Part shown: one piece after another, positions 1 to 64,000 of the stretch
Layout of the letters: every line of letters begins with the position of its first letter
How positions within the stretch are numbered: the first letter of the stretch is position 1
Assembly: GCA_033485155.1 (NCBI GenBank)
Contig: JAWQJJ010000011.1
Coordinates: 1-64,000, forward strand
Source of the DNA: Methanomassiliicoccus sp.
GTDB taxonomy: Archaea; Thermoplasmatota; Thermoplasmata; Methanomassiliicoccales; Methanomassiliicoccaceae
Reading direction: 5' to 3'
DNA length: 64,000 nt
Position numbers and translations under genes: made by a program
The notes under the pieces: model-generated
Database searches by the model: none
What the model was told of the DNA's origin: nothing
The model's input: the letters and a program-made list of their open reading frames with translations, nothing else

Positions 1-107
1 ATCGACAGTATGAGCACGGCCGCGCTGACGAATATGGTGGCCATGCAGATACATCCGATCAACATCAGAAGGCTTGATCCGGTTAGCTTGCTTCTCTTGA
101 AATTCAT
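1..107 (-). CDS. N-terminal part of a membrane or exported protein (cut by window edge)
   Basis: Only the first 35 codons are inside the window. They read from an ATG at 107 with a purine-rich GATGGGT a few bases upstream. The peptide begins with a basic stretch (KRSK near residue 4) and then one long hydrophobic segment from about residue 12 to 34. This is an uncleaved membrane anchor, a signal peptide, or possibly a type IV pilin-like leader, which would fit the archaellin about 1 kb away. The family cannot be named from so little sequence. Confidence 0.5.
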   Translation of the reverse strand, partial: MNFKRSKLTGSSLLMLIGCICMATIFVSAAVLILS

Positions 108-296
108 GTTACCCATCTCATGTCATCTGGGGCAGCGCCCCTCTAGACCCATCATAAAATCTTCATATTCATAATAAAAAGACATGTTTATTAATATTAA
201 TCGCGATAATAAGAATGGCCAGATAATTATTAATCATAATGATGTCAAATCGATGTGTCTATTCGACTTACAGAGCTTGATTCTGAGTAGCCTAAC

Positions 297-857
297 TTAT
301 AACCTAACGAGTAAGGCTGGAGGGAGTAGCAATATGAAAAGCAAGAGCACGCCAATGCTGGGGATCGCTCTGGCTAGAGATAGGTTCCACCTGTCCCAAG
401 TATGAGTGGTCACTGACATGACCCCTAGAGCGTACATCTGCAAACCGATCACCGTCATCGTCGCGGCGGTCGCTCCGAATAAGCTCGAGTTCCTAAGGCC
501 TACGGTCGCAATCCCCTCGACACTCAGCACCATTCCCGCAGCCAACGACATCCATGATGTCCATTTCTGGGTTTTTCTTATGGCCTCGTGTCCGTTCATA
601 AGGCCCAACAAGGAAGGGATCGAGATCATCAGAGAAAGGATAGCAACCTGGAGCAAGATCATCGATACCATGTCAGTTGATAGAACGCCGAGACCTGCAA
701 AGCTCGCTGTCGTGACCTGGCCCAAAAAATTTAGAGATTCGATGAGGACAACGATGCCGGCAATTGATGTCATCATCCTTAGCAGTCTCCTCGGATGCAT
801 CAGCGTTCCAGCGTTCATTTGATCTAAACTCTCTTGACTTGGTGTCATCAAAGCCAT
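297..857 (-). CDS. small multi-pass membrane protein, unknown function
   Basis: About 186 residues. Four or five hydrophobic segments alternate with short loops (for example IAGIVVLIESL, MILLQVAILSLMI, and the C-terminal IGVLLLFILLLPPALL), so this is an integral membrane protein. No family is recognised. The frame stays open to a TTG at 872, but the ATG at 857 or 848 is a more likely start; neither has a strong ribosome-binding site. It lies divergent from the archaellin gene with about 250 bases between them. Function unknown; the membrane topology is clear but the start is uncertain. Confidence 0.6.
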   Translation of the reverse strand: MALMTPSQESLDQMNAGTLMHPRRLLRMMTSIAGIVVLIESLNFLGQVTTASFAGLGVLSTDMVSMILLQVAILSLMISIPSLLGLMNGHEAIRKTQKWTSWMSLAAGMVLSVEGIATVGLRNSSLFGATAATMTVIGLQMYALGVMSVTTHTWDRWNLSLARAIPSIGVLLLFILLLPPALLVRL

Positions 858-1050
858 TGGATAAAAAAACAAGTCCCTGCGTATTCATGGTCGATAAAAT
901 GAGGCAGAGGCGTTTCTCATCTACTCCACATCATATATGGGTGCAGTATTTTAGTGGAAAAAGAAGCACAGTCACATGAAGCCGAGATCAGAAAATATGG
1001 ACAAGAAAAATGCTCGGGCAAGGTTGACAGGGAAGGCAATCATTCTAGAT

Positions 1051-1063
1051 ATCAATATATCTT
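1051..1063 (+). promoter_or_regulatory. TATA-like promoter element of the archaellin gene
   Basis: An AT-rich stretch containing AATATATC lies about 50 bases upstream of the archaellin ATG. It would place transcription start near 1085, giving a short leader. Assignment is by position and composition only. Confidence 0.4.
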
Positions 1064-1108
1064 ATAGTAAGAATAATATTAGTGCAATATTATGCAACCC
1101 TGAGTAAG

Positions 1109-1615
1109 ATGAAACATGATACTCGTGGAGAAATGGGCGTAGGCACTATGATCATATTCATCGCTGCAGTTCTTGTGGCGGCGGTCGCTGCATCTGTGCT
1201 CATCTCCACTGCCAATGTTGTTCGGGAGCAAGCAACTCAGACAGGAAACGATGCCACTTCTTCGGTGTCTATAGGTTTTGTGACTGATTCGGTCTATGGT
1301 GTCGTCTCCCATGGCAAGTTGACCGAGCTTCAGGTCTTTCTAAAGCTTGGGCCTGGCAGCTCTGCTGTCAATCTCGATCATGTTGTAGCCTCCGTGACAA
1401 TATCCGACGGGGCCTTTTCGACGAGCATGGATGTGCCCAGTGACTCCACTAACACCGTAGTCTATGATGATAGGATAAAAATGACTTTCAGTGATCTCTC
1501 TGCCGGCCCAGATAGCCAGATTTCGATCATGATAATTCCCTCTGTGGGATACTCGAACGTCATCGATCTGACCCTTCCCGACGTGCTCATGGATGGCATC
1601 ATACAGTTGAGGTGA
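1109..1615 (+). CDS. archaellin (archaeal flagellin)
   Basis: Encodes a filament subunit of the archaellum, the rotating archaeal motility structure outside the cell. The N-terminus is diagnostic: a short basic leader MKHDTRGE, then MGVGTMIIFIAAVLVAAVAASVL, the conserved hydrophobic helix of class III signal peptides cleaved by the prepilin-type peptidase just before it. The rest is Ser/Thr-rich beta-type sequence ending DGIIQLR. At about 168 residues it is slightly shorter than typical archaellins (about 200). The frame also contains a GTG at 1082, but the ATG at 1109 leaves a normal leader length. No fla/arl motor genes lie nearby, so this is an isolated archaellin or archaellin-like pilin. 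Confidence 0.85.
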   Translation: MKHDTRGEMGVGTMIIFIAAVLVAAVAASVLISTANVVREQATQTGNDATSSVSIGFVTDSVYGVVSHGKLTELQVFLKLGPGSSAVNLDHVVASVTISDGAFSTSMDVPSDSTNTVVYDDRIKMTFSDLSAGPDSQISIMIIPSVGYSNVIDLTLPDVLMDGIIQLR

Positions 1616-2047
1616 GATTGTCTTCAGGCGTCAGGGTGACAGCATATGACAAAGAGAGTTGACCTGTGAAGAGACGGATGTGACATATGTCGAGAAGAGA
1701 CATCGGTCATCGATCTTGAGCAAAGTCAACTTACAAACGCTTCCAGCCTGCCCGAGAAAATTATCACATATAAATTTGGTGAAGAGAATACTGGTTCGAG
1801 GGCAGTCTATGAGCTTATCAATGCTATTCCGGACAATAGGCCAGCCAGGTCAGCGGTCAATCACAATCGGGGAAGTGAGAGGTGGTCGGGGAGAAATGGG
1901 AGGAAACGCTTTGCTGCCTACATAGTATGGACTGGCAACTTCCCCGACCAGACATCCAGATGGCAAATTTTACGTTTAAAGGTATGGTCACATTTCTTCG
2001 TATCTGGGCAATCGACGACCAATCGGGCCCCAAGCTCATTTGTACCA
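1616..2047. other. intergenic, no supported gene
   Basis: Short overlapping open frames on both strands show no family features. One plus-strand frame is open from about 1667 to 2078 but has no start codon. It is probably spacer between the archaellin and the convergent regulator gene. Confidence 0.5.
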
Positions 2048-3235
2048 TCACGCCTCAGTCACATCTCTAACGATTGAACCATATCTGTGATGAGAGCCGA
2101 CAGTGATCTTAAAAAAGGTTCTCTCCAATCTTTTAATTTGGTCATCCGGCCTCTTTATGTATCGAATGACTCTATTATCTACCGTATCTGCTTGGCCTTT
2201 TTTCATTAAGTCAATAAATGCAGCTTTCCTCGATTCAAAAATACTCGAATTCCTTTCTTCATCCGGCAGAATCCTCTGGGCCACATCCCAAAATGATTGC
2301 CCCATCACTTCATCGGCATCTAACCCAGTAATTTTTTCCAATGATCGATTCCACTGAATGATGGTCCCAGCATCATCTAGCAGTAAGATGCCGTCGGTAC
2401 ATTGATCCACGAATGCCTTGAAGTCTTGCTCATTTTCTTTCAGTATTGCCTCTTTTTCTTTGTACTCAGTAATGTCCTGGGCTGCTCCGAATACCGTTAA
2501 TGGTTTACCATTGACATCACGGACGACTGTGTAAGTAAAAAGGATCAAGCGAATAGTCCCATCTGGTCGAATTATGCGATAGGTGCCCTGCCCGTTGTTG
2601 CTTTCTAAGGATAGGATACTGTCCCGAATCTTGACCATCATATCTACATCTTCAGGATGAACTATCTCCCTGATGTAGCGGTCAAATGTGATCTCGAGAC
2701 CATTACCTCGGTTGACATCGGAACCATAGATGTGCCGCAAATGACTACTATCTGCGGAAAAGGTCATCGCATGAACATCGAATGACCAATAACCGATATT
2801 GGCAAGATCGATGGCCGCCCTAAGCTTGGCGTTAGATGCGATCACGTTTTCCTCTGCTTTTCTTTTTTGTACAGTTACATCGATCTGGTGTTGCAGTTCT
2901 CTGAAACGAACTTCGGGTTGTCCTCCCTTTTGAATATAGAAATCTGCACCGGCATTCAACGCTTCGATGACCACTTCCTCTCGTCCTTTGCCGGTAAATA
3001 GTATGAATGGTATGGAGTTACCTCGAGAACGTAGGATTTTTAAATACTCTATGCCGTTGATGACTGGCATTTGGTAGTCAGATATGATGCAATCATATCT
3101 GTTGTGCTGTACCAAACTTTCCGCATCTTTTACGCTTAGGGCCGTATCGACCGATATTTTACCACATGATTCTAAAAAAACCTTCCCTATCTCCAATAAT
3201 GCAGGTTCATCATCAATATAGAGAATGTGAATCAT
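2048..3235 (-). CDS. response regulator with REC and two PAS domains, no kinase
   Basis: 395 residues. The REC receiver domain (about 1-120) has the acidic pair IDDE, the phosphoacceptor Asp in IISDYQMP (about residue 55) and the conserved Lys in FTGKGREE. Two PAS/PAC units follow (about 135-260 and 265-395), the first ending FGAAQDITEYKEKE and the second ending SIVRDVTEA. No histidine kinase or DNA-binding domain follows, so it probably acts as a phosphorylation-dependent PAS signalling partner rather than a direct transcription factor. It lies just downstream of the kai operon kinase on the same strand, about 350 bases away, and resembles the REC-PAS proteins at 10421 and 50589. ATG start. 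Confidence 0.85.
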   Translation of the reverse strand: MIHILYIDDEPALLEIGKVFLESCGKISVDTALSVKDAESLVQHNRYDCIISDYQMPVINGIEYLKILRSRGNSIPFILFTGKGREEVVIEALNAGADFYIQKGGQPEVRFRELQHQIDVTVQKRKAEENVIASNAKLRAAIDLANIGYWSFDVHAMTFSADSSHLRHIYGSDVNRGNGLEITFDRYIREIVHPEDVDMMVKIRDSILSLESNNGQGTYRIIRPDGTIRLILFTYTVVRDVNGKPLTVFGAAQDITEYKEKEAILKENEQDFKAFVDQCTDGILLLDDAGTIIQWNRSLEKITGLDADEVMGQSFWDVAQRILPDEERNSSIFESRKAAFIDLMKKGQADTVDNRVIRYIKRPDDQIKRLERTFFKITVGSHHRYGSIVRDVTEA

Positions 3236-3583
3236 TGCATCTCGAGCAGATTAATTGTGTTTTTAGATATTTGCCGTAGATATCCATTATGGTAATAGAC
3301 AATCGGTAACAGGTCCGATGCGTGTTATTCATTTCGTCAGTTGCCCCTAGCCTTGTTGCCGGCCAGGAGCAGGAGGTAGTTGCCGTTAAGGCGAAGCGTT
3401 GATGCAAAGGACTAGAGGCACCTGGTCGGCATATCTGGTTCTGAGTCGCGACTATAAGCCGGTTTGTCTGGCCAAGAGGCGGCCTACATTGCTATGAGTA
3501 TGAACCAGCATCTCCAGGCCACCTTAGATAGTTGATGCTCATCAATATTATGTACGGGTCTCAAGCCCCATTATCATTCGCAC
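3236..3583. other. intergenic stretch upstream of the REC-PAS gene
   Basis: About 350 bases without a convincing open frame. The AT-rich part next to 3240-3310 probably carries the promoter of the minus-strand REC-PAS gene. No repeat or RNA gene was seen. Confidence 0.4.
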
Positions 3584-5245
3584 TCATGTCGGTATTGTGA
3601 AGAAGAACGTCGTCCCCTTGCCTGGTTCGCTCTCGAACCATATTCTGCCGCCGTGTCGTTCGACGATCTTCTTGCTGATCGCCAGGCCGATGCCCGTCCC
3701 AGGATACTCCTCTCTGGTGTGCAGCCGGGAGAACATCTTGAACAGCTTGTCCTGGTACTTGGGATCGATGCCGATGCCGTTGTCCTTCACAGAGAAGACG
3801 TACTCGTTGTCGAAGGTGATTGAGGATACCTCAACCCTCGGTTCCCTATCGGAGAGGAACTTTATGGCGTTGGAAACGAGGTTTTGGAGGATCTGGGCGA
3901 TCTGCTGCTCATCGGCCCTGACGACCGGCAAGGGGCCGACCATCACCTCGGCACCAGCCTCTTCGATAGTGGCCCTTAGAGTTTCCAAGACCTGAGCCGT
4001 CAGATCGTTCATGTCGACCTCTTTCAATTCCATCGGCTGCGCATCGAGACGGGAGTACTGCAACAGATCGCCGATGAGTTCCTTCATCCGCAGCGACCCT
4101 TCAACGGCCGACCCCATGTACTCTTGGGCTTGAGGACTCAACTCACGGCTGTATCTTTTACTAAGCAGTGCCAAGTACATGGTGACCATTCGCAATGGTT
4201 CTTGTAGATCGTGCGAGGCGACGTAAGCGAATTGCTGCAGCTCTTCATTGGAGCGTCGAAGCTCTTCTTCCCCTCGCTTTCGTGCCGTGATGTCGAGGTT
4301 CATCCCAACCCACTTGACGATTCGCCCCTCCTCGTCACGGATCGGCGCAGCCCGCACGTTCGTCCATCTCCATCCGCCATCGGGACCCCGGAGGCGGAAT
4401 TCCGCATTCATATCGCTTCCCGCAGACAAAGCTTCTCTCCAGTGCCTCTCGGCGTATCCACGGTCGTCGGGGTGGGCTGCGTCCACCCACCCATAACCCA
4501 TCCACTCCTCGAGCGTTTGGCCAGTGTAAGTTCTCCACGAGGGCGAGTCGGCGATTACCTTGCCCGAGGCGTCCGTCTCCCATACGGCCTGTGAAGAAGA
4601 CTGGATGAGCACTCTAAATCGCTGCTCGCTCTCGCTCAGCTCCCTGGTGCGTTCCTGGACTTTCTCGTCAAGTTCGCCATATGCCTTTCTGAGGGCTTCC
4701 TCCGCCCGGATATGCTCGGACAGGTCTGCTAGTACGATGCAATGCATGGGCTCGCCCGCAGTCGGCAGGTAGCTTACCGACAAGTGCTCCGGGACCATCG
4801 TCCCATCGGCAGCCTTGAAACTCAGGTCCCCCCGTGCTGGCCGATCGATGCTTTGCTCGATGAGTTCTCGATAAGAGTAAACTTCTGAGGGGCATAGGAA
4901 GGTCTCCAGATTTATTCCAATGATGTTCTCGAGGGGGGCCTTCATCATATCGGCGAAGCTCTGGTTGCAAAATAATATGATGCCATCATGTGAGACGGTG
5001 ACCGCGCCCTCGCTCATCTGCTCGAATAGGACGCGATACGGCTCCTCCGCCCCTTTGAGAGTGAAGATGCGCTCTCCCTCCGGGGTCGATACCAGGATGG
5101 CATCAACCTCCCCGCTCAATATGGCCTTCAGCGTCCCCTCGCTCTCTGATAACCGCTCTTCGAGCTTCCCAACTTTGGCCCTCAAGCTTCTATTCTCGGA
5201 TGATAAACGGTCTTGGTCGGGAACATCTGCGTCTTCTGCTTTCAC
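3584..5245 (-). CDS. PAS sensor histidine kinase, last gene of the kai operon
   Basis: 553 residues, soluble (no membrane segments). A short N-terminal coiled coil (about 15-40) is followed by PAS 1 (about 66-180), a helical linker, PAS 2 with PAC (about 205-325, ending NLDITARKR), the dimerisation/phosphoacceptor domain with the H-box ASHDLQEP (His about 345), and the HATPase domain with N-box NLVSNAIKF, G1 DNGIGID and G2 GTGIGLA. It autophosphorylates on His and passes phosphate to a response regulator. The GTG start at 5245 overlaps the stop of the upstream kaiB by 3 bases, indicating translational coupling and one operon with kaiC-kaiB-kaiB. It is the obvious candidate output kinase of the Kai module. 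Its kinase core is strikingly similar to that of the gene at 7884. Confidence 0.93.
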   Translation of the reverse strand: MKAEDADVPDQDRLSSENRSLRAKVGKLEERLSESEGTLKAILSGEVDAILVSTPEGERIFTLKGAEEPYRVLFEQMSEGAVTVSHDGIILFCNQSFADMMKAPLENIIGINLETFLCPSEVYSYRELIEQSIDRPARGDLSFKAADGTMVPEHLSVSYLPTAGEPMHCIVLADLSEHIRAEEALRKAYGELDEKVQERTRELSESEQRFRVLIQSSSQAVWETDASGKVIADSPSWRTYTGQTLEEWMGYGWVDAAHPDDRGYAERHWREALSAGSDMNAEFRLRGPDGGWRWTNVRAAPIRDEEGRIVKWVGMNLDITARKRGEEELRRSNEELQQFAYVASHDLQEPLRMVTMYLALLSKRYSRELSPQAQEYMGSAVEGSLRMKELIGDLLQYSRLDAQPMELKEVDMNDLTAQVLETLRATIEEAGAEVMVGPLPVVRADEQQIAQILQNLVSNAIKFLSDREPRVEVSSITFDNEYVFSVKDNGIGIDPKYQDKLFKMFSRLHTREEYPGTGIGLAISKKIVERHGGRIWFESEPGKGTTFFFTIPT

Positions 5246-5577
5246 TTCATTCCTTCCACCTTATCGGTTTTTCCTGGTAATATCTCTAAGCCAAGAACGA
5301 CCTTTTCCTTGTTCGACATGTCCCCCACCAACTTCCTTAGCGGAAGGGGGAGCTCCCTGATGAGAGTAGGGGCAGCCAATATCTGTTCCTTCTTTGCGAG
5401 CTCCGGCTGCTGATAGATATCAATGATCTGCAATTCGTATCGACCTTTGAGCTCTTCCTCGCATATCTTTCGAATGTTCCTTATTGCATCCTGGGCCCTG
5501 GGAGTCATTCCTGTGACATAGAGCCGCAGTATGTACCTCACGTCGGCACTGGGATCCGTTTTACTTGCTTCAGACAT
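5242..5577 (-). CDS. kaiB: KaiB-like protein (copy next to the kinase)
   Basis: 111 residues, thioredoxin-like KaiB family. The N-terminal strand YILRLYVTG is followed by TPRAQDAIRNI, the conserved block QIIDIYQQPELAKKEQI, APTLIRELPLPLRKLVGD, and the C-terminal LGLEI that in cyanobacterial KaiB carries residues controlling the fold switch. Known role: KaiB binds the CI ring of KaiC and recruits output or antagonist proteins. ATG start with a purine-rich GAGGTAAG upstream. It lies 11 bases after the other kaiB and overlaps the kinase start, so the three are one transcript. An N-terminal extension of about 12 residues precedes the fold, unlike the short cyanobacterial protein. Confidence 0.93.
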   Translation of the reverse strand: MSEASKTDPSADVRYILRLYVTGMTPRAQDAIRNIRKICEEELKGRYELQIIDIYQQPELAKKEQILAAPTLIRELPLPLRKLVGDMSNKEKVVLGLEILPGKTDKVEGMK

Positions 5578-5588
5578 GGCGCATCCAC

Positions 5589-5897
5589 TTACCTCGTACC
5601 ACGATCTCGTATGTTCAAGCCGATGAGCACCTTTTCCTCGTTGGATAGGTCGCCAATGATCTTTCTCATCGGGGGAGGAAGCCTTCTTACCAGCGTCGGG
5701 ACAGCAACGATCTGGTCAACTTTGGCAAGTTGAGGATCTTTCTGCAGATCTATGATTTCGATATGAACTTCATAATCTGTAAGGTCCTCGCTCATCCTCT
5801 TCAAGTTGGCAATGGCTGCTAAGGACTTTGGGGTCTGACCAGCCACGTAGAGAACAAGGTCGAATGCCTCCCGCTTACTTTTTGCGTGTTCGACCAG
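5589..5897 (-). CDS. kaiB: second KaiB-like protein, probable CTG start
   Basis: KaiB family: VLYVAGQTPKSL, the block EIIDLQKDPQLAKVDQI, VPTLVRRLPPPMRKIIGD and LIGLNI. The first possible ATG/GTG/TTG in frame is a GTG at 5846, but that codon is the Val of the conserved YVAG motif, so starting there would delete the first beta strand. The matching sequence AFDLVLYVAG continues upstream in frame. Between the previous in-frame stop and 5846 there is no ATG, GTG or TTG. A CTG at 5897 lies about 8 bases after AAAAGGGG, a plausible ribosome-binding site, and would overlap the kaiC stop region; an ATT at 5903 is the alternative. The start is inferred; the family call is firm. It shares the operon with kaiC, the other kaiB and the kinase. 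Confidence 0.88.
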   Translation of the reverse strand: MVEHAKSKREAFDLVLYVAGQTPKSLAAIANLKRMSEDLTDYEVHIEIIDLQKDPQLAKVDQIVAVPTLVRRLPPPMRKIIGDLSNEEKVLIGLNIRDRGTR

Positions 5898-5898
5898 A

Positions 5899-7608
5899 TC
5901 AATCGCCCCTTTTACTGCTATTAGTCCTCATTATCCTCATATGTCTTCTGCTGGATTCGATCGCTTCCTTGCGCCTGTTCTCTGCTTCGATGCGCCTCTG
6001 CAAGTCCGCCTCTTTGTTAGCGAACTCGGCGCGCTGTGCCTCGATTTGACTTTCCAACACCTCGCGCTGCTGCTCAAGAGCGGCCTTGAGTCTATCGAAC
6101 TCCTCGGCCCGGATGACCTCTTCGGCCCTCTCCTTGGCCTCCTGGGCATAGCGAGCGGACCCGGTAAACACTCCGGCCGGGCCAACGTAGGGTGGGATGA
6201 GTTCGATGCCTTTGCTGGTTATATGGAACTCGCGAATCTGGTTGGAGTGCGCCATGCCTCTGGACTTAACCAGATGCAGGATGCGGTCGCTTTCACCATT
6301 GGACTCGATGCTTTCCAGAAAAATCCAGGTATCCACCAGCGAGGAGATCATCGAACTCTCTCTCGGCTGCTCGGCGTGCTTGAGGTCGGTGAAGAGTGAG
6401 GTGATGCCGCTCATCTTCAGGTAATCGGCCAAGCGGACGAGGGTCGAGCGGATCTCCGCCTCCTCGCCGATGGACATTAGGCTGCTAATGGGGTCGATGA
6501 CAACCACATCCGGCCTAAAGTCCCGGACCAACTTATGTATGGTTGCCAGGTGCATCTCCAGGCCGTATGAGGTCGGCCGGTCGGCGCGTATCCGCAATAG
6601 TCCCCTCTTGACGAAAGGCTGAAGCTCGATGCCGATAGCCCGCATGTTGCGGACCACCTGATCTGGCGATTCCTCGAAGGTGATAAAGAGTGATCTCTTG
6701 CCACTCTCGCAAGCCGCCCGAACGAACTCCATGCCGAAGCTGGTCTTCCCTGTTCCCGCCTGCCCGGTGATGAGGACGGTGCTACTCCTGAAGTACCCTT
6801 TCCCGCCAAGCATGGCATCCAAATCCAATATTCCAGTGGAGATGCGTTCATCGGTGACCTTTGCATCGAGGCCCAGGGAGGTCACCGGCAGCATGGAGAA
6901 GCCGTTCTCATCTATCAAGAACGGATATTCGTTCGAGCCGTGCGAAGAACCACGGTACTTGATGATGCGCATCCGCCTGGTGGCAATATTGCCGATGACG
7001 CGGTTATCTAGAACGATCACGGCGTCGGAGACGTATTCCTCCAGACCGTCCCTAGTTAACGTGTTCTCTCCCTTTTCGCCAGTGATGACGGCGGTAACGC
7101 CCTTCTCCTTCAGGAAACGGAACAGGCGGCGCAGTTCGGACCGTAGGATGACCGTATTGCCGAAGGTCGAGAAGATGGACTCTATCGTATCCAGGACAAC
7201 ACGCTTGGCCTTCACAGAATCGATCGCGTAACCAAGGCGGACGAATAACCCCTCCAAGTCATAATCGCCGGTCTCCACGATCTCTGCCGCCTCGATCTTG
7301 ACGTGATCGATCGCCAGCATGTTACCCTCCTTGAGCGCCTTGATATTGAAGCCGAGGGAGGCGACGTTCTGCGCTAGCTCATCTTCCGTTTCCTCGAATG
7401 AAAAGAATACCCCGGGTTCGCCGTACTTCATGGCGCCGTTGACCAGGAACTCCATGGAGAGCAGCGTCTTGCCGCTGCCAGGTCCACCGACTATCAATGT
7501 CGGTCGTCCGCGGGGGAGGCCGCCCTGAGTGATCTCATCGAAACCTTCGATTCCCGTTTGTGCCTTCGGCAAATCCTTACTCATCGATGACTGCGATCTT
7601 CTAGCCAT
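5899..7608 (-). CDS. kaiC: KaiC-like dual-domain RecA ATPase with C-terminal coiled coil
   Basis: 569 residues with two KaiC domains. CI has Walker A GGPGSGKT (41-48) and the catalytic Glu pair in FSFEETEDE (72-73). CII has Walker A GQAGTGKT (282-289) and FEESPD (312-313). Aligning around MISSLVDTWIFLE, the cyanobacterial autophosphorylation pair Ser431-Thr432 corresponds to Ser422-Ser423 here. After CII the protein ends in a charged coiled coil (about 487-555) instead of the cyanobacterial KaiA-binding tail, as known for some non-cyanobacterial KaiC proteins. Expected to form a hexameric ATPase/autokinase that binds KaiB. ATG start with AAGGTGAT upstream. First gene of kaiC-kaiB-kaiB-kinase. 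Single-domain KaiC relatives are common in archaea; this two-domain form with adjacent kaiB genes is much less so. Confidence 0.94.
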   Translation of the reverse strand: MARRSQSSMSKDLPKAQTGIEGFDEITQGGLPRGRPTLIVGGPGSGKTLLSMEFLVNGAMKYGEPGVFFSFEETEDELAQNVASLGFNIKALKEGNMLAIDHVKIEAAEIVETGDYDLEGLFVRLGYAIDSVKAKRVVLDTIESIFSTFGNTVILRSELRRLFRFLKEKGVTAVITGEKGENTLTRDGLEEYVSDAVIVLDNRVIGNIATRRMRIIKYRGSSHGSNEYPFLIDENGFSMLPVTSLGLDAKVTDERISTGILDLDAMLGGKGYFRSSTVLITGQAGTGKTSFGMEFVRAACESGKRSLFITFEESPDQVVRNMRAIGIELQPFVKRGLLRIRADRPTSYGLEMHLATIHKLVRDFRPDVVVIDPISSLMSIGEEAEIRSTLVRLADYLKMSGITSLFTDLKHAEQPRESSMISSLVDTWIFLESIESNGESDRILHLVKSRGMAHSNQIREFHITSKGIELIPPYVGPAGVFTGSARYAQEAKERAEEVIRAEEFDRLKAALEQQREVLESQIEAQRAEFANKEADLQRRIEAENRRKEAIESSRRHMRIMRTNSSKRGD

Positions 7609-7620
7609 GGTGATATCACC
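7609..7620. promoter_or_regulatory. perfect 12-bp palindrome containing the kaiC ribosome-binding site
   Basis: GGTGATATCACC directly abuts the kaiC ATG. In the message, GAAGGTGAT inside it matches the anti-Shine-Dalgarno and serves as the ribosome-binding site. Because the 12 bases are self-complementary, the site could be hidden in a hairpin or bound as DNA by a dimer. Regulation is inferred. Confidence 0.45.
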
Positions 7621-7639
7621 TTCGGGGGAGTCAAGCTGC

Positions 7640-7656
7640 CATCATGCAGAATGATG
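7640..7656. repeat. inverted repeat in the kaiC leader
   Basis: CATCAT and ATGATG flank GCAGA about 35 bases upstream of the kaiC start. It lies between the AT-rich promoter region (about 7690-7740) and the gene, a typical place for an operator. Short arms, so it may be chance. Confidence 0.3.
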
Positions 7657-7689
7657 CATGGTGCTACCAGCCACGCCGAATGAGCTTAT

Positions 7690-7740
7690 ATCTGAACAGA
7701 CTCTACTTATATCATCTTATTATATTGTGTTAATAATTAA
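7690..7740 (-). promoter_or_regulatory. AT-rich promoter region of the kai operon
   Basis: Read on the minus strand, the stretch contains AATATAATAAG and GATATAAGTAG, both TATA-like, about 90-120 bases before the kaiC ATG. It is the only strongly AT-rich region upstream of the operon, so it probably drives kaiC-kaiB-kaiB-kinase. Confidence 0.4.
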
Positions 7741-7883
7741 ATATTAGATGGAAATCGGCGATCGGAACATTTCGGGCAGTTCAGATTGCACTCATGCGGT
7801 CGGATCTATACGTTCCGCGAATTTTTATTTCAGCATCTGAGCAACGATATACAACTGGATCGAAAGCTCCCTTATTGTTCGCC

Positions 7884-10124
7884 TTACGCCGGGATAGCGA
7901 AGTAGAACGTCGTCCCCTTGCCCGATTCGCTCTCGAACCATATTCTGCCGCCGTGACGCTCCACGATCTTCTTGCAGATCGCCAAACCTATTCCCGTCCC
8001 AGGATACTCTTCCTTGGTGTGCAGGCGGGAGAACATCTTGAACAACCTGTCTGCGTATCGGGGATCAATGCCTATCCCGTTATCCTTCACACAGAAGACG
8101 AACTCATTGCCATAGGTTATCGCCGAGACCTCTACCCTCGACGGCTTGTGGCCATGGAACTTGATGGCGTTGGAGATCAAGTTTGTTAGGAGTTGCTTCA
8201 TCTGCGTATCGTCGGCACGGATGGTTGGCAAGGGGTTAACGATCACCTCGGCCTCTTTCTCTTCGATGGCAGACCGAAGATCATGGAGAACGGTCTCTGC
8301 TTCGATGTTCATGTCAACATCTTCCAGATTGACCGGCCTCGAATCGATACGTGAATATTCCAAAAGGTCATCGATCAGCAGTTTCATTCTCAACGATCCG
8401 TCGACAGCGAACCCCATGAACTCCTTGGCCTGAGGACTGAGCTCATTGCCGAACTTCTTTTCTAGAAGGCCAAGGTAGGAGGTGACCATTCTCAATGGTT
8501 CCTGGAGATCGTGCGAGGCGACGTAAGCGAACTGTCGCAGCTCCTCGTTCGAACGCTTGATCAGTTCCTCGCTTCGCTTGCGTTCCGTTATATCGACGCT
8601 GGTGGTAATCACCAGATCCTTTCCGAGCGGCGTTGTGGTGATTTGATAGTCGCGATTATTGATGTCGGAGTGTTCCTCAGCGGTGACCGGCTCTCCCGAG
8701 GCTTTCATCTCTCGTACGATATCAAGCGCAGCAACGGCCATGTTAGGGCTGGCCGTATCGTAGTATGACTTACCTCTCAGCTCCTCGATCGAGCTAGCTC
8801 CATAGACCTCTAGGGCGGCGGGATTGGCTTCGACGAGTACCGCATCTATGACCTCACCCCAACTGTTGTAAACCAGGCGGCGTAAGCTAACTCCCTCTTT
8901 GATATTCTCGAACAGTCCCTTGTACTTGGTCTCGCTTTCTCTCAGCGCGTCTTCGGTCTTTTTCAATTCAGTGATGTTTCTGGCGACATGCACGGTCCCC
9001 TTGATCCTGCCGAGTTTATCGATTATGGGCGTCGTGCTCACCAGGAAGTCTCCACCAAGTCTCTCCTCGTGAACCTCCGCCACATGCTCCTTGCCATCGG
9101 CTAGCGTTAGAACGTGAGGGCAGAATTCTGGAGGGCAATTGGTGCCGTGCACACAATGAAAACACTTCTGCCCCACATATTGCTCGGGGTCTGGCGAGCC
9201 CATGTGCTCGAGCATCGCTTTGTTCGCGCGCACAATGTTCTGATCGGCGTCCAGGATGGCGATCAGATCGGGAATGTGATCGAAGGTCTGCTCCCACTCA
9301 AGTTTAGCATTTAGTAAAGCTTCCTCCACTTTCTTGCGATCGGTGACATCATTCCAGAAGACGGCGATGCCTTCTGGAATTGGATATATGATCTGCTCGT
9401 AATCCCGGCCGGTCATAATCCCCCGCTCTTCTATAGTGGCCACGACCCGTTCCTCCATTACTTTTTGATAGAGCGCCGCTGCCTTCGTTGTTGTGTACAG
9501 TGGGAACTCCCTCCTGAGGTCCTTGCCCACGAGATCTTCAGGTTTCCGACCGACATTCTCTGCTGCCACCCTGTTGACGTATTTGAACTGCCAGTCCTTG
9601 TTCAGTGAGAAGAAGCCTTGATCGATATGCTCAAGGATCGTGGACATCTCCCCCTTCGTTCTAGCAACGGATTCCTCCCACCGCTTCCGCTCAGTTATAT
9701 CCCGTATGGCGATCGTAGCACCGGTAGAACCTTTGGCATCCTTGAACAGGGTAGAAGTGGCCTCACCGGGGAAGGTACTGCCGTCCTTACGTCGGAAAAT
9801 AAGCTCGGATGTCGTCGTGCCCTTCTCCGACCGCTCTCGTATTGCTCTATCCATCCTCTCGTCGTTGACCGTTATCCCGCTCCTGCCAGCAGCTCTGAGC
9901 TCGGCCTCGGTCATGCCGAACATCTTCTGCGCAGCGGGGTTCGCCGCGAGGATGGTCCCATCCGGTTTGCCGATGAACATGGCATCGGCGTAGTTATCGA
10001 AGAAGGAGCGGAAGCGGACCTCGCTCTCGCTGAAACCACCCCCATCAATCAGCTCATGAGTCGTCTCGCCGTTCCTTCCCCTTTCCGAGCTCATATTGAT
10101 GGCCGCCTGAATGCTGCCCCGCAT
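7884..10124 (-). CDS. multi-PAS sensor histidine kinase
   Basis: About 746 residues from the ATG at 10124. Four PAS domains follow one another (endings IAIRDITERKR, VFWNDVTDRKK, HVARNITELKK and TSVDITERKR), then the phosphoacceptor domain with ASHDLQEP, then the HATPase with N-box NLISNAIKF, DNGIGID and GTGIGLA. The third PAS contains a cysteine cluster, CFHC then NCPPEFCPH, that could bind a metal or respond to redox. The frame extends to a GTG at 10271, but those extra residues look non-coding and a TATA-like CATATATTAA lies inside that stretch; an ATG at 10094 is the other option. The kinase core is nearly a copy of the kai operon kinase. It lies upstream of kaiC with about 275 bases between, in its own transcription unit. 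Confidence 0.9.
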   Translation of the reverse strand: MRGSIQAAINMSSERGRNGETTHELIDGGGFSESEVRFRSFFDNYADAMFIGKPDGTILAANPAAQKMFGMTEAELRAAGRSGITVNDERMDRAIRERSEKGTTTSELIFRRKDGSTFPGEATSTLFKDAKGSTGATIAIRDITERKRWEESVARTKGEMSTILEHIDQGFFSLNKDWQFKYVNRVAAENVGRKPEDLVGKDLRREFPLYTTTKAAALYQKVMEERVVATIEERGIMTGRDYEQIIYPIPEGIAVFWNDVTDRKKVEEALLNAKLEWEQTFDHIPDLIAILDADQNIVRANKAMLEHMGSPDPEQYVGQKCFHCVHGTNCPPEFCPHVLTLADGKEHVAEVHEERLGGDFLVSTTPIIDKLGRIKGTVHVARNITELKKTEDALRESETKYKGLFENIKEGVSLRRLVYNSWGEVIDAVLVEANPAALEVYGASSIEELRGKSYYDTASPNMAVAALDIVREMKASGEPVTAEEHSDINNRDYQITTTPLGKDLVITTSVDITERKRSEELIKRSNEELRQFAYVASHDLQEPLRMVTSYLGLLEKKFGNELSPQAKEFMGFAVDGSLRMKLLIDDLLEYSRIDSRPVNLEDVDMNIEAETVLHDLRSAIEEKEAEVIVNPLPTIRADDTQMKQLLTNLISNAIKFHGHKPSRVEVSAITYGNEFVFCVKDNGIGIDPRYADRLFKMFSRLHTKEEYPGTGIGLAICKKIVERHGGRIWFESESGKGTTFYFAIPA

Positions 10125-10420
10125 CCTCTCTGAAATGTTTGGCCATCCCGCTGACGTTGTTAGATATGCTTGGGACGTTAATATATGACTTAGGTCGGCG
10201 GTCGACAATGTTGTGACAATCTTACGATCACTGGTGAAAGGAAGTAGCAAGAAGGGTTTCAGATTGACCACGACGACGCCGTCAATATTCTATGGTGGAG
10301 TAAACGATTCATACAAAACTCTACAGTGGATTATTCATTATTAACACGATATCAATTTTGGTTTGCAGAACAGCAATATTTCTATCCTCGGAGCAATAAT
10401 TTTCCTTCAGAGCGAAGGAT

Positions 10421-11983
10421 ATGCGTGTACTGTATGTGGATGATGAAGCTCCAATGTTGGAACTCGGAAAATCTTTTTTAGAATCGTCGGGGGATCTGCA
10501 TGTGGACACGTTCATTAGCGTTGCCGATGCAGAAAATGCGATGCTTCATACAAAATACGACGCCATTGTATCCGATTACCAGATGCCAGTTAGCAATGGC
10601 ATAAATTTTCTTAAGAACCTGAGGGCTCGAGGAAATAAGATACCATTTATCCTCTTTACAGGCAAAGGGCGTGAAGAGGTCGTTATCGAGGCGTTGAACT
10701 CCGGGGCGGACTTCTACCTGCAGAAGGGTGGGAACCCTACAGCGCAGTATGTTGAGCTGGAGCACAAGATCAAGGAAGCGGTCCGTCGGAGCCGGGCTGA
10801 AAGAGCGTTGCATGAAAACCAAGAGCGTCTCAAGAAAGCCCACGCTCTTGGCCAAACGGGGTGTTGGGAATACAGCCCAGACTCGCCGCGCATGATATGG
10901 GGCTCCGAGGAAGGATTTGCCATTTTCGGCATGAATCGCCATAGTGGTGAGGTGCCTGTCGAGGATATCGAAGCCTGCATCATCAATCGAGAGGTTGCGC
11001 ACCAAGCACTGGTGGATGCTGCCAGCATTGGAAAGAAGTATGATTTGGTTTATGAGATACACCCGGCCAATGGCGGTGCTCCCCGAACCATTCATTCTAT
11101 CGCCGAGCTCGAAAGGGATGAATCGGGAACAGTGATCAAAATATTAGGTCTATTGCAAGACATCACCGTGCAAAGACAGGCCGAAGAAACCCTGCGCAGA
11201 TCTGAGGAAAAATACGCCAAAGTATTCCAGAATAGTGCAGCCAATATTATCCTTGCTCGAGTTAGTGATGGACACATCGTCGATGTTAACGAAACCTGGT
11301 TGGAAAATACAGGCTACCCAAGAGAAGATTTCGTCGGACACTCAACGATTGAGCTAGGGATATGGAAACATCCCGAGGAGTGGGATGAATTTATCCGTTG
11401 CCTTAGAAATTACGGTTCGGTGCGGGATTGGGAGAGCGAGATCGTTCGGAAGGACGGTAGAATGGGCGTAATGCTCATGTCTGCACAATTACTGACATTG
11501 GGAGGGGTCGAGATGATGTTGGGCTCGTCGACGGATATTACCGAGCGTAAGCAGGCGGAAGAGGCTCTAAACCAATCAGCCCAGCTCTTTAGAGGAATTG
11601 TGGATAACATACCTGTCCGAGTGTTCTGGAAGGATGAGAACCTAACCTTCCTCGGCTGCAATATGGCATTCGCGCAGGATGCTGGATATCCGGATCCTGA
11701 GGACGTGATCGGGAAAAATGATTTTCAAATGATATGGGCTGATCAAGCCGAGATCTATCAAAAAGACGATCGGCAGGTCATCGAAAGTGGGGCACCCAAA
11801 TTATTGATAAGGGAGTCCCAAAGAACTCCCGATGGCAGGATCATCACCCTCCTAACTAATAAGATACCCCTGAGGGATAAGAAAGGAGAGGTGGTTGGTG
11901 TTCTCGGCACCTATATGGATATCACCGAATGGAAGAATGATGAGCATGCACCGATACAGTCTGATAAGAAAGTGGGCATGTAG
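10421..11983 (+). CDS. response regulator with REC and three PAS domains, no kinase
   Basis: 520 residues. REC domain (about 1-120) with VDDE, the phosphoacceptor in IVSDYQMP (about residue 53) and FTGKGREE; then PAS 1 (about 135-255, ending LLQDITVQRQ), PAS 2 (about 262-380, ending STDITERKQ) and PAS 3 (about 387-505, ending YMDITEWKN). The protein stops about 15 residues after the last PAC motif, exactly where a related gene (50589) continues into a histidine kinase core. It may be a kinase that lost its catalytic end or a genuine REC-PAS adaptor. ATG with GAAGGAT upstream. Divergent from the multi-PAS kinase at 7884, with about 300 AT-rich bases between the two starts. TAG stop. Confidence 0.85.
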   Translation: MRVLYVDDEAPMLELGKSFLESSGDLHVDTFISVADAENAMLHTKYDAIVSDYQMPVSNGINFLKNLRARGNKIPFILFTGKGREEVVIEALNSGADFYLQKGGNPTAQYVELEHKIKEAVRRSRAERALHENQERLKKAHALGQTGCWEYSPDSPRMIWGSEEGFAIFGMNRHSGEVPVEDIEACIINREVAHQALVDAASIGKKYDLVYEIHPANGGAPRTIHSIAELERDESGTVIKILGLLQDITVQRQAEETLRRSEEKYAKVFQNSAANIILARVSDGHIVDVNETWLENTGYPREDFVGHSTIELGIWKHPEEWDEFIRCLRNYGSVRDWESEIVRKDGRMGVMLMSAQLLTLGGVEMMLGSSTDITERKQAEEALNQSAQLFRGIVDNIPVRVFWKDENLTFLGCNMAFAQDAGYPDPEDVIGKNDFQMIWADQAEIYQKDDRQVIESGAPKLLIRESQRTPDGRIITLLTNKIPLRDKKGEVVGVLGTYMDITEWKNDEHAPIQSDKKVGM

Positions 11984-12267
11984 CCAAATATCGCATGCCT
12001 GGGGCAATGTATCGATTGTTTGCTTGACAATGAAACGCAATATTATGAGAGAGTATGGATCTTTCCGACCGAGCAACATCCGAGGCATCACACTCAGCAT
12101 CGAAACGTGTGGCGTCATTATCACGTCACCATGAGCGGCATCAATATTGCACCGGAGCACAAAGCATCCTTTTATTTCGGTCGCTCTTTAGACCCGGTCC
12201 TGATTGGCCTACCCAGTTGCGTACAGTAGCTCTATACCGAGCTGATATTCAGATAGGTTATTTTTAT
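11984..12267. other. intergenic, no supported gene
   Basis: No family-like open frame. I looked for a histidine kinase remnant continuing the truncated REC-PAS gene and did not find one. The right end (TTATTTTTATAGG near 12258-12270) is AT-rich and probably holds the promoter of the next gene. Confidence 0.4.
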
Positions 12268-12301
12268 AGGAGGTGATAAAATTATGTCCATGCTAATATG
12301 A
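12268..12301 (+). promoter_or_regulatory. perfect Shine-Dalgarno and five-codon leader ORF
   Basis: AGGAGGTGAT at 12268-12277 is a full match to the anti-Shine-Dalgarno. The first ATG after it (12284, 6 bases away) opens only a five-codon frame, M-S-M-L-I, whose TGA at 12299-12301 overlaps the ATG of the zinc-ribbon gene (12298). The main gene is therefore probably translated by termination-reinitiation, or directly from this distant site. Confidence 0.5.
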
Positions 12302-13506
12302 TGCAGGGATCCACCAAGCCAGACCAGGGCAGACATTGCCCCAGCTGTAATATAAGTTTGCCGCAAGAGGTAAAAAAATGCCCTCAATGCGGATTGGACC
12401 TAGATGCTTACGAAATCTACTGGGCGAACGCGCCGCCCGGTACTCGTGAACGGATGGAGAAAGCCAGTGGGGTCAATTCCCCCAACATTAGTAACAAATC
12501 GACTATTGCGTCGAATTTTACAAACCGCTTGGACAGTACACAGGAGATTAGCGCCTATACGGGGGATTCTAGTACTGCCACAGCGAGACAAACTCTTAGT
12601 GCGGTGACATCTTCCGAATCCCATATATCTGCAAATAATGCTCCCTCATCCACTATTAATTCATTAGTTGATGGCTCGGCGACGACCAATAAAAGCTCGA
12701 CTGTAAAGAATCAGACCACTAACCAGGGCCCTGTAGCCCCGGCGGGGCTTTCCCAAGATGGGCCAAGTTCCAACGAACCGTCGTTAGGCGGACCCCTGAG
12801 GTCAAAAAAGAATGTCGCCACCGTAGCTGGGTCGGCTATAGTGGTCTGTGTTGTGGCGATCCTGATCGCTGCTTCGATGGGTGCTTTCAACGGTGCAAGC
12901 TCGGCATCGAACGACAACGGAGTGAACTTAGATTCGAATAACAACGGAGTGAACTCAGATCCGAGCAACAATGGAGCGAACTCAGATACGAGCAACAACG
13001 GAACAACCCCAACACAGGATAAGAGCAATTTGGTGTCGACTGCATCGGCGGGTAACTATACCATAACGCCATCCAATATGGGTGCTGGATGGACACCAGG
13101 CACGACGATGGTCCCCTCATACATGTATTCGAACGCGATCAGCAGCACGAACACTCTCATCTACTACAACTCGACCACTGAGACCATCGCAGAGCAGAGC
13201 ACATATGTCTTCGTCTTCAGCTCGATCGCAGATGCCTCCTCGTTCCTGAACTCGACCATCGCGTCGTATGGCTCCTCCTATACGATCACCAGCCTGACCT
13301 CGCCCAGCATAGGCGATGTGACGTATCAGACGACAAGCCATGATGCGACTCCGACACTTGACGCGCACTACGGAATCTTGTACAGGCAGAACAACGTAGT
13401 ATGCTGGGATAGGATCGGATATACATCTGCATCGTATACGTTCGATCAGGCGCACTTCAACAGTGTGGTCCAGAACCAGGACGACCTGATCGTTGCTCAG
13501 CTGTAG
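12298..13506 (+). CDS. zinc-ribbon, single-TM protein with Ser/Thr/Asn-rich linkers
   Basis: 402 residues. An N-terminal zinc ribbon (Cys14, Cys17, Cys28, Cys31, in CPSC and CPQC) would sit in the cytoplasm. A Ser/Thr/Asn-rich low-complexity linker (about 60-165) leads to one transmembrane helix (about 174-196). A second Asn/Ser-rich linker contains a nine-residue tandem repeat (NGVNSDPSN type), and an extracellular domain (about 250-400) with TITPSNMGAGW and VVCWDRIGYTSASY follows. No function can be assigned; the layout suggests a surface sensor or anchored exodomain. The architecture matches the protein at 60810, with a different outer domain. TAG stop. Confidence 0.75.
   Translation: MMQGSTKPDQGRHCPSCNISLPQEVKKCPQCGLDLDAYEIYWANAPPGTRERMEKASGVNSPNISNKSTIASNFTNRLDSTQEISAYTGDSSTATARQTLSAVTSSESHISANNAPSSTINSLVDGSATTNKSSTVKNQTTNQGPVAPAGLSQDGPSSNEPSLGGPLRSKKNVATVAGSAIVVCVVAILIAASMGAFNGASSASNDNGVNLDSNNNGVNSDPSNNGANSDTSNNGTTPTQDKSNLVSTASAGNYTITPSNMGAGWTPGTTMVPSYMYSNAISSTNTLIYYNSTTETIAEQSTYVFVFSSIADASSFLNSTIASYGSSYTITSLTSPSIGDVTYQTTSHDATPTLDAHYGILYRQNNVVCWDRIGYTSASYTFDQAHFNSVVQNQDDLIVAQL
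12916..13001 (+). repeat. 27-bp in-frame tandem repeat
   Basis: Three copies plus the start of a fourth, with period 27 bases (AACGG/AATGG at 12916, 12943, 12970, 12997). Each encodes a nine-residue unit, N-G-[VA]-N-[LS]-D-x-[SN]-N. It forms the extracellular linker right after the membrane helix of the zinc-ribbon protein. Copies are imperfect at the DNA level. Confidence 0.75.
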
Positions 13507-13910
13507 GGATCAAACACCTTCCCAACCCTTTTTATTTCAGCGATCGACCATCGACGTTCTTGATTTCATGCCTGAACTCATTCCCGATGATGCGCCCCCA
13601 TTGTTTACGTGATGAAATCATGCCGTCCTTGGAGCTAAGTTGCCCATGCGGGAGCGGGAGATCATTGGGACTTGCCGCTCTGATTGAAGCGATGTCGTCG
13701 TCCGGATGTTAACAGGGGCTGAGTTCTGCGATTATATGCGGGCTGATGTCCCATATCCGATATATTCGTTCGAAACGGTGGCCAATCGTCTTGGCGACGA
13801 TCTTCATCTCGCTCGCACGGCCGGTGTATCTCTTGAAGTACGAGCCGCTGGCTGAAGGCCAATCCCAATATCTATTTCTTAGACCGTTACCATCCGTTAG
13901 CGAGCAGATC
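13507..13910. other. intergenic, no supported gene
   Basis: About 400 bases. The HAD gene frame extends leftward to 13746, but the added residues have no similarity to that family. Nothing else was recognised. Confidence 0.4.
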
Positions 13911-14567
13911 ATGATCAGGCTTGTAGCATTCGACATGGACGGAACGCTTACTCAGGAGGCCAGCTCTTGGGATACATTGTTTCGTATCTATGGTCATGAC
14001 CCTAAACCACTCTATCGCTTGTACATGGAGGGGCATATCGATCAGGATGAGTGGGCAGCATCAAATCTTAGAGAGATCATTTTAGCTCACCCCGATCTGA
14101 CCGCCCGAGAGATCGAGGATGCAATTATCCAAAATACTCACCTCAGAGTGGGAGTCCAGGAATGCATATCGACGCTCACGTCGCTGGGAGTCAAGTGCGT
14201 CATCATCTCCGCAGGGGCGGAACCACTGGCCCGGTGGATAGGGGTAACAGCCAAGTTCCATGATTGGAAGGCCAACTGGTTTGAAATAGGCTCGAATGGA
14301 CGGCTTGTGCCTAACTACATTCGGAAAGTGAGCTACCTGGAGAAGGAGAAAGGCCTTCGTTCTTGGATGGAGGAAAACAAAATATCTAAGGAAGAGACCG
14401 TGGCCGTTGGGGATAGCTGTAACGATGTCGGCATGTTTCTGGAATCCGGGCACTCCATAGCGTTCAATCCTACCGACGAGTACGCCTCAACGATGGGCGA
14501 GGTCATTCATGAGGGCGATGATCTGAGAATATGCTTGGACACAATAGTGGATTGGAACGACCTCTGA
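13911..14567 (+). CDS. HAD-superfamily phosphatase, SerB-like
   Basis: 218 residues from the ATG at 13911, which places the catalytic motif immediately at the N-terminus. HAD motif I is FDMDGTLT (nucleophile Asp8 and Asp10). Motif II is IISAGAE (Ser), motif III a Lys in the segment after VSYLEKEKG, and motif IV GDSCNDVGM. A helical cap lies between motifs I and II. Spacing and cap resemble phosphoserine phosphatase, but related enzymes act on other small phosphates, so the substrate is not certain. It stands alone with intergenic DNA on both sides. The longer frame from 13746 was rejected as a start. Confidence 0.85.
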   Translation: MIRLVAFDMDGTLTQEASSWDTLFRIYGHDPKPLYRLYMEGHIDQDEWAASNLREIILAHPDLTAREIEDAIIQNTHLRVGVQECISTLTSLGVKCVIISAGAEPLARWIGVTAKFHDWKANWFEIGSNGRLVPNYIRKVSYLEKEKGLRSWMEENKISKEETVAVGDSCNDVGMFLESGHSIAFNPTDEYASTMGEVIHEGDDLRICLDTIVDWNDL

Positions 14568-14985
14568 AATCGCCCACAAACAAAGCTCTTGTATCATAAA
14601 CCCCAAATCTAATACAATCCATTGATGAATGTGCGGAAGCCTTCGAGGCCTAACGATGGAACGATGCTCCCACGACATTTGGAAAATACCGTAGGCTCAG
14701 ATCCAGCGAGATGAAAAGTTGAGTCGATGAACGATTAAACGATATTGCTATGCTTCTTGAAGAGAGTAAGAAAGACGACGCCGCTCCAATGGTCCGACCT
14801 AATACCTTCCTGATCCCCCGGAGCTGAGGTCTGTCAGTAATGGCGATAAGCTCTCCGCGTTCAAGAGCATCGTAGGACTTCTCAATCCGACCGGTATATC
14901 GCCGGGCATCAGAAAATATCTCGGAAAGTAGGGTCTGACCCGTATGTTCTCAGAATCGGAACATCGGGTTTTGACTGGACAATGA
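14568..14985. other. intergenic, no supported gene
   Basis: About 420 bases between the HAD phosphatase and tRNA-Ile. No coding frame with family features and no clear repeat. Confidence 0.4.
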
Positions 14986-14988
14986 TGG

Positions 14989-15063
14989 TGGGCCCGAAGA
15001 GATTTGGACTCTTGACCTCCCGGTTATCAGCCGGGCGCTCCAGCCAGGCTAAGCTACGGGCCC
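14989..15063 (-). tRNA. tRNA-Ile (GAT anticodon)
   Basis: Cloverleaf on the minus strand: acceptor GGGCCCG pairing with CGGGCCC, D-arm with GTAGCTTAGCCTGGCTGGAGC, anticodon stem CCCGG/CCGGG around CTGATAA (anticodon GAT), and T-arm AAGAG/CTCTT around TCCAAAT. The discriminator is A, and CCA happens to follow directly in the genome (14986-14988). No intron. Confidence 0.95.
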
Positions 15064-15204
15064 TTGTGCTTCTGGGAATACTGCCTTCCATTTTAAAGCT
15101 TTCCATTCTTGGCCGGTTCAGGACGTCTTCGGCCGCCTTTTTTCCATGAACAAGGAATTCCTGTACGTATCTTATGAGCCGTCACCTCATTCCCATCACG
15201 GGAG

Positions 15205-16434
15205 TTGAATATCCTGATCATCGAGAGGGGAACACTGGTCCGAGGCTGCCTCAAGGGAGAGGTATGCGTGGTCACCGGGTCGGGACGTGGCATCGGCCTG
15301 GAGGCCGCGAGATCTCTCGCCTGGCTAGGGTCCAAGGTGGTGATCGCGGAGATAGACGAGACAACTGGCAACGCGGCGGAAACGGCGCTCCGTCATGAGT
15401 TCGGACCACACGCCGCGCTATTCATCAAGACCGACGTCTCCAGGGAGGATAGCGTTCAGGCGATGAAGGTCGAGGTTGAGAAAAAGCTCGGGCCGGTGGA
15501 TGTGGTCATCAACAACGCCACCGCCTTCAGGATGGGCGCGGTGGCCGACGTCGGCATCGAGGGCTGGGACCTTGCCTATGGCGTGAACATCCGCGGGCCG
15601 GTGCTGCTGGCGCGGGCCTTCGTTCCAGCCATGGTGTCCCGCGATCACGGGGCTTTCATATGCGTGTCCTCGTCCGGAGCGGCCCCGTACATGGGGGCAT
15701 ATGAGGTCTTCAAGACCGCCCAGGTAGAGCTGGCCCGGGTGCTTGACGCGGAAATGGAAGGGCGGAAGGTTCATGTGCTGACCATCGGCCCGGGCCTGGT
15801 GCGGACCCCTGGGTCAACTGAAGGCATCGCGGTCCTGGCCCCAATGTATAACAAGAGCGTGGAAGAGTTCTATGCCATGAGTGAGGAGGCGATGCTGACG
15901 GCCGAGGAGGCTGGAGCGGGGTTTGCCGCAGCCGTAGCCTTGGCGGAAAGGTTCCGAGGACAGGAGATCAGCTCCTTTGCGGCGCTCAGCGCCATCGGCC
16001 TGACTGTTGGAAAACCATCTGAGGCGGCCGGAGGAGCGCTGGACGACGAGCAGTGGTCCAAAGCTTCGTCCCTCATTGGCAGAGTCCTCGCGGACCTCGA
16101 GGCCCAATACAAGGGATGGGTGGAGATGGTGGTGTTCAAACGGCAGTGGATCCTGCGGGACTTCAAGAAGGGCGCGGGAATGCCTGTCGAGCAGTGGCTG
16201 GAGACCCTTCGTTCCCTCAACGCGGCCATCTCCGCTCGTGATGCGGACAAGATATTGTCCGTCGCTCCCCGTTTCGACCTACTGATCGCGCAGTACTCAC
16301 ATATGCTGAAAATGCTGGAAGATTATGAGAAGGATCCTGCCAAACTGGACGTGGGCAGGAAGGCCATACGGCAGTGGATCGAGGACCTCGAAAAATTGAG
16401 CGCGATCTTCGCATCATTAAGAGGGGCGGCCTGA
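15205..16434 (+). CDS. SDR oxidoreductase with a helical C-terminal extension
   Basis: About 409 residues. The first 240 or so are a classical short-chain dehydrogenase: cofactor motif TGSGRGIG near residue 25, NNAT, catalytic Ser in VSSSGAAP and Y-x-x-x-K in AYEVFK. About 130 further residues (from about 275) form a helical domain unrelated to the SDR fold, containing QYKGWVEMVVFKRQW and QWIEDLEKL. The substrate is unknown. No ATG exists near the start: TTG at 15205 is the annotated choice, and a CTG at 15235 with GAGAGGGG four bases upstream is an alternative. A start-activator domain gene (SRPBCC) follows 37 bases downstream, probably in the same transcript. Confidence 0.82.
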   Translation: MNILIIERGTLVRGCLKGEVCVVTGSGRGIGLEAARSLAWLGSKVVIAEIDETTGNAAETALRHEFGPHAALFIKTDVSREDSVQAMKVEVEKKLGPVDVVINNATAFRMGAVADVGIEGWDLAYGVNIRGPVLLARAFVPAMVSRDHGAFICVSSSGAAPYMGAYEVFKTAQVELARVLDAEMEGRKVHVLTIGPGLVRTPGSTEGIAVLAPMYNKSVEEFYAMSEEAMLTAEEAGAGFAAAVALAERFRGQEISSFAALSAIGLTVGKPSEAAGGALDDEQWSKASSLIGRVLADLEAQYKGWVEMVVFKRQWILRDFKKGAGMPVEQWLETLRSLNAAISARDADKILSVAPRFDLLIAQYSHMLKMLEDYEKDPAKLDVGRKAIRQWIEDLEKLSAIFASLRGAA

Positions 16435-16471
16435 GGAATATCATTTATCCGTCATCGGTCATGGGGGCCCG

Positions 16472-16885
16472 ATGAGCCCCGAGACCTCGAAGATATATCA
16501 GAAGGTCATGCTGCCCGCCCCACCAGAGGTCATATACGATATGCTCACCGACCCCGTCCGCCTGTCCGAGATGACCGGTCTCGCTGTCGAGGGCAAGGCC
16601 GAGGCAGGTGGAAGGATGATCGTCGGGGACGGCCGCATAATATTCCGCTTCCTGGAGCTGGAAAGGGGAAGATGGATATCCCAGGAGTGGACGACCTCCG
16701 ACTGGCCCGGTGGCGTGCTGCCTTCGAAGGTGGAGATCGGGCTCAGGGCCATTGGTCAGGGGACCGATCTCAGATTATCGCATACCGGGGTGCCGCTCGC
16801 CCTGAGAGATGGTATCAATCAGCTATGGTACGATGCATACTGGAACCCCATGTTCGAGCTCCTGCGCAGTAGGGCATTATACTGA
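16472..16885 (+). CDS. SRPBCC/AHSA1-like domain protein
   Basis: 137 residues forming one SRPBCC (Bet v 1-like) helix-grip domain. The opening YQKVMLPAPPEVIYDMLTDP is typical of AHSA1 proteins, as are WTTSDWPGG in the middle and the C-terminal helix INQLWYDAYWNPMFELL. Family members bind hydrophobic ligands or act as Hsp90 co-chaperones; the ligand is unknown. ATG with GGGGGCC just upstream. It follows the SDR gene closely, so the two may serve the same small-molecule or stress pathway. Confidence 0.75.
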   Translation: MSPETSKIYQKVMLPAPPEVIYDMLTDPVRLSEMTGLAVEGKAEAGGRMIVGDGRIIFRFLELERGRWISQEWTTSDWPGGVLPSKVEIGLRAIGQGTDLRLSHTGVPLALRDGINQLWYDAYWNPMFELLRSRALY

Positions 16886-16972
16886 GCGGCCGCTCAGGAT
16901 CGATGGTCGTAGAGAAAGAACGGAAGGGATTTCCCGCCCTCGTTGAGAAAGGGCAAAGGTGTTTGGTCCCGC

Positions 16973-17395
16973 TCAGGTCCTGAAGACCACGGAGTACTCC
17001 ATGGCCTTGGCCCCGAAGTATTCCTTGCAGAAATCCGCGGTTTTCTTGGGCGGGTACTCCTTGCAAGAGAAAACATCGATGAACGCCCGGTCGGTATCCT
17101 CGGCAAAGTGGCCGGAGATCAGCGATGTCTCAATGAGCTGTGCCAGGGAGTAGCCCTGCACCCTCGGGTCGGCGCCGAATCTTACGACGATAGGCTCGCC
17201 AAATCTTTTCATGTCTATGTATTCGCATAGATCAATCGAGAACTGCGTGATCACTTCCTTGCTAGCGATCTTCTGCGGGTCGCAGTCATGGAGATCGATT
17301 GAGGTCAGGAGGCCCCACTCGTTACCACTCTTGAACTTGTCTACGCATTCCTCGTCGCTCAAACACCTGCCCGTCCGCGGACTCATGCTGTACAT
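16973..17395 (-). CDS. S-adenosylmethionine decarboxylase-like protein
   Basis: About 140 residues with the fold and order of prokaryotic AdoMet decarboxylase (polyamine synthesis, pyruvoyl enzyme). By alignment to the Thermotoga-type enzyme, the cleavage-site Ser (Ser91), the downstream His (His96) and the active-site Cys (Cys111 in DVFSC) are all present. However, the usual Glu-Ser-His at the cleavage site reads Thr90-Ser91-Leu92. The N-terminus also carries extra sequence (MSPRTGRCLSDEE). It may be a divergent active decarboxylase or a related paralog with another role. Convergent with the SRPBCC gene and divergent from HMG-CoA reductase. ATG start at 17395; 17386 is possible. Confidence 0.7.
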   Translation of the reverse strand: MYSMSPRTGRCLSDEECVDKFKSGNEWGLLTSIDLHDCDPQKIASKEVITQFSIDLCEYIDMKRFGEPIVVRFGADPRVQGYSLAQLIETSLISGHFAEDTDRAFIDVFSCKEYPPKKTADFCKEYFGAKAMEYSVVFRT

Positions 17396-17616
17396 GTCCT
17401 ATTATCACCTTACCGAGAATCCTTTTGGGATTGAGGTGGTGTGAAACAATCCTGATATTTGAAACTAAGGCTTCGCTTCCACCGAGAATTCACTATATTG
17501 CGACATTTCTGGGTCCGGGGGCCAGCGTGTTAGCATTTATCACTGTTAATAGTCGTCCGGTAGAACGCTCCGTGACATCAGTATCATTATTACGCGAAGA
17601 CCATACTGAGGCCGCT

Positions 17617-18768
17617 ATGACCGGAGAGGGCCTCAAGAACCGTGGCAAGACCCGTGCGGACGTCGATGAGCGCCGAAGGGCGGTGGAAGTGAGCACAGGG
17701 GCGACCCTGGCCAACATCGGCTCGCTGTCCTTCGACCCGATGGCGGCGGCCAAGAACATCGAGAACATGATCGGGACGGTACAGGTGCCGGTAGGCTTCG
17801 TCGGACCGCTCATCATCAACGGCCAGCATGCGGCGGGCGAGTTCCTGGTACCGCTCGCCACCACCGAGGGCGCGCTGTTGGCGTCGGTGAACCGGGGCTG
17901 CTCGGTCATCTCCGCCTCCGGCGGAGCAACCTCGATCGTGGTCAAGGATGCCATGACCCGGGCGCCGGTGTTCAGGGTCCGGGACGCCCGGCACGCGGTG
18001 GAGGTGGGGAAGTGGACCGAGGAGAACTTCGACCGTCTCAAGGCGGCAGCGGAGGCGACCACCTCCCACGGGAGGCTGCTCAGCGCCCAGCCCTTCGCGG
18101 TCGGCCGCTCCTTCTATCTCCGGCTGTCGTACAGCACCGGGGACGCCATGGGGATGAACATGGCGACTATAGCTTCCGAGGCGGTGTCGAGGCTGCTGGA
18201 GAAGGAGACCGGGGCGGTCCTGATCTCGGTGTCCGGCAACCTGTGCGTGGACAAGAAGCCGGCGGCCGTGAACGCGATCCTGGGTCGGGGCAAGATCGTG
18301 CTGGCCGACGTGACCATCCCTAGAAAGGTCCTCGAGGAGAAGATGCACGCCACCCCCGAAGCGGTGGCCGAGACCTGCTTCCGCAAGTGCAGCATAGGGT
18401 CCTCGCTGGCAGTATCGCTGGGCTCCAACGCCCACGCTGCCAACATGCTCGCCGCGCTGTACATCGCCACCGGCCAAGACCCCGCTCAGGTCGTGGAGGG
18501 TTCCATGACTACCACCACCTGCGAGGTCGTGGACGGGGACCTGTACGCGTCGGTGCGCCTGCCGTGCGTGGAGGTGGGCACCGTGGGTGGCGGAACTAGG
18601 CTTCCCTGCCAATCGGAGGCGCTGAATATGATCGGCTGCCTCGGCGAGGGTAAAGCGGAACGGCTGGCCGAGATCGTGGGGGCCGTGGTCCTCGCCGGCG
18701 AGCTGTCGACGCTGAGCGCACAGGCCGCTGGTCACCTGGGGCAAGCGCACAGCAAGCTGGGGCGCTGA
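17617..18768 (+). CDS. hmgA: hydroxymethylglutaryl-CoA reductase, class I
   Basis: 383 residues. Catalyses the NADPH-dependent reduction of HMG-CoA to mevalonate, the entry to isoprenoid and archaeal ether-lipid synthesis. Signature motifs in order: ENMIGTVQVPVGFVGPL with the catalytic Glu (about 49), DAMGMNM, CVDKKPA with the catalytic Lys, GTVGGGTRLP, and a C-terminal AGHLGQAHSK with the catalytic His. The frame extends 64 codons further upstream, but those residues are outside the family; the ATG at 17617 gives the usual archaeal length. The next gene follows within about 30 bases. Confidence 0.95.
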   Translation: MTGEGLKNRGKTRADVDERRRAVEVSTGATLANIGSLSFDPMAAAKNIENMIGTVQVPVGFVGPLIINGQHAAGEFLVPLATTEGALLASVNRGCSVISASGGATSIVVKDAMTRAPVFRVRDARHAVEVGKWTEENFDRLKAAAEATTSHGRLLSAQPFAVGRSFYLRLSYSTGDAMGMNMATIASEAVSRLLEKETGAVLISVSGNLCVDKKPAAVNAILGRGKIVLADVTIPRKVLEEKMHATPEAVAETCFRKCSIGSSLAVSLGSNAHAANMLAALYIATGQDPAQVVEGSMTTTTCEVVDGDLYASVRLPCVEVGTVGGGTRLPCQSEALNMIGCLGEGKAERLAEIVGAVVLAGELSTLSAQAAGHLGQAHSKLGR

Positions 18769-18803
18769 GCGTCCTTTCGTATGGTCAAGGGGCTTTGAGC
18801 GAC

Positions 18804-19913
18804 ATGCTTATGCGCCCCGCTGACCTCTGCCCGAGCATGGAGCGCCAAGTGGCCAGATGGTGGCACGACGAGGGCGAATGGTTGCGATGCGACCTATGCC
18901 CCCACCGGTGCGCCATCGAGGACGGAGGGACCGGGCGGTGCGGTGCCAGGCAGAACGTCCGGGGAACCCTGATCACGAGGACCTACGGAACGGTATGTGC
19001 TCGGGCCGTAGACGTGATCGAGAAGAAGCCCATCTTCCACTATCGGCCGGGATCTAAGCTCCTCTCGTTGGGCACCTTCGGCTGCAATCTCACCTGCGCC
19101 TGCTGCCAGAACGCCGCCCTGGCCCGTTCGTCGGGGGGCGATCTGCCTCACCTTGACATGGCGCCAGAGGAGGTCGTGAACCTCGCCGTGACGGAGAAAG
19201 TGCAGGGGATCGCCTGGACCTTCAACGAGCCCACGGTGTGGAGCGAGTTCATCATCGACACCGCCGAGCTCGCCCGGCCCCGCGGTCTCTTCACCATGAT
19301 CAACACCAACGGTTACATCCTTGCCCCGGCAGCCGAAGAGCTGATGGCGAGCGTGGACGTCGCCAATATCGACATCAAGGGCTTCACCGACCGGTTCTAC
19401 CGGCGCCACTGCGGCGGCAGCCTCCAGGAGGTGTTGGATACCTGCCTCATGGCCAAGGAAAAAGGGGTGCATGTGGAGCTGACGTGCCTCCTTATCCCCG
19501 GATTGAACGACTCGGCCGAGGAGGTAGCCGACCTCAGCCGGTGGGTCGTGGACAATATGGGCACGAACACTCCGCTGTTCTTCTACCGCTTCCATCCGGC
19601 CCACGAGCTCTCCGAGCTGCCGGTGCAGAGCATGGAGGTCATGGAGCGCTCCGTAGCTACCGCCCGCCGGCTGGGTCTGAGGCATGTCTACCTCGGCGGG
19701 GTCACCGGGGAGGGCGGTCAGGACACGCTCTGCCCCTCCTGTGGTTTCCTGGCCGTCGAGCGAACGAGCCTCAAGCCTTCCGAGGGGCTGTGCCTCAAGG
19801 GCCCGGGGGTCAGCAGGTTCTGCCCCACCTTCGAGGTCAAGCTCAACATCGAGGAGGCGCGATGCCCGCGGTGCGGGACGGCCCTGCCCATCGATCTGAA
19901 CGGACGGACCTGA
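18804..19913 (+). CDS. amrS: radical SAM enzyme of the AmmeMemoRadiSam type (AmrS-like)
   Basis: About 370 residues. An N-terminal Cys motif (CDLCPHRC) precedes the radical SAM cluster motif CNLTCACCQN near residue 95. It continues with the AdoMet-binding barrel (WTFNEPTV, INTNGY, IDIKGF) and ends with zinc-ribbon-like CPSCG and CPRCG pairs. This matches the radical SAM member of the AmmeMemoRadiSam set, whose exact reaction is poorly known; the AMMECR1 and Memo partners are not adjacent. The frame opens with a TTG at 18795; the ATG at 18804 is better spaced (11 bases) from AAGGGG. Closely follows HMG-CoA reductase on the same strand. Confidence 0.88.
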   Translation: MLMRPADLCPSMERQVARWWHDEGEWLRCDLCPHRCAIEDGGTGRCGARQNVRGTLITRTYGTVCARAVDVIEKKPIFHYRPGSKLLSLGTFGCNLTCACCQNAALARSSGGDLPHLDMAPEEVVNLAVTEKVQGIAWTFNEPTVWSEFIIDTAELARPRGLFTMINTNGYILAPAAEELMASVDVANIDIKGFTDRFYRRHCGGSLQEVLDTCLMAKEKGVHVELTCLLIPGLNDSAEEVADLSRWVVDNMGTNTPLFFYRFHPAHELSELPVQSMEVMERSVATARRLGLRHVYLGGVTGEGGQDTLCPSCGFLAVERTSLKPSEGLCLKGPGVSRFCPTFEVKLNIEEARCPRCGTALPIDLNGRT

Positions 19914-19948
19914 AAACTAAAAATAGTCACTCTTCCATCGCTTCGAGG

Positions 19949-21604
19949 ATGCCAGTAGTAACCTTCGCCTATGATGACCTCATCTCCCTGCTGGGACGCG
20001 AAGTAAGCGTGGACACCCTCCTGGACCGGGTGCCCCAGGTGGGCGCGGACGTGCACTCCTACGATGAGAGCAGCCGGGAAATGGCCATCGAGTTCTTCCC
20101 GGACCGGCCGGACCTCTACAGCGTGGAGGGCGCGGCCCGTGCATTGCGTACCTTCCTCGGCTTCCAGAGCGGGCTCACCAGCTACGAGGCCCAGGCCTCG
20201 GACGTCGTCCTGACGCTCGACGAGAGCATCACCGACGTTCGCCCGTACATGGTCGCTGGCATCATCGAGGACATCACCGTCACCGACGAGCTCATCCGTT
20301 CGTTGATGGAGCTGCAGGAAAAGCTGCACCTTACCATGGGCCGCAAGAGGTCGAAGGTGTCCATTGGCATTCATGACCTGGACAAGGTGACCCCGCCGTT
20401 CACCTACAAGGCGGTCGATCCGGAGTCGGTGTCCTTCGTCCCCCTCGCTAAGACCGAGAGCATGAACCTGCGGGAGATCCTCGAGCGGCATGAGAAGGGT
20501 GTGGACTACGCCTTCATCCTCGAGGGCAAGGAGCGCTATCCCCTGCTGGTCGACAGCCGGGGAGAGGTGTTATCCTTCCCCCCCATCATCAACGGCACTT
20601 TGACCACGGTCACCACCGCGACGAGGAACGTGTTCCTAGACGTGACGGGCACGGACCTTAATGCCATCAAGGGCGCCTTGAACATCGTGGCCACGGCCAT
20701 GGCCGAGCGGGGCGGCAAGATCAGGACCGTCCGAATCCAGGGGGTCCAGAACGAGGTCACCCCTGACCTCAGCCCGAGGAAGTGGACGATCAGCATCGAG
20801 GCCGCGAACTCCCTGCTGGGCACCCGCCTAGACGGCGAAGGAATGGCCGCAGCGCTGGGTCGGATGGGCTACCAGGCCACCGCGGACGGGGACAATCTAC
20901 AGGTCCTGGCCCCAGCCTGGAGGCTGGACCTCATCCACCCGGTCGACATCATGGAGGACGTGGCCAAGGGCCACGGCTACGAGAACTTCGGGCGGGAGCT
21001 GCCATCCCAGCAGACCTTCGGCGCCGAGCTCCTGACCAGCAAGGGGTCGGACGTCGCCCGCCAGCTGATGGTCGGCTACGGCTACCTGGAAGCGACCACC
21101 CTGACCCTGAGCTCGGAGGAGGACCAGTTCGACCGGCTGCGCCTACCGCGCGGCGAGGTCGTGGAGATCCTCAACCCCATCAGCGAGGATCACACCTGCC
21201 TTCGCGTCTCCCTGCTCCCGAGCCTCATGGCAGTGCTGCGGAGGAACAAGCACCGCGATCTGCCGCAGAGACTGTTCGAGGTCGGGGACGTCATGGAAGG
21301 CATCAAGCGCCGCAAGCACCTCGCTGCGGTAAGCATTTCCGCCCGGGCCTCGTTCACCGAGGCCAAGTCCCTGGTGGAGAGCATCATGCGCGACCTGTCG
21401 GTCCGGTGCACCATCCGGGCGTCGTCCGCGGGCACCTACCTGGAGGGCCGGGGGGCGGAGATCGTCGTCGATGACCGGGTCATCGGAACCTTCGGCGAGG
21501 TGCACCCCGAGGTCATCGCCGGCTTCGATCTCGGGTATCCTATCGCCGCATTCGAGATCGACCTCGAGACGGTCACCGCGGGCAAGCTGGAGAGGCTCGC
21601 CTGA
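19949..21604 (+). CDS. pheT: phenylalanyl-tRNA synthetase beta subunit, archaeal type
   Basis: 551 residues, the normal length for the archaeal/eukaryotic beta subunit, which lacks the long bacterial N-terminal tRNA-binding extension. It begins VVTFAYDDLISLLGREV and contains the editing-type B3/B4 region, the B5 domain (RKWTISIEAANSLLG) and the aminoacylation-like core (VDIMEDVAKGHGYENF, FEVGDV). Works as the alpha2-beta2 enzyme charging tRNA-Phe. The frame is open far upstream, but the ATG at 19949 starts at the conserved N-terminus. The alpha subunit gene is not next to it. Ends about 40 bases before tRNA-Ser. Confidence 0.95.
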   Translation: MPVVTFAYDDLISLLGREVSVDTLLDRVPQVGADVHSYDESSREMAIEFFPDRPDLYSVEGAARALRTFLGFQSGLTSYEAQASDVVLTLDESITDVRPYMVAGIIEDITVTDELIRSLMELQEKLHLTMGRKRSKVSIGIHDLDKVTPPFTYKAVDPESVSFVPLAKTESMNLREILERHEKGVDYAFILEGKERYPLLVDSRGEVLSFPPIINGTLTTVTTATRNVFLDVTGTDLNAIKGALNIVATAMAERGGKIRTVRIQGVQNEVTPDLSPRKWTISIEAANSLLGTRLDGEGMAAALGRMGYQATADGDNLQVLAPAWRLDLIHPVDIMEDVAKGHGYENFGRELPSQQTFGAELLTSKGSDVARQLMVGYGYLEATTLTLSSEEDQFDRLRLPRGEVVEILNPISEDHTCLRVSLLPSLMAVLRRNKHRDLPQRLFEVGDVMEGIKRRKHLAAVSISARASFTEAKSLVESIMRDLSVRCTIRASSAGTYLEGRGAEIVVDDRVIGTFGEVHPEVIAGFDLGYPIAAFEIDLETVTAGKLERLA

Positions 21605-21644
21605 CCGAAAACAATAAGTCCATCCAGGGACCTGGACGCTCCAG

Positions 21645-21731
21645 GCCGAGGTAGCCAAGCCCGGATCACGGCGCCAGCCTTGAGAGCTGGTGGTGCTCTG
21701 CACTTCGGGAGTTCGAATCTCCCCCTCGGCG
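21645..21731 (+). tRNA. tRNA-Ser (TGA anticodon)
   Basis: Class II tRNA of 87 bases: acceptor GCCGAGG/CCTCGGC, anticodon stem CCAGC/GCTGG around CTTGAGA (anticodon TGA), a long variable arm (TGGTGCTCTGCACTTC) typical of Ser, and T-arm GGGAG/CTCCC around TTCGAAT. Discriminator G. CCA is not encoded. Confidence 0.95.
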
Positions 21732-21783
21732 CTTAACTCTTCACCGTATCTCTCCTCGCCGCGCCCGCTCGCGCTCGACGACC

Positions 21784-22710
21784 TCAGGCCGGCGGCCAGC
21801 TCGTTCGCGGGCGGGTCGGAGTGATGACCTTGACCGCCCCCGGCCGTACCCTGAGGGTCAGCGGCGTCTCCCCGATGTACTCCCCGTCGGCCTTGATGGC
21901 CGTTCTCGGTCGGGTCTCCAGCACGACCTCGTGCCGCACCTCGTAGTACCGGAGGCCGGGGTCCTGGAAGTTGCCCAGGACCATGCTCATCCCCGAGCTC
22001 AGGTAATCCAAGCGGCCCCGCCCCCGCATGGCCACCACCTCGACCTTGCCGTCGTCGGGGCGGATCCCAGGCCCCAGCCGCAGCGGTTCCGTCCCCAGGA
22101 TCCCGGCGTTGGCGATGACGAGCTGGTTCACCCACATCTCTACCTGACGCCCGTCGATGCGGCAGTGGGCGTACAGCGGCCGCAGCTCCCCCAGCGCCCT
22201 GAACATCGCCACCATGTAGGCGGAACGGCCCAGCACCTCCTTCTCGTTCCTGGTCACCAGGCGGTTGAGGTCCGCCCCCATGCCCACCGCCACCTGGTAA
22301 ACGAAGCTGCGGTCCCCCGAGGTCATGCAGTCCATGCCGACGATCCGCTCCCTGCGTCTGATGACCCCGGTGGCCGAGGCAATGGAAAGGGGGATCCCCA
22401 GCTCCCGGGCCACCATGTTCGCCGTGCCGGTGGGCACGATGCCCATGGCCGCGTCGGTGCCGGCCACCGCCTCCGCCACCCCGGAGACGGTCCCGTCGCC
22501 TCCCACCGCCACGACCTCGTTCGCCCCCGCCTCCAGGGCCGCGTCGACCATGACGCGCAGCCGGTCCCCTCGGCCCAGGAAGCTGTACCGAACGTCCAGT
22601 CCCCTCAGTCCGGCCAGGACATCCTCCTTGAGATAGAGGGCCGAGCCCACTCCCGAGCGGGGGTTGAGCACCACGAAGACTCGCCGGTCACGGTCGAGGA
22701 CGGACACCAC
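21784..22710 (-). CDS. diacylglycerol kinase-family lipid kinase
   Basis: 308 residues. Nucleotide-binding start VVLNPRSGVG, the signature GGDGT (about residue 90), PTGTANMVARELGIP, and the beta-rich C-terminal domain with VEVVAMRG, ending in KADGEYIGETPLT. The family phosphorylates lipid hydroxyl groups with ATP; in archaea this may serve ether-lipid or undecaprenol-type metabolism, and the substrate is not determined. ATG start at 22710. Divergent from the permease gene, with 70 bases between the two starts. Confidence 0.88.
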   Translation of the reverse strand: MVSVLDRDRRVFVVLNPRSGVGSALYLKEDVLAGLRGLDVRYSFLGRGDRLRVMVDAALEAGANEVVAVGGDGTVSGVAEAVAGTDAAMGIVPTGTANMVARELGIPLSIASATGVIRRRERIVGMDCMTSGDRSFVYQVAVGMGADLNRLVTRNEKEVLGRSAYMVAMFRALGELRPLYAHCRIDGRQVEMWVNQLVIANAGILGTEPLRLGPGIRPDDGKVEVVAMRGRGRLDYLSSGMSMVLGNFQDPGLRYYEVRHEVVLETRPRTAIKADGEYIGETPLTLRVRPGAVKVITPTRPRTSWPPA

Positions 22711-22780
22711 TGTGAAATTGAACCCGTCGGTATATCGCCTTGCCGGAAAGGTACTAATCCATGAAGGGAATCACCGCGAT

Positions 22781-23707
22781 GTGCGGCCAAGGGACTTCCT
22801 GGGCAACAATGCGATGATGATGATCGTAGCCCTGGTGATCGCCATGCTGTTCGGCGGCTTCCCGGAAGCGTACCCCAAGATGAACAAGGACGTGGCCATG
22901 GCGTCGTTGATGGTCATGATGTCCTTCTCCCTGTGCAGCATGCAGCTGAGGGGGTTGAAGCTCGCTTCCCACCGCCGTCCGGTGCGCAATGCCTTCGTCC
23001 TCTCGTTCGTTGTCTCAACAGGAATAACTATCGCCCTGGCCTTCCTGTTCACGGGCGATCTGCGCAACGGGTGGGTCCTCGCCGCGGCCGTGCCCTCGGC
23101 GGTGTCGGTTATACCGTTCACCCTGATCCTGGGCGGCGACCTGGAGGGCACCCTGGTGTCCTCGGCGGCATTGTACGTCATCGCCCTGTTCCTCACTCCC
23201 CTGCTGACCCTGGTGTTCATCGGCCAGGCGGTGAGCGTCACTACTCTCCTGTGGTACGTGGGGATGCTCATCGTCGTGCCCATAGCAGCCTCCCGCGGGC
23301 TGCGCCGGGTCCGGATCGATCCCTACAGCCGAAGCATCGCCATCAACATCGCCTTCGCCGTCCTGGTCATCGCCGTGGCCGGCGCCAACCGGGGGGTGTT
23401 CTTCGGCGACCCCGGCCTCCTCGCCGCCCTCATCGCTGTGGCGGTCATCAAGACCTTCGGCATCGGGGTGGTTCTGGACATCTATGAGCGGAGGAAAACT
23501 GCCCGCTGGGAGCAGCGCGTGCCCGACATCCTCTTCGCCACGCACAAGAACACGGGCATGGCCGCAGCATTGGCCATAGCCCTGCTGGGCCCCGCGGCGG
23601 CGGTGCCGGCGACGGTATGCATGACCGTGGACATCGCCTGGTTGATCTACGTCAGCCGCTTCATGTTCTCGCGGGATAAGAGGCCCCAGCCCCAAGCCAC
23701 AGGGTAA
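22781..23707 (+). CDS. BASS/SBF-like transporter (bile acid:sodium symporter family)
   Basis: About 308 residues with nine or ten hydrophobic segments. The C-terminal region PDILFATHKNTGMAAALAIAL followed by a helix ending in positively charged residues is typical of SBF-type permeases, which use Na+ to move organic anions or other substrates. The substrate is unknown. The frame runs to 22664, but the sequence before the GTG at 22781 is hydrophilic and overlaps the divergent lipid kinase gene; GTG at 22781 with GAAGGGAA upstream is preferred. TAA stop, followed by the Lon-like gene. Confidence 0.72.
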   Translation: MRPRDFLGNNAMMMIVALVIAMLFGGFPEAYPKMNKDVAMASLMVMMSFSLCSMQLRGLKLASHRRPVRNAFVLSFVVSTGITIALAFLFTGDLRNGWVLAAAVPSAVSVIPFTLILGGDLEGTLVSSAALYVIALFLTPLLTLVFIGQAVSVTTLLWYVGMLIVVPIAASRGLRRVRIDPYSRSIAINIAFAVLVIAVAGANRGVFFGDPGLLAALIAVAVIKTFGIGVVLDIYERRKTARWEQRVPDILFATHKNTGMAAALAIALLGPAAAVPATVCMTVDIAWLIYVSRFMFSRDKRPQPQATG

Positions 23708-23754
23708 GGGTCCCATTTATTAATCCCGGGCGATATTCTTACATACGATAGACC

Positions 23755-26124
23755 ATGGTCCAGGAGTTAAGTTACCAGGAGGCCCGGCGGGTCTGCAACG
23801 AGTTGGATTTCGACTGTGACAGCACCTCTCAGCTTAGTCCGCTGGAGACCATCGTGGGCCAGGACCGGGCGGTCAGAGCCCTGAAGTTCGGCCTGCGGAT
23901 CGATAACAGGGGATTCAACATTTTCGTTTCCGGCATTCCCGGCACTGGACGGAAGACTGCCATCCACGACTTCGTCAAGGTCCAGGCGGCGACGATGCCG
24001 GTGCCCCCCGACTGGTGCTATGTCAATAATTTCGCCGACTCCTCCAAGCCTCGTGCCATATCCCTGCCGGCACACAAGGGCAACGAGTTCAAGGAGGCCA
24101 TGGACCGCCTGGTAAACCAGATCGCTCCGGCGCTGAGGGAGGCGTTCGAGAGCGCCGACTACGCCAAGCGCCGGGAAGCCACCATGGCCAGCATCAACCA
24201 GGAGCGGAACGAGATCGTGGCCAAGATCAACGAGATGGCCCAGCAGGCCGGCTTCCTGGTGCAGCCTTCGCCCATCGGTCTGTCGCTGACCCCGGTCACC
24301 AAGGAAGGCCACCCGCTCACCGATCAGGAGTTCGCCCAATTGCCCCCGGCATTGCAGCGGGAGATACAGGAAGAGAGGGAGAAGCTGAACCAGCGCATCG
24401 GGGAGACCTTCCGGCCGTTGCAGGACATCGTGCGGAAGGTGGACAAGGAGATGATGGACCTCAACCGCCAGGTGGCGCATTTCGCCGTGGGGCCGTATAT
24501 CAATGGAATGAGGGACCAGTTTAAAGACAACGCCGAGGTCATCGAATATCTCAAGGAAGTAGAGAAGGATATCGTAGATAATGTCCCTCTGTTCCTCAAC
24601 CCCCAGCCGGGCGGACCGAACACTCCAGTGATAGACCCGACCCATAACTATCGGGTCAACCTCGTGGTGGACAACTCCAAGACGGTCGGCGCCCCGGTGG
24701 AGATCGAGCAGAACCCCAACTACCAGCGGCTGTTCGGCTACTCCGAGCGGGAAGCGAGGTTCGGCACCCTGGTCACCGACTATACCATGATCCGGGGGGG
24801 CAGCGCACACCGGGCTAATGGCGGCTTCCTGGTCATCCCTGTGGAGCGGATGTTCCAAGACCCACTGGTGTGGGAAGGCCTGAAGCAAACCATCGCCAAC
24901 GCCAAGCTGGAGCTGGAGGACCCCGTGGCTCGCTTGGGCTATATCATCACGAAGACTCTGCGGCCGGAGCCGATACCGTTCACCGCCAAGGTCGTGCTTA
25001 TCGGTAACCCCCAGACCTACGGCATCCTTTTTGCCCTGGACCCCGACTTCAAGAAGCTGTTCAAGGTCAAGGCGGAATTCGACACCACCATGGATCGGAC
25101 GCCGGAGAACGTCGAACGGTACACCAAGTTCGTGTGCGGGCTGGTGCAGCGGGAAGGGCTCCTGCACCTCGACCCCACCGCCCTCGCCGCGGTCGTCGAG
25201 CAGTCATCGCGCCTCGCCGACGACCAGCGGAAGCTGTCCACCGAGTTCGCGATGATCGCCGACATGATCCGAGAAGCTTCCTTCTACGCTCAGGAGGAGG
25301 GCGTCGACCACATCACCCGGGATCACATACGCAAGCAGGTGGAGGAGAAGGACTACCGCTCCAACATGATCCAGGGAAAGATCCAGGAGATGATCGCCGA
25401 GGGGACCATCCTCATCGACGTGGATGGCAAGCGGTCCGGCCAGCTCAACGGCCTGGCGGTGCTGGGGGTCGGCGACTTCGCCTTCGGACGACCGTCACGC
25501 ATCACCGCCTCGGTCGGGGTCGGCCGCGAGGGCATCATCGACATCGAGCGGCTGGCCTCTATGGGCGGGGCCACGCACACCAAGGGCGTGCTGATCATCA
25601 GCGGCCTTCTGCACGACCGCTATGCTATCGACGCTCCCCTGTCCCTCTCGGCCAGGGTGGTCTTCGAGCAATCGTACTCCGGCGTGGACGGGGACAGCGC
25701 CTCCAGCACCGAGCTGTACGCCCTCCTTTCCGAGCTCTCGGGGGTGCCCATTAGGCAGAACATCGCGGTGACCGGGTCGGTCAACCAGAAGGGCGAGGTG
25801 CAGGCCATCGGCGGGGTGAACTACAAGATCGAGGGGTTCTTCGAGACCTGCAAGCTCGTCGGCCTGACCGGGGAGCAGGGATGCATGATCCCCCGCTCCA
25901 ACGTCCACAACCTCATGCTCAAGGAGGAGGTGGTGCAGGCGATCAAGGAAGGCAAGTTCCACATCTGGCCGGTCAGCACCATAGACGAGGGCATCGAGGT
26001 CCTCACCGGAGTCCCCGCCGGCCGGCGCAATGAGGACGGCACCTATCCAGCGGGAACCATCAACGCCCTGGCCCAGCGGCGGTTATACGAGATGGCGCAG
26101 GCGGTGAAAGAGTTCCACCCTTAG
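23755..26124 (+). CDS. LonC-like ATP-dependent protease (AAA_32 plus Lon protease domain)
   Basis: 789 residues. The N-terminal half has a degenerate P-loop, SGIPGTGRKT (about 57-68), a long helical insert rich in charged residues (about 125-260) and an AAA+ core (GGFLVIPVERMFQDPLVWEGL). The C-terminal Lon protease domain has the catalytic Ser in DGDSASST and the Lys in GGVNYKIEGFF, the Ser-Lys dyad. This is the soluble bacterial-type family, distinct from membrane-anchored archaeal LonB (no membrane segment here). It degrades damaged or unfolded protein. ATG start, TAG stop. Confidence 0.9.
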   Translation: MVQELSYQEARRVCNELDFDCDSTSQLSPLETIVGQDRAVRALKFGLRIDNRGFNIFVSGIPGTGRKTAIHDFVKVQAATMPVPPDWCYVNNFADSSKPRAISLPAHKGNEFKEAMDRLVNQIAPALREAFESADYAKRREATMASINQERNEIVAKINEMAQQAGFLVQPSPIGLSLTPVTKEGHPLTDQEFAQLPPALQREIQEEREKLNQRIGETFRPLQDIVRKVDKEMMDLNRQVAHFAVGPYINGMRDQFKDNAEVIEYLKEVEKDIVDNVPLFLNPQPGGPNTPVIDPTHNYRVNLVVDNSKTVGAPVEIEQNPNYQRLFGYSEREARFGTLVTDYTMIRGGSAHRANGGFLVIPVERMFQDPLVWEGLKQTIANAKLELEDPVARLGYIITKTLRPEPIPFTAKVVLIGNPQTYGILFALDPDFKKLFKVKAEFDTTMDRTPENVERYTKFVCGLVQREGLLHLDPTALAAVVEQSSRLADDQRKLSTEFAMIADMIREASFYAQEEGVDHITRDHIRKQVEEKDYRSNMIQGKIQEMIAEGTILIDVDGKRSGQLNGLAVLGVGDFAFGRPSRITASVGVGREGIIDIERLASMGGATHTKGVLIISGLLHDRYAIDAPLSLSARVVFEQSYSGVDGDSASSTELYALLSELSGVPIRQNIAVTGSVNQKGEVQAIGGVNYKIEGFFETCKLVGLTGEQGCMIPRSNVHNLMLKEEVVQAIKEGKFHIWPVSTIDEGIEVLTGVPAGRRNEDGTYPAGTINALAQRRLYEMAQAVKEFHP

Positions 26125-26183
26125 CCAGTCCACCTGCCAAAATTTATATTCATTGATATACATAATGCAGGCGGGATGGGAAT

Positions 26184-26411
26184 TTGTGCCGTTATAGCTA
26201 TGGGTCCAACCGCTGCGCTCACCGGATGGTAGACGCCGGCGTCTGCTCCGGAGAAAAAAACTGCATCGAGCGCATCGCGCCCTCTTACCACAGCCGCGCC
26301 CCGGCCCCGGGGCGGAGGGCGATGACGCGGGACGACCACACCCTGCGCATGGCTGCCGTCGATCTTCACCTCATCGACCTGGGGTCGCCCCTGGCCGGCA
26401 GGAGGGATTAG
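26184..26411 (+). CDS. small cysteine-containing protein, first of a tandem pair
   Basis: About 75 residues, TTG start. The first 30 residues, MCRYSYGSNRCAH then AGVCSGEKNC, mirror the start of the next gene (MRCYYLQMDGRC then GFACIGEKC), with the same Cys spacing. The C-terminal half is not conserved between them. An AT-rich TATATTCATTGATATACATA lies upstream. The TAG stop touches the ATG of the next gene, indicating coupled translation. Cys pairs suggest metal binding; function unknown. Confidence 0.55.
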   Translation: MCRYSYGSNRCAHRMVDAGVCSGEKNCIERIAPSYHSRAPAPGRRAMTRDDHTLRMAAVDLHLIDLGSPLAGRRD

Positions 26412-26636
26412 ATGAGATGCTACTACCTCCAGATGGACGGCCGGTGCGAGGGACGGTACAAGGGGTTCGCCTGCATCGGCGAGAAATGCCGGGCGGAAAA
26501 AGACCCGCCCTGCGAGCACTACGTCCAGGGGTTCTACTGCTCCAAGTACCGGCGGTTCGGTTGCGTTGGCCTATCCAACTGCACCGGGCGGGCGGAAGTC
26601 CAGGCTCGGGTAAGGCCGGAGAAAGCCAAGGCCTGA
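26412..26636 (+). CDS. small cysteine-rich protein, second of a tandem pair
   Basis: 74 residues with eight cysteines (Cys3, 12, 21, 26, 34, 42, 50, 56 approximately) spaced through a basic, aromatic-rich chain (CEHYVQGFYCSKYRRFGC). The pattern could hold zinc or an Fe-S cluster, or form disulfides; no signal peptide. ATG directly after the stop of its paralog. No family recognised. Confidence 0.65.
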   Translation: MRCYYLQMDGRCEGRYKGFACIGEKCRAEKDPPCEHYVQGFYCSKYRRFGCVGLSNCTGRAEVQARVRPEKAKA

Positions 26637-27602
26637 TCACAGATCCGGATACAGCTCCTTACGCAGCCGGGGCACCATCGCGGCCATTACTGCCTGTTCT
26701 GCCAGCTTGGTGCGGTCCATGGCCCCGCGGGTCAGGTAGCCGATGGCTCCTTCCTTGCGCCCGTCGATCCCGCTGCCGTAGAGCTCCTTGACCGCCGTGC
26801 CGACCATCTTGCCCTGGCGCACGAGGTCGGCGACCTCGGCGGGGTAGCGGAACCCCATGCCGTGGCCGATGCTGTACCGTCCCCGGCGATCGAGGATGGC
26901 GCAGTACTGCACGTCGTAGAGGCCGTCAGCGGTATCGAACACCCCGGCTTCCAGGCCCACGCTGAGGTCCGCCTCGCCCATGGCCAGGGAGGCCCGGTTG
27001 ATGGCCCCCTGTCTTGTGTCCTTGCCCCAGGGCTGGTCCGGCACCCCCGAGGGGACGTCCACGCTGCGCACCTCCAACTGTCGGTAGAAGAGGGATAGCA
27101 CGCTGCGCGTCGCGGCGCTCTTAACCGGGTTGATGGAGCCGACATTGACCACCAGCGGCCGGAGCAGACGGCCCTCGGCATCGATCTCCCCGGCCAGGAT
27201 GCGCCGGGCGGCGATGGGCGTGAAGTCATCGGCCAGGACGTGGGGCACCTCCACCAGCTTGAGAGGGGGCAGCCCCAGGTCGTACCTCTTGACGTTGATG
27301 GCCTCGCCCGTCCTCCTGGTCTCCGGCGACACGATGAGGGTGTCGATGTCCCACCGGACGTCCACGTGCTCGTCCGGACGGTCGATCACCGCCAGCGTCC
27401 AGTTGGTGCCCTTGGTCCTCAGGTACCTCTCCAGATCGGCCTTCCTCTCCCACAGCGGCCGGACGGCCGATTTGCTGCGGGAGGCCATGGTCTCGGAGGT
27501 GATGCCCACCAGGACCTCGTCGCCGAGGTCGAAGGCCCGGTCCAGCAGGGCCCGGTGGCCGCGATGCAGGACGTTGAAGGTTCCCCCCACAGCGACCTTC
27601 AT
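26637..27602 (-). CDS. bifunctional phosphopantetheine adenylyltransferase / DUF84 NTPase fusion
   Basis: 321 residues in two clear parts. Residues 1 to about 147 are archaeal PPAT (coenzyme A synthesis, 4'-phosphopantetheine to dephospho-CoA), a nucleotidyltransferase with GGTFNVLHRGH (HxGH at 13-16) and VSPETRRTGEAIN. From about 150 the sequence is the DUF84/YjjX inosine/xanthosine triphosphatase family, with VVNVGSINPVKSAATR, SGVPDQPWG and VGLEAGV, which removes non-canonical nucleotides. ATG start at 27602. Shares a minus-strand transcript with the DUF2116 gene 4 bases upstream. Confidence 0.9.
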   Translation of the reverse strand: MKVAVGGTFNVLHRGHRALLDRAFDLGDEVLVGITSETMASRSKSAVRPLWERKADLERYLRTKGTNWTLAVIDRPDEHVDVRWDIDTLIVSPETRRTGEAINVKRYDLGLPPLKLVEVPHVLADDFTPIAARRILAGEIDAEGRLLRPLVVNVGSINPVKSAATRSVLSLFYRQLEVRSVDVPSGVPDQPWGKDTRQGAINRASLAMGEADLSVGLEAGVFDTADGLYDVQYCAILDRRGRYSIGHGMGFRYPAEVADLVRQGKMVGTAVKELYGSGIDGRKEGAIGYLTRGAMDRTKLAEQAVMAAMVPRLRKELYPDL

Positions 27603-27606
27603 GGCA

Positions 27607-27798
27607 TCATCTCATCAGCAGCAGGGCGGCGATGAGCACGACCATGGCCACTCCGTACAATATCAGGAGCTGGCGCTTCTTCGACCGGAGGTTGTCACTG
27701 GACGCCGCCTGGCACTCGTCGGAACAGAAACGACCCTCCCCTAGATGCGCCTTGCCGCACTTCGCGCAGTGGCGGTGCTGGGGGATCTTCTCGCTCAT
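27607..27798 (-). CDS. DUF2116-type zinc-ribbon membrane protein
   Basis: 63 residues. The N-terminal treble-clef-like ribbon has HCAKCGKAH and RFCSDEC (four Cys). A basic linker (LRSKKRQ) follows, then a single C-terminal membrane helix (LLILYGVAMVVLIAALLLM). This matches the small archaeal DUF2116 family, of unknown role. ATG start. Directly precedes the PPAT fusion gene on the same strand with a 4-base gap. Confidence 0.85.
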   Translation of the reverse strand: MSEKIPQHRHCAKCGKAHLGEGRFCSDECQAASSDNLRSKKRQLLILYGVAMVVLIAALLLMR

Positions 27799-27866
27799 GC
27801 CCGCCCCATTGGCACCGCCTGTTAAAAGGTTTCCTAATCTGCCGATGCTTCCTCTAAACGGAGCGC

Positions 27867-28334
27867 TCAGTAACCCGATTTCTTGCCGGTGATGGTCTCC
27901 AGCTCGATCTTGATGATGGCCATGTCCCGGAGGCCCTCGGGCGCGTACTCGAACTTCTGATCTCCGAACGCCTGAGCCATGATCACGTCCATGGCCTTCT
28001 TCTTCTCCGCCTCATCCTCCACGAACTTGGCCCGTCCGGTGGCGATGACGCTCTTGAACCGGATGGTGGACTTGCAGGAGGTGTCCAGCGGGCCCTGCAC
28101 CAGCTCATGGCCGGTGTCAACGGCGATGCATACCCTGTTGTTCTCCCGGAGCACGTCGATCTTGCGCCCGTGCTTGGACGAATGCAGGTATATGACTCCG
28201 TTCCTGTAACCGAAGGTCGTGGGGACCACGTACGGCATGCTGCCGTCGCACAGTCCCATCCGGCATACGTTCACCTTGGTCAACAGCTCCTCGATCTCGT
28301 AGCGGTCGGTGATCTCCTTTTCCCTTAGCCTCAT
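27867..28334 (-). CDS. pyridoxamine 5'-phosphate oxidase-like flavoprotein (Nim-like)
   Basis: 155 residues from the ATG at 28334. Split-barrel FMN-binding fold: the family start MRLREKEITDRYEIEELL, then GLCDGSMPYVVPTTFGYRNG, LHSSKHGRKIDVLR, and IRFKSVIATGRAKFVED. This subgroup includes nitroimidazole reductases and other FMN-binding proteins; the substrate is unknown. The frame opens 25 codons earlier, but that stretch includes the TATA-like TTTTTATTTCC promoter. Between DUF2116 and a small Cys/His protein, all on the minus strand. Confidence 0.82.
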   Translation of the reverse strand: MRLREKEITDRYEIEELLTKVNVCRMGLCDGSMPYVVPTTFGYRNGVIYLHSSKHGRKIDVLRENNRVCIAVDTGHELVQGPLDTSCKSTIRFKSVIATGRAKFVEDEAEKKKAMDVIMAQAFGDQKFEYAPEGLRDMAIIKIELETITGKKSGY

Positions 28335-28386
28335 CGTTATCCAGTTAGAATCTGGCCACCGGAAATAAAAAGGTATCGTGGGGGAG

Positions 28387-28545
28387 CTAGCTAGAATGGA
28401 TCTCCTCAAGGATGTCGAGCTTCTCGGGCATCTCGTTGCTGTTGTGTATGTTCATGATGTGGTAACGAAGGTCCTTCCTCAGCTCCCGTTCGTCATCGCC
28501 GTAGGCGATGTACTCGCACCCATCGCGTGGACAGATCGCCTTCAT
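28387..28545 (-). CDS. 52-residue Cys/His small protein
   Basis: Reads from an ATG at 28545 to a TAG at 28389-28387. The peptide has a C-x4-C near the start (CPRDGC), an acidic middle and HIMNIH, so Cys5, Cys10, His29 and His34 have the spacing of a C2H2 zinc finger. The C-terminus is acidic and helical (EKLDILEEI). A short GGGGCTTGGAAG stands before the start. No family is named with certainty; it resembles small archaeal zinc-finger proteins. Lies downstream of trmY on the same strand. Confidence 0.6.
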   Translation of the reverse strand: MKAICPRDGCEYIAYGDDERELRKDLRYHIMNIHNSNEMPEKLDILEEIHSS

Positions 28546-28595
28546 CTTCCAAGCCCCACGTCACTATTGCCGGTATGGGATAAGAAGATTAGCCT

Positions 28596-29183
28596 TTAAC
28601 CGCGCCTGTCCAGCTCATTGAGCATGATGGTGATGGAGTGGTCGGCGTGATAGGACAAAGGGCCGAGGGTGATGGTCTGGGGTTCGTATCTCAGCAGCTC
28701 GGCCTCCTCGTCCTCGCGGAGGTCCTGATGGTCGGATACGATGAATGTCAGGTCGCCGCCCATCTCCTGCTCCCGGACGTCCTGTCCGTCCTCCTTGAGG
28801 TAGATCAGGCGGGAGACCGGGGCGAGGTCGTCGAGGACCTGTTTGAACGATCGCCGGGAGATGTATATGCCCGGCGACGATCTCATCTCCTCCCCGTCCA
28901 GCTTCTTGACCAGAGCGTTGCGGACCAGGGCTCCGGTAGATCGCTCGTCGGGGTTCAGGTAGCGTACCTCCGCCCCGTTGATGCGGATCGTGCGCGGGGG
29001 GTCCGGCTCCCCCTGCAGGATGAGGTAGATCTCGGTATCCCGACGTATGCCGTGCGACAGGAAGAGCGCGGAATTGATGCACCGCAGTAGGATGTCCAAT
29101 CTCCCCGCTCCTCCGGCCATGTCGTCCAGCTTGAAGTCCCCGGCGGTGACCGCCTTGTGGCCGACCACGATGAAGCGCTTCAT
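28596..29183 (-). CDS. trmY: tRNA (pseudouridine(54)-N1)-methyltransferase
   Basis: 195 residues of the SPOUT methyltransferase TrmY. It starts FIVVGHKAVTAGDF, with ILLRCINSALFLSHGIR, IYLILQGEPDPP, and the knot region FIVSDHQDL and TLGPLSYHADHSI. Methylates N1 of pseudouridine 54 in archaeal tRNAs using AdoMet. ATG start. Overlaps the end of srp54 by 4 bases, so the two are co-transcribed. Confidence 0.95.
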   Translation of the reverse strand: MKRFIVVGHKAVTAGDFKLDDMAGGAGRLDILLRCINSALFLSHGIRRDTEIYLILQGEPDPPRTIRINGAEVRYLNPDERSTGALVRNALVKKLDGEEMRSSPGIYISRRSFKQVLDDLAPVSRLIYLKEDGQDVREQEMGGDLTFIVSDHQDLREDEEAELLRYEPQTITLGPLSYHADHSITIMLNELDRRG

Positions 29184-30520
29184 TGCGACGGCCCCATCTC
29201 GCCAGATTGGAACTGCTTCATCAGCTGCTTACGGAACTTGCGGTTGCCCATGAAGCCCTTCACCGCCTTCTTGGACATGTTGTACTGCTTGAGGAGCTCG
29301 CGGACGTCCTTGCCCTCGACGCCGGCGCCTCGGGCGATGCGGTTGATGCGGGTGGATTTGATCAGCCGGGGGTCCTCCATCTCCTCCTCGGTCATGGAGT
29401 CCATGATGTACTTGAACTTGCGGAGCTTGTCCTGGCTCTCCTCCATGTTGATCTTGTCGCTCATGCCCGGCATGCCTGGAAGCATAGATACCAGTTTCTT
29501 AAGCGGCCCCATGTTGGTGAGCATCTCCATCTGCTCGTACATCTCCTTTAGGGTGAAGCGACCGGCCATCATCTTCTTGACCGTTTCCTCGGCCTCCGCC
29601 TCCGATATATTGTCCTTGGCCGCTTCCAGCAGGCTCTGGATGTCTCCCATCCCCAGCAGGCGGGAGATGAACCGGGTGGGTTCAAAGGGCTCCAGGTCGA
29701 TGAGGTGCTCGCCCGTGCCGATGAACACGATGGAGGCTTGGGTCTGGGCGACCGCGCTGAGCGCCCCGCCCCCCTTGGCCGTCCCGTCCATCTTGGTGAT
29801 GATGACGCTGGTGACCCCCACCGCATCGTGGAACGCCTTGGCCTGCGGGCCGGCCTGCTGGCCGACCGCCGCGTCGAGGACCAGGATGCGCTCCGTCGGC
29901 TTGACCACCTCGGCCACGCGCTTCAGCTCGCTGATGAGGTCGTCCTCGAGGGCGTGGCGGCCGGAGGTGTCGACCAGGACGACATCCATGTGCGAGAAGT
30001 GCTCCATCCCCTCCCGGGCGATCTTGGAAGCATCCTTCTCCCCCGGCCGGCCGTACAGCTGCACGCCGACCTTCTCGGAGATCTGCTGCAATTGGTCATA
30101 AGCGGCGGGACGGTGGACGTCGGCGGCGATGACCCCGACCTTGAGCCCCTTCTTGTGGAAGTACCTGGCCAGCTTGCCGGTGGTGGTCGTCTTCCCTTGC
30201 CCATACAACCCAACCATCATGATGGTCTGCTTGGCGATGGGGAGCGGCCTGGGCGTCCCCAGGATCTTGGTCAGCTCGTCGTAGATGATGCGGACGACAT
30301 GCTCCTTGGGACTTGTTCCGGCCGGCGGCTGCTCGTTGAGCGCCCTGCGCTCGACCTCCTTGGTCATCTCCAGAACCAGCTTGACGTTCACATCGGCCTG
30401 CAGGAGGGCTCTCTGGATGTCCCGGGTGATCTCCTTTACCAGGGCTTCGTCGATGTGCGATGCCCCGGTGATCTTCTTCAGGACGTTGCGGAGCGATTGG
30501 CCAAGGTTTTCCAGCACCAT
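29180..30520 (-). CDS. srp54: signal recognition particle GTPase SRP54
   Basis: 446 residues: N domain (MVLENLGQSLRNVLKKI), G domain with GLYGQGKTTT (G1), DVHRPAAYDQL, VDTSGRHALE (G3) and TKMDGTAKGGG (G4), and a C-terminal Met-rich M domain (MYEQMEML, SMLPGMPGM, RIARGAGVEGKDVREL) that binds 7S RNA and signal sequences. Targets membrane and secreted proteins co-translationally. ATG start at 30520. Overlaps trmY. Confidence 0.97.
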   Translation of the reverse strand: MVLENLGQSLRNVLKKITGASHIDEALVKEITRDIQRALLQADVNVKLVLEMTKEVERRALNEQPPAGTSPKEHVVRIIYDELTKILGTPRPLPIAKQTIMMVGLYGQGKTTTTGKLARYFHKKGLKVGVIAADVHRPAAYDQLQQISEKVGVQLYGRPGEKDASKIAREGMEHFSHMDVVLVDTSGRHALEDDLISELKRVAEVVKPTERILVLDAAVGQQAGPQAKAFHDAVGVTSVIITKMDGTAKGGGALSAVAQTQASIVFIGTGEHLIDLEPFEPTRFISRLLGMGDIQSLLEAAKDNISEAEAEETVKKMMAGRFTLKEMYEQMEMLTNMGPLKKLVSMLPGMPGMSDKINMEESQDKLRKFKYIMDSMTEEEMEDPRLIKSTRINRIARGAGVEGKDVRELLKQYNMSKKAVKGFMGNRKFRKQLMKQFQSGEMGPSQ

Positions 30521-30691
30521 CTGAGTACCTGGGTAGCTGAGAGCGGATGAGCGTTTTAAATGTTATTGTCATCGTCCCCGCCATGCGGCCCACCTTCACC
30601 ATGTCGGTGGCCGCATCCCATGAGGTCGACTCTGGAATCCCATTCTTCCGACATCGATATTCGACGCCGATCAGCGATATCTTTATCGTCA

Positions 30692-30711
30692 TGGAAAGTA
30701 TACTTTCCATT
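30692..30711. promoter_or_regulatory. 20-bp perfect palindrome, likely operator of the XRE regulator
   Basis: ATGGAAAGTATACTTTCCAT is fully self-complementary and sits 21 bases before the GTG start of the XRE regulator gene, overlapping the expected promoter and start of transcription. A dimeric helix-turn-helix repressor binding its own promoter is the simplest reading. No second copy was noticed in the window. Confidence 0.7.
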
Positions 30712-30731
30712 TGTAAGGTGATGCGGGAGCC

Positions 30732-30929
30732 GTGAAGAACAGATTGGAAGAGTTCAGGAAACTGCGGGGGATCAGGCAGGAGGACCTGGCCGCCGATCTG
30801 GAGGTGTCACGACAAACCATCGGTTCCCTGGAGAACGGACGGTATAATCCGTCCATCGTCCTGGCGATAAGGATCGCCAGGTACTTTGGGGTCCCCGTCG
30901 AGGAGATGTTCATCTATGAAGATGATTAA
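30732..30929 (+). CDS. XRE-family helix-turn-helix regulator
   Basis: 65 residues, almost all HTH: MKNRLEEFRKLRGIRQEDLA, then VSRQTIGSLENGRYNPS, a canonical XRE/Cro fold, with a short acidic tail. It has no effector domain and resembles small regulators that pair with membrane proteins. GTG start. Overlaps the next gene by 14 bases, so the two are translated together. The palindrome at 30692 is the likely binding site. Confidence 0.9.
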   Translation: MKNRLEEFRKLRGIRQEDLAADLEVSRQTIGSLENGRYNPSIVLAIRIARYFGVPVEEMFIYEDD

Positions 30930-31356
30930 GGAGATAGGATCAAGTAGGGCCTCGTCTGCGGCGCTGGCGGCCGCGGGCATCTTGTTGTTGATCGCAGGCG
31001 TTATCGCGTCGTCCGATGGCCACGAAGCCATTGCCGGCTCCTGCTTCGGTCTCGGGGCAGCGGCCACGGCGTTGGGCATCGGCCGAATTCTCATGATGTC
31101 CTTCCAATCCGAGGAGGATATCGAGGAGGTCGAGCGCAGGAAGAAGATCGAAGTCGAGGATGAGCGCAACATCGGCATCCGCGATAGGGCAGGCAGCTCC
31201 GTCAACCGCATCACGACATATCTTCTATGCATCCTGATCATCGGGGCGAGCTTGCTCGGAGCGGATCTTGCTGTCATCCTGATGCTGATCGTGCTGTTGG
31301 CGGTCCGGTTCATCCTGCTGGTCGCCTATCACGACCACTATGCCCGGACGACCTGA
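30916..31356 (+). CDS. membrane protein partner of the XRE regulator (DUF2178-like)
   Basis: About 146 residues from the ATG at 30916. Two hydrophobic hairpins (about 15-60 and 105-140) flank a charged cytoplasmic loop, EEDIEEVERRKKIEVEDERN, followed by RDRAGSSVNRIT, a pattern seen in DUF2178-type proteins. Such proteins commonly sit next to an XRE regulator, as here. The role is unknown, possibly sensing membrane state. TGA stop. Confidence 0.75.
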   Translation: MKMIKEIGSSRASSAALAAAGILLLIAGVIASSDGHEAIAGSCFGLGAAATALGIGRILMMSFQSEEDIEEVERRKKIEVEDERNIGIRDRAGSSVNRITTYLLCILIIGASLLGADLAVILMLIVLLAVRFILLVAYHDHYARTT

Positions 31357-31402
31357 GGGTTCAACGGCCTGAGTTTATTCGCAGTGGCCGTCACGGCTCG
31401 TC

Positions 31403-32101
31403 CTAGAGCCGCAGGGTGCCTCCCGGGGTAAGGGCCTCGATCCTTATCCCCTTCTCTTCTTTCATCCTATCAACAAGCCCCTGAGGGTCGGCCTTGAGGC
31501 GGTGCATGGGGACCACCACCGACGGTCGCATCAGCTTCACCGCCTCGGCGGCCTCGGCCACGTCCATGGTGAACCTGCCGCCGATGGGCAGGAGGGCGAC
31601 GTCCAGCGGTCCCAAGGCCCTCATCTCTTCGATGAGGCCGGTGTCCCCGGCGTGGTAGATGCGCTTGCCGCCGATCTCCAGCACATACCCCACACCCTGG
31701 CCCTTGGGATGATATGTCGTCCTCCTGCTCCCCTCGGGGTTGTAGGCGTGGACGACCTTGACCACGAGGCCGTCCAGGTCGAGGGAGTCGCCCGGCTTAA
31801 CCGAGGTCATACGATGGCCCAGCTTCTTCCGGCAGCTCTCCGGGGCGATGATCCTGGCCTCCGGTCCCGCCAGGCGCTCCACCAGCCCCGTGGCCAGATG
31901 ATCCATGTGGGCGTGGGATACGAGAACGAGGTCCCCTCTGCCTACACCGCTAGGAAGCATAAGGTTCCGACCATGGGGCGGAAAGGCCAGCCGGACCATG
32001 TCCCAGAGGGTGTTGGAGAGGGCCGGGTCGAAGTATACTGTCCTGCCATTCGCCGTGACCTGGACAAAGGACTGCGGGAACCAACGGAGCTCGATGACCA
32101 T
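31403..32101 (-). CDS. UPF0173-type metallo-hydrolase
   Basis: About 232 residues from the ATG at 32101. Metallo-beta-lactamase fold: IELRWFPQSFVQV, the zinc motif SHAHMDH, then YHAGDTGLIEEM, LPIGGRFTMD and VVPMH with further metal ligands. This family is widespread in archaea, with no firm substrate. An earlier TTG at 32143 gives a less typical N-terminus. TAG stop. The AT-rich region to 32328 holds its promoter. Confidence 0.85.
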   Translation of the reverse strand: MVIELRWFPQSFVQVTANGRTVYFDPALSNTLWDMVRLAFPPHGRNLMLPSGVGRGDLVLVSHAHMDHLATGLVERLAGPEARIIAPESCRKKLGHRMTSVKPGDSLDLDGLVVKVVHAYNPEGSRRTTYHPKGQGVGYVLEIGGKRIYHAGDTGLIEEMRALGPLDVALLPIGGRFTMDVAEAAEAVKLMRPSVVVPMHRLKADPQGLVDRMKEEKGIRIEALTPGGTLRL

Positions 32102-32328
32102 GGGCCAGATATGGCCGTCCAGAGCAATAATGCTCCGTTCCAAGAGAAGGCAAAAAAAGGAAGTGGGAAGGGCTAGCTCTGTCAGAAGGGATGGGATGCA
32201 CTCTGTAAACTAGCCCAACGCTTCCCGTTCCTAATATTATCTCCAGGCTATATATAGCTTATGTCAACAGTTTCGAATAATATAGGGAATCAAAAATATG
32301 GTTATATAAGGGGTTTATAAAAAGGGGT

Positions 32329-33198
32329 TTAGAGATAGCCGGACTTCTGCAGGGCCATCAGGTCCTCAGTGCTGAGCTTCTCGCCGGCCTTGAACTTGTC
32401 GAAGATCTTTTCCGCCTCTTCCTTGGCTGAGGCTTCGTCGTCCTTCTTCTTGGCCTTCCTGGCCTTCTGCCTCATGCCGGCGATGATCTTGTCATAGTCA
32501 TGCACCTGGCGGATGTTCTCGATGTGCTTCTTGTGCTCTTCGTCGGCGTTGACCTTGTTGGCGATGAAGGACTCCTGGGCGGAGTCAGCTTCCTTCCTCA
32601 GGGCGTCGGCCTGCTCGTAAAGGCCGATCATCGCGTCATGCTCGGCCTGGGCCTTCTCGGCGGACTCGGAAACGGAGCGGTGGTGGGATTCGGCCTGGTC
32701 CTTGGCATCGCGGAGCTCCTTGATGGCGTTCTTGACCTCTTCGTTCTGGTCGTAAGCCTTCTCGCGCTCCTTGATCTGGGCCTGCAGCTGCCCCATCTGT
32801 TCGATGATCTCCTGCTCCTTCTCCTTGGAGAGGACAGAGGTCATCTGCTTGAACTCAAGGGTCTTGAGCTCCTTCTTCAGCTTGGAGACCGGAGGACCGT
32901 TCTTCGGAAGGTTGTCCTTCTTGATCTTTGTAACCTTCTCGTTCAGCTCGTTGACGAGTTTGTTCCATTTGTCCCTCTGCTCCTTCGATTCCCGGACCTT
33001 GACGTTCAGTTGGTCACGGGCCTCGCGGTGCTTGGCGGCCTGGTCAACAAGCTCCCTGACCTTTCCGTTCAGGGTGTCCCTCTTCTCAACCCACTCTCTG
33101 GTCTTCTCATTCAATTCGTCGCGGGCCTTCCTGTGCCTCTCGGCCTCGACGTTATGGAGTTGGCGCTTCTGTTCGAGCTCCTCCAAGAGTTCAGTCAT
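32329..33198 (-). CDS. COG1340-type coiled-coil protein
   Basis: About 289 residues from the ATG at 33198, nearly all charged heptad-repeat helix (for example RKARDELNEKTREW and REARDQLNVKVRE), with a short break near NLPKNGPPVSKL. It ends with a small helical domain (EEAEKIFDKFKAGEKLSTEDLMALQKSGYL region). This matches the conserved archaeal coiled-coil family COG1340, of unknown role, and suggests a structural or scaffold function. The frame extends to 33249 but the added residues are atypical. The AT-rich spacer upstream includes its promoter. Confidence 0.85.
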   Translation of the reverse strand: MTELLEELEQKRQLHNVEAERHRKARDELNEKTREWVEKRDTLNGKVRELVDQAAKHREARDQLNVKVRESKEQRDKWNKLVNELNEKVTKIKKDNLPKNGPPVSKLKKELKTLEFKQMTSVLSKEKEQEIIEQMGQLQAQIKEREKAYDQNEEVKNAIKELRDAKDQAESHHRSVSESAEKAQAEHDAMIGLYEQADALRKEADSAQESFIANKVNADEEHKKHIENIRQVHDYDKIIAGMRQKARKAKKKDDEASAKEEAEKIFDKFKAGEKLSTEDLMALQKSGYL

Positions 33199-33311
33199 AC
33201 GTTCACACTCAATAGCAAGCGAATAAAATTGCTTGGCAATAATGGGCATACCGACCCTTGTTTATAATATTTGCTATTTCTGAGATTTTAACATGCCAGG
33301 CCAGGCTGATG

Positions 33312-33740
33312 TTACTTTTTTTCCACGGGCTTTCCGTCGAACAATCTCTGATCGCCCTTGCCGTCGGGCTTTCCCGGCTCGAGCTGGACTTCGTGCCAGT
33401 CATCGCCGAAGCGGTCGGCACCACCGGTCTTTAGCTGGAACTTGACCCTGAGGCTGCCGTCCTCAAAGAAGACGTAGGCGTTCTTGAGCATGGAGATGTA
33501 ATAGGATACCCTCTTGCCTTGCTGGGACAGCCGCCTTTCCTGGCAGACGAGCAGGCCAGCAGCCTCGAGGTCCTTGATGCGCCGGTAGGTCGCGGCGATA
33601 GGTATGCCGTACTTGGCGGCGATATCCTGGGCCGATTTGGGCTGGCGCACTGTGGCCACGAGGATCTTGATAGAATACTCGTCGGTCAGCAACTGTGAAA
33701 CTCGGAGGACATCTATGCCAATCCCCTCGTCATCTCCCAT
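33312..33740 (-). CDS. ArsR-like winged-helix regulator 1
   Basis: About 142 residues from the ATG at 33740 (a TTG lies one codon earlier). The winged-helix part (about 12-85) has SQLLTDEYSIKILVATVRQPKSA, GIPIAATYRRIKDLEAAGLL and a wing with KRVSYY. The C-terminal part is polar with KFQLKTGG. It is a paralog of the gene at 33889: both share the DEY-KIL start, the YRR helix and KRVSYY/KKVSYY. Likely a repressor or regulator of nearby functions; the ligand is unknown. Confidence 0.8.
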   Translation of the reverse strand: MGDDEGIGIDVLRVSQLLTDEYSIKILVATVRQPKSAQDIAAKYGIPIAATYRRIKDLEAAGLLVCQERRLSQQGKRVSYYISMLKNAYVFFEDGSLRVKFQLKTGGADRFGDDWHEVQLEPGKPDGKGDQRLFDGKPVEKK

Positions 33741-33888
33741 CAAGGGGGATATCGACTTTATATTAAATTGTCGTTGGGTTGGTTTGCCCAGAGAACGATT
33801 GTCGATCCTGCAAGGGGCTATATCCTTGTTTATCCGTAATGATTATGAAGTACGCCCGGGGAACGGTTTATTTCGATAATCGCGTTCA

Positions 33889-34254
33889 TCAGGCGTCTTC
33901 GGTCCCGTCGATGACCGGGGCATTGCCGACATGAGACAGCTCGGACTCCGGCAGGAAATTGATCTCCAGGTCGAACTTCCCCGCGTTGAAAGTGACCTTG
34001 GCCATGTTGACCGCGCACTCGTAGTAGGAGACCTTCTTTCCGCGGTATACCTCTTCGAAGCCGACACACTTCACCAAGCCGAACTCCTCCATCTTGGCCA
34101 TTCTCCTGTAGGCCACGGCTATGGGGATGACGCACTCTCGACTGACCTGCTGTACCGACATTGGGTGCTTGTATGTGGCACTGAGGATCTTACCGGCATA
34201 CTCGTCGGATATGAGCCGCGATAGTTCCTCATCGCGGAACTCGTTTCCTTCCAT
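33889..34254 (-). CDS. ArsR-like winged-helix regulator 2
   Basis: 121 residues, same fold as the previous gene: SRLISDEYAGKILSATYKHPMSV, IPIAVAYRRMAKMEEFGLV, and wing KKVSYYECAVNMAKV, then an acidic tail. The two tandem copies suggest a duplication, perhaps forming heterodimers. ATG at 34254. The AT-rich upstream DNA (34260-34520) may carry the promoter. Confidence 0.8.
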   Translation of the reverse strand: MEGNEFRDEELSRLISDEYAGKILSATYKHPMSVQQVSRECVIPIAVAYRRMAKMEEFGLVKCVGFEEVYRGKKVSYYECAVNMAKVTFNAGKFDLEINFLPESELSHVGNAPVIDGTEDA

Positions 34255-34525
34255 CGGAACGAGAATTTGAGGGGGTTATTAAAGATATTCCCATAAAAAT
34301 ATCAATGCTGATATTTTATTCTAGCTCATGTACCGATATATAGCCAGCAAATATATTTGTCGGACATATGTCGGCCGTTTTTACATCATTTTCGGTCCTT
34401 CCGTTTCCGGTTTTCTGTATCCGGGGCGTTCCATTTTTGATATCTTAATAGATATTATTATTATAATATATTTTAAAAGTTACCTTATAATTATCGAACC
34501 TCGGCCAATGGTCGGAGCACGAGGC

Positions 34526-36139
34526 TCAGATCATGGGAATAAGCCGAGGGGCCGGAAGAGCGTCCACGCTCCCGGCGAAATCGAGGTAGTAGTATGGGGA
34601 ATGAGGCTTCATGCCTGCCGCCATCACGCACCCCGCCATGTTCTCGAACTTCAGGTGCATCTTGGCCTGCTCGCGGAGGGTGGGCAGGGATTGAGACATC
34701 GTCGAGGCAATGGCGACCACCACGTGCCCGGCCCGCCTCATGGCGTCAATATGGGCCAGGGTCTGCTTGAACACGTTGGTGCCGTAGACGCCCTCCATGG
34801 CGTCGAAGCCCAGCACGCTCAGGTAGGGTGCGGCGGAGTCGCCCAGCATGTACTTGATCTGGGACATGCGGAGGTCCTGCCCGGCGTCCTCGCCCTCGAT
34901 GGCGGTGATGAACGGGTAGCTCTGCTCCTGCGCGGCCTCGGTGTCCAGGATGCGGAAGCTCTTGGCCATGGGTTCCGGACCGACCAGCATGCGCATCTGC
35001 TCGTCGATGATGGAGTAGTCCGTCGCGTAGGTCGGCAGCCAGACCACTCCCCTCCCCTTCTCCAGGAAGTCGCTCATGATCCCCATCTCCAGGCAACGGA
35101 CCACGTCGAGGTGCACGTCCAGGTCGAACTCCCACAGGATCAGGGAGCCGCGGGGGAACCCGCCGAAGTACTGGTCGAGGTAGAAATTGCCAGACGATAC
35201 CGTACGGGCGGTGGGATCCTTGACCGCCACATGCTTCTGCATGTGCTCCGGTATCTTGACCCAGGTCGGTTCGAAGACGGACATGCGGCCGCCGGTGAGC
35301 GTGAGGTAGTACTTCCACTGGTCGACCGCCACACCCCTCAGCTTCTCGATGACCATCTGCCTCACCCGCCGACCGTCGTGGTCGGCGGAGAGCATCTGGA
35401 TAACGCCGTCGCCAAGGTAGTCGAGACCGGTCTTGCCCGACTCCTCCAAAGTATAGATGATATTGGTCCCGGAGTTCTCCACCAGGTCCTTCTGAAGAGT
35501 GTTAATGATCCTCTCCGCGCTGATGCCGTAGCGCTCGGAAAGGGCGTTAATGGAATCGACGACCACCAGGGTCTTCCGGGGCAGGTTGGACTCGGCCAGG
35601 TCGTAGGCGACCTCCATCTCCGGCAGGATGACCCCCAGGTCGAGGGTGATCTCATCCTGGGTGATCTCGCCGGTGAAGCCCTCCTCGCCCTCGCCTCCCA
35701 CCTCGCCGGCCTCTACCTGGCCTTCGAGCCTCTGCAGCTCGGAGCGGACGACCGAAGGGGACGCCTCCTGCTTGTTGAGGACCTTGAGAAGATCTTTGGC
35801 CGCCAACAGGGTCAGGTGCTCGGCGGCGGAGGACTCCGGGGCGGTCTCCTTGTTCCTCCTGAGGAAGGCCTTGCCGGCCTTCAGGATGTTGTCCCTCTTG
35901 GCCCGGTCGCGGGCCCAGGGGAACTGGCGAAAGAGCGCCTCGTCGGAGACGCGGGTGGATAGGTAATAATCAGGCTGCTCATCGGAAAGCTCCTCGATGA
36001 CCTGCAGGGCGAGAGTGGTCTTGCCCGTGCCGGCGTCGCCCTTGAGCATGAGTGAATGCCCTCCCGGTGCTCGCATGAAGTCTAGCAATACCTGGGGGAC
36101 CTTTCCCCGCTGTTTCTCTGCGCTTAGGGAGAATGGCAT
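34526..36139 (-). CDS. GvpD-type RecA-like P-loop ATPase
   Basis: 537 residues with two RecA-like parts. The first has Walker A KGDAGTGKTTLA (about 34-45), the GvpD-type STRVSDEALFRQFPW, and a Walker B-like TLVVVDSINALSE. The second (from about 310) lacks an intact P-loop: SGNFYLDQYFGGFPRGSLILWEF. It matches proteins annotated as GvpD P-loop proteins in archaea that lack gas vesicles, where the function is unknown; relatives of KaiC and RadA are more distant. No gvp genes are nearby. ATG start. Confidence 0.85.
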   Translation of the reverse strand: MPFSLSAEKQRGKVPQVLLDFMRAPGGHSLMLKGDAGTGKTTLALQVIEELSDEQPDYYLSTRVSDEALFRQFPWARDRAKRDNILKAGKAFLRRNKETAPESSAAEHLTLLAAKDLLKVLNKQEASPSVVRSELQRLEGQVEAGEVGGEGEEGFTGEITQDEITLDLGVILPEMEVAYDLAESNLPRKTLVVVDSINALSERYGISAERIINTLQKDLVENSGTNIIYTLEESGKTGLDYLGDGVIQMLSADHDGRRVRQMVIEKLRGVAVDQWKYYLTLTGGRMSVFEPTWVKIPEHMQKHVAVKDPTARTVSSGNFYLDQYFGGFPRGSLILWEFDLDVHLDVVRCLEMGIMSDFLEKGRGVVWLPTYATDYSIIDEQMRMLVGPEPMAKSFRILDTEAAQEQSYPFITAIEGEDAGQDLRMSQIKYMLGDSAAPYLSVLGFDAMEGVYGTNVFKQTLAHIDAMRRAGHVVVAIASTMSQSLPTLREQAKMHLKFENMAGCVMAAGMKPHSPYYYLDFAGSVDALPAPRLIPMI

Positions 36140-36259
36140 CTTCTCAGTCTTCCATTATACGCTGGCGTCAATATTAACCATATCAGTATAAAGGATTTCC
36201 GCTCCAACTACGCGTTTCTAGCGTCTGCCTTATATCATATTTTCCACCAGGAGAAACGG

Positions 36260-36409
36260 ATGTCCTGGGAGGGCAGCCACGGCAGGAGCGGGCGGCGTGA
36301 GCAACGGCGGGCGCTCACCTCCCTTATTGAAGGCAAGAATGGCAAATGTCGGCCCTTTTCTGAAACCCATCGGATGAGCGGGATCCAGAGCCGCTCTCGA
36401 CGACTCTAG
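36260..36409 (+). CDS. possible small basic protein
   Basis: 49 codons from an ATG preceded by CAGGAGAAACGG and by the AT-rich TTATATCATATTTT. The peptide is Arg/Ser-rich and low in complexity, with no family. It could be real because a promoter and a ribosome-binding site are both in place, but the composition is not convincing. Confidence 0.25.
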   Translation: MSWEGSHGRSGRREQRRALTSLIEGKNGKCRPFSETHRMSGIQSRSRRL

Positions 36410-36564
36410 AACGGTCTCTTGCGTGAGCCATGTTCTCTTCCAACAGCACCCCCGCTCGATCTTGATCGTTCTGACGCTCCATCGGATCCATAGCAGGGGC
36501 CCGCCCGATGGCCTTCGCTAGTAAACATTCTATAGGGCAAGAATGATAACTCCAGGAGGGAAGT

Positions 36565-37545
36565 ATGGACGCGCTTGACCGCAGGCTGCTAGATCTCATC
36601 GAGAGGAGGCCCCGCAGCACCTATCGTTCTCTAGCGGACGGGCTGGGCACGTCGGTGGCGACCGTGCAGAGGCGGGCCGAGGGGCTGATGACCTCCGGGC
36701 GGCTGGGCCGGATAAGGGGCAGGTTAAGCCTGCGGGCGCTGGGCTGCACCACAGTGATGATCCACGGTCCGGCACAGGGGAAGCTGACCCCGGAGATCAT
36801 CGACGGCCTGGGGGACCACGGCTCGATCCGGTCCCTCAGCCTCGGCATGTACGGCCGAATATGCTGTCTGGCCTACGTGCGCCGGCCGGAGGAGGTCAAT
36901 GGGCTGATGACCTTCTTAAGGGAACGCGTCGGGCTCACGGACGCTCGCAGCCTCATCGTCCGCCGGGAGGTGAGCCTACGAAGCGGGTTCGAGGAGGACC
37001 TGCCGCATGATGGCGCCCCCATTGAGCTGAGGGGCATGGACCTGCGCATCATAAGGTCCCTTTACTCCGACGGCCGGAAGAGCATCGCGGCCATATCGAA
37101 GGAGACGGGCATCTCCGCGAAGGCGGTGAAGCGGCGGCTGGAGGAGATGACCGAGCGGGGAATCCTGGAGTTCGAGACCGATCTCCGCCTGGCCAGGGAG
37201 GGCGACATACCCTTCAGCCTCCTGGTGGAGTTCGGCACCTGCACCTGCCGGGACGACTGCCTGCGGAGGCTGGCCGGCGACGGGAGCACCGTTCTCGGCG
37301 AGGCCTTCCTCTTCCAGGACGTCCCTGAGCTAGTGCTCATCGAAGGCTCGGCCCCGACCCTGTCCGCGCTCACCGGCCTGACCGCATCCTTGCTGCGCCA
37401 GGACGAAATCGTGCAGGTCCGCCCGGACGTCATCACCGCCTTCCGAGCGTTCGATACATGGGTGGACGTCATAAGCCGCGGAGAGGGAGCGCTCCCTGAC
37501 CGAGAGGCCGCGCGCCACCCAGGGAGCGGTCCTCGCGACCTGTAG
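36565..37545 (+). CDS. Lrp/AsnC-type regulator with two HTH-effector halves
   Basis: 326 residues with an internal duplication: HTH 1 (DALDRRLLDLIERRPRSTYRS region, 1-55) and a ligand-binding-like half, then HTH 2 (ELRGMDLRIIRSLYSDG then ISAKAVKRRLEEMTERGI, about 150-205) and a second effector half. The layout equals that of the regulator upstream of the Ech operon (59452). It probably binds DNA as a dimer or higher oligomer and controls distant genes. ATG after GGAGGGAAGT. TAG stop. The purB gene follows about 60 bases downstream. Confidence 0.8.
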   Translation: MDALDRRLLDLIERRPRSTYRSLADGLGTSVATVQRRAEGLMTSGRLGRIRGRLSLRALGCTTVMIHGPAQGKLTPEIIDGLGDHGSIRSLSLGMYGRICCLAYVRRPEEVNGLMTFLRERVGLTDARSLIVRREVSLRSGFEEDLPHDGAPIELRGMDLRIIRSLYSDGRKSIAAISKETGISAKAVKRRLEEMTERGILEFETDLRLAREGDIPFSLLVEFGTCTCRDDCLRRLAGDGSTVLGEAFLFQDVPELVLIEGSAPTLSALTGLTASLLRQDEIVQVRPDVITAFRAFDTWVDVISRGEGALPDREAARHPGSGPRDL

Positions 37546-37602
37546 CGCCAGAGCGCTCACGGAATACTTTTAAATCGCCCGGCTTTTATCCATGGGGCTA
37601 TC

Positions 37603-38964
37603 ATGCTCATCTGTCCCCTCGATTACCGATATGGCCGGAAGGAAATGAAGGCGGTGTTCTCCGAGGAGAACCGTCTCCGAACCCAGTTACTGGTGGAGGC
37701 GGCCCTGGCCCGCGCCCACGCCCAGATGGGCGACATACCCCAGGACGCGGCCGAGATCATCTCGGCCAAATGCACCCCTGAGTATGTCAAGCTGGAGAGG
37801 GTCAAGGCCATCGAGGCGGAGACCAAGCACGACGTCATGTCCATGGTCAACGCCATCTCCGAGCAGTGCGGGGACGCCGGCCGGTACGTGCATCTGGGGG
37901 CGACCTCCAACGACATCGTGGACACCGCCGCGGCGCTGGAGTTCAAGGACACCCTGGCCATAATCGAGAGGGACCTGGATACTCTGATCATCACAATTTC
38001 CGCCCTCGCCTTCAAGCACCGCCGGACGGTCATGATGGGCCGCACCCACGGGCAGTTCGCCATACCCACGACCTTCGGGTTCAAGGTCGCGGGATACATC
38101 TCCGAGCTGCTGCGCCATCGCGAGCGGGTGCGGGAGATGCGGCCCCGGGTGTGCGTGGGCAAGATGTCCGGAGCCATCGGCACCGGCGCCGGGTTCGGGG
38201 ACGGGTTCTTTAAGATCCAGGAACTGGTCATGAAGGACCTGGGCCTGGGGGCGGAGGAGGCGGCCACCCAGCTGGTGAACCGGGACCGCTACGCCGAGCT
38301 GGTCTTCGTGCTCAGCCTCATCGCCACCTCCTGCGAGAGGTATGCCACGGAGGTGCGCAACCTCCAGCGCTCGGAGATCGGGGAGGTTGCCGAGGCCTTC
38401 GACGCCAAGAAGCAGGTCGGCTCCTCGACCATGGCCCAGAAGAAGAACCCCATGCTCTCGGAGAACATCTCCGGCCTCGCCCGCGTGGTCCGCTCGTACG
38501 TGAACCCGCAGATGGAGTGCATGGTGCTTTGGCATGAGCGCGACCTGTCCAACTCCTCTGCCGAGAGGTTCATCCTGCCCCACGTGGCGGTGCTCACCGA
38601 CGACATCCTGGGGAAGATGAACGATGTGTTCGGCCACCTCTCGGTCAACGAGAAAAACATGCGCCGCAACATCGAGGCGGCCAACGGCTTCATCATGGCC
38701 GAGGCCGTGCTTCTCGCTCTAGCCGCCAAGGGTCTGGGGAGGCAGGAGGCGCATGAGCTGGTCAGGAAGGTCAGCCTGAAGGCCGAGGAGGACGGCAAAG
38801 GACTGAAGGAGGCTCTGAGGGCCAACAAGACGGTGACCAAGCACCTGTCGCCCAAGGAGCTGGACGCGGTCATGAATCCTGACAACTACGTGGGCAAGGC
38901 CCCGGAGATGGTCGACCGCACCGTCGCCCGCGCCGAGGCCGAGCTGGGCCGCAAGATCATCTAG
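37603..38964 (+). CDS. purB: adenylosuccinate lyase
   Basis: 453 residues of the fumarase/aspartase superfamily. It starts ICPLDYRYGRKEM, has the catalytic His region HLGATSNDIVDTA and MGRTHGQFA, and the signature loop GSSTMAQKKNP near residue 275. Cleaves adenylosuccinate to AMP and SAICAR to AICAR in purine synthesis. ATG start, TAG stop. Confidence 0.97.
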   Translation: MLICPLDYRYGRKEMKAVFSEENRLRTQLLVEAALARAHAQMGDIPQDAAEIISAKCTPEYVKLERVKAIEAETKHDVMSMVNAISEQCGDAGRYVHLGATSNDIVDTAAALEFKDTLAIIERDLDTLIITISALAFKHRRTVMMGRTHGQFAIPTTFGFKVAGYISELLRHRERVREMRPRVCVGKMSGAIGTGAGFGDGFFKIQELVMKDLGLGAEEAATQLVNRDRYAELVFVLSLIATSCERYATEVRNLQRSEIGEVAEAFDAKKQVGSSTMAQKKNPMLSENISGLARVVRSYVNPQMECMVLWHERDLSNSSAERFILPHVAVLTDDILGKMNDVFGHLSVNEKNMRRNIEAANGFIMAEAVLLALAAKGLGRQEAHELVRKVSLKAEEDGKGLKEALRANKTVTKHLSPKELDAVMNPDNYVGKAPEMVDRTVARAEAELGRKII

Positions 38965-38965
38965 A

Positions 38966-39808
38966 TCAGCGGGACACGTTGAACTTGTACCGGAGGTGCG
39001 ACATCACCGTCCGGGCGAGCATCGGGTTGATCTGCTCCCTGGGCAGCCCGATGTCCCGGACGACCGCCTCCATCAGGGCAGGTGTCATCTCCATGGTCGC
39101 GGAGTTGCGCACCACCGAGCGGTGGACGGTCTGCACCAGCTGGGCGGCGTCGTCCAGCCGCTTGTTGACCTCGTAGCCCTCGAGGGGATCGGCCCACGCC
39201 GACAGCATGACCTCCATGCCCAGCGAGCGAAGGCGGCGCAGCGAGCCTAGGGTTTCGAACGCATCGTCGTAGATCGGCACATCCCCGGGCACCGGCACCG
39301 CGTCTCCGGTCACCGCCACCCGTTCCGCCGGCGACCACAGGGTGATGGAGCCGGGCGAATGTCCCGGAGTGTGGACGGCCTTCATCGCGAACCCGGCGAT
39401 GCCGACGTCGTCGCCGTCGGCGACCGTGCGATCGACGCGGACCGGGCCGGAGACCAGGGCGTCGAACCCCGGGACCGGCCGCTCGGCCTTCTGCACCGCG
39501 GGGTCCTCGATCCAGGTCCGCTCAGCGCGGTGGGCGACGACCTGGCACCCGGTGGCGGCAACGACCTCGGCGGCCGCTCCGATGTGGTCCGGGTGCGAGT
39601 GGGTGAGGATCAGCTGAGCGATCTCGTTGGGCCGCCGGCCCATGGCCCTGACCTGCTGGAAGATGGCTTTCTCCGAGCCCTTGACCCCGGCGTCGACCAG
39701 AGCGAGTTCCTCGCCCTCGATGATGAAGACGTTGACGAACCGGTCCAGCGCCACGGTCGGCGACACCGGCACTTTGAACGGCAGCTTGATGGATCTTATG
39801 GATGGCAT
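38966..39808 (-). CDS. metallo-beta-lactamase fold hydrolase
   Basis: 280 residues. The zinc motif is LTHSHPDHIGAAAEV (about 85-97), with further ligands in HTPGHSPGSI and VTGDAV. A C-terminal helical part (about 200-280) follows, typical of glyoxalase II-like or LACTB2-type hydrolases. Its substrate is unknown. ATG start at 39808. Convergent with purB, with the stops only a base apart. Confidence 0.88.
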   Translation of the reverse strand: MPSIRSIKLPFKVPVSPTVALDRFVNVFIIEGEELALVDAGVKGSEKAIFQQVRAMGRRPNEIAQLILTHSHPDHIGAAAEVVAATGCQVVAHRAERTWIEDPAVQKAERPVPGFDALVSGPVRVDRTVADGDDVGIAGFAMKAVHTPGHSPGSITLWSPAERVAVTGDAVPVPGDVPIYDDAFETLGSLRRLRSLGMEVMLSAWADPLEGYEVNKRLDDAAQLVQTVHRSVVRNSATMEMTPALMEAVVRDIGLPREQINPMLARTVMSHLRYKFNVSR

Positions 39809-39956
39809 AACGGACCGACAAATGCGAAGTGCGGTTTATCTTTTTACCGGCGGGGCGGGGGGAGCGGAAAGCGGGGAAGAAAAGCATCGTCAGGTACTTA
39901 GCGCAGGTCGTTGTTCGAAGCTCCGCTCCCCCTATGGGGCGCGCACGAGGGATACG

Positions 39957-40454
39957 ATGAAGGGAATCGTCGCGGTCGACAGCGTGTTCGGGAACACCAT
40001 GAGGATCGGCGAGGTCATCGCCGAGGAGCTGACCAAGGAGGGGCACGAGGTCGAGGTGGTCGATCTGGGCCGGTGGGTCCCCCGCAGGGCCGAGGCGGAC
40101 TTCGCCTTCGTAGGATCGCCGACCAGGAACGGACGCATGACCGGGCGATCCAAGCGGTATGTGAAGCGATTGAGCAAAGCGCATTGGGCGTCAAGGCCGG
40201 TTGTGCTCTTCGACACCGTCCTGCATCTGCCGGAGAACGAGAGGCATCGGGCCCGCATGATCAAGTGGACGGAGAACGGCGCTGCCCCTCGGCTCAAGGC
40301 CCTGGCCGAGGAGAGGGGGCTGACGACCTACCCCACGGTCCTGCGCATCGAGGTCACCGGCCTGAAGGGGCCGCTGGCCCCGGGAAGCCTGGACCGGGCG
40401 CGGGAGTTCGTACGCGAGTTCCTGGCGACCGTTGGCTCGGGCCGGTCCGATTAA
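39957..40454 (+). CDS. flavodoxin-like protein
   Basis: 165 residues. FMN-binding flavodoxin fold: AVDSVFGNTMRIGEVIAEEL phosphate loop at the N-terminus, VDLGRWVPRRAEADFAFVGSP in the second half of the sheet, and VVLFDTV. It transfers electrons between redox partners or acts as an NAD(P)H dehydrogenase-like reductase. The open frame extends far upstream, but the ATG at 39957 gives a natural N-terminus. TAA stop. Confidence 0.85.
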   Translation: MKGIVAVDSVFGNTMRIGEVIAEELTKEGHEVEVVDLGRWVPRRAEADFAFVGSPTRNGRMTGRSKRYVKRLSKAHWASRPVVLFDTVLHLPENERHRARMIKWTENGAAPRLKALAEERGLTTYPTVLRIEVTGLKGPLAPGSLDRAREFVREFLATVGSGRSD

Positions 40455-40485
40455 GGTATCAGTGCAACGATCCGCCGGTCGGCGC

Positions 40486-40941
40486 TCATATCGTCATTAC
40501 CGGCCGTCCGTCGCTCCCGTACAGGAAGCCGGTGATGGATGCCCTCTCCTGCACCTCCCGGTCCCTGATCTTGACCCAGAGGTCGGACATGCGCCGGATG
40601 ACGTGCTCCTTTGGCACGTACGCTCCGGGATAGTGGATGGCGATGCTGCCGTAGCGCCTGGCGGCCTCGATGTACTCGTCGTCCCTCCCCTCCCTGTCGG
40701 CGGAGAAGGCCGTCTCGAGGAACTCCTTGCTCAGCACCGCGCCGTCGGCGCCCACCAGCCACAGGATGGCCCGCGGCTCGTCGTCCTGGAACTCGTGATG
40801 CGCTCTCGCTCCCGGATGGTCCTTCATGAGAGCCTCCTCTCGAAAGAAGAGGGCACGATGGACCACCTCGACGTGCGACGACTTGGAGCGCGGGACCTCC
40901 TCGCCATCGCCCCGGTCCTCGTTACCATCCATGAAGAACAT
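40486..40941 (-). CDS. uncharacterised soluble protein
   Basis: About 151 residues from the ATG at 40941 (an ATG at 40932 is the alternative; the frame runs to 41022). The sequence is mixed, with RAILWLVGADGAVLSKEFLE in the middle and SDLWVKIRDREVQERASI near the end; no motif was recognised. A TATA-like TTATTTAT lies about 30 bases before the start, so the message may be nearly leaderless. Neighbours are a flavodoxin and the chagasin-like gene. Function unknown. Confidence 0.6.
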   Translation of the reverse strand: MFFMDGNEDRGDGEEVPRSKSSHVEVVHRALFFREEALMKDHPGARAHHEFQDDEPRAILWLVGADGAVLSKEFLETAFSADREGRDDEYIEAARRYGSIAIHYPGAYVPKEHVIRRMSDLWVKIRDREVQERASITGFLYGSDGRPVMTI

Positions 40942-41044
40942 GATGATGTGGTCTGAGCCGCCCTCATAAATAACCTGGCCCCCGCGACCGAAGTGGCTCG
41001 GGATCGCGGGAACGGCTTGCATCGACCTCGGCCGTAAAGCGAGA

Positions 41045-41395
41045 TCACGCGATCTCGATCTCGTACTCCGCCACCTTGACGGCCTCCGGCTCCCACGGCC
41101 TGCGGTACCGCATGGTGATGACCGTCCTTCCTTGCACCAGGGCGAGGAAGGTGAATGTGGATGTGCCCCCTCCTCCGATCAGGCGGGAAGCACGGCGATA
41201 GTCCTGGCGGACCAGAGAGATGAAGCGATCGTCGAAGGACGCTTCCCAGGAATAGCCGGTCGACGGGTTGGCGTTAAGGGAGATGGCAAGTTCCTTCCCC
41301 GCCGCGGCCTCTATTCGTTCTCTCGTGTGCTCACCTGGAGACCGAACGCCTTCCGGCGATATATTGGCATACGGTCGCCGATCCGGCTCGGTCGC
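41045..41395 (-). CDS. chagasin-like cysteine-protease inhibitor (I42), no canonical start codon
   Basis: The frame directly following the TGA of the DUF362 gene is open for 116 codons and clearly encodes an I42 chagasin-like inhibitor. All three inhibitory loops are present: NPSTGYSW (NPTTGY loop), GGGGTSTFTFLAL (GxGG loop) and YRRPWEP (RPW loop). Such proteins block papain-family cysteine proteases. No in-frame ATG, GTG, TTG or CTG precedes the domain; possible starts are ATA, ACG or read-through of the upstream TGA. It may be expressed from a rare start, be a C-terminal fusion to DUF362 by read-through, or be a pseudogene that lost its start. The boundary given is the whole open frame after the TGA. 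Confidence 0.75.
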   Translation of the reverse strand, partial: ATEPDRRPYANISPEGVRSPGEHTRERIEAAAGKELAISLNANPSTGYSWEASFDDRFISLVRQDYRRASRLIGGGGTSTFTFLALVQGRTVITMRYRRPWEPEAVKVAEYEIEIA

Positions 41396-42589
41396 TCATC
41401 CTCCGCCAGTGCCCCTGGTCACCGCGCGGTCCAGGACGCGCCCCAACGACCCCTTCTCCAGCCGGATGGCCTTGGCCTTGCACATCTCGTGGCAGCAATA
41501 GCACTCGATGCACTTCCGGCGGTCTATGCGCGCTTTCCGTTCGATGATCTGGATGGCCTCCGCCGGGCAGCTTTTGGCGCACGCTCCGCAGCCTCTGCAT
41601 ACGTCGGGGGCGATCACCGGACGGGCGCGGTCGAGGCCCAGGCGGGAGACGGCCGAGGACGCCGTCCTTTTGATGAACGAGCTGGACTCAGCAGAAGCGA
41701 AAGTGCAGGGCAGGGCAAAATCGCTCGAAGCGATCGAATCGATCGGCTCGCCGACGACCTCGACCTCGTTGACGTCGATCAGCGCACGGTCGGATGCGGC
41801 GTGAACGGTCGTCACTCGCATGGGGTCCAGGCGCATGAGGCGGGCGGCCACGGCGTCGATGGCGTACGGGCTGTCGGCGGCAAGGATGGCGTTCATCGCC
41901 TTCGGCCGGCCGGAGGTCGGGCCGTCGCCCTCCATGGCCATCACCGCATCCATGATCTGAAGCTTGGGCTTGACGAGCTCGTTGATGTCCACCAGCACCT
42001 CGGCGAACCGGGCCGGGGTGCGGAAGCGGGCATGGAGGGCCTTCTTCTCCAGGCCCGGCACCACGCCGTAGATGTTCTTCGCTCCGCCGGTGAGGCCGGT
42101 GGCCAGGTGGGTCTTGAGCTTGGAGAGGACGATGATCGCGTCGGCCTCGGCCACCGGGTCGATGAGCTTGACATTGCGGAGGGCTCTTCCGCCGTTGACC
42201 TCGGCGTCGCGATGGCCGGTACCGTAGTTGAGGTCTACCCCCAGCTCCTCAGCCACTGCCAGCATACCGGTCTTGCGGTAAACGCGTTCCAGCGTTTCCT
42301 GGGTGTAGGGAAGGAAGGAACCGGGCGAATCGGCAATGGTTACCTGGCAGCCTCGGTCCCGGACCATCCGTCCCACGGCCAGCATGACCGCGGGGCGGGT
42401 GGTGACGCACTCCTCCGGGGCGGCGTCGATGAGCAGGTTGGGCTTGAGAAGAACGCGATCGCTCGGCTTGATGAAGCGCTCGATCCCCCCTAGGTTATCG
42501 AGGCATTTTCGCACCGCCGTATCGACGTTCTCTTGAGCATAGCTCTGGCAGCGGACCAGGGAGACCTTGGGCGATGGCACGCTCCACAT
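41396..42589 (-). CDS. DUF362 protein with two [4Fe-4S] ferredoxin motifs
   Basis: 397 residues. DUF362 domain (about 1-290): VLLKPNLLIDAAPEECVTTRP, TIADSPGSF, LSKLKTHLATGLTGGAKN. A C-terminal double ferredoxin has CRGCGACAKSCP and CIECYCCHEMC. Proteins of this kind are thought to be iron-sulfur oxidoreductases or cluster carriers; the partner is unknown. ATG start. The chagasin-like frame continues in phase right after its TGA stop. Confidence 0.88.
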   Translation of the reverse strand: MWSVPSPKVSLVRCQSYAQENVDTAVRKCLDNLGGIERFIKPSDRVLLKPNLLIDAAPEECVTTRPAVMLAVGRMVRDRGCQVTIADSPGSFLPYTQETLERVYRKTGMLAVAEELGVDLNYGTGHRDAEVNGGRALRNVKLIDPVAEADAIIVLSKLKTHLATGLTGGAKNIYGVVPGLEKKALHARFRTPARFAEVLVDINELVKPKLQIMDAVMAMEGDGPTSGRPKAMNAILAADSPYAIDAVAARLMRLDPMRVTTVHAASDRALIDVNEVEVVGEPIDSIASSDFALPCTFASAESSSFIKRTASSAVSRLGLDRARPVIAPDVCRGCGACAKSCPAEAIQIIERKARIDRRKCIECYCCHEMCKAKAIRLEKGSLGRVLDRAVTRGTGGG

Positions 42590-42758
42590 TAAATGAACGC
42601 CGTATTTAGGGCTGTCCGATGGAATATTCTTATTTTATAGCGGTCGTGATGCGGCCACGCCTCAGACCGCTCTCCTGAAGGAAGTTCGAGGAAATTCGTT
42701 CAGAGCTCAAGGATGTTTCCAAACCTGTGGTCCGAGGCCGTCCTGGGCCTCCTTCGGC

Positions 42759-42885
42759 TTACACCGATGTAGTCTTAGATGGCTGGTTCCGGTCCTCGTG
42801 CCCCATCAGCATGGCAATGATCGCTAGATCCATCCCCTTCATCATCATGTCCACTGAATCGCCTCAGGTCGATTCTTCTTGAGAT
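42759..42885 (-). pseudogene. tyrosine recombinase remnant (C-terminal part, frameshifted)
   Basis: Reading from about 42885 down, one frame gives RRIDLRRFSGH, resembling the HxLRR region of tyrosine recombinases. The next frame continues MMMKGMDLAIIAMLMGHEDRN, the GH box region, up to a TAA at 42761-42759. The two frames are joined by one shift, and no catalytic Tyr survives. It is a small fossil of an integrase other than the one at 43163. Confidence 0.5.
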
Positions 42886-43108
42886 GGTCCGGAACCATCG
42901 GCATTCTGGAAGGGAACCGGCCGTGGAGAATGCCTACATGATCAGTGGAAGTAACGGGATTGTCTCTTCATAACCGGAAGAGACGTTATCACCTTCCCGC
43001 CCGAGTCGAGGAATTTTATAAGGCGTTCTGATTGCTCTCTCAATCCTTCTCCAGAGCTGAATGCTTCGGAAAGGATTATATGCAAGCTTCCATTACCTCG
43101 GTCTACAG

Positions 43109-43181
43109 GGGCAGATAGATCAGCTGGAAGATCGCGACATTCGCAATGTCGAGGCCGCGGGTTCAAATCCCGCTCTGTCCA
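43109..43181 (+). tRNA. tRNA-Ala (CGC anticodon)
   Basis: Acceptor GGGCAGA/TCTGTCC includes the G3-U70 wobble pair that marks tRNA-Ala. D-arm TAGATCAGCTGGAAGATC, anticodon stem CGACA/TGTCG around TTCGCAA (anticodon CGC), T-arm GCGGG/CCCGC around TTCAAAT, discriminator A. CCA is not encoded. The integrase gene at 43163 overlaps its 3' end from the opposite strand. Confidence 0.95.
43163..43181. other. probable attachment site core in the 3' end of tRNA-Ala
   Basis: The shared segment of the integrase gene end and the tRNA-Ala 3' end is the likely attachment core. I did not find a second copy elsewhere in the window, so the other end of the former element is missing or outside. Confidence 0.4.
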
Positions 43182-43972
43182 CTTTCTATCATAATGTTTT
43201 GCGAGAAGAGGTTTTGATTTCTTACTAGCTCTTGATACCGCGCCAGGGTGCCCATGGCGTCGGCCATGTCTGCGAGGTTGATTCCCAGGTACAGGACGGT
43301 GGTCCGGACGTCGCGGTGCCCCATGAGCTCGGCGATGGTCTCGATCGGGCACATACCGGGGAAGCGCTTGTTGGCCTCCCACAGCGTGCGGCCGTAGGTC
43401 CGGCGCAGGGTGTGGTTGCTGAATGGTATGCCCGTCCGCGCAGCTACCCCCTTCACCAGCTTGTCCAGGGCGGTCTTCTGGTATGCGTGCAGCCTCCCGC
43501 CCCGTTCGTAGATGAGCAGAGCGTCGGGCACCTTGACCGCGGGGTTCTTCTCCCGCGCTCGGGCGATCTCCTCCTCTCGGAGCTGCTGGTAGGCCTTCAG
43601 CTCCGCCAAGGTGTCGGGGCGGTAGGGGACCATCCGCCACTTCCCCCCGCCCCGGCCCTTGCCCTGGACCGACAGGTAGGCGACCTTGAAGCTTCCCGGC
43701 TTGAGGCGCAGGACCTCCACTCGGCGGAGACCGAGGTTCAGCTCCAGGTGGATGACCAGGCGCTCCAGGCCCTGAGCCGCGTCCAAGATGCTCAGCGCTT
43801 GTGACGGCGACAGATGCTCGGGCGGCAGCTTCTCGTCCTGAGGCCACTTGATCTTCATGTCTCTGATCACCGTGTTGCCATGCCACTTCAAGTAGGTGTT
43901 CAGCACGGCCAGGTGTCGCCTCTTGACTCCGTTCTTCTGTCGGGCGTAGACCTCGTTGCGGATATAGTCCAC
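43163..43972 (-). CDS. tyrosine recombinase (integrase), N-terminally shortened, overlapping tRNA-Ala
   Basis: 269 residues from a GTG. The catalytic domain is intact: Arg83/84 in GLRRVEVLRL, Lys near 105, HTLR (His187, Arg190), GH (His219) and Tyr228 in VLYLG. Only about 50 residues precede the catalytic domain, so the usual N-terminal DNA-binding domain (about 80-100 residues) is partly missing. In frame, nine more codons (VKTKWAREE) precede the GTG, then a TAG. The last six codons and the stop lie inside tRNA-Ala, antisense to its T-arm and acceptor. That places the attachment site in the tRNA 3' end, as in archaeal integrated elements. Confidence 0.85.
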   Translation of the reverse strand: MDYIRNEVYARQKNGVKRRHLAVLNTYLKWHGNTVIRDMKIKWPQDEKLPPEHLSPSQALSILDAAQGLERLVIHLELNLGLRRVEVLRLKPGSFKVAYLSVQGKGRGGGKWRMVPYRPDTLAELKAYQQLREEEIARAREKNPAVKVPDALLIYERGGRLHAYQKTALDKLVKGVAARTGIPFSNHTLRRTYGRTLWEANKRFPGMCPIETIAELMGHRDVRTTVLYLGINLADMADAMGTLARYQELVRNQNLFSQNIMIESGQSGI

Positions 43973-43999
43973 CTCTTCCCTGGCCCATTTTGTCTTGAC

Positions 44000-44401
44000 C
44001 TAAAGGGTCGCGGCATACACTCTCGGCCCCAACAGCATATATCCAATTCCCACGAAGATGAGGATATACTCTCCGACCGAAACAGCCAACGGAGGAGAGC
44101 TAGTAAAGAAGAATAACGCCTGATCGGCTGGTACCGTGAGGAAAAGCAGTACAGCATTGGTCACTGTCAGAACGGCGGCAAATCTCGGCCTAATGAACAG
44201 CAAGACCAGGCTAACAATGGGCATAACCAATCCCACAATAATGAAGAATATAATGAACGCTGGAGTCCGCATCTCATTCATACGGGTCTCGAATCCCAAG
44301 GGAGTCAACAAGAACCCCATGATGAAACCCAGTACCAAAAGAACGGCCAGCATCTTTTTCGATCTCCCGAAGGGTGCCCATTTACTTGCAATCGAAGACA
44401 T
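44000..44401 (-). CDS. four-TM membrane protein, unknown function
   Basis: 133 residues, four hydrophobic segments (MLAVLLVLGFIMGFLLTPLGF, FIIFFIIVGLVMPIVSLVLLF, AVLTVTNAVLLFLTV, YILIFVGIGYMLLGP). No family. Its TAG stop immediately precedes the truncated integrase, so the stop may have been created at the junction. ATG at 44401. Confidence 0.6.
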   Translation of the reverse strand: MSSIASKWAPFGRSKKMLAVLLVLGFIMGFLLTPLGFETRMNEMRTPAFIIFFIIVGLVMPIVSLVLLFIRPRFAAVLTVTNAVLLFLTVPADQALFFFTSSPPLAVSVGEYILIFVGIGYMLLGPRVYAATL

Positions 44402-44628
44402 TTCTTTCTCTCCGGCATAGCATCTTGCCTATTGCTAAGGCAAGTTGCCATGGATATTATTGCTAAGAAGCAGCCTTAAGTGTACTGTAACGCCCGACCG
44501 GCAATGTAATCTCCAGTTCTCATGCGCATTCGTAATGCCAGGCAATGAAAATCCAACGTCCATTGTTACGACAAACCAGACAAAAATATCCTATTTCTGA
44601 AGTAGCGGCTAAACCAGTATTGCCGGCA

Positions 44629-45339
44629 TCAGCGAGATACTAAATGGCGTTCATTTAAACTATCCCTGATCCGCTCATTTTCCAGCCGCATCTTCAATCC
44701 CGATATGATTGTTTGCAGCCCCCAATTGAACAACTCTTCCGGAGCATGCTTGCTCCACTCGTCCATGGTCTGGTCCATCAGCATCATCTCTGAACTATCT
44801 GTTGTGTCCCTCATCATCGATAGTTCCGGTGACTGACCCGAAGTTACAGTAGGGTTTGCTTGTTCTTCGATGACGTAACCCCACACATAATCGGTGATGG
44901 TCTCGGACCCCAGGCTGGACTGCAAATGATCAAAGCCAGCGCCGTGGAGGACTTGCAGGCTGGTCAACTTGAGCTTCTGCATGGCCTTCGAACGGAACGA
45001 CGCGCCGGCGACGATGCGCCCCCCGTCGCGGTGGGAGAGCATAGCTCGCCTTAGAGTGTGTGCAGTCTGAGTCAACCACTCTGTCCAGGCATTCTTATCT
45101 TTAGGCGGCTGCAAATCGTACATTCCTCCGTCCTTCAGGATGGCCTCGGCCATATCATCGATCAGATCGGACTTGTTCTTGAAGTGCCAATATAATGTTG
45201 GAGCCTGAATGCCAATCTTGGAAGCTATCTTTCGAAGGGTCACGTTGTCCAGTCCCTCCTCGTCCAAGACCTCTAGTGCTGCCCTGATCGCTGCCTCTGG
45301 ACTAATGCGGGGCCCCTTTGTTTTTTGTCTCTCCCTCAT
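44629..45339 (-). CDS. TetR-family regulator of the ABC exporter
   Basis: 236 residues. HTH domain: ISPEAAIRAALEVLDEEGL, TLRKIASKIGIQAPTLYWHFKNKSDL, the TetR signature. The C-terminal ligand-binding domain is of the TetR_C type (helices to about 225). Divergent from the ABC exporter genes across the twin operator, so it most likely represses them until bound by a drug or toxic molecule. ATG start, TGA stop. Confidence 0.9.
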   Translation of the reverse strand: MRERQKTKGPRISPEAAIRAALEVLDEEGLDNVTLRKIASKIGIQAPTLYWHFKNKSDLIDDMAEAILKDGGMYDLQPPKDKNAWTEWLTQTAHTLRRAMLSHRDGGRIVAGASFRSKAMQKLKLTSLQVLHGAGFDHLQSSLGSETITDYVWGYVIEEQANPTVTSGQSPELSMMRDTTDSSEMMLMDQTMDEWSKHAPEELFNWGLQTIISGLKMRLENERIRDSLNERHLVSR

Positions 45340-45379
45340 CGAAAGTGAATAAGTGGAAAGCTATATAAAATAGAACATT

Positions 45380-45414
45380 GTTAGAGTTCTCTAACATCGT
45401 TAGATTTGTCTAAC
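45380..45414. promoter_or_regulatory. twin TetR operators
   Basis: Two copies of GTTAGA-N4-TCTAAC, at 45380-45395 (spacer GTTC) and 45399-45414 (spacer TTTG), lie 19 bases centre to centre in the 76-base gap between the divergent tetR and ABC genes. A third half-site, GTTAGG, starts at 45418. A TATATAAAA box lies just left (45362-45370) and can serve either direction, so a bound repressor would block both. Confidence 0.85.
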
Positions 45415-45430
45415 TATGTTAGGTGAAACA

Positions 45431-46402
45431 ATGATTACTCAAAAAGGGCATCAACCAGTTGTCCACGTAGAGAAGTTGGTGAAACGGTACCGCGATTCTG
45501 AAAAGAAAGCGGTGGACGAGATCAGCTTTGATGTATATCCCGGCGAGTTCTTCGCTTTCCTGGGGCCGAACGGCGCAGGAAAGACGACAACTATATCGAT
45601 CCTAACGACCACGCTGGCGAAGACAAGCGGTGTGGTGAGAATCGGCGGCTACGACATGGACAAACAGCAGAAGGAGATCCGTCAGAGCATCGGCATCGTC
45701 TTTCAGAACCCGAGCCTGGACGCCAACCTGACAGCCGAAGAGAACATCCGCCTCCACGTGAGCCTCTACGGAGTCTACGGTTACAGGCCGACCTTCACCA
45801 TGATGCCCCAGGAGTACAAGGACAAGATCACTGAGCTGGCAAAGGTCCTTGGGATGGATCAGGAGATGTTCCTCCAGGTGAAGACCTTCTCCGGCGGAAT
45901 GAAGCGGAAGCTGGAGATCATCCGCAGCCTCATGCACAAGCCCAAGGTGCTATTCCTTGACGAGCCGACCCAGGGCCTGGATGCTGTCAGCCGGCGGTCA
46001 CTGTGGACCTACCTGAGGAAGGTCCACAAGGATGAGGGCATGACTATCTTCCTGACGACCCACTACATCGAGGAAGCGGAAGGTGCGGATCGGGTTTGCA
46101 TCGTCAACCACGGAAAGATCCTGTTCAACGGGACCCCTGATGAGATGAAGGATCTGATGATGGACAAGTACATCCTCGTCGACGCTGAGGACCGGACCGC
46201 TCTCAAGGCCGATCTCGCTTCTTTTGTCACAGAGAACACCGATGACGGCTGCCTGAGGATCATGTTCACGGAAAACACCCCCCAGGCGATATTGTCCAAG
46301 ATCAAGGTCCCGCTTACAGTCATGCACCTCCATATTCCATCATTGGAGGAAGCTTATGTTGATCTTGTCAATAATGGAAACGACAAGGGGGAGGTGTGCT
46401 GA
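45431..46402 (+). CDS. ABC-2 type drug exporter ATP-binding subunit
   Basis: About 323 residues from the ATG at 45431, preceded by AGGTGA; an in-frame ATG at 45416 lacks a good site. Walker A GPNGAGKTT, Q-loop FQNPSL, signature SGGMKRKLE, Walker B VLFLDEPTQGLD and the H-loop TTHYIEEAE. It resembles DrrA-type ATPases of ABC-2 exporters. Energises drug or lipid efflux with the permease next to it. Its stop overlaps the permease start (TGATG). Confidence 0.92.
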   Translation: MITQKGHQPVVHVEKLVKRYRDSEKKAVDEISFDVYPGEFFAFLGPNGAGKTTTISILTTTLAKTSGVVRIGGYDMDKQQKEIRQSIGIVFQNPSLDANLTAEENIRLHVSLYGVYGYRPTFTMMPQEYKDKITELAKVLGMDQEMFLQVKTFSGGMKRKLEIIRSLMHKPKVLFLDEPTQGLDAVSRRSLWTYLRKVHKDEGMTIFLTTHYIEEAEGADRVCIVNHGKILFNGTPDEMKDLMMDKYILVDAEDRTALKADLASFVTENTDDGCLRIMFTENTPQAILSKIKVPLTVMHLHIPSLEEAYVDLVNNGNDKGEVC

Positions 46403-47196
46403 TGTCCATGAGCAGAGAGTTCAACACTATAACATCCATCTGCGGACGGGACATTGTGCGCTTCTTCCGGGACTGGAAGATGAATGTCGGTTCGAGCATC
46501 TTCTTCCCCCTGGTGTTCTTCGGCCTATTCGGAAGCGTCATCGGACAGAACTTGGGCGCTGAGCTTCCGTACGATTACCTTCAGTTCGCCCTTCTGGGCA
46601 TGATCGCAGGCATGGCCATCCTGTTCACCGCGAACTTCGTGACATCGCTTGTGGAAGAACGGGAGACTGGGTTTACCCAGGAGATATTCGTGTCTCCGGT
46701 GTCGCGATATTCGATAATCATCGGGAAGATGATCGGTAGCAGCGTGAACTGCCTCGTGGCGGTCGCAGCCACGATCCTCATCGGTCTCGCCATGGGAGTT
46801 CAGATCAGCCTGGGAGGGCTGGGGCTTATCCTGCTCGTCATTCCCGTGGTATTCCTGATGGGCAGTGCCTTCGGCGTCCTGGTGAGCGGCATCTTCAGCA
46901 CCAGCCCCAAGACCGCAGGCATGGCGGTCATGATGGCCATGTTCCCACAGCTCTTCTTGTCGGGGGCATTCATTCCCATAGGAAGCTCGACGGGAGCCCT
47001 CGAAGTGCTGGTCCACCTGATGCCTGCCACGTATGTCGTGGACCTCATGAGAGGCGCATACTACTGGGGCACACCGACGTATAGCCTGGTAGTACTGTAT
47101 GATCCCTTGGTCGATCTAGTGATCTCGGTGGTTGTCTCCATTGCGCTCTTCATCATCGGGACGCAACTCTTCGCACGGAGTGAGCGCAATCGCTAA
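46402..47196 (+). CDS. ABC-2 type permease (DrrB-like)
   Basis: 264 residues. Six membrane segments in the ABC-2 pattern. Cytoplasmic loop VEERETGFTQEIFVSPVSRYSII carries the coupling motif, and LSGAFIPIGSSTGALEVLVHLMPATYVVDLMRGAYYW is the conserved region. Forms the channel of the exporter with the ATPase upstream. ATG at 46402 inside TGATG, so translation is coupled. TAA stop. Confidence 0.92.
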   Translation: MSMSREFNTITSICGRDIVRFFRDWKMNVGSSIFFPLVFFGLFGSVIGQNLGAELPYDYLQFALLGMIAGMAILFTANFVTSLVEERETGFTQEIFVSPVSRYSIIIGKMIGSSVNCLVAVAATILIGLAMGVQISLGGLGLILLVIPVVFLMGSAFGVLVSGIFSTSPKTAGMAVMMAMFPQLFLSGAFIPIGSSTGALEVLVHLMPATYVVDLMRGAYYWGTPTYSLVVLYDPLVDLVISVVVSIALFIIGTQLFARSERNR

Positions 47197-47489
47197 AATG
47201 TAAAATTGGGGTCATTACCCCGCCACTTTTTATTGGGCCATGCTCCTGGGAGACTTGTGTTGATCGCCGATCTATTGTTTCGGACTAGTCGGATGACCCG
47301 TATCGAACTTGATAGTTCACTGCGGAAGGCACATGATTCCCCTCTTTCGCCCCCTTGCTCCCGCCTTTCATCATTAAAGCAGCCTGCGCGTCGGAAGTTA
47401 CTCTTCATAATTACATTGCGAATTGGTCAATCTGGATATGGTGAATTCACAGCGAAATTGATATATTCCTCCATCGAGTGATTCATCTC

Positions 47490-47583
47490 AAGGGGAAGCC
47501 CACCTCCCACATCTTCGCCGAGGTTTGTGTAATCCCTTAGAATCACGAGTGAGCTCAGGTATGATTCCCCGGGGCTTCCCCTT
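47490..47583. repeat. 94-nt structured inverted-repeat element
   Basis: Twelve-base arms, AAGGGGAAGCCC (47490-47501) and GGGCTTCCCCTT (47572-47583), enclose 70 bases with nested pairs, including GAATCA/TGATTC around TGAGCTCA when read on the minus strand. It could be a transcribed structured RNA, a terminator or the leftover end of an IS200/IS605-like element. No transposase gene is next to it. Confidence 0.45.
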
Positions 47584-47676
47584 CGTCGCTCGGCATCAGG
47601 GAGATTATTGCTTTTTAAGTTGTAGAGGCGGATCGATCTGTGTGTCATCGATGTGAGACCAATCTGCTAGCGTTTC

Positions 47677-47715
47677 AACGAAGCACCTGCAGAAGTAGCA
47701 GCATGCAGCTTCGTT
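47677..47715. repeat. inverted repeat with 8-bp arms
   Basis: AACGAAGC (47677-47684) and GCTTCGTT (47708-47715). A second small hairpin, AGATGC-AGA-GCATCT, follows a few bases to the right. Part of the hairpin-rich stretch that has no gene. Confidence 0.4.
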
Positions 47716-48004
47716 CGAATTAGATGCAGAGCATCTGGAACATAACATTTCCAAATCCCCGAGGATTTCTTCAAGAGCTCTCGATCGGGAGAGGTGAACC
47801 GAACTTGGTTCATAACGGTGTCGAACCAGCTAGTTTCGTGAACAGAAATCCTGGTTCGTTCATTTTCTTTCTACTGGCTTGACGATCGATGAGAATGGCG
47901 ATCATTATTACAAGCACATAAGCGGCAACGGTACGAAAACATCCAAGAGAAATCCGGCGAAGCTCGTTCGATCGAAAAAGATAGGATGGAAGGAGTTTGG
48001 TCGC

Positions 48005-50038
48005 TCACTTTTTCCTTGTTCTAACGACCACCAGGACGATCGCCACCATCGCCAGCAGCATGCCGAGAACGCCTACGATGAGCGGCATCGAGTCGTCCTT
48101 GAGCGTGCTGACATCGTCCCTGGTCGCCCCCAGGCTACTCTGGACGTTCGTGAGGTTGGTCTTAGCCGTCGCCAGGTCCGCCATCGTAGCGTTTAGCTCG
48201 CTCCTGAGCTGCGTCACCTGATCGTTCGTCAAGCCAGCGGCCGAGTCGGTGGAGTTGAGTGAATCGCTCAGGCTCGTTAGCGCGTTCTGCATCGAGGTCA
48301 TCTGCTCCAGTAGAACGGTGACGTTGTCGGTGGTGAGGTTCTGCGCCGCGTAGCAGTCGGACAGCTGCTCATTGACGTTTCCTATCCATTCCCTCGTCAG
48401 CGAGAGCAGTTGCTGAGTGATCGCCAGCTCATCGGCCGTGTCGTCCGCCTGATCCTTGACCTGCAGCAGGTATTCGATCACAGCAGTGAGCTGATCGTTC
48501 GTCATCGTGACGTTCGAGTCGGTGCTTTGAATGATGGCGAGAATCTGGTCCCTCGTCTCATTGAGCTTTTCATTGAGCTCGTCGATCTGCGTGGATGCGT
48601 CGTTGACATAAACGACCTCCACGGAAACGCTGATGCGTCCCAGCACCGACCAGGCGGTCGCGGTAATGACGTTGCTGCCTTCGAGCAGCGAAACCGTCAC
48701 CGCGAACGAGCCGTCGCCCTTCTGGTTGACGAGGTATCCGTTAACCTCCAGCATGTTCATCGTGCCCGTCGTGCCAGTGACCAGAACGGTCGAGGTATGC
48801 ACGGTAGTGCCGTCCGCCGGCGAGGTGATGATCAAGCTCAGGCTGGGGAATATCATCGGATAGTTATCTTCGCTCGAACCGCCGGCCACAGCGTATGGAG
48901 TTTCCGCGATGCCGTCATGGTTCGCGTCCGGCGCCTGCAGGTCGCTCCAATAATTGCCTCGGCCGATGCCGTTCCAGATGTTGTTGCCATCATCGTACGC
49001 CTGCACCTGCCCCCAATTGTACGTCGTGGATGCACCGTTGTTTGCTACTAATATGTTACCATAAATGCGGTTGTCAGAGCTGGACGCCATGTAAATGCCA
49101 TTCTGTGAGTTCGATCTAATGGCGTTGCCCTCGACGAGATTGTCGTTCGAAGAATAGACGAATATGCCCCAGCTGTTGCTGCCACAGGTATTGTTCTTGA
49201 CCGAACAGTTGCTCGATGTCTGCAGGTTGATACCGATATTGCCATTGTTGCTACAGTTGTTGTTCTCGATGACAATGTGGTCTGAGGAGATCAGACGTAT
49301 GCCTATGTTAGCGTTCGAAGAGCAGGTGTTGTTCTCGATGACGTTGTCGCTCGAGGAATCCAAGTAAATACCATAGATATTGCCGCTGCAATTGTTGTTC
49401 AAGAATGTATTGTTGTTCGAGGCGTACATGTAGACGCCATAGATGGCGTTGTCACAGGTGTTGTTCTTAACTGAGTTGTTGCTTGAGTGAACCATGAAAA
49501 AGCCAGATTCGGAATTGATGCAGGTGTTGTTCTCGAAGACATTGTGGCTCGAGGAGTCCATGCGTATGTTTTTGGATGGATTGTTGCATGTGTTGTTCTT
49601 AATGGCATTGTGGCTCGAGGAACCTAGGAAAATGCCGTTCTGGTTCGAGCTGCAGGTGTTGCCGACAACGGTGCAGTTGCCGACATTGAATAATGTGATC
49701 CCTGCCCCAATCCAGTAATCGTCGCCGTTATACCATGCCCCGTGCACGAAGCAGTTGCGGATAATGAGGTGGGCGGTCGTGTTCCCGATGTAGATGGCGT
49801 TGCCCGCTCCGGCAGCGTCGATGTCGTATCCTTGAATGATGAAGGGGTTCGATTCCGAGCCCTCACCTGAGGTCGCTACTGACGCCAGTTGGAGGTCGTC
49901 ATCAACGCGGATGATCGCATGCGACGTGTATGTCGGGTCGCCCTGCACGTTCGTGATCATACCGGATGAGGCTATGTTCGCGATGAATAATGAAGTTATT
50001 AAAACTAAAAATAATGGTCTCTTAGCAATGGTGTTCAG
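48005..50038 (-). CDS. surface right-handed beta-helix protein with signal peptide and C-terminal anchor, probable CTG start
   Basis: About 677 residues if it starts at CTG 50038. The first 30 residues form a signal peptide (basic KRP, then a hydrophobic core LFLVLITSLFIANIA, then SSG). Next is a NosD/parallel beta-helix domain (about 60-380) of repeated 22-24 residue turns (N-N-T-C-S-S-N, S-S-x-N-x-I-x-N-N types). It continues with a beta-sandwich-like domain, a long helical coiled coil (about 470-620) and a C-terminal helix (LIVGVLGMLLAMVAIVLVVV) followed by RTRKK. The first ATG (49960) would remove the signal peptide; upstream there is no in-frame ATG, GTG or TTG. CTG at 50038 has GGAGG 8 bases ahead. 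Located outside the cell, attached to the membrane; it may bind polysaccharide or form a surface layer component. Confidence 0.82.
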   Translation of the reverse strand: MNTIAKRPLFLVLITSLFIANIASSGMITNVQGDPTYTSHAIIRVDDDLQLASVATSGEGSESNPFIIQGYDIDAAGAGNAIYIGNTTAHLIIRNCFVHGAWYNGDDYWIGAGITLFNVGNCTVVGNTCSSNQNGIFLGSSSHNAIKNNTCNNPSKNIRMDSSSHNVFENNTCINSESGFFMVHSSNNSVKNNTCDNAIYGVYMYASNNNTFLNNNCSGNIYGIYLDSSSDNVIENNTCSSNANIGIRLISSDHIVIENNNCSNNGNIGINLQTSSNCSVKNNTCGSNSWGIFVYSSNDNLVEGNAIRSNSQNGIYMASSSDNRIYGNILVANNGASTTYNWGQVQAYDDGNNIWNGIGRGNYWSDLQAPDANHDGIAETPYAVAGGSSEDNYPMIFPSLSLIITSPADGTTVHTSTVLVTGTTGTMNMLEVNGYLVNQKGDGSFAVTVSLLEGSNVITATAWSVLGRISVSVEVVYVNDASTQIDELNEKLNETRDQILAIIQSTDSNVTMTNDQLTAVIEYLLQVKDQADDTADELAITQQLLSLTREWIGNVNEQLSDCYAAQNLTTDNVTVLLEQMTSMQNALTSLSDSLNSTDSAAGLTNDQVTQLRSELNATMADLATAKTNLTNVQSSLGATRDDVSTLKDDSMPLIVGVLGMLLAMVAIVLVVVRTRKK

Positions 50039-50588
50039 CTAGGCATCCTCCAATAATTATAATGGGAAAATAAATAATGGTTACCTAAATAGATAATTGG
50101 AAAGATACCAATATTGATAGTGATGAATGCTATTCGTTATCGATCGTTCGGTCTGCATTGATTTTTTTACACGATAATGAGTTCCATTGTCGGTAGTGAT
50201 CGGTGGCGATCGGCCCGGACGAGTTTTAAGGTCTGGGAACATGCTATCGACTTGTTCGCATATTCATCCTGCACATTTAATCAAGTAAGGCGAAAATATC
50301 GTTAGGGAGAGCCATCAGGGTTTTGATCTGCCCCCAGCCAATAGCTATTTCATCGTCGATGTTAAATATATTATATCGTCAAAAATAATTCTTTGTTTAG
50401 TTGGGTCTAGAGTCTATTTAATGAGCTGGCTTGAATGAGAGGGTTGGCATAAATGCTAAATCCATCGCATCGCCCGTTCTTATTACCGGCTGGTTGTCAG
50501 GGATAATAGGCCGCTTGTTTATCAAGATGGATATCGTACTGGAAATATATTTTAAAAGAATGTGTTGTGCAGCGCGTATTGAAGCTCC
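50039..50588. other. intergenic, promoters for flanking genes
   Basis: About 550 bases, AT-rich, without a good open frame. AATATATTTTAAAAG at about 50546-50560 probably drives the histidine kinase at 50589, and AT-rich DNA at 50040-50110 the surface protein. No repeat was seen. Confidence 0.4.
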
Positions 50589-53216
50589 ATGATTCGGGTT
50601 CTCCACATCGACGATGAGAAAAATCTCTTGGATCAAAGCAAGTCTTTTCTCGAGTTGTCCGAGGAACTGCAGGTCGATATCGCCATCTCTGTTGGAATGG
50701 CTGAGGAACGCCTATCATCGGCCAAATACGACATTATAATATCTGACTACCAGATGCCTGAGACCAACGGCATCGAGTTCTTGAAACGGTTGCGAGCTCA
50801 AGGGATCCGAATCCCGTTCATCCTGTTTACTGGGAAGGGACGTGAGGAAGTTGTTATCGAAGCGCTTAACGAAGGCGCTGATTTCTACATCCAGAAGGGA
50901 GGAGACCCCCAGGTTCAGTTCAGGGAACTTGAGCAGAAGGTCAAGGAGGCTGTCAATCGCCGCAGGGGTGAGGAGGCAATCATCAGGTTGAACAACCACC
51001 TCCAGGCGGCCATGGACCTTACACGGATTGCTACTTGGTCACTCGATACTGGCCTACGTGTATTGACAGTTGACGATGCAGCCTGGGCGATTATAGGGAC
51101 CGATGCCCAAAGGGAGAATGGCCATAACATCACTTTCGAGCGATTTCTCAGCACTTTTGTTCATCCAGATGACCGACATAAGCTTCAAACGCACCTGGAC
51201 ATGGCCCAGAGCAATCCGGAAATAAAAACGCTTGAGAACCATTTCCGTATCACCAGACTTGATGGACAGGTACGTCATGTCGATGTCTTCTCCGTTCTTG
51301 ACCGAGAATCCGGACACGGGGCTCAGACAATGTTCGGCGTCATTCAGGATGTCACAAAGCGGATGGCGGCCGAGGAGACGCAGAGGATCAGCGAGGAGAA
51401 GTTCTCCAAGGTCTTCCATGGCTCAGCAGCGCCGATGGTCATCACTCGGCTCAGGGATGGTTTAATAACCGATGTGAACGACGCGACGTTGGCTATGTTT
51501 GCTAACCGTCGTGATAACGCACTCGGCCTCACGACCTTCGAACTCAATGCCTGGTATGATCTGGAGGATAGGAAGAAAATCCTACGGGAGGTGATCGATA
51601 AGGGATCAGTCAGAGATCGAGAGGTGAGGTTCCGTAGGTTGGATGGCCAGATAATCAGTACACTTTACTATGCCGATTTAATCTCCATAAATGGAGAGGA
51701 TGCCGTACTCTCCTCCATGATGGACATCACCGAACGCAAGAATGCTGAGGAGGCGCGAAGGAGCAGCGAAATCAAGTATCGCCAGCTCGTGGATAGTGCC
51801 AGCGAGATGATCATGGTAATGCAGGACGGAGTCTTCAAGATGGCGAATCCGAAGCTTGTGGAGATCATAGGGGCGAAGGATGAGAACGAACTGCTCTCCA
51901 AATCCGTACTGCTGCATGTACACCCGGACGACCGCCGAATTGCCTCAGAGCGCATTCAGAGGCGGATGCGGGGTGAGGCTTTTAGCGAACCTTTCGGCAT
52001 CCGTATGCTGGACAATAAGGGAGGGACGCACTGGTTGAATAACAACCAGGTGCCCATCGAATGGGAGGGGCGCCCTGCAGTAATGATCCTCCTCACGGAC
52101 ATCACCGAGGAGAAGAAAGCCAGGAACCTTATAGAAAGGAATCTTAAGTTCTACCACTCAATGTTGGATCTCGCCAACGCGCCCATGTTCTTCAAGGATC
52201 GTTCTAGACAGTACAAGGAGTGCAACGCGGCTTTCGAAGCGTTCCTGGGCATCCCGAAAGGGAAGATCATTGGCCATACCGTACATGAGGTGTTCGCCAG
52301 GGAGCAGGCTGACATTTACTTCGAGGCCGATGAGCAAGTATTCCGCGAAAAGAAGAACCAGGAGTACGAGTCGAAAGTGAGGTATGCGGACGGTACACTT
52401 CACGAAGTGATCTTCAGAAAGGCGCCGTACTTCGACGACCAGGGGGAGGTCGAGGGGATCATCGGCGTCTTCTTTGACGTCACCGAGCTTCGACGCGCAG
52501 AAGCTGCCTCGAGGATAGCTAACCAGAAATTGAACCTTCTCTCCGGAATCACAAGGCATGACATTAAAAACCAACTAACGGCTTTGGACGGATACATACA
52601 GATCAGTATGAGCAAGCTCAGGGACGTTGAAAGACTGAAGGAAATAATCGCCAAGGAGATGAAGATCTCCGACTCGATCTCTCGCCAGATTGACTTCACG
52701 AAGGACTATGAGGAGCTTGGGGTGAGATCCCCCATTTGGCAAAACGTGGCCAGGCTAGCCATGAATGCTGCGGATTCCCTACCGATGAATGACGTCATCC
52801 TGGATGTGCGCTGCCCCGATGTAGAGATATTCGCCGACCCACTGGTTGGAAAGGTTTTCACGAACCTCATTGACAATTCCCTCAGATACGGCGGTAAGAA
52901 GATGGCCGCCATCCGCATATTCATTGAAAACAAGGAGGGGGATCTCAGCATCATCTACGAGGACGATGGCGAGGGAATCTGTCCCGATGATCAAAAGAAG
53001 ATGTTCACGAAAGGGTTCGGGAAACATACGGGCCTGGGGCTCTTCCTCTCGCGGGAGATTCTATCTATCACTGGCATAATGATAACGGAGAACGGAACGC
53101 AGGGGAAGGGAGCGAGGTTCGAGATTCTAGTGCCCCGAGGAGGCTGGCGGCATACCGACGGCGAATCGGGGAAATGGGGTGAGATTTCTTCAACCTTCAA
53201 ACAGCATGTATGCTAG
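50589..53216 (+). CDS. REC-PAS hybrid histidine kinase
   Basis: 875 residues. REC domain (1-120, IDDE, IISDYQMP, FTGKGREE), four PAS/PAC units (about 130-255, 265-385, 390-515 and 525-650), a phosphoacceptor helix with LLSGITRHDIKNQL (His about 667) of the archaeal type, and HATPase with NLIDNSLRYGG, EDDGEGI and HTGLGLFLS. REC at the N-terminus makes it a receiver-kinase hybrid that could pass signals between other kinases. Domain order matches the REC-PAS gene at 10421, except that here the kinase is present. ATG start with a TATA-like region upstream. TAG stop. Confidence 0.92.
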   Translation: MIRVLHIDDEKNLLDQSKSFLELSEELQVDIAISVGMAEERLSSAKYDIIISDYQMPETNGIEFLKRLRAQGIRIPFILFTGKGREEVVIEALNEGADFYIQKGGDPQVQFRELEQKVKEAVNRRRGEEAIIRLNNHLQAAMDLTRIATWSLDTGLRVLTVDDAAWAIIGTDAQRENGHNITFERFLSTFVHPDDRHKLQTHLDMAQSNPEIKTLENHFRITRLDGQVRHVDVFSVLDRESGHGAQTMFGVIQDVTKRMAAEETQRISEEKFSKVFHGSAAPMVITRLRDGLITDVNDATLAMFANRRDNALGLTTFELNAWYDLEDRKKILREVIDKGSVRDREVRFRRLDGQIISTLYYADLISINGEDAVLSSMMDITERKNAEEARRSSEIKYRQLVDSASEMIMVMQDGVFKMANPKLVEIIGAKDENELLSKSVLLHVHPDDRRIASERIQRRMRGEAFSEPFGIRMLDNKGGTHWLNNNQVPIEWEGRPAVMILLTDITEEKKARNLIERNLKFYHSMLDLANAPMFFKDRSRQYKECNAAFEAFLGIPKGKIIGHTVHEVFAREQADIYFEADEQVFREKKNQEYESKVRYADGTLHEVIFRKAPYFDDQGEVEGIIGVFFDVTELRRAEAASRIANQKLNLLSGITRHDIKNQLTALDGYIQISMSKLRDVERLKEIIAKEMKISDSISRQIDFTKDYEELGVRSPIWQNVARLAMNAADSLPMNDVILDVRCPDVEIFADPLVGKVFTNLIDNSLRYGGKKMAAIRIFIENKEGDLSIIYEDDGEGICPDDQKKMFTKGFGKHTGLGLFLSREILSITGIMITENGTQGKGARFEILVPRGGWRHTDGESGKWGEISSTFKQHVC

Positions 53217-53591
53217 TATGGGCTCCTCTTAAAAAGGGAGTATCGATCTCTTGACCAGATCTGGAGATCATCACAGGCTTGGAGGAGAATTGGCTCCCAC
53301 ACATTAGACTCAGAAGCATCTGTTAGCTACGTCGAGGACATGCTCGCCATGCCGTGTTCTCGACCGATATTGGCATAATGAATGCGGGGTTATTATTCGT
53401 AAGCGTCTCCCTTCATCCGCAAGGTTGGTCGCATTCTCAAGATCTTGGCCAGCTTCGTCCCTATTATTAACCTTGAAGCCGGGGTAGACTCACTATGAAT
53501 TCCACCCACGCCACTCCAGCCATCATATGTCGTTAGATTAATCTTCCTCACGCCATCTTCTATCTCGGACGATAGATGGCGGTGTGAGAAA
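53217..53591. other. intergenic, no supported gene
   Basis: About 375 bases without a coding frame of family type. An opposite-strand frame covering part of this stretch and the DUF3795 gene is a shadow. The DUF3795 promoter is probably on the right side. Confidence 0.4.
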
Positions 53592-53945
53592 ATGTTCGAC
53601 TCGACGGCATATTGCGGCCTGAATTGCCGAGAGTGCGAGGCATATAAAGCGACAAGAGCGGGTGACCGAGAATGGAAGGAACGGCTGGTCAAGAATTGGG
53701 CCGACGGGAGGGCTGAGCATTCGCCGGAAGATATCGAGTGCAATGGATGCAAGTCCACTTTGATCTCTGGCTTCTGCCGAATACTCTGCTTGATACGGCC
53801 CTGTGCCATGGAGAAAGGGGTCGGCACCTGTGCCGAATGCGAAGAGTATCCATGCGGCAAACTGAAGGAGTACCTATCAACAGATCCTGTTGCAGCGAAG
53901 AACTTAGAGAAGATAAGCAAAGGTCTGAAGACGGGTAAGTCGTGA
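53592..53945 (+). CDS. DUF3795 cysteine-rich protein
   Basis: 117 residues. N-terminal YCGLNCRECEAYKAT, then ECNGCKS, FCRILCLIRPCAMEKG and CAECEEYPCGKL; about eleven Cys in paired sets, typical of DUF3795. It probably binds metal or Fe-S; function unknown. ATG with GGCGGTGTGAG just upstream. TGA stop. Confidence 0.88.
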   Translation: MFDSTAYCGLNCRECEAYKATRAGDREWKERLVKNWADGRAEHSPEDIECNGCKSTLISGFCRILCLIRPCAMEKGVGTCAECEEYPCGKLKEYLSTDPVAAKNLEKISKGLKTGKS

Positions 53946-54241
53946 GAATGACGGATCATTCCCCTGCCAAAGTCGGTAGGCCGGTGGAGCAATCCCAACC
54001 CATCCTTGCGAGCTCATGAAGCTCGAGGCATCGACCCAGATTCGGGAACTTGATAGTCGTATCCCCATTTATCAAGGGTGGAGAAACCATCGAGATGATG
54101 TTGCCAGACCGCTGATGCTGGAGGCACGAGATTGGCGAGGATCGATGCCTTCCTGTCAGTCATCGTCCCCTCTGCCCCTGGAGATAGCGAACCAACAGAT
54201 CGCTCAAGACAAAGTGAAGGACGGTTCCGGCAACCCCATTG

Positions 54242-54592
54242 CTAGGGCTCCGTCGGGCGGTCGGCCTCCTTCTGGTACTGCCTCACCTCCTTCACGTACC
54301 CTGGCCGCGAGTACTCTGGGAGCACCGAGATAGCACTCTTCGGGCAGACGTCGGCGCATACTCCGCACACAATGCAGCGGAACACCTGCAGTTCGATCGT
54401 TCCAGCCGTACGGTCGACCGTCACCGCAAGAGTGGGGCAGCGCTTCCCGCATAGGCCGCACAGGGAGCACTTGGTCATGTCCCAGTCCACCCTCCCGCGG
54501 TTCGTTGGCGGAATGTCTGCCGGAGCGTTCGGATAGGGGGTGGTGTCCGGTCCGGCCAGCAGGTTCCTGATGACCGTGGATAGCATGGTCAC
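54242..54592 (-). CDS. echF: Ech hydrogenase ferredoxin subunit EchF
   Basis: 116 residues with two [4Fe-4S] motifs: CSLCGLCGKRCP (Cys42, 45, 48, 52) and CIVCGVCADVCP (Cys73, 76, 79, 83). Position after the large subunit gene and the arrangement match EchF, the electron input from ferredoxin. ATG start. TAG stop. Last gene of the operon. Confidence 0.92.
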   Translation of the reverse strand: MTMLSTVIRNLLAGPDTTPYPNAPADIPPTNRGRVDWDMTKCSLCGLCGKRCPTLAVTVDRTAGTIELQVFRCIVCGVCADVCPKSAISVLPEYSRPGYVKEVRQYQKEADRPTEP

Positions 54593-54596
54593 GGGA

Positions 54597-55664
54597 TCAC
54601 CTCTCCGTGCAACAGATGCACGGGTCGACCGAGACCGTTATGATCGGCACGTCCGAGAACTCGCTCCCCGGCACCATAGCCGCCAGGGCTGCCGCGTTCA
54701 TGAAGGTGGGGGTCTTTACCTTGATCCTCTCCAGCTCCACCCTTCCCGCAGCCCTGATGTAGTAAAGCATCTCCCCCCGGGGCGCTTCCAGGCGGGTGAA
54801 CGACTCGCCTGAAGGGTTTCCTTTGGCAATGGCAACCAACGGACCGTCCGACATCCTCCGCAGCGCCTCGCGTATCAGGTCGATGGATTGCCAGACCTCC
54901 TCGACCCGGACCATGGTGCGGGCGAAGGAGTCGCCCTCCTCCCTCACCACCGGTTTGAACCCGAGGCCGTCGTAGTAGTTCTCTCGCAGATCCTGGCGAA
55001 GTCCGCTCGCCCGGGCCACCGGACCGACCACGCCGTAGCTCCTGGCCCTCTCCGTGCTGAGCACCCCCTTGCCCACCATCCGGCGCCGGACGGTGCTGTC
55101 TTTCTCGAAGACCCTGGACAGCTCGGCGAAGCGCTCCTCCAGTCCGTCTAATGTTACCAGGATTTGCTTCTGCTGCTCCGGCACGATGTCCCGGCGCACC
55201 CCCCCAATGGTGTTCATGCTGTAATGGACGCGGTTCCCGGAGATCTGGTTCACCAACCTCATGATGTGTTCCCTCTCCCGGAAGCATTGCATGAACAAGC
55301 TCTCATAGCCGATGGCTTCGGCGGTGTGGCCGAGAGCGAGGAGATGCGAGGTCAGCCGCTGGCACTCCATCATCACCACACGGATGTACCGGGCGCGCTC
55401 CGGCGCTGCCACCTTGTAGATGTCCTCCATCCCCTGGCAGTAGGCGGAGGTGTGGAAGAACGAGCAGATGCCGCAGATACGCTCGCTGAGGTAGATGGTC
55501 CGCCGGAAGTCGGCGGCCATAGCCTTCTCCATGCCCCGGTGGGTATAGCCGAAGTTGATGGCCGCTCCGATCACCCGCTCCTCATTAAGCTCCAGCTGGA
55601 GGTTGAGCGGTTCCAGGAACACTGGGTGCTGTGGTCCGAACGGTATGATCGATGAACGGGACAT
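54597..55664 (-). CDS. echE: Ech hydrogenase large subunit EchE
   Basis: 355 residues from the ATG at 55664. Group 4 [NiFe] hydrogenase large subunit: Ni-binding motif ERICGICS (Cys64, Cys67) and C-terminal DPCICCTER (Cys349, Cys352). RGMEK and GPQHPV at the start are typical. Reduces protons to H2 (or oxidises H2) at the membrane. No long C-terminal extension follows the last motif, so maturation may not need a protease. The four catalytic Cys are all kept, unlike Nuo/Fpo D subunits. Confidence 0.94.
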   Translation of the reverse strand: MSRSSIIPFGPQHPVFLEPLNLQLELNEERVIGAAINFGYTHRGMEKAMAADFRRTIYLSERICGICSFFHTSAYCQGMEDIYKVAAPERARYIRVVMMECQRLTSHLLALGHTAEAIGYESLFMQCFREREHIMRLVNQISGNRVHYSMNTIGGVRRDIVPEQQKQILVTLDGLEERFAELSRVFEKDSTVRRRMVGKGVLSTERARSYGVVGPVARASGLRQDLRENYYDGLGFKPVVREEGDSFARTMVRVEEVWQSIDLIREALRRMSDGPLVAIAKGNPSGESFTRLEAPRGEMLYYIRAAGRVELERIKVKTPTFMNAAALAAMVPGSEFSDVPIITVSVDPCICCTER

Positions 55665-55665
55665 G

Positions 55666-56004
55666 TCATCCCTCCGCGGGGGTCCGCCGCATTGGAGCCA
55701 CCAGGTCTCCCGGCCTGAGCAGCAGGCCACCCTTCAGGCCCTCGAAGCGGGCACCATATAGATCGATTATCTCCCGCTCCAGGTTCTCGGCACCGGCGAA
55801 GACGGAAGAGAGCGTCTCCAGTTCCTCATCCAGGGGACAACGGGAGCGTATCGATAGAAGCTCCCCGCTACGGTCGAGCACGTAGATGAGCTCCAGCCCT
55901 CCCGCCCCGTCCTCGCTGGCGATGATGGTCACCAGCCTCACTGCGCCTTCCTGGCTCAATTCCCTTATCTTCGACACCGCTCCCGAGTTAGACCGCTCGC
56001 TCAT
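55666..56004 (-). CDS. echD: Ech hydrogenase subunit EchD (NuoC-like)
   Basis: 112 residues from the ATG at 56004, preceded by GGAGGTGAAAGC, a strong ribosome-binding site. NuoC-like: LVTIIASEDGAGGLELIYVLD, then SIRSRCPLDEELETLSSVFAGAENLEREIIDLYG and F-E-G-L. A structural subunit linking large and small subunits. Ends just before EchE. Confidence 0.9.
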   Translation of the reverse strand: MSERSNSGAVSKIRELSQEGAVRLVTIIASEDGAGGLELIYVLDRSGELLSIRSRCPLDEELETLSSVFAGAENLEREIIDLYGARFEGLKGGLLLRPGDLVAPMRRTPAEG

Positions 56005-56435
56005 GCTTTCACCTCCTTCTTGACCTTCCACTTCTCCAGCGCGACCATCACTCCGTCGATAAGGACCTCCGGCCTCGCCGCGCATCCGGGTATGTACACA
56101 TCCACGGGGATGACCTGGTCCACCCCTCCCAGCACATTGTAGCAGCCCACGTACGGCGCCCCGGTGGAGGCGCAGTCCCCGCAGGCTATGACCAGCTTGG
56201 GCTCGGGCATCTGGTCGTACAGCCGCTTCAGGCGCTCGGCGCTCTTCCTGGTGACAGCACCGGTCACCAGCAGCACGTCGGCGTGCTTGGGGTTGCCCTT
56301 GTTGAGCATGCCGAACCTCTCGATGTCGTACCTGGGCGTCAGCAGCGCCCACACCTCTATATCGCAACCGTTGCACGAGCCCGTATCGAAGTGCAGCAAC
56401 CACGGCGAGGTTGCTTCTCTCCTTGCAGCCATCAT
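56001..56435 (-). CDS. echC: Ech hydrogenase small subunit EchC
   Basis: About 144 residues from the ATG at 56435. The proximal [4Fe-4S] cluster ligands are present: CNGC (Cys21, Cys24), CGDC region (Cys85/88) and IPGC (Cys118). Passes electrons between the ferredoxin subunit and the Ni-Fe site. Its start overlaps the EchB stop (ATATGATG), and it ends within the EchD start region. Confidence 0.93.
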   Translation of the reverse strand: MMAARREATSPWLLHFDTGSCNGCDIEVWALLTPRYDIERFGMLNKGNPKHADVLLVTGAVTRKSAERLKRLYDQMPEPKLVIACGDCASTGAPYVGCYNVLGGVDQVIPVDVYIPGCAARPEVLIDGVMVALEKWKVKKEVKA

Positions 56436-57301
56436 ATCACCCCGTTGTTGATCAGATAAAGGGTCGTCAGGTTCGCTCCGACCAGCACTAACCCCAGAGG
56501 CAGTGCGGACCTCAGAAGGGTCCACCGCGTGGTCCTTGCCGTGCAGTTGTCGATGAGTGCCGTCAAGACCACGACCGTGGCGACCGCTGCGGCCTTGAGG
56601 ATCACCCCCATCACCGGGTCGGGCAGGTCGAAGAACAGCAGCAGTATGCCGAACAGCACCGCCAGCTCGAACCAGTGAGCCATCTTGATTATCCCCAGAG
56701 CCCGCCCGGAGTATTCGGTGTACGGCCCCGCCACCAGCTCAGAGTGGGCCGTGGCCGTGTCGTAGGGAGACTTCTCGAGCCGCATGAGGAACGCCGGGAT
56801 CATGGCCACCGGGGCCAGGGGCAGGGAGGCGATGAGCAGCGTTCCGTTGCCCGAGGCCAGGAAGGTGCCGTTGGCGTACCCCAGCGAGAGGACCACCAGC
56901 AAGAGCACTGGCTCGGTAGCAAGGATCTGCACCAGCTCCCGCTGCGCTCCCAAGCTCGAGTAGGGGGAGCGGACGGAGAACGCTCCCAGGACCATCACGA
57001 AGGCCCCGGCCCCGGAGATCAGTAGCGAAGCTAGCACGTCCCCGCCGGCGATGAGGAGCAGCACCGCGACAGCCTGAAGAGCAAGGGCTAGGTAGGCGAA
57101 CGCCACCTGGGAGAGGTTGACCTGCTTTGCCCTCTTCCCCAGCAGTTTGGCCATATCTTTCAGTGGCTGCAGGACCGTCGGCCCCCTTCGGCCTTGGAGC
57201 CGGGCGGTGAGGATGCGGTCCGCTCCGAGGAGCAGGCCGATGAGGATGGGCACAAGAGCCCACAGGGCGAAGATTATGATCGCTGCCAAGATATCTAGCA
57301 T
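56432..57301 (-). CDS. echB: Ech hydrogenase membrane subunit EchB (NuoH-like)
   Basis: 289 residues, eight membrane segments. NuoH/HycD family: ADRILTARLQGRRGPTVLQPL, then SPYDTATAHSELVAGPYTEYSGR, the conserved loop facing the cytoplasm that couples to the hydrogenase head. Helps form the ion channel for H+ or Na+. ATG start at 57301 overlaps the EchA stop. Confidence 0.93.
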   Translation of the reverse strand: MLDILAAIIIFALWALVPILIGLLLGADRILTARLQGRRGPTVLQPLKDMAKLLGKRAKQVNLSQVAFAYLALALQAVAVLLLIAGGDVLASLLISGAGAFVMVLGAFSVRSPYSSLGAQRELVQILATEPVLLLVVLSLGYANGTFLASGNGTLLIASLPLAPVAMIPAFLMRLEKSPYDTATAHSELVAGPYTEYSGRALGIIKMAHWFELAVLFGILLLFFDLPDPVMGVILKAAAVATVVVLTALIDNCTARTTRWTLLRSALPLGLVLVGANLTTLYLINNGVI

Positions 57302-59169
57302 CAGATCACCTCCCCGAGGACGGGCATCATGATCAGGGCAAGGAGCAGCACCACGGCTGCGAGGTTTGCCCTATGGGTCAGCGCGACGACCCTGCTCTCA
57401 GGCCAGAAGTAGTAGGTGCCGGTGCGGACCTCGCTGCCCTCGCCGCAGGTGTAGACCTCGGCGCCCTTCCCGGCCTTGCGAGGCAGGAGCATGAGGAGCG
57501 CGGCACCGATGGCCAACAGCAGGAGTAGGGAAAGGGGCAGGAGGCCCACCGGGCTCTCAAGACCCAGCGTTCCCGCGCTCACCTGGGCGTCAAAGACGGT
57601 AGAGACATAGGGGTTCACCAGAGCATCGAGTATCGGTCCAATGAGCGCGGTGGCCACCGCTCCGATGACGGCGGTCGATCCTAGTGCCCCAAGGTACCAT
57701 AGGTCCGTCGGACCCCTTTCCACTGCCTTCCGCCCAGGACCGCCGGTGAACAGGTGCCCGAGCCACTTGGCGTAGTAGACCACCGTGGCCCCGAACCCCG
57801 CCACGAGCAGGACGGCAACCAGCGGCGAGGAGGCCACCGCCTCGCCCAGCATCCACTTCGAGGCAAACATGCCGAAGGGCGGGAGGATCATCATGAAGAT
57901 CCCGAGGAAGATGCTGACCGCCACACCGGGCATCGAGTCCCTCAATCCCTCCATGGCGTCGATGTTCTCCGAGCCCACCTCCTCTTTGACGACGCCCACG
58001 GACATGAACAGCAAGGCCTTGGATGTGGCGTGGAAGAGCACCAGCAGCAGGCCGGCCACCAGGGCCATCGAGGTATCGAGGCCAACGCAGGCCACGATGA
58101 GTCCGAGATTACCTATGGTGGAATAGGCCAGCACCCGCTTGGCATTGCTCTGTGTGATGGCCAGGACCGCGGTGACGAGGAACGTGGTGGCCCCGGCGAG
58201 GCCGACAAGGCCTATCAGATAACCGGTGCCGCTCAGATTGGGAGCCAGCCGCAGGAGGAGATAGACGCCCAGGTTGACCATGGTGGCAGAGTGCAGCAGC
58301 GCGGACACCGGGGTCGGCGCGACCATGGCGCCTAGAAGCCACTTCTGGAACGGCAACTGGGCGGACTTGGTGAATGCCGCCACGGCCAGGAGGGCGAGGG
58401 GCAGGAGGGCTAGACCGCCGATCGCCCCTCCCTCGGGGATCCGGTCGAGGAGCGTGGTGCCGTAGTAGTGCCAGCAGAGAGCGATGCCTAGGATGAGAGC
58501 GGACCCGCCTCCGAGAGTATACACCGCCGCGGTCAGCGCGGAAGCCTTCGCCTCCTTCGTCCCGGTGTGGCCGATGAGCAGGAACGAGCACAGCGTGGTC
58601 GCTTCCCAGAACAGGAACAGCCACAGCAGGTCGTTGGCGAAGACCGCACCGTTCATGGCGCCGAGGAACAGCAGCATCACGGCAAAGAACCGGCCGTGTT
58701 CCTGGTAGTGCTCCATGTACCTCACTGCGTACAGGCAGATGATCGAACCGATCACCGAGGTGATGAAGGCTATCAGCACACTGAGCTGGTCGACCACGAG
58801 GGCCGCTCCGCCCTGGTGCTCGAGCCCCATCTCCACCACGAATAGCACGATAGCCTGGACGGCTACGAACATGCCAGCCAGAAGGCTGCGCCCCCTCCAT
58901 GCGATGTAGGCGAACGAGACGAGGAGCGCCAGGTCGAGGAACGTCATGAGCGTGCTCACCGAGGGCAAGCTCTCGTGGTCGACGGCGATGGCGCCGCCGG
59001 TCACCACCTCATACATCAGGTATGAAATCGAGCTGATTAGGACGGCAGCGGTGAGGATGACCACCTTTCCGATCCAAGCTAACCTCCCGAGGAGCAGGCA
59101 GGCCAGACCACTGAGGGCTGGGGCGGCTATGAGCAGGAGGATGGCCATGTCCGAGATGGCCGCACTCAT
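57301..59169 (-). CDS. echA: Ech hydrogenase antiporter-like subunit EchA (NuoL-like)
   Basis: About 622 residues from the ATG at 59169, with about 14-16 membrane helices. Antiporter-like core: GSIICLYAVRYM, WLFLFWEATTLCSFLLIGHTGT, QLPFQKWLLGAMVAPTPVSALLHSATMV and the C-terminal extension. Pumps ions when ferredoxin is oxidised. Preceded by GGAGGTG. First gene of echABCDEF; downstream genes overlap or nearly touch. Confidence 0.94.
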   Translation of the reverse strand: MSAAISDMAILLLIAAPALSGLACLLLGRLAWIGKVVILTAAVLISSISYLMYEVVTGGAIAVDHESLPSVSTLMTFLDLALLVSFAYIAWRGRSLLAGMFVAVQAIVLFVVEMGLEHQGGAALVVDQLSVLIAFITSVIGSIICLYAVRYMEHYQEHGRFFAVMLLFLGAMNGAVFANDLLWLFLFWEATTLCSFLLIGHTGTKEAKASALTAAVYTLGGGSALILGIALCWHYYGTTLLDRIPEGGAIGGLALLPLALLAVAAFTKSAQLPFQKWLLGAMVAPTPVSALLHSATMVNLGVYLLLRLAPNLSGTGYLIGLVGLAGATTFLVTAVLAITQSNAKRVLAYSTIGNLGLIVACVGLDTSMALVAGLLLVLFHATSKALLFMSVGVVKEEVGSENIDAMEGLRDSMPGVAVSIFLGIFMMILPPFGMFASKWMLGEAVASSPLVAVLLVAGFGATVVYYAKWLGHLFTGGPGRKAVERGPTDLWYLGALGSTAVIGAVATALIGPILDALVNPYVSTVFDAQVSAGTLGLESPVGLLPLSLLLLLAIGAALLMLLPRKAGKGAEVYTCGEGSEVRTGTYYFWPESRVVALTHRANLAAVVLLLALIMMPVLGEVI

Positions 59170-59213
59170 AGGTCGCACCTCCCGAAGAAGGGAGCCGACC
59201 GGTTGCAACTTGT

Positions 59214-59223
59214 TGTCATGACA
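59214..59223. promoter_or_regulatory. palindrome at the ech transcription start
   Basis: TGTCATGACA lies between the TATA-like GGTTTAAAG (minus strand, about 59231-59239) and the EchA start, right where transcription would begin. It is a candidate binding site for the Lrp-like regulator encoded just upstream, though only ten bases long. Confidence 0.4.
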
Positions 59224-59228
59224 TCAGT

Positions 59229-59240
59229 CACTTTAAACCG
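59229..59240 (-). promoter_or_regulatory. TATA-like promoter of the ech operon
   Basis: Minus-strand CGGTTTAAAGTG about 62-70 bases before the EchA ATG, in otherwise GC-rich DNA. It gives a leader of about 40 bases with a good ribosome-binding site. No other promoter-like stretch was seen inside the operon. Confidence 0.5.
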
Positions 59241-59389
59241 GCTCGCTTGATCGAACGGACCGAGGGCCTTGACTCCCTCCCAGCTCGATACGCTTTTCGT
59301 ATCAGGAACCATCATATTGCCATCCTTGAGCTAGAATTAGGACGATGTCCGGGCATAAGAGTCCATGTTCGTGGACCGGATGATTTTTG

Positions 59390-59411
59390 GAAAAAAAGAG
59401 GCCTTTTTCCT
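59390..59411 (-). terminator. probable terminator of the Lrp-like gene
   Basis: The minus strand reads GGAAAAAGGCCTC followed by seven T, a short hairpin with a U-tract about 40-60 bases after the Lrp-like stop. It would separate the regulator from the ech operon. Not tested. Confidence 0.4.
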
Positions 59412-59451
59412 TCCTTTCTTTTTGGCTACGAGATAATAAATCGGAAGATGC

Positions 59452-60396
59452 CTAGGGAGATGTGGGTGCCTTCTTGGCATCCGCCCGCTCTCTGAGAACC
59501 CTGTCCCGCCAGGTCTCGTATAGGTGTGTGCTCTGGATCACCCGGGAGTTGACCGATTTCACGACCCCCATCCCCTCGACCTCGCTCACGAACTCGGAGT
59601 GCCGATCCATTGTTGGAAACCAGCACTTGGCGGTCATGAAGTTCGGCTTGTTGTGGTATTGCATCGTAAGGATTATGTGAGGTCCGAACCGCTCGTTCAG
59701 TACTCGGGCGAACGCCTCCTTGTTCGTTTCCGGTTTGAGGTCGATCATCACAACGAAGGCTATGCCCGACGACTTTTCCGGCGACCAGTGGATTCCGAAG
59801 TCTATCGCCCTCGATTCGATCAGACGGTCCAGGCGGCCCTTCACCGTCTTCACCGAGACGTCGAGCTCCTCGGCTACGTCAACCAGCGGCCGCCTCGAGT
59901 CGTCGTGCAGGGCATTGATGATCCGGTAGTCCATGGGCGCTAGTTCTTTGCTCCCCACGAACTTGTTGTGAATGGGCACGCCCCCCACGCTGACCGAGGC
60001 CGGAAGCATCACCTGGAAGTCCTGAAGGTCCAAAGCGTCATGGACGTGCTCCACCGCATTCCCGAGGAACTCATAGCGAGGAACGATGACCTTCACGATG
60101 ATGAGGTTCGAACCGAAGATGAAGGCCTTCTCGACGAAGTCTTTCTTTACTAGGTCTTGCAAATGCGGCCCCAGGGGCTTGAACCGACTGACTCCTGAGA
60201 TCTGGGCGGTGACTGCATTCAGGTAGCTGGGGGAGATGGTCGCGTAGAACCTGGTGAAGATGCCGTTATCGATGAGGCCTTTGATCCTTCCATGGGCCGT
60301 GGGAACGTTGACCCCGAGCGTTTCGCTCATCTCCCTATAGGTGATGCGTGCATTGACGGTCAGCATCTGGTAGGCTCGGAGGTCCAGCTCGTCCAT
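59452..60396 (-). CDS. Lrp/AsnC-type regulator with two HTH halves, upstream of ech
   Basis: About 314 residues from the ATG at 60396 (the frame extends to 60507 without support). Two HTH units (ARITYREMSETLGVNVPTAHGR, about 14-50, and DDSRRPLVDVAEELDVSVKTVKGR, about 160-200), each followed by a ligand-domain-like half. The same architecture as the regulator at 36565. Located directly upstream of the Ech operon on the same strand, so it may control it. TAG stop. Confidence 0.82.
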   Translation of the reverse strand: MDELDLRAYQMLTVNARITYREMSETLGVNVPTAHGRIKGLIDNGIFTRFYATISPSYLNAVTAQISGVSRFKPLGPHLQDLVKKDFVEKAFIFGSNLIIVKVIVPRYEFLGNAVEHVHDALDLQDFQVMLPASVSVGGVPIHNKFVGSKELAPMDYRIINALHDDSRRPLVDVAEELDVSVKTVKGRLDRLIESRAIDFGIHWSPEKSSGIAFVVMIDLKPETNKEAFARVLNERFGPHIILTMQYHNKPNFMTAKCWFPTMDRHSEFVSEVEGMGVVKSVNSRVIQSTHLYETWRDRVLRERADAKKAPTSP

Positions 60397-60561
60397 TTGT
60401 GCCCGGAACAATGATACGGCATAATAAAAAATATTCCTTCTATGAATGCCAACCGGGCTGAGGCCGGTTGATGGCGACATGATCATCATAGCTGAGGTCG
60501 AGGACAACGGTTAGTAACGAGCCCGAACCGATGGGCTCCAGACATCTATCTGCAATAATGA

Positions 60562-60750
60562 TTATGTTTTGTCTACAGCGCCTGAAAATCTTCCGTCATT
60601 CTTGATCTGGTAGCTCATTTCGATTGGTCGGCCTCGGTCCCAATCGTTCTGTTGCACAACATGGGCGGCCTGTAATTTCGTGATCGGTGCATACTTTGCT
60701 TTTAAGGCGGTGTTCCGTTTCTGATAATTATCTCCGGAGCGAGAGCTCAT
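60562..60750 (-). CDS. possible small protein, unknown
   Basis: 62 residues from the ATG at 60750. Mixed polar/aromatic sequence (ITKLQAAHVVQQNDWDRGR) without a family. No clear ribosome-binding site, but the AT-rich upstream DNA could be a shared promoter with the gene at 60810. May be chance. Confidence 0.35.
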   Translation of the reverse strand: MSSRSGDNYQKRNTALKAKYAPITKLQAAHVVQQNDWDRGRPIEMSYQIKNDGRFSGAVDKT

Positions 60751-60809
60751 GATAGTATTATGATTGAGATTTCGATATTTTCCAAAAATATAGAGGGGTA
60801 AACAATTTG

Positions 60810-61505
60810 ATGTGTCCGTGGTGTGGCTCACCGACAAACCCTGATGCCAGATTCTGTCCCAATTGCGGAGCGTCGGCTGCAACTGCATCCCAACGAACTG
60901 CAGCACCAATGGCTGGAGCTAAGAGGAGGCGGGGTGCTTTGCCCGTTGTGGCGGCGATCGCTCCTATTGCAATCTTGTTGATCGGGGCAGCCCTTGCCGG
61001 AAATGGACACATAAAATCGACAGTAAACGGAAGCGGCGATAAGGCCTCAGGCAATGATGGTGGCAACACCAATGTCGTCAATACTACCACCACGACCAAT
61101 GCCGCTGGCACATCTGATGCTCGGCCCAAAAATGATGGCACTGGCATCAAAAACTTACATGACCAGACCGTCAGCGAAGTGGTCGTTCGCATCATCGAGG
61201 TCGAGAGCAACCCTGCAGGCACTGACGCCGGCAATGAATGGGTCGTCATAAAGAACGAAGGTAACGATTCAGTAGATCTCACACGGTGGACAATCAGATC
61301 GTCGAGCGGTGAGACGAACATCTACGTGCTAAGCGGAACAATAGAACCAGACCAATCGCTCAAGATCGTCTTCACAAAGCAGTTCCTTAACAATGGGGAC
61401 GAGGTGGCCAAGCTCATCGATCCTGATGGAACCGTGATCGATGCGACGCCCGCAATAGATGACATGAGCAACGACTCTTGGACATGGGTGAGGCCAGGAG
61501 CCTAG
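60810..61505 (+). CDS. zinc-ribbon, single-TM protein with lamin-tail domain
   Basis: About 231 residues from the ATG at 60810 (a TTG lies one codon earlier), with GAGGGG upstream. N-terminal zinc ribbon CPWCGSP and FCPNCGA, basic stretch, a membrane helix (ALPVVAAIAPIAILLIGAAL), a Ser/Thr/Asn-rich linker and an outer lamin-tail domain (NPAGTDAGNEWVVIKNEGND, LTRWTIRSSSG, DQSLKIVF). LTD domains occur on surface proteins and may bind DNA or other molecules. Parallels the protein at 12298. TAG stop. Confidence 0.82.
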   Translation: MCPWCGSPTNPDARFCPNCGASAATASQRTAAPMAGAKRRRGALPVVAAIAPIAILLIGAALAGNGHIKSTVNGSGDKASGNDGGNTNVVNTTTTTNAAGTSDARPKNDGTGIKNLHDQTVSEVVVRIIEVESNPAGTDAGNEWVVIKNEGNDSVDLTRWTIRSSSGETNIYVLSGTIEPDQSLKIVFTKQFLNNGDEVAKLIDPDGTVIDATPAIDDMSNDSWTWVRPGA

Positions 61506-61577
61506 GTCGAGGATATCCCAGAGCCTACCGGCCAGAGAATATGGTACAGTCTTTGAAGAAGTGAACCAAGGTGTAAG

Positions 61578-62561
61578 ATGAGGATCAAGGCACGAATTCA
61601 TCAAATACTTGAGGCAACCGACCCGGAGGACAAGACAGCTCGATGGATCATGGCATTGATCACAGCCTTGATCGTCATCAGCATCCTCAGCGTTGTCCTC
61701 GAATCAGTCCAGTCCATATACAGCCAGTATCGGGAATATTTCGTTGCCAGCGAGATCATCATCGTGATCATCTTCACCATCGAGTATGCGTTGAGATTGT
61801 GGTCCTGTACTGAAGACGGTAGATATCAGCGACCGATCGTGGGGCGGTTGAGATACGCTTCAACGATCTTCGCCATAATAGATCTGGCAGCCATCCTGCC
61901 ATTCTACCTCCCATTCTTTGTCGCCTTCGATGCCCGCTTCCTCCGTGTCCTGAGGCTGATAAGATTCATTCGAGTGGCCAAACTGGCGAGGTACTCGGAG
62001 TCGGCAGGGTTGATGACCAGGGTCATCCGCAGGGAGAAGGAGAGCCTCCTCTTCACCTTCTTCCTCATCATTGTGCTCATGGTCTTCGCCTCCTGCCTTA
62101 TGTTTCAGGCGGAGAATGAGGTTCAGCCAGAAAAGTTCGGCAGTATCCCGGACACCATGTGGTGGGCCATCGCTACCATAACCACGGTCGGGTATGGCGA
62201 TGTGGTCCCGATAACGCCTATCGGAAAAGTCCTGGGAGCGTTCATAGCCATCCTGGGGGTTGGAATGGTAGCCATGCCCGCTGGCATCATCGTATCGGGA
62301 TATATTGAAGAAATGAAGGCCGAAGATGAGGAGAAGGAAGAGAGCACGATGTTCAGCTCCGAGAAGAGGATCGAACTCCTGGAAAGGCTCGCCAGATTGA
62401 AAGAGAATGGTGTTCTCACCAACGACGAATTTATCCTGCAAAAAGCAGAACTGCTCGAGTCCATTTCGAAAAAAGATGCTACGGGTGACCAGGACGCTCT
62501 GCCGCTAACTTATCATCCGGCATCCAAGATCCCAGAGCTTCCTAAGAAGGCGGGCGAATAA
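61578..62561 (+). CDS. voltage-gated potassium channel with SHOCT domain
   Basis: 327 residues. Six membrane segments with an S4 voltage sensor of regularly spaced Arg (RFLRVLRLIRFIRVAKLAR, about 114-132) and the K+ filter TTVGYGD (about 211-217), then a helix rich in charged residues. The C-terminus has a SHOCT domain (KRIELLERLARLKENGVL, about 262-290). K+ flux sets membrane potential or volume. ATG with AAGGTGTAAG upstream. TAA stop. Confidence 0.93.
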   Translation: MRIKARIHQILEATDPEDKTARWIMALITALIVISILSVVLESVQSIYSQYREYFVASEIIIVIIFTIEYALRLWSCTEDGRYQRPIVGRLRYASTIFAIIDLAAILPFYLPFFVAFDARFLRVLRLIRFIRVAKLARYSESAGLMTRVIRREKESLLFTFFLIIVLMVFASCLMFQAENEVQPEKFGSIPDTMWWAIATITTVGYGDVVPITPIGKVLGAFIAILGVGMVAMPAGIIVSGYIEEMKAEDEEKEESTMFSSEKRIELLERLARLKENGVLTNDEFILQKAELLESISKKDATGDQDALPLTYHPASKIPELPKKAGE

Positions 62562-62653
62562 GGATGCCCCTCGCATTTGCCTCGATGACCTTAAGCTGAG
62601 CGCAAGAATGTTGAATGCCGTCCAGGTCAATTCCAAGATCGTGTGGGGCATAT

Positions 62654-62752
62654 ATGACGTGCCCGAAATGTGGTGCGCCCGTTGAGTTGGAAGCTACATC
62701 ATGCCTGGACTGTGAAGCCGCAATGGCGATCGAGCCATATAGCCCCTGTTGA
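62654..62752 (+). CDS. tiny zinc-ribbon ORF (possible fragment)
   Basis: 32 residues: TCPKCGAPVELEA then CLDCEAAMA and ending PC. The first two Cys pairs could form one zinc ribbon. It could be a complete small protein or the left-over start of a zinc-ribbon membrane protein like those at 12298 and 60810. No strong ribosome-binding site. Confidence 0.4.
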   Translation: MTCPKCGAPVELEATSCLDCEAAMAIEPYSPC

Positions 62753-62939
62753 AGCCTCGCGTGATATCTGCCGATAAGAGCTCCGAGCCACTAATGAAGA
62801 AAAACCTTGGCCAAGCTGATGAGAAAGCCGATACTCTTTTCCATCGACTTCGACCAGGGCGATGCTGAATTGCTTTCACTTCTGCAGAGTTGGTTGTTAG
62901 GATCAATGTCGCACATAGGCTAAAAATTTAGATACTTTG

Positions 62940-64000
62940 ATGCTCTGCCTCCCAAAATGCCATCCGGGATATCGCCTGGATGACAATCTAGGTGATGGCA
63001 TCTCGGCATATCGTGAGGAACTGAAGGGCTACTACACTCTCCGCCTGGGACATCTACCTGGATTGGCAGTATGTGCGGCGATCGCACTATTTTCGTATGT
63101 TTTTACCAGAGGGACGGTCTTTGAAAATGGACCTAGGATTTTGCCATCTTCCGTCTTCATCGACAATCCTGTCTTTTCTCTTCTATTCAAGATCGGACCG
63201 ATAGTATTGGCATTGATGATCGGCATCTTCATCACCTGGAAGCTGTTGGCCCTGGGTTCTTCCTACGCTGGAAAATATCTTCTTAGATTGGCCATCGTAT
63301 TGATGGGAGCAAGAGTCACAGCGGACGTATTGTCCACGGCATCTATCGCCGGCATCGTCATTATTGTGGCCGTTATGGCCTTCACCATATGGCTTTCTAT
63401 CTATCTGGGTAAGAGATGGCTGGTCGAGAAAGATGCGTCTGCCCTGGTCGGCACCGGGAACGCTGTTTGCGGAGTGTCCGCCTGCCTCAGCGTGGCTCCG
63501 GCCATAAGGGCTAAACCTCACAACCTCTACGCAGTGATCGGCGTTATCAGTCTTCTGGGCCTTGTTGGCGTTTTCATAATCCCATATGTTGCGATAGCGT
63601 GCGGACTTACATCGGCCCAGGCTGCGGTGTTCGTCGGAGGATCTCTACACGAGATAGGCAATGTCATACCTGCGGCCGACCTTTATCACAACGCGTTCGG
63701 AGGCCAGGACATTGCTGGCCTCGTGCTTGCGTACAAGATGACCCGGGTGGCCATGTTGGTGGCCGTTTCGTATTTCCTGGCCAGATGGTTCAGCCGAACC
63801 GAATCGAGCCATGATGAGGAGGAGGAACCGGTCAAATTTCAAGGGTTCCTGATCGCCTTCGTGTTCGTGGCCATCCTGGCCTCCGTTCTGCTGTATGTGG
63901 ATCCGTCGTTCGGCAATGATGTGAAGGCAGCCCTTGTCAATGTGTCGGCCTCAACCCTCACCATCGCCATGGCCGGAGTCGGTTTATCCATGGACCTCAG
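62940..64000 (+). CDS. UPF0324 (YeiH-like) membrane protein, cut by window edge
   Basis: 353 codons within the window, open at the right end. Many membrane segments, with LLRLAIVLMGARVT, the conserved GTGNAVCGVSACLSVAPAIRA and VFVGGSLHEIGNVIPAA of the YeiH/UPF0324 family, plus a final GVGLSMDL. The family is predicted to export sulfite or related anions. ATG at 62940 has no ribosome-binding site; the first 30 residues are hydrophilic and the start may be later. Confidence 0.85.
   Translation, partial: MLCLPKCHPGYRLDDNLGDGISAYREELKGYYTLRLGHLPGLAVCAAIALFSYVFTRGTVFENGPRILPSSVFIDNPVFSLLFKIGPIVLALMIGIFITWKLLALGSSYAGKYLLRLAIVLMGARVTADVLSTASIAGIVIIVAVMAFTIWLSIYLGKRWLVEKDASALVGTGNAVCGVSACLSVAPAIRAKPHNLYAVIGVISLLGLVGVFIIPYVAIACGLTSAQAAVFVGGSLHEIGNVIPAADLYHNAFGGQDIAGLVLAYKMTRVAMLVAVSYFLARWFSRTESSHDEEEEPVKFQGFLIAFVFVAILASVLLYVDPSFGNDVKAALVNVSASTLTIAMAGVGLSMDL

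Follow-up and report, generated by a model that had tools for sequence, protein, structure and literature searches.

A kaiC-kaiB-kaiB-histidine kinase operon in Methanomassiliicoccales, apparently acquired from bacteria, with a candidate KaiBC-reader module on a host-type kinase core

Operons in which kaiC is followed by kaiB and a PAS histidine kinase (HK) gene are of an already known kind. That of Rhodobacter (Cereibacter) sphaeroides is ordered kaiC-kaiB-PAS/HWE (PMC10076222; structures 8DBA, 8FWI, 8FWJ), and the kaiC-kaiB-PAS/HK operon of R. palustris, likened to the present one from the paper's description, belongs to a proto-circadian timer (PMC4794148). A survey of 11,264 genomes concluded that KaiBC timers outside cyanobacteria must signal through some output route different from the one known (PMC5520375). 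Our searches of the open-licence literature found no kaiB in Methanomassiliicoccales and, for KaiC together with Methanomassiliicoccus, brought up only work on type IV pili; neither an archaeal version of the operon nor the shared kinase module described below (HKn) was found in the open-access literature searched.

The stretch of 64,000 nucleotides analysed here (the window) comes from a Methanomassiliicoccales-type genome, and carries on its minus strand, from 7608 to 3584, kaiC, then kaiB1, kaiB2 and a PAS histidine kinase gene (Table 1). A preliminary description had claimed a two-domain KaiC, two KaiBs and a PAS kinase on one strand: all four are present, the 11-base gap it mentioned being that between kaiB1 and kaiB2 (5578-5588) and the overlap that between kaiB2 and the kinase gene. 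A search for the arrangement elsewhere, which it had proposed, found the same gene order in two other genomes of the order (three in all, with the window) and in bacteria of three phyla; the order is thus not a product of chance. No match to KaiA was seen among the seven window proteins scanned. Upstream of kaiC there is a TATA-like site with one mismatch (7741-7734), of a sort that also arises by chance; no perfect match to it was found there, nor any sigma-70-type site in 7609..7883. A scan of 3300-7900 for sigma-70 promoters and terminators returned 2 and 3 sites, a yield not above that of shuffled sequences, and therefore gives no evidence of transcript ends.

Table 1. Positions in the window of the operon, its neighbours and the features discussed.
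Feature	Position	Strand	Remark
kaiC, two-domain KaiC ATPase/kinase, 569 aa, ATG start	5899..7608	-	profile matches
kaiB1, first-position KaiB; start uncertain, drawn from CTG 5897, alternative ATT 5903	5589..5897	-	
kaiB2, second-position KaiB, 111 aa, ATG start	5242..5577	-	
PAS histidine kinase, 553 aa, GTG start	3584..5245	-	overlaps kaiB2 end by 4 bases
Ser422-Ser423 codons of kaiC	6340..6345	-	by alignment; position of R. sphaeroides phosphosites S413-S414
KaiC C-terminal tail, 97 aa	5902..6192	-	gapless against R. sphaeroides KaiC tail to query residue 547
HKn, N-terminal module of kai kinase	4676..5242	-	common to output proteins of bacterial tail-bearing-KaiC operons
HisKA-HATPase core of kai kinase	3587..4285	-	53-71% identity to 17 other same-genome kinases
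AT-rich region upstream of kaiC, presumed promoter region	7609..7883	-	
Downstream REC-PAS-PAS protein, possible phospho-acceptor from its position	2048..3235	-	
Upstream multi-PAS histidine kinase	7884..10271	-	core 71% identical to kai kinase core

KaiC consists of two KaiC ATPase domains (PF06745, E 7e-116) and scores 697 bits against NF006799, "circadian clock protein KaiC" (cut-off 408). Its best matches among solved structures are those of R. sphaeroides KaiC (8dba, 8fwi and 8db3, at 594-622 bits), the next KaiC reaching 374. In the alignment both RecA-like domains keep their catalytic Glu-Glu pair, the phosphosite pair is Ser-Ser (S422-S423), the W419 and R450 positions are kept too, and the P463 position is followed by the 97-residue tail, the class being marked by a C-terminal extension of at least about 50 aa, which may form a coiled coil. 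The R. sphaeroides allosteric network is altered in part (Y436 to His, L438 to Val, V449 to Ile). Judged by its domains, tail, Ser-Ser pair and adjoining kaiB with switch prolines, this KaiC is of the R. sphaeroides type, the tail-bearing kaiC2 subgroup. Among the three archaeal operon genomes KaiC is 71-75% identical, that of genome G331 having His at the first phosphosite; bacterial tail-bearing KaiCs are 45-58% identical to that of the window.

Both KaiBs match PF07689 (kaiB1, E 4e-24; kaiB2, E 1e-27), and for each the best KaiB match is the KaiB of 8fwj, at 100 bits. Both sequences keep the three prolines that determine the slow KaiB switch through their isomerisation (PMC11551320). The structure matches, sites and tail, in placing KaiC and KaiB in the R. 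sphaeroides class, agree with the proposal that this KaiBC is of a type that works without KaiA. The two KaiBs are paralogues holding fixed positions in 14/14 operons, and their sequences identify them as an old pair kept in bacterial operons: the report of two different KaiBs is borne out as to their presence, not as a trait peculiar to this archaeon. Second-position KaiBs together with two single KaiBs, of loci L016 and L125, make up one side of a 98/92 branch; the narrower wording, that second-position KaiBs are one clade, was rejected (p-AU 0.0003), because those single KaiBs fall among them. An AlphaFold model of KaiB2 has the ground-state order of elements, and with a mean pLDDT of 60 from 4 sequences allows no inference on fold-switch preference.

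The kai kinase, with two PAS regions, HisKA and HATPase_c, is a mosaic: HKn, its first ~190 residues, is of bacterial affinity, and its catalytic core is of the type of its own genome, other archaeal kai kinases being 56-58% and bacterial kai kinases at most 38% identical to that core. HKn is predicted to comprise a long helix, next a short hairpin that contains GEVDAILV and is of low confidence, and then PAS; its AlphaFold model (pLDDT 74) is good for most of the PAS part and poor for the hairpin. The matches listed by Foldseek are PAS or LOV proteins (e.g. FixL, YtvA, 3mfx), and the solved matches listed for the HKn profile cover essentially the PAS part. At a threshold of E 0.001 the kinase gave no match to a KaiB-like domain.

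Downstream of tail-bearing KaiCs HKn is present in 26/26 loci, in one only at positions 3-58, and KaiB likewise in 26/26; the profile was built from 15 of these operons and the other 11 match as well. In none of 28 other-class KaiC loci with KaiB does HKn reach its first 25 positions within the flanks of ~1.5 kb, and of four divergent KaiCs that fall between the classes (L048, L064, L065, L094) all have KaiB and two the start of HKn. Three of the 147 genomes of the order have HKn (at most 22 candidates scored per genome), exactly those with the KaiB pair; so do nine of 299 Pseudomonadota (at most 12 candidates), eight being exactly the genomes with the tail-bearing KaiC class and the ninth matching in the PAS part only. 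In the sets searched, HKn pairs tightly with tail-bearing KaiC rather than with KaiB alone. The wider proposition that it goes with every KaiBC operon is rejected, KaiB-bearing loci of other classes being without it in the short flanks read. Its recurrence on the output proteins of tail-bearing-KaiC operons supports the earlier suggestion that the co-encoded kinase is the likely output. Among 72,556 plasmid records a search with HKn gave one hit, which lies in the Pararhizobium kai operon; as a test of specificity the search is weak, because it missed the plasmid operons L018, L019, L021 and L022, in which the HKn profile does find HKn. The Pararhizobium kai plasmid is typed as conjugative.

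The KaiC tree that the preliminary description had called for groups KaiC with bacterial KaiCs. In the careful version the archaeal trio (100/100) stands beside two Hydrogenedentota, and a single clade of five archaeal KaiC rows, that of the Thermoplasmatota genome G1043 included, is rejected (p-AU 0.0007, for a group named after the quick tree had been seen). The sister group of the trio is not firm (88/89, and 73/74 in another tree), and the branch around the bacterial-type KaiC set has values of 95 in the quick tree and 83/53 in the careful one. Judging from these sequence affinities, the four-gene operon apparently reached an ancestor of some Methanomassiliicoccales from bacteria; the archaea sampled are Thermoplasmatota, which leaves room for passage via another archaeon. 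The transfer proposed earlier is supported for KaiC, KaiB and HKn, and not for the kinase as a whole, whose core is of the host's kind. Both KaiC and KaiB1 group the window with G331 rather than G331 with G223; since a constraint holding the latter two together is not rejected (p-AU 0.22), we do not claim transfer within the order. Base composition does not point to recent transfer: the operon's GC and GC3 lie inside the range of the window genes sampled. An empty-site comparison with a same-genus genome yielded, over the stretches retrieved, a single weak nucleotide match.

Vertical descent, with KaiBC-HK already present in the ancestor of the order or of archaea and since lost from most lineages, would suit the spread of holders over three genera of two families with such similar KaiCs. 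Against it, KaiB passes the Pfam cut-off in only 3/147 genomes of the order and in 0/14 others of the window's family. In a draw of 389 Thermoplasmatota genomes, two of the operon trio among them, the best KaiC apart from theirs reaches 41% identity and has no KaiB in its fetched flank, the rest listed at E 1e-40 being 28-34% identical. In G1043 a KaiC of another class does have a KaiB match next to it (locus L101), so KaiB is not unique to the three operon genomes in the phylum, and four archaeal genera are credited with KaiB in PMC5520375; with the five-archaea clade rejected, we nevertheless hold this descent improbable. Less probable by far is contamination or misassembly, bacterial DNA in an archaeal bin: KaiC is bacterial-like and the genome's listed contamination is 3.04%, but the same operon, with closely similar KaiCs, lies in three separate genomes of the order, the kinase core is of own-genome type, and an archaeal flagellin/pilin-family gene is found in the window ~2 kb from the operon end. 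Viral contigs searched with KaiC gave nothing, and one pattern-based scan of genome contigs gave 4 loci only.

We consider it probable, by sequence and by analogy with R. sphaeroides KaiBC, that the operon encodes a transferred hourglass-type switch whose reader module has been joined to a host-type kinase core. With ample ATP, KaiC would autophosphorylate and need no KaiA to do so; KaiB, switching its fold, would bind it slowly and speed ATP hydrolysis, and as the ATP-to-ADP ratio falls would return KaiC to the unphosphorylated state, giving an energy-driven hourglass or slow switch. HKn of the co-encoded kinase would read the KaiBC state, and the HisKA-HATPase core would relay the signal to receiver proteins of the archaeon. 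That KaiC phosphorylates itself and binds KaiB, that the ATP/ADP ratio is the cue, that HKn reads KaiBC, and that there is any rhythm or timekeeping are all matters that we infer. We know of no daily cue for this host. The order consists of methanogens that need not be exposed to light, a point for the plausible, if not probable, alternative that the same proteins are an energy-charge sensor setting kinase output, an ATP- or redox-stress switch with no timing role. Also in its favour, the R. sphaeroides cue is the ATP-to-ADP ratio itself (PMC10076222), and the title of one paper ties a Legionella kai operon to stress response; the slow-switch prolines in both KaiBs and the keeping of the whole operon in three genomes are neutral between timer and stress switch.

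Whether the module still works at all is put in question by kaiB1, for which no ATG, GTG or TTG start would include the first strand: the sole listed start, GTG 5846, cuts into FDLVLYVAGQ. Its end branch in the KaiB tree, 1.07, is moreover the longest of the three archaeal KaiB1s. An operon decaying through loss of the standard kaiB1 start seems to us unlikely nonetheless, given that kaiC, kaiB2 and the kinase gene are intact and conserved, and that the kaiB1 frame is open and retains the switch prolines and the C-terminal region. Two listed minor starts are at hand, ATT (5903-5901), which overlaps the kaiC stop as ATTGA, and CTG (5897-5895), whose distance to the conserved strand equals that of the second ATG in G331 kaiB1; a base error in the assembly is also possible.

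A bolder and tentative version of the transferred-switch reading, which we would not expect to hold, makes HKn a portable module devoted to reading the tail-type KaiBC timer, fused in methanogens to a host kinase core. Its helix might pair with the KaiC tail coil, or sense a phosphorylation-linked register shift in it, and the module might be plugged into HisKA, HWE or hybrid kinases, a sigma-54 activator or GGDEF-EAL outputs; bacterial timer and reader would have arrived together, and a clock-like device been rewired across domains by gene fusion. Shared HKn is in any event a concrete, testable candidate for a reader of KaiBC state outside cyanobacteria. The archaeal operon would be a natural transplant, a two-KaiB timer that crossed between domains and came to be attached to a kinase core of host type; with its Kai-linked front end fused to an archaeon-type kinase, it could show a clock-like device wired into a new cell.

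The cyanobacterial KaiABC-SasA clock of S. elongatus shares KaiB/KaiC homology and a kinase output with this locus, but its KaiC pair is Ser-Thr, against Ser-Ser here, and SasA has an N-terminal KaiB-like thioredoxin domain, which the kai kinase, with its N-terminus modelled as helix, hairpin and PAS, is without. R. sphaeroides is alike in KaiC class, long tail, Ser-Ser pair, kaiB directly downstream of kaiC, and then a kinase with N-terminal HKn; it differs in having one KaiB rather than two, an HWE rather than a HisKA core, a bacterial host and a KaiC 53% identical to ours. The same four-gene order, KaiB paralogue positions and HKn on the output protein recur in Pararhizobium qamdonense plasmid p3 (L020), as kaiC-kaiB-kaiB-hybrid kinase, and in Planctomycetes GWF2_50_10 (L015); these two are bacterial, with KaiCs 53-54% identical and other kinase cores, that of L020 being HATPase plus receiver.

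All four genes of the kaiC-kaiB-kaiB-histidine kinase set that the preliminary description placed on one strand were found, on the minus strand (see table), and the two KaiB matches in the window's genome at E 0.001 both lie in this operon. A feature absent from that description concerns the first-position gene, kaiB1, where no ATG, GTG or TTG takes in the first strand. Candidate minor starts lie in the region 5895-5903: an ATT (5903), overlapping the kaiC stop, or a CTG (5897), whose distance to the conserved strand is the same as that of the second ATG of the gene in G331, another operon-bearing genome of the order. The non-standard start may be genuine biology, a sign of decay or the product of a base error. 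Two REC-PAS proteins with similar start sequences flank the operon and the neighbouring kinase; a flagellin/pilin family protein, expected on an archaeal contig, is also close by.

Features of the kai operon and its surroundings in the window
Feature	Coordinates	Strand	Remark
kaiC	7608-5899	minus	
kaiB1	ends 5589	minus	
kaiB2	5577-5242	minus	
PAS histidine kinase	5245-3584	minus	
REC-PAS-PAS protein	2048-3235		next gene downstream of operon
REC-PAS protein	10421-11983		
Archaeal flagellin/pilin family protein (PF01917)	1082-1615		

Of the order's 147 genomes, three (the window's, G223 and G331) have a KaiB that exceeds the Pfam cut-off, and two more have partial matches below it; no KaiB match came from the other 14 genomes listed for the window's family, six of them of the same genus. 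The search for the four-gene arrangement that the preliminary description called for found it in G331 and G223, with short gaps or overlaps, and in bacteria, for example as a Pararhizobium copy on a plasmid typed as conjugative. KaiC of G331 is 75% and that of G223 71% identical to the window's. The G331 operon contig (L010) is a base-for-base copy of JACXTP010000028.1 (L014); the G223 kaiC is interrupted by a contig end, and a piece matching the missing part lies on another contig. Each genome has peculiarities: in G331 the first phosphosite serine of KaiC is His (MIHSLVD), the window and G223 having Ser-Ser, and a small protein, receiver-like by eye, overlaps the kinase end; G223 encodes, away from its kai operon, a divergent third KaiB-like protein (L012:6797-7165), which has lost at least the PTL-motif proline and near which no KaiC was recognised among the listed neighbouring open frames.

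We examined neighbourhoods at 29 loci, the window included, plus an outgroup, L131. The 29 comprise the archaeal trio (window, G223, G331), all KaiC matches of at least 45% over most of the protein from the three bacterial phyla searched and a contig scan, L130 (40%), and five of 13 plasmid hits of at least 50%, the other eight being further Cereibacter records; fragments such as L052, L053 and L059 fall outside the set. In 26 of the 29, KaiC has the long C-terminal tail of the R. sphaeroides-type class. At all 26, KaiB lies downstream, as a pair in 14, and is followed by HKn, the N-terminal module of the kai kinase that also heads bacterial kai output proteins (its first third only at L116; L123 is cut by a contig end). 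Eleven of the 26 operons played no part in building the HKn model, and every one of them matches it. Neither KaiB nor a full HKn was found in the fetched flanks of the tail-less loci L117, L129 and L130, or of the outgroup L131. L117 and L129 belong to one planctomycete genome (G626), and their two tail-less KaiCs are near the tail-bearing class.

In the window HKn is the first ~190 kinase residues, with a predicted helix (10-42), a low-confidence hairpin containing GEVDAILV, and then PAS. At E 1e-10, with up to 22 candidates scored per genome, it occurs among the order's 147 genomes only in the three that have KaiB pairs, once in each, so that the window's genome has no second match. At E 1e-20 (up to 12 candidates per genome) it matches in 9 of 299 Pseudomonadota genomes, eight of which are the eight with the tail-bearing KaiC class; the match in the ninth (G825), like a second one in G862, covers only the PAS part. 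As controls we took loci of less similar KaiC classes, with flanks of ~1.5 kb, shorter at contig ends. None of the 28 that bear KaiB (L049-L052, L066, L075-L096, L101) has within those flanks an HKn match reaching the first 25 model positions; ten show matches at later positions only, mostly PAS. The divergent between-class loci L048, L064, L065 and L094 all have KaiB, and two of the four have HKn matches from position 13 or earlier (54 and 43 bits). Because an HKn start is thus missing from the flanks read at other-class KaiB loci and found at half of the divergent ones, its sequence distribution indicates that it accompanies the tail-bearing class rather than KaiB as such, and fades at the class edge. 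This narrowing favours HKn as a reader of the KaiBC state; the same controls also show a weaker pairing at that edge.

What stands behind HKn varies. For 22 of the 26 operons (L021, L122, L123 and L128 left out) the output protein was scanned with Pfam. Most are HisKA or HATPase kinases, HWE kinases (L018, L019, L022) or receiver-bearing hybrid kinases (L020, L116, L118, L125-L127), but one Planctomycetota operon encodes a sigma-54 activator (L112:4212-6515) and one from Pseudomonadota a GGDEF-EAL protein (L124:2347-5919); at L121, PAS domains alone passed E 1e-8.

By its sequence the archaeal kinase is a mosaic. Its HKn is nearest to those of the other archaeal kai output proteins (54-56%), then bacterial ones (28-42%), whereas 17 of the 20 other own-genome matches to its HisKA-HATPase core are 53-71% identical. 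Against the other two archaeal kai kinases core identity is 56-58%, and at most 38% against the bacterial side, kinases at kai loci. A core tree sets bacterial cores apart from all archaeal ones (93/98); its bacterial row for L021 is a neighbouring kinase rather than the kai one, and the L123 core hit lies outside the kai output gene. Since HKn is nearest to kai output proteins and the core to own-genome kinases, the simplest account is a reader module joined to a host-type kinase core. The window's genome encodes 17 other histidine kinases with closely similar cores, an expanded family.

Both trees that the preliminary description had proposed were built. In the KaiB tree (40 KaiBs from the 26 operons; bootstrap not fully settled) a 98/92 branch has on one side all 14 first-position KaiBs together with ten single ones, and on the other all 14 in second position together with two single ones; since position follows this branch, the pair is most simply an old duplication with fixed order, and the archaeon has both lineages.

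For KaiC we searched 199 Planctomycetota, 68 Hydrogenedentota, 299 Pseudomonadota and 389 Thermoplasmatota genomes, the last including two of the three operon genomes. Bacterial tail-bearing KaiCs are 45-58% identical to the window's; the best other Thermoplasmatota KaiC is 41% identical, and the remainder, among matches listed at E 1e-40, 28-34%. A quick tree of 66 rows, built after setting aside two duplicates and 11 Pseudomonadota rows of the 34-38% class, put the archaeal trio inside a 28-row set, the rest bacterial, with support 95. In a careful tree (36 rows) the trio (100/100) stands beside two Hydrogenedentota at 88/89, the branch enclosing the 28-row set reaching only 83/53. A single clade of all five archaeal rows was rejected (p-AU 0.0007), the group having been picked after viewing the quick tree; the tree contains long branches. 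At one of these rows, L101 (from G1043, in the same phylum), the KaiC is 34% identical and of another class, and a KaiB match of 52-53 bits adjoins it; the phylum thus also has an unrelated, second type of KaiBC locus. KaiB has been reported in four archaeal genera (PMC5520375). Bacterial affinity of the archaeal KaiC is well supported by sequence comparison with Thermoplasmatota as the archaea sampled. The proposed transfer from bacteria is probable for KaiC, by identities and trees, but the kinase core is host-type.

The nearest solved protein to the window KaiC is that of R. sphaeroides (8dba, 622 bits; the next KaiC kind, 374 bits), 53% identical when taken from plasmid records, and for both KaiBs it is KaiB of 8fwj. 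Ser-Ser 422-423 aligns at R. sphaeroides S413-S414; the Glu-Glu pairs, W419 and R450 are kept, and Y436, L438 and V449 are changed to His, Val and Ile. Position 421 was left unscored, the paper giving Val for a site that is Leu in the aligned R. sphaeroides sequence. As far as query residue 547, the 97-residue tail and that of R. sphaeroides align gap-free. KaiBC of R. sphaeroides is described as a KaiA-free hourglass cued by the ATP-to-ADP ratio, in which the tail forms a dodecamer bundle and phosphorylation shifts the register of that bundle (PMC10076222). Three prolines set the KaiB fold switch, which takes hours (PMC11551320); both window KaiBs have all three, as read from their sequences. 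By analogy, KaiC would autophosphorylate at high energy and slow KaiB binding would return its state; HKn may read the KaiBC state, and the host-type core may pass the signal to receivers. The proposed reader role of HKn is the part most worth testing.

The KaiBC module is real and conserved, and was probably transferred. Histidine kinases or GGDEF/EAL proteins after kaiBC clusters (PMC3164672) and a kaiC-kaiB-PAS/HK operon (PMC4794148) have already been described, and in the available portions of these two papers we found no mention of a shared N-terminal module. What sets this operon apart from the known kind is that its host is an archaeon, that its kinase core is host-type and that it has kept both KaiBs.

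Follow-up and report, generated by a model that had tools for sequence, protein, structure and literature searches.

The stretch of DNA analysed here (the window, 64 kb) carries on its minus strand, at 41045-41398, an open frame that directly follows a DUF362-ferredoxin gene. The stop codon of that gene (TGA, 41398-41396) is followed in frame by 116 open codons (41395-41048), which end at a second TGA (41047-41045). A sequence-only reading had described this stretch as encoding all three loops of an I42 protease inhibitor in the frame of the upstream gene, with no ATG, GTG, TTG or CTG ahead of the domain, and inspection of the sequence together with a Pfam search bore out both observations. 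A usual start codon first occurs 58 codons into the I42 coding stretch. The features of the locus are as follows.

41396..42589, minus strand: DUF362 and 4Fe-4S ferredoxin gene, 397 aa, upstream neighbour (Pfam DUF362 1.5e-57, Fer4 3.9e-08)
41327..41395, minus strand: linker from the DUF362 stop to ACG, 23 open codons, not coding-like (codon-usage score -0.36 per codon)
41331..41336, minus strand: Shine-Dalgarno match AGGTGA, 4 nt ahead of ACG, complementary to the 3' end of the genome's own 16S rRNA
41324..41326, minus strand: proposed start codon ACG, aligned with no gap to the ATG of the G005, G001 and G006 orthologues
41312..41314, minus strand: in-frame ATA, alternative near-cognate start, less likely
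41048..41326, minus strand: chagasin-family (I42) inhibitor gene, 93 codons from ACG (Pfam, orthologue length, AlphaFold)
41246..41269, minus strand: I42 loop 1, NPSTGYSW (N20, P21, T23, G24, Y25 and W27 invariant in 35 sequences)
41165..41176, minus strand: I42 loop 2, GGGG (G51 invariant and G54 more than 90% conserved in 35 sequences)
41093..41101, minus strand: I42 loop 3, RPW (R76 and W78 more than 90% conserved in 35 sequences)
40486..41022, minus strand: conserved downstream neighbour, 178 aa (62.5, 61 and 64% identity in G005, G006 and G001)

The Inhibitor I42 domain and its genomic setting

The frame matches the Pfam profile Inhibitor_I42 (PF09394) with E = 7.8e-22 (77.8 bits against a cut-off of 27.2) over profile positions 3-91 of 91. 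Its codon-usage score is +0.35 per codon, and the other five frames all score negative; the domain is far above chance level. It is the single I42 match that Pfam returns in the whole 2.8 Mb genome, and each of the seven Methanomassiliicoccus genomes sampled, one per species, carries one I42 gene. The loops (NPSTGYSW, GGGG, RPW), whose conservation the sequence-only reading had left to be examined, are conserved across the 35 sequences. In a mechanical listing of open frames, which is not the output of a gene caller, the I42 frame has no entry. Gene finders would skip the gene because the slot of the orthologues' ATG reads ACG here.

The protein modelled from ACG with AlphaFold has a pLDDT of 95.4, and its first strand is formed by residues 3-7. 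Foldseek returned the I42 inhibitors EhICP2, amoebiasin and chagasin as the best fold matches in the PDB (E 1.6e-08, TMq 0.89 for 3M88). The profile match, the three loops and the predicted Ig-like beta fold together place the protein in chagasin family I42 (PF09394). By sequence, the 93-aa form has no signal peptide. Chagasin blocks papain-like proteases by means of a three-loop wedge (PMC7863939). No C1A or C1B peptidase was found in this genome with Pfam models, and the target would be a protease from outside the cell or one that these models miss. Within the genus, papain-like C1 domains were seen in G002 and G003 only, in very long frames of 1076-1379 open codons (L107, L108, L109, L110), and the I42 genes of these two genomes (L004, L009) belong to another type, extended at the C-terminus.

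The surrounding genes are shared with relatives to varying extents. G005 and G006 have the same order of DUF362, I42, the 178-aa gene, flavodoxin-like, metallo-beta-lactamase-like and purB-like genes. In G001, a short contig retains I42 with the 178-aa and flavodoxin-like genes, and the genes upstream differ. Downstream synteny is thus common to all three genomes, and an upstream DUF362 gene is found in G005 and G006 only. The 178-aa protein, which has no Pfam or NCBIfam match, always lies directly downstream of I42 in these genomes and so forms a conserved partner. Elsewhere in the window, a tyrosine recombinase/integrase-like gene (43163-43972, minus strand; Pfam Phage_integrase 5e-10) overlaps with its 3' end a tRNA-Ala gene (43109-43182, plus strand), and 43109-43972 looks like an integration site or what is left of an integrated element. 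Close to the I42 gene of G001 lies an integrase with 44% identity (L114:3237-4223).

The start slot and its Shine-Dalgarno context

The I42 orthologues of G005, G001 and G006 all run for exactly 93 codons from ATG to stop. Read from ACG, the window gene aligns with all three without gaps at 47 to 53% identity, with their ATG on its ACG. At the start site the window reads ...CCAGGTGAGCAC ACG AGA GAA and G005 reads ...CCCGAGCACC ATG ACG GAA. The gene of G005 (Methanomassiliicoccus sp. UBA6; L027; L003:1498-1776) resembles that of the window in its 93 codons, 53% identity and neighbours on both sides, and differs in its ATG and in lying 45 nt, rather than 69 nt, behind the DUF362 stop. All 80 I42 homologues in genome_contigs have a usual in-frame start before the domain, a coarse count in which any upstream in-frame start was accepted. 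A survey for start-less genes covered the 64-kb window by codon-usage scan, and among its 46 putative genes the I42 gene was the one without a usual start near the onset of coding. Inspection of orthologues for a normal start, raised in the sequence-only reading, therefore finds ATG in all three. Of the rare ATA or ACG start that it had also proposed, the ACG part is favoured by the orthologue alignment, the equal length and the position of the Shine-Dalgarno match, and ATA is less likely.

The 3' end of this genome's 16S rRNA (GGATCACCTCCTA) pairs with AGGTGA. Of all ACG triplets in the window, only 1.05% have a 6-base Shine-Dalgarno match 3-9 nt ahead of them. By comparison, 10% of random 20-mers equal the full 20-nt leader in duplex energy, and neither the G005 nor the G001 I42 gene has a good Shine-Dalgarno sequence. 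Shine-Dalgarno support for ACG is therefore moderate.

Two short frames overlapping the junction were considered as candidates and rejected. A micro-ORF whose ATG sits on the DUF362 stop in an ATGA overlap (41331..41399, minus strand; ATG at 41399, immediately abutted by GGAGG) closes after 22 codons and has a codon score of -0.38. A second one, starting with GTG and encoding MSTRENE (41311..41334, minus strand), has 7 codons in the third frame, overlaps both the Shine-Dalgarno match and ACG, and was judged from its sequence not to be a gene. Together with a third overlap, these form a series of overlapping stops and starts on the minus strand that leads from DUF362 into I42 (ATGA 41399, GTGA 41334, ATAG 41314; 41311-41399) and is probably due to chance. 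In Haloferax volcanii, termination-reinitiation is nearly abolished at a distance of about 20 nt (PMC10666635). Given the 69-nt gap, reinitiation from DUF362 is therefore unlikely.

Read-through, start loss, base error and ACG initiation

A fusion of DUF362, ferredoxin and I42 through read-through of the TGA, possibly with selenocysteine, was the first account that the sequence-only reading had offered, and the shared frame and the 23-codon linker free of stops speak for it. So does G005, where the I42 frame likewise lies in phase behind a DUF362 stop, in that genome a TAG. However, being in phase with DUF362 is unremarkable, because it has a 1-in-3 chance and because the phase is not kept in G006, where the gap from the DUF362 stop to I42 is 166 nt and leads into another frame; in G001 there is no DUF362 gene upstream at all. 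A fusion needs a coded linker and a conserved phase. The linker is not coding-like and the phase is not conserved, and read-through is therefore not supported. The orthologues, moreover, have their own ATG. The proposed check of the genome for selenocysteine machinery was run: SepSecS was not found, in a search whose control was positive in M. jannaschii, and no tRNA-Sec match exceeded the family cut-off (two matches, 32 bits against 47). Such sub-threshold matches occur in all control genomes, and the one in the window is a tRNA-Ser. Around the TGA, where a SECIS-like structure had been suggested as a check, the RNA fold of the junction is nothing unusual compared with shuffles (z -0.08), and no Rfam element lies at the DUF362/I42 junction. 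As far as the assembly goes, selenocysteine is excluded, and a fusion product of any kind is extremely unlikely. Pyrrolysine at UAG is known from the archaeal order to which G005 belongs. The I42 gene of G005 (L003, upstream of 1776) has its own ATG, so its in-phase TAG is probably chance.

The I42 gene is thus separate and not an extension of DUF362; its domain is intact, its position is conserved and ACG occupies its start slot in the assembly. The window protein retains all 15 columns whose conservation in 34 homologues is 85% or more, and the frame contains no stop and no frameshift. Relative-rate tests with G006 as outgroup gave no acceleration against either G005 or G001 (p 0.65 to 1.0), with amino-acid changes of 11:8 (window:G005) and 11:11 (window:G001) and changes at codon positions 1+2 of 24:20 and 23:21, respectively. 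The intact targets limit neutral drift since the start change to roughly 0.07 substitutions per site (95%). The intact columns and this bound leave three readings: a gene in use, a gene in use until a short time ago, or a wrong base.

A recent mutation of ATG to ACG that left the gene silent or nearly so, as a young pseudogene, is somewhat unlikely. It would fit the ATG of the three orthologues and the usual starts of the genome_contigs homologues, and an intact domain is also expected when a loss is young. The likely target class, C1 peptidases, is missing from the genome, so loss of the start could cost little. Against this account stand the Shine-Dalgarno match, which is still present, and a coding sequence in which no stop, frameshift or loss at the 15 conserved columns has accumulated, with the bound on drift that this sets. 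A one-base assembly error, with a true base that gives ATG (or GTG) and an ordinary gene, is quite unlikely. The difference is a single letter in a single assembly, and when a further assembly of the species was sought, genome_contigs returned other species only and the start region was unmatched in the viral collection. However, the contig is long (92.6 kb), the assembly has 15 contigs and is 99.96% complete, the site has no homopolymer, and the other 45 putative genes of the window all have a start.

A different start within the same region, either the near-cognate ATA (41314-41312) or a GTG (41334) separated from the domain by a frame error, is very unlikely. The coding stretch with the best score does not begin until 41311, directly behind ATA, and codons 2-5 (AGA GAA CGA ATA) do not score as typical of the genome; the GTG lies 8 nt ahead of ACG in a different frame. 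Yet ATA is 16 nt from the Shine-Dalgarno match and, as a start, would shorten the model's first strand (residues 3-7), no homopolymer favours an indel, the GTG is itself part of the Shine-Dalgarno match, and the orthologue starts coincide with ACG.

We consider it an even chance that the gene is live and that its ACG, a rare and weak start, is used. Under such a live ACG start, a 93-residue cytoplasmic chagasin-family I42 inhibitor would be made from its own gene. The ribosome would probably be placed by the Shine-Dalgarno match AGGTGA and would initiate at ACG with initiator Met-tRNA, at low efficiency, so the product, MRERIEAAAGKEL..., would be scarce. By analogy with chagasin, the protein may insert its three loops as a wedge into the active-site cleft of a papain-like cysteine protease and block it. 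We infer four elements of this account, namely initiation at ACG, the low level, the inhibitory activity and the extracellular origin of the target. Possible, though doubtful, is the further step that selection keeps this archaeal gene with ACG behind a Shine-Dalgarno match because the weak start gives a low inhibitor dose, or that the ACG is edited to AUG in the RNA. As a start codon, ACG generally performs very poorly, and the scores of codons 2-5, the unexceptional Shine-Dalgarno duplex energy and the lack of a C1A or C1B peptidase match in the genome also count against the account. In Sulfolobus, aIF1 has been reported to favour discrimination against non-canonical starts (PMC6237735).

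Significance and comparison with known systems

The unusual feature is the ACG in the start slot; the I42 inhibitor family is already known and the gene block ordinary. Among open-licence papers, we found no report on ACG starts in archaea or on I42 in Methanomassiliicoccales. If the ACG is real and used, the gene would let near-cognate initiation be tested on a natural archaeal example, and it would represent a conserved gene class overlooked by callers limited to ATG, GTG and TTG; a search of start slots guided by orthologues would then find more genes of the ACG type. If instead the start was lost recently or the base is wrong, the case is one of routine annotation. In either case, a false selenocysteine lead has been removed for the genus Methanomassiliicoccus.

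Near-cognate ACG starts are indicated for chloroplasts and eukaryotic viruses by titles cited in PMC9845219, and there, as in the window, ACG replaces an ancestral AUG. Unlike those cases, the window's proposed ACG start is archaeal and stands in a Shine-Dalgarno context; a chloroplast ACG may be edited to AUG. With respect to the protein, the comparison is with the chagasin/ICP family, MEROPS I42 (2NQD, T. cruzi chagasin; 2WGN, P. aeruginosa ICP; 3M88, E. histolytica EhICP2). The window protein differs from these solved inhibitors in its ACG start slot and in having neither a signal peptide nor a C1 peptidase of its own. It is like them in domain and predicted fold, and the NPTTGY-, GG- and RPW-type binding loops of chagasin and ICP recur in it.
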